From Candidatus Parcubacteria bacterium (lineage in GTDB: Bacteria; Patescibacteriota; Minisyncoccia; Phycocordibacterales; Zambryskibacteraceae), in assembly GCA_019661895.1 (NCBI GenBank), contig JAIFWO010000006.1, positions 1-32,597 on the forward strand: a stretch of 32,597 nucleotides of DNA. Direction: 5' to 3'. Positions 1 to 32,597 of this stretch are shown here, piece after piece. The notes beneath the pieces are model-generated. The model saw nothing but the letters and a program-made list of their open reading frames with translations, searched no databases and had not been told where the DNA came from. Position numbers and translations under genes: made by a program. Position 1 is the first letter of the stretch; every line of letters starts with the position of its first letter.

Positions 1-2
1 GA

Positions 3-1262
3 GAAAAGGATGGCAAAGAATATAAACGCGTTAAGGAGGTCATGGATGTTTGGCTGGATTCTGGCTCGATGCCATTTGCTTCCCTCGACCAGGCTCAGGA
101 CAAGCAGACGTATCCGGCCGACTTTATCTCTGAGGCCATCGACCAGACACGTGGCTGGTTCTACACCCTGCATGCTGTCGGCGTGCTTATGGAGAGAGGA
201 AGAGCCTTTAAGAATGCTATCTGCCTCGGACACCTCTTGGATAAAGACGGGAAGAAGATGTCGAAGTCGGTGGGCAACATCTTGGATCCTTGGGCAGAGA
301 TCGAGAAATACGGTGTCGATGTCCTGCGCTTCTGGATGTATTCCATAAACCAACCAGGCGAGAGCAAGAATTATGATGACCGAACTGTCAAAGAGGTTGA
401 GAAAAGGCTCTTCAACCTGCTCGACAACGTCTACGCCTTCTACGAACTGTATCGTGACCCCTCTCTAGAACCTAGCACCTTGTCCCTATCACCTGCCAAT
501 GTTCTCGATCGTTGGATCCTGGTACGCCTCTCTCTGCTCTCGAGAGAGATGACGAAACATATGGACGAATACAAACTCCTCGAGCCTACGCGAGCACTGC
601 GCGACTTCGTCGACGACCTTTCCACTTGGTACGTGCGACGCTCGAGGGAACGCATCAAAGAAGGTGATGAGGAGGCCAAGGCCACGCTCTACGCGGTGTT
701 GAAGAGTCTTTCTACTTTGCTTGCCCCGTTTGCCCCATTTGCCGCCGAGGAGCTTTACCAGAAGCTGCGTCTGCCTACTGATCCAGAGAGCGTCCATTTG
801 GAGAGTTGGCCCGCTGATCTCTCCCAACCCTCTCCTTGGCAAGGAGAGGGCGAGGGTGAGGTGCTTATATCAATGAAAGATGTCCGACGCCTGGTGACAG
901 CGGCTCTCGAGGCTCGCTCGAAGGCTAATATCAAGATCCGCCAACCGCTCGCCAACTTAACGGTGCGCACCGATCTCTCGTCGGAATTCCTGGAAATTGT
1001 CGCTGAGGAAGTAAATGTCAAGCAAATAATAATTGACAACACCCTCGACGTCGACGTCGTCCTCGACACGAACCTTACTCCAGAACTTATCGAGGAGGGA
1101 GAGATGCGCGAGGTGATACGCAGCATCCAGGAATTGCGCAAAGAGCGCAATCTCAAGCCCTCAGACGTCTTAGACTACGATGTGCCAGAAGATCAGAAGA
1201 GATTGTTTGGAAAGTTCGGTGACGAGATTAAGAGAGTGACGAATGTCTCACCACATCTATAA
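3..1262 (+). CDS. ileS: isoleucyl-tRNA synthetase, C-terminal part (5' truncated by window edge)
   Basis: Open frame continues upstream of the ATG at 42 to the window edge; motifs DVWLDSGSMPFAS and GKKMSKSVGNILDPW, plus an anticodon-binding domain. Confidence 0.93.
   Translation, partial: EKDGKEYKRVKEVMDVWLDSGSMPFASLDQAQDKQTYPADFISEAIDQTRGWFYTLHAVGVLMERGRAFKNAICLGHLLDKDGKKMSKSVGNILDPWAEIEKYGVDVLRFWMYSINQPGESKNYDDRTVKEVEKRLFNLLDNVYAFYELYRDPSLEPSTLSLSPANVLDRWILVRLSLLSREMTKHMDEYKLLEPTRALRDFVDDLSTWYVRRSRERIKEGDEEAKATLYAVLKSLSTLLAPFAPFAAEELYQKLRLPTDPESVHLESWPADLSQPSPWQGEGEGEVLISMKDVRRLVTAALEARSKANIKIRQPLANLTVRTDLSSEFLEIVAEEVNVKQIIIDNTLDVDVVLDTNLTPELIEEGEMREVIRSIQELRKERNLKPSDVLDYDVPEDQKRLFGKFGDEIKRVTNVSPHL
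828..850. repeat. Palindromic element inserted in frame within ileS
   Basis: CCCTCTCCTTG-g-CAAGGAGAGGG, perfect 11-bp arms, encoding the low-complexity stretch PSPWQGEG. Confidence 0.7.
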
Positions 1263-1830
1263 CACTCGGGCCTTCGTCTTAGGCGCCCGAGCTCAGCGCG
1301 AGCGTGACAAAGTCTTTATCCTTCTGACCAAAGACCTTGGGCTAGTCCTCGCGGTAGCTACTGGCATCCGTCGGGCATCTTCCAAACTCGGCGGCATCCT
1401 TCTTGACTACGCCCTGGTCCATGTCTCTTTGGTTAAAGGCAGGAATACTTGGCGCATCACTACCGCCACGCTAGTAGAAGATGTCTCAAATTCTTTGCGG
1501 GCTGACAAAGAGTGTTTGAAGGCTGTGGCCCGAGTCCTTGCCTTGCTTCTGAAACTCGTTCGCGGGGAGGAGAAGCATAAAGAGCTCTTCGAGGAAGTGG
1601 AGCGGGGGATAGCCTTCCTGCTTAAAGATCGAGACCTGGAGTGCGAGGGATGGGAGATCGTGGCCGTAGTGCGCATGCTCTTCCACCTTGGGTATCTCTC
1701 GGCCAAAGATGTGTCGAAGGAAGTCCTTCTAGACGATCTGTCCGAGCCGCTCGTAAGAGAAGCGCTGAAAGATAAAAAGAAGCTCATCGCCCTCATAAAC
1801 GCCGGCATCCGAGAAAGTGGGCTTAGTTGA
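1243..1830 (+). CDS. recO: DNA repair protein RecO
   Basis: N-terminal OB-fold pattern (TRAFVLGARAQRERDKVFILLTKDLGLVLAVATGIRRASSKLGGIL); overlaps the end of ileS. Confidence 0.75.
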   Translation: MSHHIYNTRAFVLGARAQRERDKVFILLTKDLGLVLAVATGIRRASSKLGGILLDYALVHVSLVKGRNTWRITTATLVEDVSNSLRADKECLKAVARVLALLLKLVRGEEKHKELFEEVERGIAFLLKDRDLECEGWEIVAVVRMLFHLGYLSAKDVSKEVLLDDLSEPLVREALKDKKKLIALINAGIRESGLS

Positions 1831-1866
1831 GCCATATTTAACTATGCGCAGGAAAGGCCTACGCAC

Positions 1867-1895
1867 TTGACTTACAACCTATTCAGGTGTATAAT
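1867..1895 (+). promoter_or_regulatory. Sigma70-type promoter of the DGR target gene
   Basis: TTGACT (1867-1872), 17-nt spacer, TATAAT (1890-1895); AAGGAG ribosome-binding site at 1960-1965 before the ATG at 1973. Confidence 0.85.
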
Positions 1896-1972
1896 GCACA
1901 CAGGCAGTACCGATATGGCAAAAGGCATCCTGTCTTAGCCCTCTATCATCATTTCTACTCAAGGAGCTGACC

Positions 1973-2608
1973 ATGCACGGCATGCTCGGCAAATTGCTCG
2001 AACTCATCCTGACCGTGGCGGAGGAGAAACTCCCCACGCTCGTGGATTTGTTCGAAAGACTCACAAGCAAGGATGCAAATCACTGGTGGATCGCTCTCCG
2101 GAAGTTCCTCCGCAAGGAGAACCCATGGGCACCACCCACGTCCTTCTTGGTGACCTCGAACGGTCTTACCGGCGAACAGTGGATTGCTCGGCTCGAAGCC
2201 GCGAAGTACAACGTCGGCGACTACGCCAAGCAGATGTATCGCTCGCACAAGTTCGTGGCGACCAATGGCGTGACGTACAAGCTCGGCGTCATCATGGGTC
2301 ACGAGTTCGAGGACAACGACCGCACTAACCAGAACATCTGGGCGGAAGGCGAGCGTCGTGGGTGGCTGAAGCCCTCCATGGAACACTCCGGACTTCTGCG
2401 CGAACTGGTCTCCGACGAGGAAATCGAGCGCATGGGACTCTGGGCGCTCATCCTCATGCACGAGCCTGTTTCCGGCTCGTACGGCAATCCGAGCATTCTC
2501 GGCGTCTATCGCAACGACAGGGGTCGGTGGGTGGACGCCTCCTACGGCCGTCCCGGCGGCAGGTGGGATCGTGAGCGCGGCTTCGTGTTTCTCGTTCCGC
2601 AAGAGTAA
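1973..2608 (+). CDS. DGR target (variable) protein, C-terminal VR with CLec-like pattern
   Basis: 211-aa ORF with consensus promoter and RBS; C-terminus GVYRNDRGRWVDASYGRPGGRWDRERGFVFLVPQE matches the TR translation except at TR-adenine codons. Confidence 0.9.
   Translation: MHGMLGKLLELILTVAEEKLPTLVDLFERLTSKDANHWWIALRKFLRKENPWAPPTSFLVTSNGLTGEQWIARLEAAKYNVGDYAKQMYRSHKFVATNGVTYKLGVIMGHEFEDNDRTNQNIWAEGERRGWLKPSMEHSGLLRELVSDEEIERMGLWALILMHEPVSGSYGNPSILGVYRNDRGRWVDASYGRPGGRWDRERGFVFLVPQE
2468..2602 (+). repeat. DGR variable repeat (VR)
   Basis: 135 bp aligned to TR 2963-3097 at a constant offset of 495 without gaps; 19 differences, all at TR adenines. Confidence 0.95.
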
Positions 2609-2620
2609 TACTCTGGACTT

Positions 2621-2651
2621 GGTCTCTCTGACCTCTTCGGTCACTTAGACC
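2621..2651. promoter_or_regulatory. Hairpin/cruciform-forming inverted repeat just downstream of VR
   Basis: GGTCT-ctc-TGACC-TCTTC-GGTCA-ctt-AGACC, beginning 19 nt after the VR end. Confidence 0.65.
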
Positions 2652-2661
2652 TTTGTCCTCG

Positions 2662-2694
2662 GGCCCCGCAAAGTATCGCGGGGCCTTTTGTTTT
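2662..2694 (+). terminator. Rho-independent terminator after the DGR target gene
   Basis: GGCCCCGC-aaagtatc-GCGGGGCC-TTTTGTTTT. Confidence 0.9.
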
Positions 2695-2962
2695 CATATA
2701 AAATAAACAATGGTAGTAGGCGAATCATGCTCTTGATCAAGGTTGGGAGCGGCCGAATCCAGTATCCATAAGTTGAGAGCGTCCTCGATCAAGGTTTCGG
2801 ACGGAGGACTTATGCAGACACTTCAAAAAATGAAGATACTTGGTGTAGGGCACTATCGCATTATCCCAGTAGGTCATACTACTGAATGAGATGCGGAATA
2901 CGATACAACTCCAAGATCGGCATGGGCCTTCAAGGGGTGGTGGTACGGAAGGTGCTCTATAC

Positions 2963-3097
2963 ATAACCGACTCGAACGGCAATCCGAACATTCTCGGCGT
3001 CAATCGCAACGACAAGGGTCGGTGGGTGAACGCCTACAACGGCAATCCCGACAACAGGTGGAATCGTGAGAACGGCTTCGTGTTTCTCGTTCCGCAA
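2963..3097 (+). repeat. DGR template repeat (TR)
   Basis: Non-mutated partner of the VR; rich in AAC/AAT codons (SNGNPNILGVNRNDKGRWVNAYNGNPDNRWNRENGFVFLVPQ). Confidence 0.95.
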
Positions 3098-3109
3098 CTC
3101 TCTTCATTT

Positions 3110-3135
3110 CTCTCTTGCTACGGCAGGAGAGTTTT
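3110..3135 (+). terminator. Hairpin with TACG loop and T-run directly after TR (terminator or structured DGR-RNA element)
   Basis: CTCTCTTGC-TACG-GCAGGAGAG-TTTT, 9-bp stem including one G-T pair. Confidence 0.55.
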
Positions 3136-3144
3136 GCTGTGGCC

Positions 3145-3501
3145 CTACGAAGCCTTGGCGGAGTAGGCTTTAACCACTTGACCATTCCAGCCGCCGAGCA
3201 TTTTGCCAATCTCATCAAGCGGTAGAGAAATAGCAATATATCTTTTATTATCCAAGGATTTTATTTCCCAAAGTACTAGAAGTAAGATCTTAATCGTGTC
3301 TAATTTGCGAATGGAGATCTCTAAGTACGGCAACTTTCTCTCTTTCGATTGGAACGATGCTGTTGAAACTGCTTCAATTAGCTCTATAAACAATTTATCG
3401 ATTCTATTACCTAAAGAATAGCGATGAGTCTTTGGTAAGATAGTGTGATAACCATGCCAAAGGATATATACACTCTTGATCTTTTCGAGAACCGGCAACA
3501 T
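3145..3501 (-). CDS. avd: Avd-like DGR accessory variability determinant (four-helix bundle family)
   Basis: LPVLEKIKSVYILWHGYHTILPKTHRYSLGNRIDKLFIELIEA...RYIAISLPLDEIGKMLGGW fits the Avd/S23-like pattern (PK..RY.LG, GRMLGGW-like); internal ATG at 3501 gives 118 aa. Confidence 0.85.
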   Translation of the reverse strand: MLPVLEKIKSVYILWHGYHTILPKTHRYSLGNRIDKLFIELIEAVSTASFQSKERKLPYLEISIRKLDTIKILLLVLWEIKSLDNKRYIAISLPLDEIGKMLGGWNGQVVKAYSAKAS

Positions 3502-4495
3502 CCGAGCGGGGGGGGGTCGTAAAAGGCTGCATGATGTATTCCATAGTATCATCTCGCTCGAAAATCTCCTTGCGGCATATGAGGAATTCGTGAGGGGCAA
3601 ACGAAATCGGGCCGACGTCCAATTATTTGGCCTGCATTTGATGGATAACATTCTTGCTCTCCACCAAGAATTAAAAAATAAGACATACACCCACTCTACC
3701 TACGAAGCCTTCCACATCAGTGACCCCAAACCCCGCTCTATCCACAAAGCTTCTGTCCGAGACAGACTCTTGCATCACGCGATTTACCGTATTCTGTATC
3801 CCTATTTTGACACCAAATTCATCCATGACTCATACTCTTGTCGCTTGAACAAAGGTACGCATAGGGCTATGAACAGATTCAAAGCTTTTACCCGAAAAGT
3901 CTCGAAGAATACTACCAAGACTTGCTGGGTTTTGAAATGTGATATTCGGAAGTTCTTTGCTTCTATCGACCAGGAGATTCTGCTTAAGATTCTAAAGAAA
4001 CATATTCAGGATGAAGACACGGGCTGGCTCTTAGAGAGAATCGTCCAAAGCTTCCACTCGGGAGTAGAGGGGAAAGGTTTACCCCTCGGCAATCTCACCT
4101 CTCAACTCTTGGTAAATATCTATATGAATGAATTCGATCAATTTATAAAACACAAACTTAAAATCAAATACTATATCCGCTACGCCGATGACTTCGTTGT
4201 TACTTCGATATATCGTAGTGACATGGAGGAGCTTGTTTCGAAAATTGAGAGCTTTCTGAAAGAAGAATTAAAGTTAGAACTCCATCCTGATAAGCTATTT
4301 ATTAAAACACTGGCTTCGGGTGTAGATTTCTTGGGCTGGGTACATTTTCCGGACCATCGAGTGCTCCGGACAGTGACGAAGAGAAAGATGCTTAAAAAGT
4401 TTTCTTGCGACGTGTCGAAGGAGTCGGTGGCTTCGTGTAGAGGATTACTCGGTCATGGGAATAGCTATAAATTGCGAAAGAGGATAATGCTATAA
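3476..4495 (+). CDS. DGR-type reverse transcriptase
   Basis: SRLNKGTHRAMNRF-type region, LPLGNLTSQLLVNIYMNEFDQFIKHKLKIKYYIRYADDFVV (SQ and YADD motifs), C-terminal GLLGHGNSYKL; start codon uncertain (TTG at 3476). Confidence 0.92.
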   Translation: MIFSRTGNIRAGGGRKRLHDVFHSIISLENLLAAYEEFVRGKRNRADVQLFGLHLMDNILALHQELKNKTYTHSTYEAFHISDPKPRSIHKASVRDRLLHHAIYRILYPYFDTKFIHDSYSCRLNKGTHRAMNRFKAFTRKVSKNTTKTCWVLKCDIRKFFASIDQEILLKILKKHIQDEDTGWLLERIVQSFHSGVEGKGLPLGNLTSQLLVNIYMNEFDQFIKHKLKIKYYIRYADDFVVTSIYRSDMEELVSKIESFLKEELKLELHPDKLFIKTLASGVDFLGWVHFPDHRVLRTVTKRKMLKKFSCDVSKESVASCRGLLGHGNSYKLRKRIML

Positions 4496-4504
4496 TACAT
4501 ATCT

Positions 4505-6412
4505 ATGCATGAAGACGAAGGAAGAATAAGAAATTTGAATGAGAAGCTGGACTCCCGGACGCGTTACCACGATCCGGCCGACCGGAGAGCGGCCATCTCG
4601 GGCGAGGAACATGGCGCGGTGGAGGAGAAGTGGCAAGCGCCAGAGCTTGACGAGATGCTTCGTTACGAGCGCCGCAAGCCCGAAGGGCACTCGCTGACCA
4701 AGCGCTTCTTCATCTTCGCCTTAGTCTTCTTCCTCTGCGCTGTGGGAGCAGCGGCTTACATCTACTTAGGAGGGGGCAACTTCATCTCTTCGAAGAATGT
4801 CGACATCAGCGTCAATGGCCCTGTCACGCTCTCGGCCGGCGAGATCTTAAGTTTGGGCATTGTCATCACCAACAAAAACAATGCCGATCTAGAGACAGCT
4901 AACCTCTCCATTCGTTATCCTGAGGGGACGCGCAGTGCCCTCGACAGCACCAAAGCGCTTTCCTTCGAGCGAGCGGCGCTTGGAGTGATAGACTCCGGAG
5001 AGCAATTCTCGACCTCTACCTCAGCCATCATCTATGGCTCGAAGGGCGAGACGAAGGATATCGTCATCTCGCTTGAGTATACGGTGAAGGGCTCCAACGC
5101 CACCTTCTCTAAAGAGAAGGTGTATCAAGTCTCACTCGGGACTACGCCAGTATCAATGACCGTCACCGAGCCCGAGACCGTGACCTCAAACGAAGTCTTC
5201 ACCACGACCGTTACGATCGTCTCCAACTCCACCGAAGTGCTCAAAAATGTTTTGGTAAAGGGGGAGTACCCGTACGGCTTCTCCGTCACCGACACGACTC
5301 CGAGTGCCAAGAATCAGGCCAAAAATCTCTGGGATCTGGGCGACATGGCTCCGGGCGACAAGAAGAGCATCACTATCCGCGGTAAGTTATCGGGCCAAGA
5401 CGGTGAGGAGAGGACCTTCCGCTTCTCAAGCGGAGTCGGGGAGGGCGGCAACACCGATCGCTTCAACACCCTGGCGACAGTAAGCGAGAGTGTGAGCATC
5501 AACCGCCCGAATGTCACGCTCAACCTTTCTTTAAATGGCGAGGACAGCGGAGCGTATACGGCACCGGCTGGCCGAGTTATTCTGGCAACGGTCGGGTATC
5601 AGAATAATATGCCGGACAATTTGCAGCATGCCAAAGTAGTGGTGAAGCTCTCGGGTGCCTCCTTAGACAGATTCTCTGTCGTGCCGCAAAATGGCGGCTT
5701 CTACGACTCGGCCAACAACCAAATAGTTTGGAGCGAGGGCTCGAGTCCAGAACTTGTGACGGTGGGCCCTGGTGGGAGTGGAACCTTTTCTTTCCAATTC
5801 GCTTCTTTGGCAACCTTGCCGGCCAATGCCGCTAACCTAAGCATTGATCTCACGGCCACCGTTACGGGCTCCCCCGAAGGCGCGAGCTCAATTGCCGTGA
5901 GCGAGAGCAGGAAGGTGCTCATCGGCTCACAGGTTACCCTCACGGCCCAGTCTCTGCGCTCCAAAGGACCTTTCACCAACTCCGGCTCCATTCCTCCCAA
6001 GGCCGAGAAGACCACCACCTATACGCTCGCCTTCACGCTCAAGGATACCCAAAATGATATTTTAGAACCCAAGATCGCCGCTACCCTCGGCTCAAATGTG
6101 AAGTGGCTTAGCCAAGTAAATCCGGCCGATAGTGTCACGTACAATGACGCGAGCAAGAGCATTACCTGGACGGGAGACAAACTCCTTTCCGGTACCGGCT
6201 TCTCGACGCCTGCCAAGGTGATCTATGTCCAAGTCTCCCTCACTCCTTCGATCGGCCAGATTAACAGCGCTCCCATCCTTCTAAGCGGGATCACTTTCTC
6301 GGGCAAGGACGCCTTCACCGGCGAGCCGGTCACTTTGAGCGTTCCCGCTGTGACTACCCGCTTCGACACCGATCCCAAGTTCGTTCAAGGGGATGAAGTT
6401 GTGGTAAAGTAG
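4505..6412 (+). CDS. Membrane-anchored surface protein with DUF11/CARDB-like repeats
   Basis: One N-terminal TM segment (FFIFALVFFLCAVGAAAYIYL) followed by a long beta-rich extracellular-type region. Confidence 0.6.
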   Translation: MHEDEGRIRNLNEKLDSRTRYHDPADRRAAISGEEHGAVEEKWQAPELDEMLRYERRKPEGHSLTKRFFIFALVFFLCAVGAAAYIYLGGGNFISSKNVDISVNGPVTLSAGEILSLGIVITNKNNADLETANLSIRYPEGTRSALDSTKALSFERAALGVIDSGEQFSTSTSAIIYGSKGETKDIVISLEYTVKGSNATFSKEKVYQVSLGTTPVSMTVTEPETVTSNEVFTTTVTIVSNSTEVLKNVLVKGEYPYGFSVTDTTPSAKNQAKNLWDLGDMAPGDKKSITIRGKLSGQDGEERTFRFSSGVGEGGNTDRFNTLATVSESVSINRPNVTLNLSLNGEDSGAYTAPAGRVILATVGYQNNMPDNLQHAKVVVKLSGASLDRFSVVPQNGGFYDSANNQIVWSEGSSPELVTVGPGGSGTFSFQFASLATLPANAANLSIDLTATVTGSPEGASSIAVSESRKVLIGSQVTLTAQSLRSKGPFTNSGSIPPKAEKTTTYTLAFTLKDTQNDILEPKIAATLGSNVKWLSQVNPADSVTYNDASKSITWTGDKLLSGTGFSTPAKVIYVQVSLTPSIGQINSAPILLSGITFSGKDAFTGEPVTLSVPAVTTRFDTDPKFVQGDEVVVK

Positions 6413-6416
6413 CGCC

Positions 6417-7646
6417 ATGGAAACCAACGATACGATGGAAAAGGTCATAGCTCTCTGCAAGCGTCGAGGCTTCATCTTCCAAGGCTCGGAGATCTACGGC
6501 GGTTTGGCCGGCTTTTGGGATTACGGACCTTTGGGGGTCGAACTTCGCCACCGCATCAAGCAATCGTTTTGGGAGACATTTGTCAGCGGTCGCGATGACA
6601 TGTATCCCGTAAGCACTTCTATCGTCATGAATCCTCGTATTTGGCAGGCCAGTGGCCACGTCGACACCTTCAAGGATCCCACGGAGGATGGCAAGCAATT
6701 CAACGTCATGTTTAGTACCTCGGTCGGTGCCGGGGAGGAGGCAGCCACTTCGTATTTGAGACCCGAGACAGCCCAAGGCATGTTTGTGAATTTTAAGAAT
6801 ATTCAAGACACTTTCCATCCCAAGTTGCCATTTGGCATGGCTCAGATCGGTAAAGCTTTTAGAAACGAGATCTCGCCAAGGGACTTCATTTTCCGCTCCA
6901 GAGAATTCGAGCAAATGGAGATCGAGTACTTCGTCCGCGAGAGCGAGTGGGAGAAGGAGTTTGAGAGCTGGAGAGGAGCGATGCTTGCCTGGATGAAATC
7001 CATTGGTCTGCCTACTGAGAAGATTCATGAGCTTGAAGTGCCAGCCGAAGATCGTGCTCATTACTCCAAGAGGACGACCGACTTCGAGTTTGACTTTCCA
7101 TTTGGCAGGAAGGAGTTGTGCGGTCTGGCATACCGAACTGACTTCGATTTGCGCAACCACTCTACTGCCTCGGGTGTAGCTCTCGAATACTTCGACGAGG
7201 AAACTGGTGAGAGATTCACGCCACATGTTATCGAGCCGACTTTCGGAGTGGATCGCTCGATACTGGCTATCTTGGTCTCGGCTTATACCGAAGATGAGTT
7301 GGGAGGGGAGAAAAGGGTAGTGCTTAAGCTTGCCAAACATCTTGCCCCCGTGCGGGTAGCCATATTTCCATTACTTAAAAATAAGCCCGAGCTCGTCGCT
7401 AAAGCCCGAGAAGTTTGCACAGATTTGAAAAAGCAATTTGGCAACGTAGTCTTCGACGACAACGGCAACATCGGCAAGCGCTATAGGAGACAAGATGAGA
7501 TCGGCACGCCATACTGTGTGACTATCGATTTCGATACTTTAGGTGAGAAGCCAGAATTATTGAATACCGTTACCATTCGCGACCGAGATTCGGGGGATCA
7601 GAGGCGAGTGAAGATCGAAGATTTGAAGGCCGAAGTCGGTCTGTAG
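6417..7646 (+). CDS. glyS: Glycyl-tRNA synthetase (class II, homodimeric type)
   Basis: CKRRGFIFQGSEIYGGLAGFWDYGPLGVELR, TSYLRPETAQGMFVNFKN, GKAFRNEISPRDFIFRSREFEQMEIEYF. Confidence 0.96.
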   Translation: METNDTMEKVIALCKRRGFIFQGSEIYGGLAGFWDYGPLGVELRHRIKQSFWETFVSGRDDMYPVSTSIVMNPRIWQASGHVDTFKDPTEDGKQFNVMFSTSVGAGEEAATSYLRPETAQGMFVNFKNIQDTFHPKLPFGMAQIGKAFRNEISPRDFIFRSREFEQMEIEYFVRESEWEKEFESWRGAMLAWMKSIGLPTEKIHELEVPAEDRAHYSKRTTDFEFDFPFGRKELCGLAYRTDFDLRNHSTASGVALEYFDEETGERFTPHVIEPTFGVDRSILAILVSAYTEDELGGEKRVVLKLAKHLAPVRVAIFPLLKNKPELVAKAREVCTDLKKQFGNVVFDDNGNIGKRYRRQDEIGTPYCVTIDFDTLGEKPELLNTVTIRDRDSGDQRRVKIEDLKAEVGL

Positions 7647-7709
7647 TAATTGCGCGTGTGCTTCGTCATCTCTTAAGGGCATACAGCACTTTCACCGTAG
7701 GAGACGTCC

Positions 7710-8213
7710 ATGGAACTATTGCAGCGCAAATCCCTTATCTCACCCATTGGGCATTTGTCGGTCAGAGCTCAGCCGAGCTTCATAGTGCCAGACTGCACTT
7801 CAGAACCCACCCTTCCACTCCTGTCGCCGAAGATCTACTATGCCGATGCCGAATTCGGTGAATGGTTTAGCGGCAAGGTAGAGGGGCCAGTCGGGGAGGC
7901 AGAACTTTCGATCTACCGTCTCAACTCTCCCGCCAGTCCCAAGCGTGTATTCGAAGAGGTGGGCAGCCGGCGACCTGTTGCCGTTTCGCATTTCCTCTTC
8001 CTTCTGGATGACGAGCTCCTGGGCAAATCGAACGGACTTCTACGGAGCGGATTCCCCAACATCTTCCATCTAGCTGATGGGGGCGGCGTGATCCGATGCG
8101 TAGAGTCGCGCTGGCATGAGGACGCTCCACGATGGAACGTGCGAGCCTTCTCGATGGATTACCCTGTCGAGTGCTTCCCCAAAGGCTACGTCATCACGTA
8201 CAAAAACGGTTAA
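7710..8213 (+). CDS. Hypothetical protein, possible CPR lineage-specific family
   Basis: TAGGAG RBS upstream, terminator downstream; C-terminus NIFHLADGGGVIRCVESRWHEDAPRWNVRAFSMDYPVECFPKGYVITYKNG. Confidence 0.6.
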   Translation: MELLQRKSLISPIGHLSVRAQPSFIVPDCTSEPTLPLLSPKIYYADAEFGEWFSGKVEGPVGEAELSIYRLNSPASPKRVFEEVGSRRPVAVSHFLFLLDDELLGKSNGLLRSGFPNIFHLADGGGVIRCVESRWHEDAPRWNVRAFSMDYPVECFPKGYVITYKNG

Positions 8214-8216
8214 CGC

Positions 8217-8240
8217 AAAGGCTCTCCTCGGAGAGCCTTT
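8217..8240 (+). terminator. Rho-independent terminator
   Basis: AAAGGCTCTC-ctcg-GAGAGCCTTT. Confidence 0.85.
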
Positions 8241-8283
8241 CCTGTTGAAAGAAGTGCCGGGGTAGGATAATCTGTACACTACT

Positions 8284-9549
8284 ATGAAGTATAAAAAGAC
8301 TAAACTCCCAAATGGTTTGCGGATCATTACTATACCGACCAAGAGTCCGGCTACGACAGTACTCATTATGGTCGAGACAGGCTCTAATTATGAGTCGAAG
8401 GAGCACAATGGGCTCTCGCACTTCTTAGAACACATGTGCTTCAAGGGTACCAAGAATCGCCCAAGTGCGGTTGAGATCGCCCTCGAGTTCGACACCATGG
8501 GCTCATCGCATAACGCTTTTACCTCGAACGAGTTCACTGGTTACTACGCCAAGGCGGAGCGCAAGCAGTGGAAAAATATTTTGAACATCCTCTCAGATAT
8601 GTATTTGCATCCGACCTTGCCTGAGACCGATCTCGAGCGCGAGCGGGGAGTGATCTTGCAAGAGATCTCCATGTACGAGGACCAGCCTCAAGCCATTGTT
8701 TGGCATACGCTCTTCGAACTCCTCTACGGCGACACCCCGGCCGGTCGGCAGGTGGCCGGTACGCCAGAGAACGTGAAGCGCTTTACCCGCGAAGACTTCG
8801 TGTCATATCGGTCCGCGCATTATGTGGCGTCGAAGACTGTGGTAGTGGTAGCGGGAGACGTCCGAGAGAGCGATGTTAAAGGGGAGGTGATGAAATATTT
8901 TAAAGAAATTCCAAGAGCTAAGAAGCTTGCCAAGGAAGCCGTCGAAGTCCACCAGAAGGAGCCGGGCCTCCTCATCCACGACAAGGACACTGACCAGGTG
9001 CATATGGTGCTGGCTCTCCATGCGTATAAAGCTACCGACAAGCGCGTGCCAGCCCTCTCACTCTTGTCCGCCGTACTTGGCAACGGCATGTCCTCGCGCC
9101 TCTTCCATAAGCTGCGCCACGAGATGGGGGCTTGTTACTACATCAACACGCACAACGAGGAGTATACAGACCATGGTCTTCTCACTATATCGACAGGCGT
9201 TGACGCCAAGCGGGTCCGAGAGGTGGTGCGAGTCATCCTCGAAGAATGTGCCCGTCTGTTAAAGGCTCCTATACCAAAGGAAGAGCTTGATAAGGCCAAA
9301 GAATATTTGATCGGGCATCTCTATCTTGGGCTTGAGACAAGCGACTCCTTGGCCGAGTTCTATGCCGGACAAGAGGTCACCAAGGGCAGATCAGAGACCC
9401 CGGAAGAGATAGAAAGAGCCTTGCGCCGAGTGACTCCCAAAGATGTCCAAAAGATCGCTGGAGACATCTTTAGAAATGAGAAATTGAACCTCGCCCTCGT
9501 AGGAAAAGTGGAGGATAAAGAAGAATTACGGAAGGTCTTGACGTTCTAG
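8284..9549 (+). CDS. M16 family zinc metallopeptidase (processing-peptidase-like)
   Basis: GLSHFLEHMCFKGT (HxxEH) and downstream M16 architecture. Confidence 0.95.
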   Translation: MKYKKTKLPNGLRIITIPTKSPATTVLIMVETGSNYESKEHNGLSHFLEHMCFKGTKNRPSAVEIALEFDTMGSSHNAFTSNEFTGYYAKAERKQWKNILNILSDMYLHPTLPETDLERERGVILQEISMYEDQPQAIVWHTLFELLYGDTPAGRQVAGTPENVKRFTREDFVSYRSAHYVASKTVVVVAGDVRESDVKGEVMKYFKEIPRAKKLAKEAVEVHQKEPGLLIHDKDTDQVHMVLALHAYKATDKRVPALSLLSAVLGNGMSSRLFHKLRHEMGACYYINTHNEEYTDHGLLTISTGVDAKRVREVVRVILEECARLLKAPIPKEELDKAKEYLIGHLYLGLETSDSLAEFYAGQEVTKGRSETPEEIERALRRVTPKDVQKIAGDIFRNEKLNLALVGKVEDKEELRKVLTF

Positions 9550-9578
9550 CCTAGTCCTCCGGGCGGTGCTATGATGGC

Positions 9579-10619
9579 ATGATGAAGACAGAGAAGGTTA
9601 TTATCACGTCCGGCAGCTGGGCCAGGGGTGTGCTGGTGGTGGCTATTGCTGTCGCCCTTTTTCTCATTCGAGATTTGATCTTGGTTATCTTGGCGTCGAT
9701 CGTCATCGCTTCGGCGGTTGAGCCGGCAGCAGAATGGGCGAAGAAGAGGCGCATCCCAAGACTCCCGACAATCCTCGGTTTATATATATTGATGGCCACA
9801 GCCTTCGCGGGACTCTTCTACTTCCTCCTCCTGCCTTTGGTCGGTGAGTTCTCAACCTTCATCGGACAGTTCCCGGAGTATGCAAGCTCCTTCTCCAAGG
9901 ACTCGCTTCTTGGCGGAGCCTCGCAAGTGCTTTCGGTCGGAGATGTGGTGGCACAGATCAACACCCTTCTCATTTCGTTCTCGCAAGGCGCCTTCTCCTC
10001 CGCTTCATTTATCTTCGGTGGCGTGCTCTCCTTCCTCCTAATTGTCATCCTCTCCTTCTACCTCGCGGTGCAGGAGGATGGAGTGGGGAAGTTTCTACGA
10101 ATGGTCACTCCTTGGAAGCAGGAGAAGTATGTTCTGGACCTCTGGTCTCGCTCGAAGAGAAAGATCGCTCTCTGGATGCAAGGGCAAATTCTCTTAGCGG
10201 CCATCATTGCGGTCTTGGTCTACCTCGGTCTGCTTCTCCTTGGTATTCCGCACGCCCTTCTCTTAGCTGTGGCCTCTGGTATGCTCGAGATCGTGCCGCT
10301 CTTCGGTCCGATTATCGCTGCCATACCGGCGGTGGTGGTGGGCTTTGGCGCTGGAGGGATGTCGGAGGCGCTCCTTATCGCCGGGCTTTATCTCATCGTC
10401 CACCAGTTTGAGAATCAGCTTATCTACCCACTCGTGGTGAAGAAGGTGGTGGGCGTGCCGCCGATGGTCTCGATCGTCGCTCTTCTGGTTGGAGCCAAGC
10501 TCGCAGGATTCATCGGCATTGTCATCTCGGTGCCCTTGGCAGCCATCCTCATGGAATTTATCTCGGATCTTGAGAAGCAGAAGTCCGCCAGAGTCGCCGC
10601 CTCGGAAGCCACTTTGTAA
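9579..10619 (+). CDS. AI-2E family transporter/permease (YdiK/PerM-like)
   Basis: Multi-TM protein with GILHALLLAVASGMLEIVPLFGPI-like region and HQFENQLIYPLVV. Confidence 0.88.
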   Translation: MMKTEKVIITSGSWARGVLVVAIAVALFLIRDLILVILASIVIASAVEPAAEWAKKRRIPRLPTILGLYILMATAFAGLFYFLLLPLVGEFSTFIGQFPEYASSFSKDSLLGGASQVLSVGDVVAQINTLLISFSQGAFSSASFIFGGVLSFLLIVILSFYLAVQEDGVGKFLRMVTPWKQEKYVLDLWSRSKRKIALWMQGQILLAAIIAVLVYLGLLLLGIPHALLLAVASGMLEIVPLFGPIIAAIPAVVVGFGAGGMSEALLIAGLYLIVHQFENQLIYPLVVKKVVGVPPMVSIVALLVGAKLAGFIGIVISVPLAAILMEFISDLEKQKSARVAASEATL

Positions 10620-10621
10620 TC

Positions 10622-12079
10622 ATGTCCGCATCAAAACCGTTTTACATCACGAGTCCTATTTTTTACCCTAGCGCGGCTTTGCACGTGGGCCATGCCTACA
10701 CCATGACAGTGGCAGACGCCGTAGCGCGCTCGCAGAGGCTCTTGGGAAATGAGGTGCACTTCCTCTCGGGAGCAGATGAGAACGCCGGCAAGGTCATCAA
10801 GGCGGCCAAAGCGAGCGAGAAGAGCGTGCCGGAATTCCTGGACATGATCACCGAGAAGTTCCGGCACCTCTTCAAGGCCCTTGATATTTCTTACGATCAG
10901 TTCATTCGCACTACGGACAAAGATACGCATTGGCCCGGGGCCATACTCATGTGGGAGAGGTTAAGGGAGGCTGGCGACATCTATCGCGCGAAATATGCCG
11001 GTCTCTACTGCCCGCAATGCGAGGCCTTCTATACCGAGAAGGAACTTAAGGATGGGAAGTGCCCACTCCATCTAATTCCCCTCGAGCAAATCGAAGAGGA
11101 AAATTATTTCTTCAGACTCTCCAAGTATACCGAGCCTCTCAAGGCCAAGATTGAAAGCGGTGAGCTCCAGATCATTCCTGAGACGCGCAAGAATGAGATC
11201 CTCGCCCTACTCGAGCGCGGCCTCGAGGATGTCAGTTTCTCCCGACCAGCGCATGCCGTACCGCACGGCATTCCTGTCCCAGGAGACAAGAAGCAGGTGA
11301 TGTACGTATGGTGTGACGCCTTGACGAGTTACCTCACGGCCGTGGGCTTTGGTCGAGACGACGCCTTGGCTGCCAAGTGGTGGCCGGCGGACGCGCATAT
11401 CATCGGCAAGGATATTTTGCGTTTCCACGCCGCCATCTGGCCCGCCATGCTCCTCTCGGCTGGGTTGCCGCTACCTAAGAGAGTGGTGACGCACGGATTC
11501 ATCCTTTCAGGCGGACACAAAATGGGTAAATCAATGGGCAATGCACTTGATCCGGTAGAGCTTATAGATGAGTTTGGTGCTGATGCATTACGTTATTATC
11601 TTTTGCGCAAGGTCCCTAGCTTTGAAGACGGGGTACTTAATAAAGAGCTCTTGCAGGATGCTTACAACGGCGACTTGGCCAACGGCTTAGGCAACTTAGT
11701 GAGTAGAATTTTGAAGCTTGTGGAGACGTATGAGGTTGAGACCGAGTTTGAGACACCTAAGACGCTGTGGACTAAGAACGGCAATCCGGTACGCCTGGCC
11801 CTTGAGGAGTTCGATACCCGAGTGGCCATCGATCATATATGGGGCAAGATCTCGACCTTAGATAGGCAGATCCAAGAGTCGAAGCCGTGGGAGCTTTTGA
11901 AAAGCCTAGACAACCATGAGAAGCAAAAGGGTTTCGACACCATGGTCCGCTTGTATAAAGATTTGTGGTGGATCGCGGTGATGCTCGAGCCCTTCATGCC
12001 CGAGACCTCTAAAAAGATTGTCCAAGCCATCGGCAAGAATAAATTGGACAAAGCCCTCTTCCCGAGAAAAGATCAATGA
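10622..12079 (+). CDS. metG: Methionyl-tRNA synthetase
   Basis: FYITSPIFYPSAALHVGHAYT, zinc-binding YCPQCEAFY, GHKMGKSMGNALDP. Confidence 0.96.
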   Translation: MSASKPFYITSPIFYPSAALHVGHAYTMTVADAVARSQRLLGNEVHFLSGADENAGKVIKAAKASEKSVPEFLDMITEKFRHLFKALDISYDQFIRTTDKDTHWPGAILMWERLREAGDIYRAKYAGLYCPQCEAFYTEKELKDGKCPLHLIPLEQIEEENYFFRLSKYTEPLKAKIESGELQIIPETRKNEILALLERGLEDVSFSRPAHAVPHGIPVPGDKKQVMYVWCDALTSYLTAVGFGRDDALAAKWWPADAHIIGKDILRFHAAIWPAMLLSAGLPLPKRVVTHGFILSGGHKMGKSMGNALDPVELIDEFGADALRYYLLRKVPSFEDGVLNKELLQDAYNGDLANGLGNLVSRILKLVETYEVETEFETPKTLWTKNGNPVRLALEEFDTRVAIDHIWGKISTLDRQIQESKPWELLKSLDNHEKQKGFDTMVRLYKDLWWIAVMLEPFMPETSKKIVQAIGKNKLDKALFPRKDQ

Positions 12080-12861
12080 AATATTTCGACATCCATTCTC
12101 ATTTAAACTTCCCAGAATATGATAGCGATAGGGAGGAGGTGCTTGAGCGCATGACACTGGCCGAGACGGGTACTATTGTGGTGGGTACAGACTTCGCCTC
12201 TTCAGACCGGGCAGTCCGCTTGGCCGAGAGACACAAAAATGTCTGGGCCTGCGTGGGCGTGCACCCTGTTGACGATCCGACCAAAGGTTTCGAGGCTTAT
12301 AAATTCGAAGAGCTTTTAAGAAGCCATAAAGTGGTGGTCATAGGCGAGTGCGGTCTGGACTTCTTCCACGAAGACAAAAATAATTTAATAGAAGTAGAGA
12401 GGCAAAAACATTTATTTTTGGAGCAAATACACTTCGCCCTCAAATTCGACAGGCCGATTATGATCCACTCACGGGCGGCGTATGTCGAACTTTTAGAGAT
12501 CCTTGAGCCCTTGAAGCGCGAGCACGGAAAGAAGCTAAGAGGGAATATACATTTCTTCGCGGGAGATCTCGAGATTGCCAAGAGGTTTTGGGCTATCGAT
12601 TTCACCACCTCCTTCACGGGCGTGATTACCTTTGCCAGAAATTATGACGAGGTGATCAAAGCCGCGCCCCTCGAGATGCTTATGAGCGAGACCGACGCCC
12701 CGTACGTGGCCCCCATTCCATATCGCGGCAAGCGCAACGAGCCCTCATATGTCAGTGAGGTAGTACGCAAGATTGCGGACATCCGGGGAGAAGATTTTGA
12801 TATCATCCAAAAAGCTTTAATTAAGAATGTACAGAAAGTCTTTAAGATTGCAGAAATTTAG
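12076..12861 (+). CDS. tatD: TatD family DNase
   Basis: FDIHSHLNFPEYD, VGVHP, IGECGLDFFHE, MSETDAPY. Confidence 0.93.
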   Translation: MKYFDIHSHLNFPEYDSDREEVLERMTLAETGTIVVGTDFASSDRAVRLAERHKNVWACVGVHPVDDPTKGFEAYKFEELLRSHKVVVIGECGLDFFHEDKNNLIEVERQKHLFLEQIHFALKFDRPIMIHSRAAYVELLEILEPLKREHGKKLRGNIHFFAGDLEIAKRFWAIDFTTSFTGVITFARNYDEVIKAAPLEMLMSETDAPYVAPIPYRGKRNEPSYVSEVVRKIADIRGEDFDIIQKALIKNVQKVFKIAEI

Positions 12862-12869
12862 AAAGTCTG

Positions 12870-13104
12870 TAGTCTGTACCCAGACTGCCTGGGGCTGGTA
12901 CAACAATGATTTGCGAGGCCTGTGCACGGGCTGTGTGAAGGGATGAGAGCTAGTTTGGTCTGGATCAGATAACCCACGCGGACCGCTTGGGTGGAGGGTT
13001 GATCAATAACGAATGGCCGGGGACAAGGCCCGCCATCAACTCAATGGATCACTTCCGCTAGGATGTTGTGACGTCGAAGCACATGTACCCCTCAGGCACT
13101 TCTT
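12870..13104 (+). ncRNA. Candidate structured RNA of unknown class between tatD and rpsF
   Basis: About 235 nt with no long ORF, several nested inverted repeats (AACCC...GGGTT; ATGGcCGGG-gacaagg-CCCGCCAT), ending in an intrinsic terminator; strand inferred from the terminator. Confidence 0.45.
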
Positions 13105-13129
13105 GCGACCAGCTTGCTGGCCGCTTTTT
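13105..13129 (+). terminator. Rho-independent terminator
   Basis: GCGACCAG-CTTG-CTGGCCGC-TTTTT. Confidence 0.85.
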
Positions 13130-13206
13130 CATATGTTAGGGTAGTGGAGCCTCTTCTGTACGCAGCTTAAGTGTTGCGCGAGGTAATTATCAGTTTAACG
13201 ATTACT

Positions 13207-13650
13207 ATGTCCAATACAGAAGACCACAAGGAGAAGGGTGTCTACGAGCTTGGTTATCTTATCTTGCCAAGCATCCCTGAAGAGAACGTCTCCGAGGTGG
13301 TCACTCGTTTGAAGACAATTGTGACTTCGGCTGGCGGTCTAGAGATCGCCTCTGAAGATCCGTTCAAGATGGATTTGGCCTACACCATGTCGAAGGTGGT
13401 TGGAGCCAGGAAGTATGTGGTTAAGGACGCCTATATCGGCTGGATGAAGTTTGAGGTCGAGCCGGAGGCTGTGCCCAGCATGCAAAATGAGGTCAAAGCG
13501 GTCGACGAAGTCTTGCGCTTCCTCCTCATCAAGGCCCCTCGCGAGACGGCCTTTACCTTCGAAGGAGCCAGGAAGGCTCTGGAGGAGGCCGCGGCTCCCA
13601 AAGAAGCCCAGACTCCAGAAAGTGGTGCTACAATAGAGCCATCAGCCTAA
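13207..13650 (+). CDS. rpsF: 30S ribosomal protein S6
   Basis: YELGYLILPSIPEENVSEVVTRLKTIV...; gene order rpsF-ssb-rpsR. Confidence 0.9.
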   Translation: MSNTEDHKEKGVYELGYLILPSIPEENVSEVVTRLKTIVTSAGGLEIASEDPFKMDLAYTMSKVVGARKYVVKDAYIGWMKFEVEPEAVPSMQNEVKAVDEVLRFLLIKAPRETAFTFEGARKALEEAAAPKEAQTPESGATIEPSA

Positions 13651-13659
13651 CCTACTCTC

Positions 13660-14112
13660 ATGTATCTAAACAAAGCATTCATCATCGGCAACCTCACCCG
13701 CGACCCGGAGTTGAAGTCCTTGCCCTCTGGCATTCAAGTTTCTACCTTTAGCGTAGCCACTAATCGCACCTGGAAGGATAAGAATGGTGCTAAGCAAGAG
13801 GCCGCAGACTTCCACAACATCGTCGTCTTCGGCAGGCAGGCTGAGACCGTCTCGCAATACTTGCGCAAGGGCTCGTCGGTCCTTATCGAAGGCCGCATGC
13901 AGACCCGTTCTTGGGACGCAGCCGACGGTCAGAAGAAGTACCGCACCGAGATCGTGGCCGACCGAGTCCAGTTCGGCCCTCGCGGCACCGGTGCCGGAGC
14001 GCCAGCTGCCCCTATATCCAAGACTCAAGAAGATAAACAAGAAGTGCCTCCGATGGATACCATCGAGTACCCCGAGGACAGCACTATTAATCTAGACGAT
14101 ATCCCATTCTAG
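13660..14112 (+). CDS. ssb: Single-stranded DNA-binding protein
   Basis: MYLNKAFIIGNLTRDPELKSLPSGIQVSTFSVATNRTWKDKNG and acidic C-terminal tail DDIPF. Confidence 0.97.
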   Translation: MYLNKAFIIGNLTRDPELKSLPSGIQVSTFSVATNRTWKDKNGAKQEAADFHNIVVFGRQAETVSQYLRKGSSVLIEGRMQTRSWDAADGQKKYRTEIVADRVQFGPRGTGAGAPAAPISKTQEDKQEVPPMDTIEYPEDSTINLDDIPF

Positions 14113-14121
14113 TTCGCTCAC

Positions 14122-14325
14122 ATGACAAAACAATCATATCTACAAGAAAATCATATCGATTACATCGACTACAAAGACGTTGCCACCCTCGAACGCTACC
14201 TCACGCCGCATGCCCGCATCCAGGGCAGGAAGCGCAGCGGCATCTCAGCGGCTCATCAGCGTTCGCTCGCTACGGCCGTCAAACGCGCCCGCTTCATGGG
14301 TCTCTTGTCTTACATCGTCCAGTAG
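14122..14325 (+). CDS. rpsR: 30S ribosomal protein S18
   Basis: IDYKDVATLERYLTPHARIQGRKRSGISAAHQRSLATAVKRARFMGLL. Confidence 0.95.
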   Translation: MTKQSYLQENHIDYIDYKDVATLERYLTPHARIQGRKRSGISAAHQRSLATAVKRARFMGLLSYIVQ

Positions 14326-14343
14326 TAAGAGTATAATTGAGGC

Positions 14344-14619
14344 ATGAAAGTGCCGTACTCTCTTCAAGGTCTGCTCTTTGCACCGGTATTCCTTGTCCTC
14401 CTATTTGTACTCAAAATTACTTGCCCATCTTCGAGTGGGTGCTTTGCCGATGTGTTTAGTGCGCCGGCGTTCATCCCGCTCGCTTCAGTTTATAAAATGT
14501 TTGGCCCAGTCGAAGCGATCAGCGCGCATGAGCCAATATTTATTTTGGGTTACTGGGCTTTGGTCGGCCTCCTTGTAGGTCTCTGCTTTGATATCTGGCG
14601 CAAGGGCGCTAGAGAGTAA
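14344..14619 (+). CDS. Small membrane protein, hypothetical
   Basis: Two hydrophobic segments; in line with rpsR, tail-to-tail overlap with efp. Confidence 0.55.
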   Translation: MKVPYSLQGLLFAPVFLVLLFVLKITCPSSSGCFADVFSAPAFIPLASVYKMFGPVEAISAHEPIFILGYWALVGLLVGLCFDIWRKGARE

Positions 14620-15193
14620 CTCGGTCGGTGTACTCGCCGTTCTCGGTGTTGACCCGGACGATGTCGCCCTCCTTTATAAACATGGGCACCTGGATCTCCG
14701 CGCCGGTTTCAAGGACGACCGCTTTGGTGCCGCCCTGGGCGGTGTTGCCTTTGACGGCTGGGTGAGCCTCGATAACTTTAAGATCCATTTTGATCGGGAG
14801 CTTGAGACCGATGATCTTGCCTTCGTCACTCTCGCCATCGTCGAAGATCATGGCGTTGACCACAGTATTCTCCTTTAAGAACTTTGAGGCCGAACCGATC
14901 ATAGTTTCAGGGAGCATGAAGCGCTTGGAAGGATCTTTGATCTCTCCGAACCAGAATTCGCCCTTGTTCGTGTATAAATACTTCACCTCCTTCTTAGAGA
15001 TGTCGGCTTCCTCGGCTTTGTCGGAGACGTGGAAGGAATGCTCGACGATGCGGCCAGTCAAGAGCGAGCGCATCTTCACGGCATTAACGGGTTTCCTCTG
15101 TTGTTTGCGAAAGACGTGCGAGTCGATGACCTCGTAGGGCTCGTCTTCGAAGATGATATATTTCCTTTCCGTAATTTCGTTGTATTCAAGCAT
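14609..15193 (-). CDS. efp: Elongation factor P
   Basis: KYIIFEDEPYEVIDSHVFRKQQRKPVNAVKMRSLLTGRIVEHSF and EF-P C-terminal OB region. Confidence 0.93.
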   Translation of the reverse strand: MLEYNEITERKYIIFEDEPYEVIDSHVFRKQQRKPVNAVKMRSLLTGRIVEHSFHVSDKAEEADISKKEVKYLYTNKGEFWFGEIKDPSKRFMLPETMIGSASKFLKENTVVNAMIFDDGESDEGKIIGLKLPIKMDLKVIEAHPAVKGNTAQGGTKAVVLETGAEIQVPMFIKEGDIVRVNTENGEYTDRVTL

Positions 15194-15367
15194 GTGGCTG
15201 ATTTTTAAGGAGGATAGCGACTATAAAAATCGCCATCCCGAGCCTCTCAAGAGGCGAGGGGAGACGCCTATTCTAACGAAGAATGAGAAATTGTCTAGCC
15301 GTTTGACAAATGTATTTATGGAGTATAAAAATAATCTCGGGCGATACTCTTGTTCAAGGAGAACTAT

Positions 15368-15574
15368 ATGTCGGAGTCCAATCTTCCAAAGGAAGTTCAG
15401 GCAATGCTCGACAGATGTAAGAGGGAAGACGCAAGCATCGGCCTTTTAACCGAGGTGAATACTCTGAAAGAAGAGCGAGTGAAGGATCAGGATTTCGACT
15501 CGGCAAATGCACTTCGTGAGGCTGAGCGTAACATTCAAATCAAACTGAGAGAATGCAAGCTCCCTCCAGCATAG
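15368..15574 (+). CDS. Small UvrB/UvrC-motif (UVR) domain protein
   Basis: KDQDFDSANALREAERNIQIKL; AAGGAG RBS before the ATG at 15368. Confidence 0.6.
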   Translation: MSESNLPKEVQAMLDRCKREDASIGLLTEVNTLKEERVKDQDFDSANALREAERNIQIKLRECKLPPA

Positions 15575-15605
15575 CCGCCCATTCGGGTGGTTTTTATAAA
15601 AAGTA

Positions 15606-15629
15606 AACCACGGCGGAGGTGCCGTGGTT
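15606..15629 (-). terminator. Strong hairpin terminator, probably for a minus-strand transcript
   Basis: AACCACGGC-ggaggt-GCCGTGGTT perfect 9-bp stem; minus-strand 3' flank actttttataaaa. Confidence 0.75.
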
Positions 15630-15868
15630 CTGGCTCAATGCGATGTCATGACGGAGCACCCTTGTATGGGGCCGTCGCCTCTTCCTGAGATACTCGGTTC
15701 TGGTGATCCCGACGCTCACCTCAACGCGTGCCGGCCGACGCGGTCGTGGTTGATTTTAGACGAGCCCTCTATTCTTCCGCTTCAGTCTGGCCTCAATCCC
15801 GTCTTACAAGACGGTCAGCCGTCCTCTCTGGAAGCCTCCGGAAAAGTTATCGCTCAAGCGTCTTGCCT
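15606..15868 (-). ncRNA. Candidate small RNA downstream of recA
   Basis: Minus-strand TTGTAA (15898-15903), 17 nt, TACTAT (15875-15880), then about 260 nt with CCGTCTT/AAGACGG and other inverted repeats, ending at the 15606-15629 terminator. Confidence 0.45.
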
Positions 15869-15905
15869 ACAAGGATAGTACCCCTGTCGCATCATTTTTA
15901 CAAGC

Positions 15906-16967
15906 CTAAGCTTCCTTTAGTTTCTTCCGGATATCTTTAAGGATTTGGTCTGAGACTTTTTTGTTTTCCTTCAAAAATTGTCTTGTAGCATCATAGCCTC
16001 GGCCCAATTTTACTTCCTCTCCGCCTTCAGGGGTATAGGCATAGGATGTACCGGACTTTTGCATGATGCCCATCTTCTCACCGAGGGCGATGATCTCGCC
16101 CTCGCGGCTAATGCCTTCGTTATACATTAAATCGAACTCAGTTTGTTTGAATGGAGGAGCGACTTTGTTCTTCACCACCTTCACGCGGATGCGCCCGCCC
16201 ATGACCTCTTCGCCCTTCTTGATCTGGGCGATGCGACGAATGTCCAAGCGCACTGAGGTGTAGAACTTAAGGGCCTTACCTCCCGGAGTCGTCTCGGGGT
16301 TGCCAAACATCACTCCGATCTGCATGCGGATCTGATTTATAAAGATCACGATAGTCTTCGACTTGGCCACGATGGCGGTGAGCTTCCTCAGAGCCTGGCT
16401 CATGAGACGGGCCTGCTTGCCGACGTGGTGCGCGCCCATCTCGCCTTCGATCTCATCTTTCGGAGTGAGAGCGGCTACCGAGTCGATGACGATGACATCC
16501 ATCTTGCCGCTGCGTACCAAACTCTCGACGATCTCAAGAGCTTGCTCGCCTGTGTCTGGCTGAGAGATGAGGAGGTCGTTAATGTTCACGCCAAGACGGG
16601 CGGAGTAGTCTGGGTCCATGGCGTGTTCGGCGTCGATGAAGGCGCAGAGCCCTCCCATTTTCTGCGCTTCGGCAATGACATGCAAGGAGAGAGTGGTCTT
16701 ACCGGAAGATTCTGGACCGAAGATCTCAATGATGCGTCCGCGGGGAAGACCGCCGACCCCAAGCGCTGCATCGAGACCGATGGAGCCAGTGGGTATTGCA
16801 TCGATGCCAACCTTCGGCTTCTCGCCGAGCTTCATGATGGCTTCTTCACCGAATTTGGTGCGGATGGCGTCAAGGGCGCTGTCTATATTCTTGGAATCGT
16901 CTCTGGTTCCCATCTCTTTCGGCGGCTTTTCTGTTTTTGTTTTTTTCATGTGATTTAGCGAAATCAT
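15906..16967 (-). CDS. recA: Recombinase RecA (start may be the ATG at 16949)
   Basis: [65 protein letters not shown]. Confidence 0.98.
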
Positions 16968-17005
16968 GTCAGCGCAATGTCCATTGGGCGCCGACGAGAG
17001 TGCTT

Positions 17006-17350
17006 TTAATTAAGGACGACCCGTATAAGCTTTTCTGTCTTCCGGCCAAACCGATCCGTGGCCACCAGTTTAATTATATTCAGTCCGGGAGAAGCAATCA
17101 ATTTGTCGTGCCACAGGCCCTCTTTATCAGTATATATCTGCCGGTCGTCGAGCGTTAGGAGGACAGCATTTCTGGCCTGGCCGCTTATGGTTACAACTGG
17201 ACTCTTAAGAGCTTGATTTTCTAAGGGCTCAAGGACTGAGAGCCGAGGGCCAAAGATGAGCAAGCGAGCCTGGAAGAGGAAGTAGAGGAGGAGAAGGACG
17301 GCGAAGGTTATAAAGATTGCCTTGCGCGGGTTGATCTCGGAGAGGATCAT
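17006..17350 (-). CDS. Membrane-anchored hypothetical protein
   Basis: N-terminal [18 protein letters not shown] and Ig-like beta region; overlaps the ftsK stop. Confidence 0.6.
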
Positions 17351-19503
17351 AGAGAGTCTGATTCGCCGAAGCCCTCCGCGCTGCCGCCAGCTGTGGCGCC
17401 GATGACCTCGCGCGGTTTGGCGCCGGAGCCTGGGCCGATCACCCCCTTTTCCTCAAGGAGGTCGATGAGACGTGCGGCGCGGGCGTAGCCGATGCGGAGT
17501 TTGCGTTGGAGATACGAGGTCGAGGCCTTGCCGGCTTCTATAACGATCTCTCGAGCTTCTTCGTACAACTCATCGTCATCTCCCGGGTCGCCGCCGTCTT
17601 CGAGCGAGGCGCTAAAGATGGCATTGGAAGTATTTTCTGCAGAGAAGTTTATTTCATCATTCAGCTCCTCCGCATAGGTATCGACCAAATACTTCACCAC
17701 CTTCTTCACCTCACCCTCTGAGATGTAGGCAGACTGAATACGCTCTGGCTTGGCCATCTCGCCGCCTTGATAGAGCATGTCTCCCGCGCCAAGAAGCTTC
17801 TCCGCCCCGGCGGCGTCGAGGATAGTGCGCGAGTCTATCTGCGAAGCCACTTGGAGCGCGATGCGGGAAGGGACGTTGGCTTTAATCAGTCCGGTAATGA
17901 CGTTTACCGAGGGGCGCTGGGTCGAGATAAGCAAGTGGATGCCGACGGCGCGGCTCATTTGGGCCAAGCGCACGATAGCCGACTCAAGCTCGCGCGGATA
18001 GGCTTGCATGAGGTCCGCCAACTCGTCGATGATGATGACGATGTAGGGCATGGTGTGTCCGTCCTTGGAATTTTTGTGGTACGAGTCGATGTCGCGGGCC
18101 GATTCCTTTTCCAAGACATCATAGCGGCGATCCATTTCTTTGGCGGCCCACTTCAGAGCGAGGATGGCCTTCTTGGCATCGGTAATGACTGGAGTAAGGA
18201 GGTGGGGGATCTTGTTGTAGAGAGTGAGCTCGACGCGCTTCGGGTCGATCATGATGAACTTAAGATTCTCAGGCGGGTTTCTAAAGAGGAGGGAGTTGAC
18301 GATGGCGTGGATAGTGACCGATTTGCCCGAGCCAGTTGCACCGGCCACCAGAGCGTGCGGCATCTTGGCGAAGTTGGCAAAGTGCGATCGCCCAGCTACA
18401 TCCTTGCCGAGAGCGACGAGGAGCGGCTTCTCGGACTCAGCGTACTCGTGCTCGGAGAGGAGCGAGCCCAAGCCCACCGTGGTCTTGGCGGTGTTGGGCA
18501 CCTCGATCCCGACCAAGGACTTCCCCGGGATCGGTGCTTCGATGCGCACTGGGTGCGCGGCTAGAGCGAGCTCCAAGTTGGTCTGGAGACCCAAGATCTT
18601 TGAGAGCTTCACACCCTCCGCCGGCTTAAGAGCGTAGCGAGTGACGGAGGGACCAATAGAGATCTCATCCATCTCGACGATGATGCCGAAGTTTTGCAGC
18701 GTGCGCTTGATCAAATTGGCGTTGGCCTTAATGTCACCGACTCCGGGCTTGCCGCGGTCCTTCTCGAGGAGAGAGAGTGGGGGAGGAGCCCAAGCCTTGC
18801 CCGAATGTCTATTAATGGTAGGGATAAAGCCCTCCGACTCTAGAGGTCTCTCGAAGAACTTCTTAATCTTTGGCTCCTCTTCCTTGGCGGGTAGCGGAGA
18901 CTGGGTGGCGTGGGCAACCTTCTCTACTGCGGTCTGGACGGCGGCGTTCTCGATAGGGAGAAGACCTTCTTCCGGAACCTTTCTTTTAAAGAGTGCAGCT
19001 ACGAGGCGCAAGAAGTCGAGCTTGATGGTGGTATTGAAGATCACTAGAACCGAGATCACGATCAGAGCCAAGAGAATGATGATGGAAATGTAAGTGGCAA
19101 AGAGCGAGAGGAGAGGTCTCGAGATAAATCCTCCGACTACGCCGCCCGAGAGCGGGAAGAGGGTGTCAGTCAAACCCAAAGCAGAGAAGAAGAATAAAGC
19201 GGAGCCCAAAGTCTGCGGCAGGGCGAAGTTCTTCTCGTGCGAGCGGAAGAAGGATATGGAGAGCATGACAAAGACCAGAGGCACTAAGTAGTATCCAATA
19301 CCAAAGAGGAGGGTGAGACCTCGGTAGGTCATGCCGCCAACGGGGCCGCCCTTACCCGCAGCTGAGAGGAGGAGGAAGAGGGTAATGACCGCCGTGAGGA
19401 TGCCAAGGATGGCGTTAGTCGTTTCTTTAGAAATGAGCTCTCGTGATTCCTCAGTATCGCGACCCCTCTTCTTTTTTTCTTTTTTAAGATCTTTCTTGGC
19501 CAT
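17347..19503 (-). CDS. ftsK: DNA translocase FtsK/SpoIIIE
   Basis: Four TM segments, GATGSGKSVTIHAIVNSLLFRN, IIIDELADLM, STQRPSVNVITGLIKANVPSRIALQVASQIDSRTIL, C-terminal winged-helix gamma domain. Confidence 0.97.
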   Translation of the reverse strand: MAKKDLKKEKKKRGRDTEESRELISKETTNAILGILTAVITLFLLLSAAGKGGPVGGMTYRGLTLLFGIGYYLVPLVFVMLSISFFRSHEKNFALPQTLGSALFFFSALGLTDTLFPLSGGVVGGFISRPLLSLFATYISIIILLALIVISVLVIFNTTIKLDFLRLVAALFKRKVPEEGLLPIENAAVQTAVEKVAHATQSPLPAKEEEPKIKKFFERPLESEGFIPTINRHSGKAWAPPPLSLLEKDRGKPGVGDIKANANLIKRTLQNFGIIVEMDEISIGPSVTRYALKPAEGVKLSKILGLQTNLELALAAHPVRIEAPIPGKSLVGIEVPNTAKTTVGLGSLLSEHEYAESEKPLLVALGKDVAGRSHFANFAKMPHALVAGATGSGKSVTIHAIVNSLLFRNPPENLKFIMIDPKRVELTLYNKIPHLLTPVITDAKKAILALKWAAKEMDRRYDVLEKESARDIDSYHKNSKDGHTMPYIVIIIDELADLMQAYPRELESAIVRLAQMSRAVGIHLLISTQRPSVNVITGLIKANVPSRIALQVASQIDSRTILDAAGAEKLLGAGDMLYQGGEMAKPERIQSAYISEGEVKKVVKYLVDTYAEELNDEINFSAENTSNAIFSASLEDGGDPGDDDELYEEAREIVIEAGKASTSYLQRKLRIGYARAARLIDLLEEKGVIGPGSGAKPREVIGATAGGSAEGFGESDSL

Positions 19504-19585
19504 TATCGCTAGGATTTGTACACAATCATATCACACTGCTTTAAAACACTTTTTTCCGGCCTTGGCCATTGCACGATATGTCTCT

Positions 19586-19645
19586 AATGTCCTATACTGT
19601 TCGGGACTTGCAATAAAGGACATTTCATGATATAATGGACATATT
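19586..19645 (+). promoter_or_regulatory. Promoter with overlapping operator-like inverted repeat
   Basis: TTGCAA (19608-19613), 17 nt, TATAAT (19631-19636); AATGTCCT (19586-19593) / AGGACATT (19617-19624) and a further GGACATAT at 19638. Confidence 0.6.
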
Positions 19646-19655
19646 GATAAAAGAC

Positions 19656-20306
19656 ATGGGAAATAAAGGACTTAATGCAAAAAAGACAGAAAAGCTTGTA
19701 ACGGCCATTTATTTGCTTACAAGCTTCTTCGAAGATAAAGAGCCTATGAAATGGCGCTTGCGAGAGCTCGGCTCTAAGCTATTGTCTCAGAGAGAGAACC
19801 ATACGGTTGTCCAAGAGATCATGAGCCTCATGTCCGTGGCCAAGCACTCTGGTCTCATTACGGACATGAACTTCGAAATCATTCACCGCGAATTCTCGCG
19901 CCTCTTGCCCGAGCCGATCTCGCTAGAAAATCTTCTTGTCTCTGACACTTCCGTGGCTTACCAAGAGCCGCCTCGAGAGAAGCCGTCGCTCTACGTGGCT
20001 TCTTCACTTCCTACACCAACATATCCTCGTGAGCCTGAAGTAAAGGACAAATTGCCTGAGAGGGCATCGGAAGAGAAGAAGACTCTAAAAGAATTTGGGG
20101 CCGTAGCCGTGAAGAAGAATAGCCGTCAAAGCGTTATTATTAGCCTCCTGAAGCGCAAGAAAGAGATAATGATTAAAGACGTCTCTCCTCTTATAGATGG
20201 CGTCAGTGAGAAGACTATCCAACGCGAGCTTTTAGCTATGGTTCAGGCCGGTATTCTAAAGAAAGCAGGGGAGAAGCGTTGGAGCCGATATTCTCTTGCC
20301 GAGTAG
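19656..20306 (+). CDS. Putative transcriptional regulator with C-terminal HTH (DeoR-like)
   Basis: SRQSVIISLLKRKKEIMIKDVSPLIDGVSEKTIQRELLAMVQAGILKKAGEKRWSRYSL; ATG 19656 preferred because the ATG at 19635 overlaps the -10 box. Confidence 0.6.
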   Translation: MGNKGLNAKKTEKLVTAIYLLTSFFEDKEPMKWRLRELGSKLLSQRENHTVVQEIMSLMSVAKHSGLITDMNFEIIHREFSRLLPEPISLENLLVSDTSVAYQEPPREKPSLYVASSLPTPTYPREPEVKDKLPERASEEKKTLKEFGAVAVKKNSRQSVIISLLKRKKEIMIKDVSPLIDGVSEKTIQRELLAMVQAGILKKAGEKRWSRYSLAE

Positions 20307-20399
20307 GCCAAAATATGTATAATATAGTAGAGTTATCCACAAGTATTTATAGGTGTTTCCATATGTCCTCTATATACTTAAGTGGTGTAAATTAGCAGC

Positions 20400-20430
20400 T
20401 TGCCGGCGAAGGCTTATCCGTCGCCGGCAA
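20400..20430 (+). promoter_or_regulatory. 5' leader hairpin upstream of the surface protein gene
   Basis: TTGCCGGCGA-aggcttatccg-TCGCCGGCAA, perfect 10-bp stem. Confidence 0.6.
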
Positions 20431-20509
20431 TTAAAACCCGTATTGTCACTCCACCATTCATTAGTAGTTTTGGAGAAAGCACTACGCATTAAAAGAATTT
20501 AGAATCAAA

Positions 20510-22423
20510 ATGATCAAATCAAGAATCGCACGATTTGCTGGTATCGCCGCAGGCGCAGCATTCGCCTTGAGCTTTGCCCCAGTGGCAGGTGCTCAGACGG
20601 TTGCACAGCTTCAGGCTCAGCTTGCTACGCTTATGGCGCAGATCCAAGCTTTGCAAGGAGGCTCCGCTTCTGCTTCGGTTTCCTTCACTCGCGACCTCAC
20701 GGTTGGCAGCACTGGTGCAGACGTTACTGCTCTTCAGCAAGTACTCGTCTCTAAGGGCTTCCTTACCATTCCTGCAGGCACAGCGTACGGCTACTTCGGT
20801 GGCCTTACTAAGGCGGCAGTGGCTCGTTGGCAGGCATCAGCTGGAGTTACTCCAGCCGCTGGCTACTTCGGACCTAGGTCTCGCGCAGCATGGGCAGCAA
20901 CCATGGGTAACCCTACCTCTGGCAACACGACCACTGGCGGTACTGTAAGCACTGGTAATACTGGCGGCGCTATCACCACCCCTGGTGTTGAAGGCACTCT
21001 CTCGGTTACCTCCGCTCCGGTTTCGACTGGCACGCTCTTCGAAGGCAACAAGAATGCTACCATTCTCGCTTTCAAGGCTAAGGCTCAGACTTCTGACATC
21101 GCTGTTCAGCGCGTCAAGCTTGACCTCGGTACTGCTACTACCATCTACAACAAGATCTACTCAAAGATGAGCCTTGTAGATGAGGCTGGCAATACTCTTG
21201 CTTCCGCTAACTTGAATTCAACATCAGTCGTCAAGGACGGCTCGAACTACTACCTCACCCTTTCTGGTTTTAGCTCGGTTATTCCTCACGACACCACCAA
21301 GACCTACAGCATCAAGGCCGATGTTCGAGACAATATTGACTCGACCGACATTGATACCGAGACTTACACAGTAAGACTCGCTGCAAACGGTGTTCGTGGA
21401 GTTGACGGTGCAGGTATTGACCAGTTCTCACCAACTCTCGCTACTGACGTCACAAAGACGATGTCGTTTAGCGCAGCATTGACTGAGAGCGCAACGCTTA
21501 CTCTTTCTACTGGCGCCGACACTCCGATCACTCAGGAAGTTGTCGCCTCGGAAGGTGCTAACAACAATGAGCTCGATAAGGTTACACTCCTTACCTTCGA
21601 TGTGAGGGCTACTAAGGACAACGTACTCCTTACCGATCTCGTTGCTACGGTTACTCGCGCAGCAGGTGCCGCTACTGCCTCATCGACATACTTGTATGTT
21701 GATGGGAATCAGATCGGTTCCGCTTCGCTTACGACTTCGACTGCGACCTTCTCGGACATTGACTACACCATTCCTAAGGATACGACCAAGACCTTTACGC
21801 TCAAGGCCGATATCCGTTCAGCAAACACTACTCAAACCACCATCGTTGCCTCAGTGGCAAACAGCGGTTTGACAGCTGAGAACAGTGTCGGAGACAGTGT
21901 CTCGAAGTCTGGTTCAGCAACCGGCAACAACATCCTCGTCAGGAGCGATGGTCCGGTCTTCACCTTGGTATCTAAGAGCATCACTTACACAGCCGGTGGC
22001 TTCTCTGGAGCAACCTCGACTGCTAAGGCAACCTTCGTTCTTAACATCAAGGCTGTCGGAAATGATGTGTACTTCGGTACTCAGGCAGCATCCTCGACCT
22101 TCGGATTCGGAGTGTACAAGGCAGCAACCCTTACTACTCTCAACGTTTCCTCGTCAACCAGCTGGTCGGTTCCTGCATCAGGAGTCGTTACCTCTGGCTT
22201 GAGCACTGGTCAGGCATTCAAGATCTCCGAGGGTCAGACGGCAACCGTTTCGGTTGACTTCATCTTCGAGGGTCGTCAAGCTACTGGTGCACTCGTCGGT
22301 ACTGACGCATACGCGGTCGGTCTCGAGTCCATCAAGTGGTCACTTACTGGTAACGACACCACGTCGTCTACATTCATGGCAGGTCGCTCTGAGTGGAGGA
22401 CTTCTACGGTGACAATGCCGTAA
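20510..22423 (+). CDS. Secreted cell-surface protein with peptidoglycan-binding domain
   Basis: Signal peptide ending VAGAQT, coiled coil VAQLQAQLATLMAQIQAL, PG_binding_1-like LTVGSTGADVTALQQVLVSKGFL...YGYFGGLTKAAVARWQ. Confidence 0.85.
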   Translation: MIKSRIARFAGIAAGAAFALSFAPVAGAQTVAQLQAQLATLMAQIQALQGGSASASVSFTRDLTVGSTGADVTALQQVLVSKGFLTIPAGTAYGYFGGLTKAAVARWQASAGVTPAAGYFGPRSRAAWAATMGNPTSGNTTTGGTVSTGNTGGAITTPGVEGTLSVTSAPVSTGTLFEGNKNATILAFKAKAQTSDIAVQRVKLDLGTATTIYNKIYSKMSLVDEAGNTLASANLNSTSVVKDGSNYYLTLSGFSSVIPHDTTKTYSIKADVRDNIDSTDIDTETYTVRLAANGVRGVDGAGIDQFSPTLATDVTKTMSFSAALTESATLTLSTGADTPITQEVVASEGANNNELDKVTLLTFDVRATKDNVLLTDLVATVTRAAGAATASSTYLYVDGNQIGSASLTTSTATFSDIDYTIPKDTTKTFTLKADIRSANTTQTTIVASVANSGLTAENSVGDSVSKSGSATGNNILVRSDGPVFTLVSKSITYTAGGFSGATSTAKATFVLNIKAVGNDVYFGTQAASSTFGFGVYKAATLTTLNVSSSTSWSVPASGVVTSGLSTGQAFKISEGQTATVSVDFIFEGRQATGALVGTDAYAVGLESIKWSLTGNDTTSSTFMAGRSEWRTSTVTMP

Positions 22424-22472
22424 GGTTTACTAACCGGATCCTAGCTTAGGCTTCGCCTAAACTAGCCCAGTT

Positions 22473-22505
22473 AACAAAAACACCCTCATACGGGGTGTTT
22501 TTGTT
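22473..22505. terminator. Bidirectional Rho-independent terminator
   Basis: AACAAAAACACCC-tcatacg-GGGTGTTTTTGTT. Confidence 0.9.
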
Positions 22506-22510
22506 TGTCT

Positions 22511-22535
22511 AAAGTTATCCCCACTTATACCAAGG
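22511..22535 (+). repeat. Left terminal inverted repeat-like sequence of the RAYT locus
   Basis: AAAGTTATCCCCACTTATACCAAGG; matches the reverse complement of 23263-23287 at 23 of 25 positions. Confidence 0.7.
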
Positions 22536-22603
22536 GGAGGCCTCCGTACGGAAATTCATTGCTGTGTATAACTATTTCTATACGGAGGGGAGGCCTTGGT
22601 ATA
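22526..22603. repeat. BIME-like pair of inverted REP-like palindromes
   Basis: TATACCAAGG-GGAGG-CCTCCGTACGG and CTATACGGAGG-GGAGG-CCTTGGTATA; outer arms complementary, GGAGG blocks opposed. Confidence 0.75.
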
Positions 22604-22610
22604 CTAAATC

Positions 22611-23273
22611 ATGGCTGTTCGTAACCTAAGCTTTTCTTTAAATGAGTTTTACCATGTATATAGCAGAGGTGTGGATAAACGCGAAATTTTCTTAGACGAT
22701 CATGATAAAAAGAGGTTCGTCCGCCTACTTTATTTATGCAACGGGTCTAAATCTGTCGAGTACAGAATCTTGAAGGATAAACCGCTCTCTGACATTGATA
22801 TGGGAGAAAAGCTTGTCGCCATAGGGGCTTACTGCCTAATGTCCAACCATTTCCACTTATTGATAAGGGAGACGGTGGAAGGAGGTATTGTGAAGTTCAT
22901 GAGCAAGCTTTTAACAGCGCATTCTTCATATTTTAACAAGAAATATGGCCGTACCGGGGCTTTGTTTGGCAGTGAATTCAAGTCATCACACTTAAATAGT
23001 GATGAATATTTAAAGTACATGTTTGCTTATATACACTTAAACCCCTTGAAGATTCTTGATAGTAATTGGAAAAGTAAGGCAATAAATCCAGTGATTGCCA
23101 GCCAGTTTCTGGATAGGTATAACTTTTCTAGCCAGGCCGATTATAAGGAAAAGTGGAGAGAAGAGATGCTCATATTGAACCGAGCCGCTTTCCCAGAATA
23201 CTTTGCAAATAAAGGGGATTTTGAAGCTTTTCTATATGACTGGCTCGACTACGGAGGGGAGGCCTTGGTATAA
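22611..23273 (+). mobile_element. REP-associated tyrosine (Y1/HUH) transposase, RAYT family
   Basis: FYHVYSRGVDKREIFLDD, YCLMSNHFHLLI (HUH), LLTAHSSYFNKKYGRTGALFGSEFKS, YIHLNPLK. Confidence 0.92.
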
Positions 23274-23274
23274 C
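23249..23274 (+). repeat. REP-like copy overlapping the 3' end of the RAYT gene
   Basis: CTACGGAGGGGAGGCCTTGGTATAAC. Confidence 0.8.
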
Positions 23275-23287
23275 TGTGGATAACTTT
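23263..23287 (-). repeat. Right terminal inverted repeat-like sequence of the RAYT locus
   Basis: CCTTGGTATAACTGTGGATAACTTT, inverted match to 22511-22535. Confidence 0.7.
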
Positions 23288-23324
23288 GCTGGCTAATTGT
23301 CGAGCTTACGTATAGGCTCAAAGC

Positions 23325-23426
23325 ATGCGTTACTTCGATAAAGACTTCTTCAAGTTTTTCCTGGTATTTCTGACCATTGTGGCCATTTCCCTTGCCCTTA
23401 TCAGCTATGTCCGGGCCAATTTTTAA
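23325..23426 (+). CDS. 33-aa single-TM micro-protein
   Basis: MRYFDKDFFKFFLVFLTIVAISLALISYVRANF; overlaps the downstream signal-peptide ATG by 20 nt. Confidence 0.45.
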   Translation: MRYFDKDFFKFFLVFLTIVAISLALISYVRANF

Positions 23427-24839
23427 GCGATTTGCACTTCTCGCCCTCCTCTTAACCCGGCTCTTTCATACGCTCAAGTTTCTATAACCGAGATCTTCTA
23501 TTCTCCCCAAGGCAAGTCGTGGGTGGAAGTCTATAATGATGGCGATGTTGTGGTGGATCTTACCAAGTATAAAATCCTCGACGCCGGCGCAGCAGTCAAT
23601 GGCCACGGCATAAGTGTCATCTCTGGCGGATCGCTCCAGCCACATGGTTATGCTGTCATTGCCAAGGATCCAACGACTCTTGGTGGTGCGACGTACCCGC
23701 TCTTCAAAGCGGCTTTGGCGGCCAAAACTTCTGGAGACACTTTTATCCTTAAGGACGATTCCGGTAATGTAGCTGACAGTGTGAGCTTCACGAGCGACCA
23801 GGGCGCATCCGGGGACGGCAACTCGTTACAAAAAAGTGATTCCGGCTGGATCGCGGCTGCTCCGACTCCCGGCGCGACTAATGCCACCGCTTCGGCGCCT
23901 GTTAATACGGACACTGACAATACTTCAACCACCACCTCTACCTCCACCAATACTGGCACTACAAACCATGGTGGACAAAACGTCGTGTCTACGACCGTCT
24001 CGACTCACTACAGCTATTTACCTCTCTCGACCCTCCAAGCGCGAGAAAACCTTTCGGCCGGGGCAGGCCGGGCACGTCTTGGCTCCGTGGGCAGTCCGCT
24101 GTCCTTCAAGGCGCAGATAGATGCTGAGAGCGGGTCGGGAGCGAGGTTCGCCTGGTCCTTCGGTGATGGTTCGGTTGGCAGCGGAGAGAGTGTCGATCAT
24201 GTGTATAAGCATCCTGGAGACTATGTGATAGTGCTCAATGCTTCGAACGGTTCGAGCGCCGCCGTCTCAAGAGCTCAAGTGAAGATTGTGGACCCGAAGC
24301 TCTCTATCACTCTGGCGACTCCGACGAGCGTTGAAGTCTCTAATGATTCTAAATATGAAGTCAACCTTTATGGCCGAGAACTTGTTTCGGAAGGAAAGAA
24401 GTTTACATTCCCGCAAGACACTATCATTCTGCCGGGACAGAGCATCGTCTTTGATCATGAGGTCACTGGCCTAGCGCCATTCTCTACATTGGACGTGGCG
24501 CTCTTGGATCTGTCGAGTGGCGATGCCACCAGAGAAGCTATCGCCGCGAAGCCAGCCATAAACACGGAGTTGATCGCCTCTCTCAAGGAAAAATTGCTTG
24601 CGGTAGAGAACAGACTTGCCGTCCTGGCACAAGCAGAGTTGCCAGACCAGACTGTGCTGACCGAACCTCAAGCCGAGCTTGCGAGTATACATACGGAAGT
24701 GACAAAGAAGGAAACTCCCCAAGTGGCCACGGCTCTCCTTGCCCTTAAAATTTCTACCACTTCCACCACCGCGGCTCCGGCACCAACCAAGAGCCCTTCT
24801 TGGTTCCAGACCCTTAAACATTTCTTTGGCCTCAAGTGA
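23407..24839 (+). pseudogene. Lamin-tail-domain/PKD-containing surface protein with apparent N-terminal frameshift
   Basis: Signal peptide MSGPIFKRFALLALLL in frame 1; mature part NPALSYAQVSITEIFYSPQGKSWVEVYNDGD... in frame 3; PKD region FAWSFGDGSVGSGESVDHVYKHPGDYVIVLNASN. Confidence 0.7.
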
Positions 24840-27800
24840 AAAAGCTTTTACTTCTCTTCCTCCTTCTCCCACTTACCTCGCATGCTGATGTGACGGTCTC
24901 CGGTAGTCTTGCCTCAAATGCTACTTGGTCTCCGGAAAACGGCGTTTACATTATTGATGGCCATGTTACCGTACCAGCAGGCGTGACCTTGATGATCGCC
25001 CCAGGCACCGTTATTAAAACGCTGCGTTCAGATACAGCCGCGCGCAATATCGTAATCTACGGATCGCTTGTGGCTCGGGGCGACGCTCTCCATCAGATCT
25101 ACCTCACTTCTTACCAGGACGACAGCGTGGGAGGAGATACCAATGGCGACAGCTCCGCCACCTTCCCACAGACGAGAGATTGGCAGGGAATCGTGTTCGA
25201 GGAAGGGTCTAGCGGAGATCTCGATTTCGTCACTCTCCGCTACGGAGGGACAAACGGATTCGTCCGCTTCGAAAACCAGTCTGTGCTTACCAATGATGGC
25301 GGAGTAGTAACGATTGACCATTCAATCATTGAGCATAACAACAACGTCGGCATTGAAGGAGATCGAGGAACTCTCCATATTTCCAATTCAGTTGTTCGTG
25401 ATAACGGCTTGGGCATATACATATTCCACGGCAGGGCAGATGTTTCTCAAACGATCATCGAGAATAGCACCGAGTTCGGCTTTCGAGCTGACGGGATCGA
25501 CGCAATTGTCGCGCTCGACGGCAACACCTTTGCCAATAATCGCGAGACCGCTTTTATAAACGCTGAAGTGATCTTCACTCATGAAAATAATACCTCCACC
25601 GATCGCTCTCGCCGTGCGTGGAGGATCGGCGGACAACTTGCTCACGACGCCGCCTGGCACTCACGGGATTTGCCCACCATTCCGAGCCTCAATGTCATGG
25701 CTGGGATCACACTTACTATCGAGTCCGGTACGGTGCTTAAGTTTGAGAAGGAAGAGCAGCTCCAGATCGAGGGAAGGCTGGTTGCCGAGGGCACCGAACA
25801 GTCGAAAATATATTTTACCTCCATTGAAGACGATTCAGTCGGCGGGGACGCCAATGTCGATGGCGGCACCTCGACTCCAGGGCAGCGCATGTTCGGGCTC
25901 TTCTTCTTCCCAGGTTCTACCGGCTCTATCAGTCACGCAGTCGTGAGATACGGAGGAGTCTTGGCCAATCTCTCGCGAGCCGTAGCCGCCCTTTATAATA
26001 AAGGGGGCAATATCTCTGTTACCCATACGCTCTTTAGCAATAATCCAAGCAGCGCCATCCTCCAGGATGCAGGGACCATTTCGATGTCTAGTAGCGAGAT
26101 AACTGGATCGACCTTCGGCCTAGAATCTTCTGGCGGGGCTTACTCGCTTACCGGGAATTCCTTCCACGGCAACTCCGTGGCGATAGAGAATCACTCAAGT
26201 GCCGTCATTGATGCTAGAAATAATTGGTGGGGGAGTAATACTGGCCCGCACGACTACACCGCTACTCCAACCGGAGAGGGCGATGTCGTAAGAGGCAATG
26301 TCTTATACGATCCTTGGCTTACCACTGATCCTTTGGCCTCCACTACCCCAACTCGCATCCCGGTCATCATCGTGCCAGGGATTATGGGAAGCAAATTGAA
26401 CAGAGATGACGATTCAAATGCAGAAGTGTGGATGAATTTATTTAAAATGGCATTGCCTGGAGACGATTCCTATCTAAATGAACTGGTGCTATCTATTACG
26501 GGAGAACCTGGCAGCGCCCCAGGCTTAAGGCCCACTGATATTATCAGGAGTGTTGATGTTCCGTTATTTAGAAGGCATCTATTTGATGGGTTGATTGAAG
26601 CCTTGGAAGAAAGTGGATATGTAGAAGGGAAGGACATATTTGTGTTTGCTTATGACTGGAGGCTGGACATATCCAAGGAGGCAGCGAAATTGAAAGAAAG
26701 AATCGACCAAATTATGTTTCAGACGGGAGCGTCCAAAGTTAATGTGGTAGCGCATAGTATGGGAGGCTTGGTGTTTAAAGATTTTCTTAAAGAATTTGGC
26801 CCAACATCAATAAATGGATTCATTGATATTGCCTCTCCACATTTTGGCGCTCCAAAGTCATTCAGCACCCTGACGCATGGAAATACTGATATAGGTATAC
26901 TCAACCAGGGTACAATAAAATATATATCTCAAAATATGCCATCTATTTATGAACTCCTGCCCAGCCAGAAATATTTTGATTCAACAGACAATAATTACAA
27001 ATACTATGTTTTCAACGGCGTAAACAACAATTCCAGACTTTCATTTGACCAAACAAAAGATTATTTAAAGAATGCTGGTAGAAATAGCACTCTTGTAGAC
27101 AGGGCAGATAGTTTCCACCAAGAGATTGATAACCTAAATCCGGCAGATTATGGGGTAAAAACTTATAATATCGTCGGTTGCGGTACTCCAACCATCGGGC
27201 AATTCTACATACTTTCTCAAAAATCAGATGGCAGTTACGAATACAATATCAAAATGATAAGTGGAGATGGCACGGTGCCGCTTAGGAGCGCAGAGGCGAT
27301 TCATGCACTGAAGACTTACTATGCCAAGGGCGCGGTACATGCCACCATGCCAAGCACTACTGGCGTAAAGGAGCTCGTAGCCGACCTGCTTACAAGCGAT
27401 AGTGATCCAAACATTTCTAGCTTCTCAAACATCACAACCAACGAGGCTGATTGTCCTAAGATAAATGGCAAGCTAGTGAGCTTCCACAGTCCGATTGAAC
27501 TCCATGTTTATGATGCCAATGGCAACCATGTTGGGCCCGATGCCAATGGCGATGTCGAAAGTAATATTCCAGGCGTTGATTACGAAGTGATCGATGGTAA
27601 CAAGTTCGCTTTCTTGCCGGATGGAGAAGATTATAAGATTGTTGGTAACGCGACTGGCGACGGCACATTCGATACTCGCATTGAGACAATCACAGACGGG
27701 GAAGTTTCTGCACTGACATTCTTCAACGATGTGCCAATAAGTACCACCGCCGCCGTTACATTTGACGTAGGTTCGACTACTCCGGAGGTAATGGCTATTG

Positions 27801-28165
27801 ATAACGATGGCGACAGCATATTTGAATCAAGTACAACCCCATCCTCTGTCTTAACTGGTAGCCAAGCACTTGATCTAGTTAAGCCAGTAAGTGCAATTAC
27901 TCTGTCTGGCAACAAAAAGGGTGAATCATATATTTCCTCTGTGAAGATTACTCTTTCGGCAACCGATGATAATTCTGGGGTACTGAAGACCGAGTACTCA
28001 ATCAATAGCGGATCGACTTGGAATCTCTATGTCGAGCCGTTTACGATGAATACTAGAGGTGGAACAGATATAATGTACCGCTCCACGGATAAGACCGGAA
28101 ATGTGGAAAACCCCCAAACGCAGATAGTAAATATCATTTATCCCGGTAGTTCTGGAAAAAAATAA
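24836..28165 (+). CDS. Secreted right-handed beta-helix / LCAT-like alpha-beta hydrolase fusion protein
   Basis: GTG start overlapping the previous stop (GTGA); signal peptide MKKLLLLFLLLPLTSHA; parallel beta-helix repeats; IIVPGIMGSKL and VVAHSMGGLVFKDFL; C-terminal Ig-like domain. Confidence 0.8.
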   Translation: MKKLLLLFLLLPLTSHADVTVSGSLASNATWSPENGVYIIDGHVTVPAGVTLMIAPGTVIKTLRSDTAARNIVIYGSLVARGDALHQIYLTSYQDDSVGGDTNGDSSATFPQTRDWQGIVFEEGSSGDLDFVTLRYGGTNGFVRFENQSVLTNDGGVVTIDHSIIEHNNNVGIEGDRGTLHISNSVVRDNGLGIYIFHGRADVSQTIIENSTEFGFRADGIDAIVALDGNTFANNRETAFINAEVIFTHENNTSTDRSRRAWRIGGQLAHDAAWHSRDLPTIPSLNVMAGITLTIESGTVLKFEKEEQLQIEGRLVAEGTEQSKIYFTSIEDDSVGGDANVDGGTSTPGQRMFGLFFFPGSTGSISHAVVRYGGVLANLSRAVAALYNKGGNISVTHTLFSNNPSSAILQDAGTISMSSSEITGSTFGLESSGGAYSLTGNSFHGNSVAIENHSSAVIDARNNWWGSNTGPHDYTATPTGEGDVVRGNVLYDPWLTTDPLASTTPTRIPVIIVPGIMGSKLNRDDDSNAEVWMNLFKMALPGDDSYLNELVLSITGEPGSAPGLRPTDIIRSVDVPLFRRHLFDGLIEALEESGYVEGKDIFVFAYDWRLDISKEAAKLKERIDQIMFQTGASKVNVVAHSMGGLVFKDFLKEFGPTSINGFIDIASPHFGAPKSFSTLTHGNTDIGILNQGTIKYISQNMPSIYELLPSQKYFDSTDNNYKYYVFNGVNNNSRLSFDQTKDYLKNAGRNSTLVDRADSFHQEIDNLNPADYGVKTYNIVGCGTPTIGQFYILSQKSDGSYEYNIKMISGDGTVPLRSAEAIHALKTYYAKGAVHATMPSTTGVKELVADLLTSDSDPNISSFSNITTNEADCPKINGKLVSFHSPIELHVYDANGNHVGPDANGDVESNIPGVDYEVIDGNKFAFLPDGEDYKIVGNATGDGTFDTRIETITDGEVSALTFFNDVPISTTAAVTFDVGSTTPEVMAIDNDGDSIFESSTTPSSVLTGSQALDLVKPVSAITLSGNKKGESYISSVKITLSATDDNSGVLKTEYSINSGSTWNLYVEPFTMNTRGGTDIMYRSTDKTGNVENPQTQIVNIIYPGSSGKK

Positions 28166-28179
28166 TATATAATTAAAAT

Positions 28180-28278
28180 ATGAAAAAATTAATTTTAATT
28201 CTTTTAATCATAGTAGCTGCGATATTAGCAGCGTCATACTATGTTATACATTCTTTTGGACCAAGTAGTTGGATTTGA
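28180..28278 (+). CDS. 32-aa single-TM micro-protein
   Basis: MKKLILILLIIVAAILAASYYVIHSFGPSSWI. Confidence 0.4.
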   Translation: MKKLILILLIIVAAILAASYYVIHSFGPSSWI

Positions 28279-28326
28279 GCGTGAGCACCAGGAATCTTCT
28301 TGGTAAAGATAGTTAATTTATTGAAT

Positions 28327-28431
28327 ATGAAAAGTACAGCAGGCTGGACACTTTCAATTCTTATCCTTTTGGCAATGATAATCTATGCGGTGTTCTGGCT
28401 CGCTCCATTTGACCAGGCACCAGGCTTCTAA
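28327..28431 (+). CDS. 34-aa single-TM micro-protein
   Basis: MKSTAGWTLSILILLAMIIYAVFWLAPFDQAPGF. Confidence 0.4.
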   Translation: MKSTAGWTLSILILLAMIIYAVFWLAPFDQAPGF

Positions 28432-28456
28432 TAGCTACGGAGTAATAGCTACGGAG
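28429..28456. repeat. Exact 14-nt tandem duplication leading into a REP-like copy
   Basis: TAATAGCTACGGAG x2 followed by GCCTCTCCTCGGGTA. Confidence 0.75.
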
Positions 28457-28481
28457 GCCTCTCCTCGGGTAAACATAAAAA

Positions 28482-28505
28482 GCGCACACGACATTTCGTA
28501 TGCGC
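28482..28505 (-). terminator. Terminator of the minus-strand gene 28513-28899
   Basis: Minus strand GCGCATACGAAATGTCGTGTGCGC followed by TTTTTATG. Confidence 0.7.
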
Positions 28506-28512
28506 CGTTGAG

Positions 28513-28899
28513 TCAGGCAGATCTTCGATGAATTGCTTTGTAAGACTCGTAATTCACATTAAACGCAAACCATCGACCATTACTGATCAGCATCCGTTTC
28601 TTAGACGGAATGAAGACCTTGTGGATTCGACCGTTCAGGGAAATGTGGTGGATGATGGCGTAGTCGTCACCCACATACTCTGAACTGAACTTCCCATGTT
28701 TGAAGTATTCAGCCTCGTCCCCAGGACGGAGGGGGATGTCTTTCATCTGACTGCCTGGTGCGTAATACACTGTTCCGTCCACAACGATGAAGCTCGGCAC
28801 TCGTAAAATGTCGAGCCCGCTCAAGGGGCGGAGTTGGGAGTTCTTCACGCGGATCTCCTCAATTGGGTGTTGATTTGTGGCAGAGTTGTTCCTTACCAC
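28513..28899 (-). CDS. Hypothetical protein
   Basis: 128-aa ORF followed by a terminator; no recognisable family. Confidence 0.5.
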   Translation of the reverse strand: MVRNNSATNQHPIEEIRVKNSQLRPLSGLDILRVPSFIVVDGTVYYAPGSQMKDIPLRPGDEAEYFKHGKFSSEYVGDDYAIIHHISLNGRIHKVFIPSKKRMLISNGRWFAFNVNYESYKAIHRRSA

Positions 28900-28985
28900 A
28901 GCAGATCCGAGTACTAGATTTCCTCGGACTCTGATATTAAATTACCTCTAGTATTAGATGGTGTCAATAGATCGCCTTATTCTAT

Positions 28986-29013
28986 ATAAAGTTTCAACAA
29001 TAAAGTTTCAACA
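28986..29013. repeat. Exact 14-nt tandem duplication
   Basis: ATAAAGTTTCAACA x2. Confidence 0.8.
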
Positions 29014-29037
29014 TCATCCAGACGATCGGATCGAGTT

Positions 29038-29060
29038 ATATGGAGGCCTCCCCTCCGTAT
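29038..29060. repeat. Dispersed REP-like copy
   Basis: ATATGGAGGCCTCCCCTCCGTAT; reverse complement ATACGGAGGGGAGGCCTCCATAT resembles the RAYT-flanking repeat. Confidence 0.7.
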
Positions 29061-29140
29061 TTATTCTGTTGAATTATTGACATGTTGCTGTATTTGTTTA
29101 GTATGCTGAGTAGAATACGAACTCTTGAAAGGAGCTTGTT

Positions 29141-29911
29141 ATGAAGTGGCCTGCATGGCTTATGATGATCCGGCACGACACCTCCGCCTACAACGTCCTG
29201 CGCGACAAGAAGAAGAGCGACCCGCTCTATATGAAATTCTTGGAACATTGGGAGAGAAATCCAGATTCCAGGGAGACACGTCGCCTCGCGCGAGCGGTAC
29301 AAAATAAGTTCGCACTTGGAGTAGGGGACGCGGAGACCGACTTGGCTGATGCCGAGGGCAGACAAGCCTTCGAAACCGGGCGAGCGCTCTCAAGGGGCGA
29401 GCTGCCCGACATCGTCTTCGTCTCCCCATACAAGCGCGCTCTCCTCACCCTTGATCACATCCAAAGAGGATGGCCGGCGCTCGCTGACGTGAAGACGGTG
29501 GAAGAAGAGCGAGTGCGCGAGCAGGAGCATGGACTTGCGCTTATCTACAACGATTGGCGCGTCTTCCACGCTCTGCACCCTGACCAGCGGCGGCTTCGGG
29601 ATATGGAAGGCGCTTACTGGTATCGCTATCCGCAGGGAGAGAATGTCCCGGATGTCCGCGAACGGAATCGCTCTTTCCTTGCTACAGTCACGAGAGACTT
29701 CGCTGCCATGAAGGTGCTCGTGGTGACGCACCACTTGAACATTCTTGCCTGCCGGGCAAACCTCGAACGTTTGGGTGCGGATGACTTTATCCGACTCGAC
29801 GAACATGAGAAGCCGATCAACTGCGGGGTGACCCTGTACCGTGGATGCCCAACAGAAGGCAGAGATGGCAGGCTCAAGCTTGAGTATTACAATCATAAAC
29901 ATTACACGTAA
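29141..29911 (+). CDS. Histidine phosphatase family protein
   Basis: LMMIRHDTSAYN, VFVSPYKRALLTLDHI, LVVTHHLNILACR; AAAGGAG RBS at 29128-29134, TTGACA at 29077. Confidence 0.85.
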   Translation: MKWPAWLMMIRHDTSAYNVLRDKKKSDPLYMKFLEHWERNPDSRETRRLARAVQNKFALGVGDAETDLADAEGRQAFETGRALSRGELPDIVFVSPYKRALLTLDHIQRGWPALADVKTVEEERVREQEHGLALIYNDWRVFHALHPDQRRLRDMEGAYWYRYPQGENVPDVRERNRSFLATVTRDFAAMKVLVVTHHLNILACRANLERLGADDFIRLDEHEKPINCGVTLYRGCPTEGRDGRLKLEYYNHKHYT

Positions 29912-29927
29912 GTTCTAGTTTCGTCAC

Positions 29928-29953
29928 AGCGTCTCTCACGAGATGCTTTTTTG
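29928..29953 (+). terminator. Rho-independent terminator
   Basis: AGCGTCTC-tcac-GAGATGCT-TTTTT. Confidence 0.8.
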
Positions 29954-29994
29954 TAAAAGTGTTTCTTCATTAAATCTGTGATAGGCTCAGGCGC

Positions 29995-31494
29995 ATGTCT
30001 CGAGATGAAACGATACTTCGATTTGAAGATCTCAGCTTCGAATATGAGCAGAACAAGCCGATTTTAGAATCGGTCTCCTTCTCTGTGCGAAAAAATTCGA
30101 AGATCACTGTGATGGGGCAAAATGGGGGAGGCAAGAGCACTATCTTCAAATTAATCACAAGCGAGCTGCGACCGGAAGAGGGGAGAGTCATCCTCGGCCA
30201 AGGACAGACTATTGCCATCGCTCGCCAAGTCATCCCGCGCGACGAGCTGGATCTCACCGTCCGCGCCTTCTTTGAAAAGGCCTTTGACGATTCGGTCAAA
30301 GCGGGCTTGAGGCGAGATGCGGGGAAGATTCGTGACATTGATCCACGGATAGACGATGTGCTTGAAGTAGTGAATCTTAAGGGCCATGCCAAGATGCACG
30401 ACCGCGTTATGCGCTCCTTCTCGGGCGGGCAGCAGGCGCGTCTCCTCCTGGCCTCGGCCCTTATCCAGGACCCGGATCTCTTGTTGCTTGACGAGCCGAC
30501 CAACAACTTAGACAAAGCCGGGATCGAACATTTAACGGAATTCTTGAAAGCATATGAGAAAACAGTGATCGTCATCTCGCACGATGCGGACTTCCTTAAT
30601 GCCTTCACCGACGGAGTGCTCTACCTAGATATTTATACAAAGAAAGTGGAGCAGTATGTGGGGAACTACTTCAACGTGGTCGATCAGATCGCTGTCCAAG
30701 TGGAGAAGGAGAAGCGCAAGAACGCCCAGCTTGAGAAGGAGATCCAAGAAAATAAAGATAAAGCTAACTTCTTCGCCAATAAGGGAGGCCAGATGCGTTT
30801 GGTAGCGAGGCGTATGCGCGATAAAGCCGAGGAGCTTGAAGATAATAAGGTTGATACGAGAAAGGAGGACAAAACGATTCGACCCTTCACTATTCCAGCC
30901 CAGCCTGGGCTCGCGGGAGACATCCTTACTATCACCGCCTTCACCACCCTCAATTTCAAAACGCACAAACCGGTGAAGCGTAAGGCAAATATCGAACTCC
31001 GCAAAAATAAACACCTGCTTCTCAAAGGACCAAACGGGATAGGGAAGAGTACGCTCCTCGAAGCTATCGCCAAAGGTGAGACAGCTGGCTCAAGTATTTT
31101 GCCAGGTACAACTGTCGGATACTACCGACAAGACTTCTCCACCCTCAACTTTGAAGAGACGGTGTATGACTCCCTCATGTCGGTGATGAAGAGTCCGAAT
31201 GAAGAAACGCTCCGGGCCACGGCCGCAAGCTTTCTTATCACCGGAGATCTCATCAAGAGTAAGATCAAAAGTCTCTCGGAAGGGCAGAAGGGCTTGGTAG
31301 CTTTCGCTCGCCTAGTCCTTCAAAAGCCCGGACTCCTCATCTTGGATGAACCGACAAACCATATTAACTTCCGCCACCTGCCTGTCATTGCCGAAGCTTT
31401 GAATATGTATACAGGCGCGATGGTCTTAGTCAGCCACGTCCCAGAATTTGTGGCCAAAATCCGTATCGATGAGACTCTCGATTTGGAAAAGTGA
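29995..31494 (+). CDS. ABC-F family ATP-binding protein
   Basis: Two ATPase domains: GQNGGGKST...SFSGGQQARLLLASALIQDPDLLLLDEPTNNLD and GPNGIGKST...LSEGQKGLVAFARLVLQKPGLLILDEPTNHI. Confidence 0.93.
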   Translation: MSRDETILRFEDLSFEYEQNKPILESVSFSVRKNSKITVMGQNGGGKSTIFKLITSELRPEEGRVILGQGQTIAIARQVIPRDELDLTVRAFFEKAFDDSVKAGLRRDAGKIRDIDPRIDDVLEVVNLKGHAKMHDRVMRSFSGGQQARLLLASALIQDPDLLLLDEPTNNLDKAGIEHLTEFLKAYEKTVIVISHDADFLNAFTDGVLYLDIYTKKVEQYVGNYFNVVDQIAVQVEKEKRKNAQLEKEIQENKDKANFFANKGGQMRLVARRMRDKAEELEDNKVDTRKEDKTIRPFTIPAQPGLAGDILTITAFTTLNFKTHKPVKRKANIELRKNKHLLLKGPNGIGKSTLLEAIAKGETAGSSILPGTTVGYYRQDFSTLNFEETVYDSLMSVMKSPNEETLRATAASFLITGDLIKSKIKSLSEGQKGLVAFARLVLQKPGLLILDEPTNHINFRHLPVIAEALNMYTGAMVLVSHVPEFVAKIRIDETLDLEK

Positions 31495-31512
31495 TACAAG
31501 GGACTTTTGCAC

Positions 31513-31541
31513 TTGACAATATGACAGTCTTGTGCTAAGAT
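31513..31541 (+). promoter_or_regulatory. Sigma70-type promoter
   Basis: TTGACA (31513-31518), 17 nt, TAAGAT (31536-31541). Confidence 0.8.
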
Positions 31542-31547
31542 AAATGC

Positions 31548-31699
31548 AGGAAACCTGAATGACGAAAGTCCCCTTGTAAGTTCCTACGGGTAATCAGAAC
31601 TACAAGGCAAGTAAGGTTACGCCTCCTTCACCCCTTCCTTCGGGAACAAGCGGATGGCGAGAGCTCCTTTGTTGATTAAACCCTTCAAAGGAGCGTTCT
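31548..31699 (+). promoter_or_regulatory. Structured 5' leader RNA with sequestered RBS (candidate riboregulator)
   Basis: CAGG-aaa-CCTG; GAC-gaaa-GTC; CCTTGTAaGTTC...GAACTACAAGG; TTCC-ttcg-GGAA; GCTCCTTTG (31663-31671) / CAAAGGAGC (31686-31694), which covers the RBS. Confidence 0.6.
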
Positions 31700-31897
31700 G
31701 TGCTTAGATGCGACCGATGCGAAAAACTCTTCACTCCAGGTGTACGTAGTCGTCAGACGGATGCAAACCTCTGTAACGAGTGCGCGGTCAAGTCGGACCC
31801 CGGTTCGTATGTCTGTGACAGATGCGATCAGCTTCAACGCAAGTGCATCTGTGGTACATACGAGTTCGAGGAATACATGGACAACAAGGAAAGATGA
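31700..31897 (+). CDS. Small zinc-ribbon protein (GTG start)
   Basis: CDRCEKLF...CNECA...CDRCDQLQRKCIC: repeated CxxC; AAAGGAG RBS before GTG. Confidence 0.6.
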   Translation: MLRCDRCEKLFTPGVRSRQTDANLCNECAVKSDPGSYVCDRCDQLQRKCICGTYEFEEYMDNKER

Positions 31898-31901
31898 ACA
31901 A

Positions 31902-31940
31902 AAGCCCCCAATTCAACTTCGGTTGGAAAGGGGGTTTCAC
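31902..31940 (+). terminator. Rho-independent terminator
   Basis: GCCCCCAATTCAAC-ttcg-GTTGGAAAGGGGG-TTT. Confidence 0.8.
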
Positions 31941-32057
31941 TTTGCATACTGAGGAGTCTCCTTGGTAAATATTTGATTTTTCTAGAAATCTCTATAGTAT
32001 CGGGATTAGAAGGGACAATTACATACACATACTCATATTCACTCCACGGAGATCTTA

Positions 32058-32597
32058 ATGAAAAGCACTGGAAGGCCATGTAGGCTTATCCTGATCCGCC
32101 ATGCGGAATCGGATCGCAACAAGGTGAAAAAGGGTGCCACCTACTTCGCTGACGAAGAGGCGAGGAGTACTCTCAGAGGTATTCCGGACTACAAGATTGG
32201 TTTGACTGACGAAGGCGCTAGACAAGCCAGAATGACAGGGGAGTACTTGCGACAGCACTTCGGCATCCCAGACTACTTTTATCATTCTGGATATACTCGC
32301 ACCATTCAGACTCTCGAAGGAATTCTCAAGTCATATCCGGTTGATGAGCGCTCAGAGATACAAGTCCGGATGAACCATGCTATCCGCGAGCGTGATGCTG
32401 GATATGCCTACGATATGACCAAAGAGGAAGCGGAAGCACACTTCCCATACCTTGCAGAGTACTGGAAAACGCATGGAGGATTCTTCGCGAGACCTCCTGG
32501 GGGAGAGAGTCTCTCCGATGTGGTGCAACGCGCGTATGATTTCGTTGGGATGATCTTTCGGGATCGAGTGGATATGGATGTGTGGGTAGTGACCCAT
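32058..32597 (+). CDS. Histidine phosphatase family protein (3' truncated by window edge)
   Basis: LILIRHAESDRNKV, YHSGYTRTIQTLEGIL, RERDAGYAYDMTKEEAE, GGESLSDVVQRAYDFV, VWVVTH; absent from the ORF track because it has no stop in the window. Confidence 0.85.
   Translation, partial: MKSTGRPCRLILIRHAESDRNKVKKGATYFADEEARSTLRGIPDYKIGLTDEGARQARMTGEYLRQHFGIPDYFYHSGYTRTIQTLEGILKSYPVDERSEIQVRMNHAIRERDAGYAYDMTKEEAEAHFPYLAEYWKTHGGFFARPPGGESLSDVVQRAYDFVGMIFRDRVDMDVWVVTH

What the first reader, a model, noticed from the sequence alone, without database searches (positions are those of the whole stretch)
2468..3097. Diversity-generating retroelement: TR/VR pair with every difference at a template adenine
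TR 2963-3097 and VR 2468-2602 align without gaps at a constant offset of 495. I count 19 differences in 135 positions, all at TR adenines (about 36 adenines in the TR), and every one changes an amino acid or is part of a codon change (N to Y, S, D, R or G; K to R; D to G; Y to S). The last ~24 nt of the repeat before the final AA contain no A and are identical, as expected for an IMH-like region. This is the hallmark of A-directed mutagenic retrohoming. DGRs are known to be common in CPR genomes; this locus and its target may be uncharacterised.
Basis: partly seen in the sequence, partly recalled or inferred. Interest (0 to 1): 0.95.

Follow-up and report, generated by a model that had tools for sequence, protein, structure and literature searches.

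The report
Diversity-generating retroelement with slippage-prone switch
This is a real gene-diversifying element from ultra-small (Patescibacteria/CPR) bacteria, and the start of its essential helper gene, in this and most related genomes, contains a run of repeated DNA letters that easily gains or loses units, so the mutation machine itself probably flips randomly on and off, which I did not find described before.

Summary
TR 2963-3097 and VR 2468-2602 align without gaps, and all 19 differences (16 in the conservative core) fall at template adenines (P about 1e-11 to 1e-13). The cassette is complete: a 211-aa target (VP), TR, an RT with LGNLTSQ and YADD, and an accessory avd (Pfam bAvd) on the opposite strand between TR and RT. 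The DGR is a member of a known, Patescibacteria-rich kind.

The unexpected part lies outside the given coordinates. At 3508-3516, between the avd body and the RT core, sits a G9 tract. In 153 of 193 usable related loci, a simple-sequence repeat lies at this place: G7-13, (GA)n, (CT)n, (GT)n, four-base or five-base units, never three or six. None of 69 non-Patescibacteria DGRs has one. The avd start codon lies on the far side of the tract, inside the RT N-terminus. There the RT His codon is CAT 91 : CAC 1, against 59% CAT elsewhere in the RT.

As assembled, that ATG is in frame with avd in 37/152 tract loci, but in 34/35 tract-free loci that have such an ATG. Best reading: a phase-variable (contingency-locus) DGR. 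Length polymorphism within a population and expression switching are not shown.

The parts
1973..2608 (+). VP: diversified target protein, 211 aa, VR at its C-terminus
   Evidence: ORF; no Pfam/NCBIfam match; relatives 33-53% identical in related genomes, several with their own TR/VR
2468..2602 (+). VR (conservative core 2472-2602)
2615..2658 (+). Stem-loop about 12 nt after the VR; candidate equivalent of the DGR target-site stem-loop
   Evidence: fold of 2606-2700, z = -6.2, shared with the hairpin at 2661-2686
2661..2686 (+). GC-rich hairpin followed by TTTTGTTTT: probable intrinsic terminator of VP
   Evidence: and sequence
2963..3097 (+). TR (conservative core 2967-3097)
3145..3532 (-). 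avd, accessory variability determinant, antisense to RT. Body 3148-3501; proposed start ATG 3532-3530 on the far side of the G tract. At G9 this ATG is out of frame; at G8 or G11 it gives a 128/129-aa protein
   Evidence: Pfam bAvd PF22296 E = 1.9e-10, above cut-off; relatives; frames
3543..3551 (-). Candidate extended -10 of avd (TGATACTAT on the avd strand) inside the RT N-terminal codons
   Evidence: window sequence; family motif TGnTANNNT with 7-nt spacing to the ATG; in the window the spacing is 10 nt
3508..3516 (.). G9 tract: simple-sequence repeat within the proposed avd 5' coding end and ahead of the RT core
   Evidence: only G9 tract in the 621-kb assembly
3454..4495 (+). RT. Core from 3554; LGNLTSQ 4085-4105, YADD 4181-4192. 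As assembled the first in-frame start is TTG 3476; the upstream ATG 3454 is in frame only at G8 or G11
   Evidence: Pfam RVT_1 E = 7e-26, PHROG 1423 E = 2e-108, frames

Best explanation
The locus is a bona fide DGR: the RT, with Avd, copies the TR RNA with errors at adenines and the cDNA replaces the VR at the 3' end of VP. In this Patescibacteria lineage avd is inverted, and its start codon lies inside the N-terminal coding sequence of the RT. Between that start codon and the Avd body lies a short tandem repeat (G9 here). Replication slippage in the tract shifts the avd reading frame and so switches Avd, and with it mutagenic retrohoming, on and off at random and reversibly. In a minority of relatives, including this window, the RT may also start beyond the tract, so that one slippage event co-switches both genes (G8 or G11 = both open; G9 = both closed from the conserved ATGs). 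Shown here: the DGR anatomy, the conserved tract, the nucleotide-level conservation of the avd ATG, and scrambled frames among species. Inferred: slippage within populations, the effect on expression, and the effect on retrohoming.
For: DGR. avd is antisense in 197 of 200 related loci and sense in 69/69 non-Patescibacteria DGRs. A tract lies in the 120 nt before the RT core in 100/116 loci against 0.2 expected from flanking DNA and 0/69 controls; with a further sample, 153 of 193 usable loci, unit sizes 1:119, 2:27, 4:5, 5:2, 3 or 6: none. Unit types replace each other at one site between close relatives: TTGG x10, ATTG x7, TTCG x9, CTGA x8 and G9 in flanks 77-93% identical; at least 31 changes of tract type on the RT tree. 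avd start codon: RT codon -7 is CAT 91: CAC 1, against 823:575 in the RT core (P about 1e-19), and other conserved RT His columns are 41-81% CAT. An open ATG within 60 nt was found in 96/96 loci against at most 80 in 300 synonymous randomisations. That ATG is preceded by TANNNT at 7 nt in 54/67 loci against 2.6 expected, as in leaderless genes. It is in frame in 37/152 tract loci but in 34/40 tract-free loci, i.e. 34/35 of those with an ATG there (Fisher 2e-12). Avd is required for DGR activity in the BPP-1 system (PMC12875486). Stretches of N fall at the tract in 3/116 loci against 0.3 expected.
Against: No reads, so no tract-length polymorphism within a population was seen, and MAG consensus tract lengths may be wrong by a base. 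In the window itself an ATG lies just after the tract on the avd strand (3501-3499, as in 5/96 loci) and a TTG for the RT at 3476, so both proteins might be made at G9 from other starts. The RT start across the tract is weakly supported (no clear promoter; His codons CAT 28:1 against 43:23 elsewhere in the same avd genes). The in-frame share among tract loci (16/91 for the -21 ATG) is below one third (P = 0.001), which simple neutral slippage does not predict. Loci are related, so P values are optimistic.
Confidence: 0.8

Rival explanations
1. The tract controls transcription, not frame: it is the spacer between -35 and -10 of the RT (and/or avd) promoter, so its length tunes RT transcription, as in meningococcal porA.
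For: In 62/100 tract loci the RT has an ATG after the tract; TANNNT follows the tract directly in 22/98 loci (4.6 expected) and TANNNT-N7-ATG occurs in 17/62.
Against: Most loci lack that -10; it does not explain why an avd ATG on the far side is conserved at nucleotide level or why avd is in frame in tract-free loci. May act in addition.
Confidence: 0.25
2. Transcriptional slippage or ribosomal frameshifting on the tract yields a fixed low fraction of full-length Avd; the DNA tract itself is stable.
For: Homopolymers of 9 or more can cause RNA polymerase slippage (general knowledge); most assembled loci are out of frame.
Against: Two-, four- and five-base repeats (34 of 153 tracts) at the same site do not suit this; tract type and length change rapidly between close relatives.
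Confidence: 0.1
3. An ordinary DGR in which the tract has no regulatory role (neutral repeat, or RNA-structural spacer) and avd starts at TTG/GTG/ATG after the tract.
For: 66/96 avd have some TTG/GTG within the first 15 codons after the tract.
Against: Tract enrichment about 500-fold over flanks; 25/96 avd have no start codon after it; ATG conservation across the tract.
Confidence: 0.05

Closest known systems
Patescibacteria (CPR) diversity-generating retroelements (RT clade 2 of Roux et al. 2021, PMC8144416)
   Same: RT, TR/VR, target without recognisable domains, host lineage
   Different: Roux et al. does not mention avd, homopolymers or phase variation in the text searched; antisense avd and repeat tract are described here. 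The RT was not placed on their tree.
Bordetella phage BPP-1 DGR
   Same: A-directed retrohoming anatomy, bAvd-family accessory, stem-loop after the VR, VR at the target 3' end
   Different: In BPP-1 avd is on the same strand, upstream of TR (PMC12875486); here avd is antisense between TR and RT, with a repeat tract in its start region.
Simple-sequence contingency loci (Haemophilus tetranucleotide genes; Neisseria and Campylobacter poly-G genes)
   Same: Short tandem repeat between start codon and gene body, units not multiples of three, relatives in all three frames
   Different: Known examples mostly switch surface structures or methyltransferases; here the switched gene would be part of a targeted mutagenesis machine. 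Polymorphism within a population not tested.
hifA/hifB divergent promoters with TA repeats (Haemophilus; from memory)
   Same: One repeat between two divergent genes that could control both
   Different: There transcriptional spacing; here the repeat lies within the coding end of avd.

Membership tests
Diversity-generating retroelement | TR/VR pair differing only at TR adenines | tested here: met
   19/19 (16/16 core) mismatches at A
Diversity-generating retroelement | DGR-type RT: [ILV]GxxxSQ in place of QGxxxSP, with YxDD | tested here: met
   LGNLTSQ 4085-4105, YADD 4181-4192; PHROG 1423 RT E = 2e-108; the motif rule itself is from memory
Diversity-generating retroelement | Accessory protein Avd | tested here: met
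   PF22296 bAvd E = 1.9e-10
Diversity-generating retroelement | VR at 3' end of a target ORF; non-synonymous changes, mostly at AAY codons | tested here: met
   15 codons changed, all non-synonymous
Diversity-generating retroelement | Target C-terminal C-type-lectin-like fold | tested here: inconclusive
   AF2 model mean pLDDT 82; no significant PDB or viral match, only weak lectin hits
Diversity-generating retroelement | A-free identical 3' end (IMH-like) and stem-loop after VR | tested here: met
   23 A-free identical nt; stem-loop 2615-2658
Diversity-generating retroelement | Demonstrated retrohoming activity | not testable with these tools
   needs reads or experiment
Repeat-mediated phase-variable (contingency) locus | Repeat tract of hypermutable length, far above background, at a fixed place | tested here: met
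   100/116 loci vs 0.2 expected; 0/69 controls
Repeat-mediated phase-variable (contingency) locus | Start codon and gene body on opposite sides of the tract | tested here: met
   avd, family level; in the window an ATG after the tract leaves some doubt
Repeat-mediated phase-variable (contingency) locus | Repeat unit not a multiple of three; ON and OFF frames both seen among relatives | tested here: met
   units 1, 2, 4, 5; frames ON 37 of 152
Repeat-mediated phase-variable (contingency) locus | Length polymorphism within one population and switching of expression | not testable with these tools
   no reads, one genome per species

The most novel reading that the evidence does not exclude
A two-tier mutability device widespread in Patescibacteria: a slippage-prone repeat in overlapping antisense start regions co-switches avd and RT, so that a targeted hypermutation machine is itself under stochastic, reversible, mostly-OFF genetic control.
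Probability: 0.4. Interest if true: 0.92.

Novelty: new variant of a known kind. Interest (0 to 1): 0.82.

Why it matters
How cells restrain DGRs between bouts of diversification is open. A repeat in the start of the essential cofactor gives a simple answer for the lineage in which DGRs are especially common: cells are mostly OFF with rare ON variants. It makes testable predictions from existing metagenomic reads. It also shows a nested arrangement in which a start codon and promoter of one gene are embedded in the N-terminal codons of the other.

Tried and rejected
Scan of GTDB genomes and IMG/VR with the single VP sequence: no relative; whole-genome search worked instead. The minus-strand 181-aa ORF first looked like antisense noise but proved to be avd. 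First HMM-based placing of the avd start failed because the model included the tract; redone by frame. Promoter search for an RT start across the tract was weak, so co-switching of RT is kept as a possibility only. VP fold search gave nothing significant. The C/G-template control is contaminated by the DGR pairs themselves and was not used. Near-identical locus pairs with different tract lengths were sought and not found; 100%-identical pairs are most likely the same genome held twice. Paul et al. 2017 and Wu et al. 2018 are not in the library, so prior notice of the antisense avd or tract there cannot be excluded; literature searches found no link of DGRs to phase variation.

Full report
1. 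Observation. The TR/VR pair is real. At a constant offset of 495, 135 columns align without gaps, and all 19 mismatches are at TR adenines (36 of 135); the secure core (2472-2602 / 2967-3097) has 16 of 16. Every changed codon is non-synonymous. The assembly (621 kb, 33 contigs) has no other copy.

2. Anatomy. VP (1973-2608) has no known domain. Its relatives in related genomes are 33-53% identical over the aligned part, and several carry their own TR/VR. A stem-loop follows the VR by about 12 nt, then a terminator-like hairpin. The RT (core 3554-4495) has RVT_1, LGNLTSQ and YADD. Between TR and RT, on the minus strand, lies a bAvd-family gene (PF22296, E = 1.9e-10). avd is antisense in 197 of 200 related loci and sense in all 69 non-Patescibacteria DGRs used as controls. 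The related named genomes are nearly all Patescibacteria; 139 of 384 sampled genomes of the phylum have an RT of this kind.

3. The tract. At 3508-3516 lies G9, the only G9 tract in the assembly. In its family, none of the 14 genomes without the RT has any G9 tract. A repeat lies in the 120 nt before the RT core in 100 of 116 loci, against 0.2 expected from 813 kb of flanking DNA, and in 0 of 69 controls. In the combined set of 193 loci, 153 have a tract: G7-13 in 119, dinucleotides (GA, CT, GT) in 27, four-base units in 5, five-base units in 2, and no unit of three or six. Close relatives carry different units at the same site: TTGG x10 and ATTG x7 with 93% identical flanks, and TTCG x9, CTGA x8 and G9 in further relatives. 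On the RT tree the tract type changed at least 31 times. One genome (G286) has four copies with (GA)9, (GT)12, (GT)10 and (TG)9. This points to selection for a length-unstable tract, not for a given sequence.

4. Where avd starts. Only 5 of 96 avd genes have an ATG soon after the tract, and 25 have no start codon there at all. On the other side, the RT N-terminus has a His at -7 from the core that control RTs lack. Its codon is CAT 91: CAC 1, whereas other conserved RT His columns are 41-81% CAT. CAT on the RT strand is ATG on the avd strand. Synonymous randomisation of RT codons leaves an open ATG in at most 80 of 96 loci; 96 are observed. Upstream of that ATG, 54 of 67 loci have TANNNT at exactly 7 nt, usually with a TG in front, against 2.6 expected: a leaderless-type promoter written into the RT codons. 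In loci without a tract this ATG region is in frame with avd in 34 of 40 (34 of the 35 that have an ATG there); in tract loci, 37 of 152 (Fisher 2e-12). The tract-free loci thus act as a natural control for the start assignment.

5. Mechanism. The most likely working is translational phase variation of avd by slippage in the tract. Since Avd is needed for retrohoming in the reconstituted BPP-1 system (PMC12875486), an out-of-frame tract would switch the DGR off. Fewer loci are in frame than the one third expected (16 of 91 for the -21 ATG, P = 0.001), perhaps because OFF is favoured. In 38 of 100 tract loci, the window among them, the RT has no ATG after the tract; candidate ATGs lie mostly 53-67 nt before it, inside avd. 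In the window, G8 or G11 opens both avd (128/129 aa) and RT (346/347 aa) from these ATGs, while G9 closes both. Because each ATG is the complement of an in-frame codon of the other gene, co-phasing follows automatically and is not independent evidence. Evidence for an RT start there is weak.

6. Limits. No reads, no expression data, one genome per species. Tract lengths in MAGs may be off by one. In the window, alternative starts (ATG 3501-3499 for avd, TTG 3476 for RT) could allow expression at G9. Related loci are not independent. Two key papers on CPR DGRs were not in the library.

7. Novelty. The DGR is a known kind. The antisense avd with a conserved, type-switching repeat between start codon and gene body is, as far as the searches show, a new variant: a contingency-locus switch on a targeted mutagenesis system.

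Noticed in passing
G000 contig C6:41749-41756 (L076): The only other G8 tract of the genome lies in an ORF that looks like a secreted protein on the minus strand; could be another phase-variable gene.
   Followed up: partly
genomes G040, G041, G046, G050: Several relatives of the same order carry many G9+ tracts elsewhere in the genome, so repeat-mediated phase variation may be common in some Patescibacteria.
   Followed up: no
genome G286 (L276, L291, L299, L301): One genome with several DGR RT copies, each with its own repeat tract ((GA)9, (GT)12, (GT)10, (TG)9).
   Followed up: partly
L025, L029, L032, L037, L041, L113: A small inverted repeat (e.g. AAAAGCACC-GAC-GGTGCTTTT) directly beside the G tract in a subset of loci, overlapping the avd N-terminal codons; role unknown.
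   Followed up: no
window 22611-23273: ORF resembling a REP-associated (RayT/Y1) transposase by eye; not tested.
   Followed up: no
L061, L111, L128: Assemblies have N or N-runs exactly at or next to the tract, as if reads disagreed there.
   Followed up: partly
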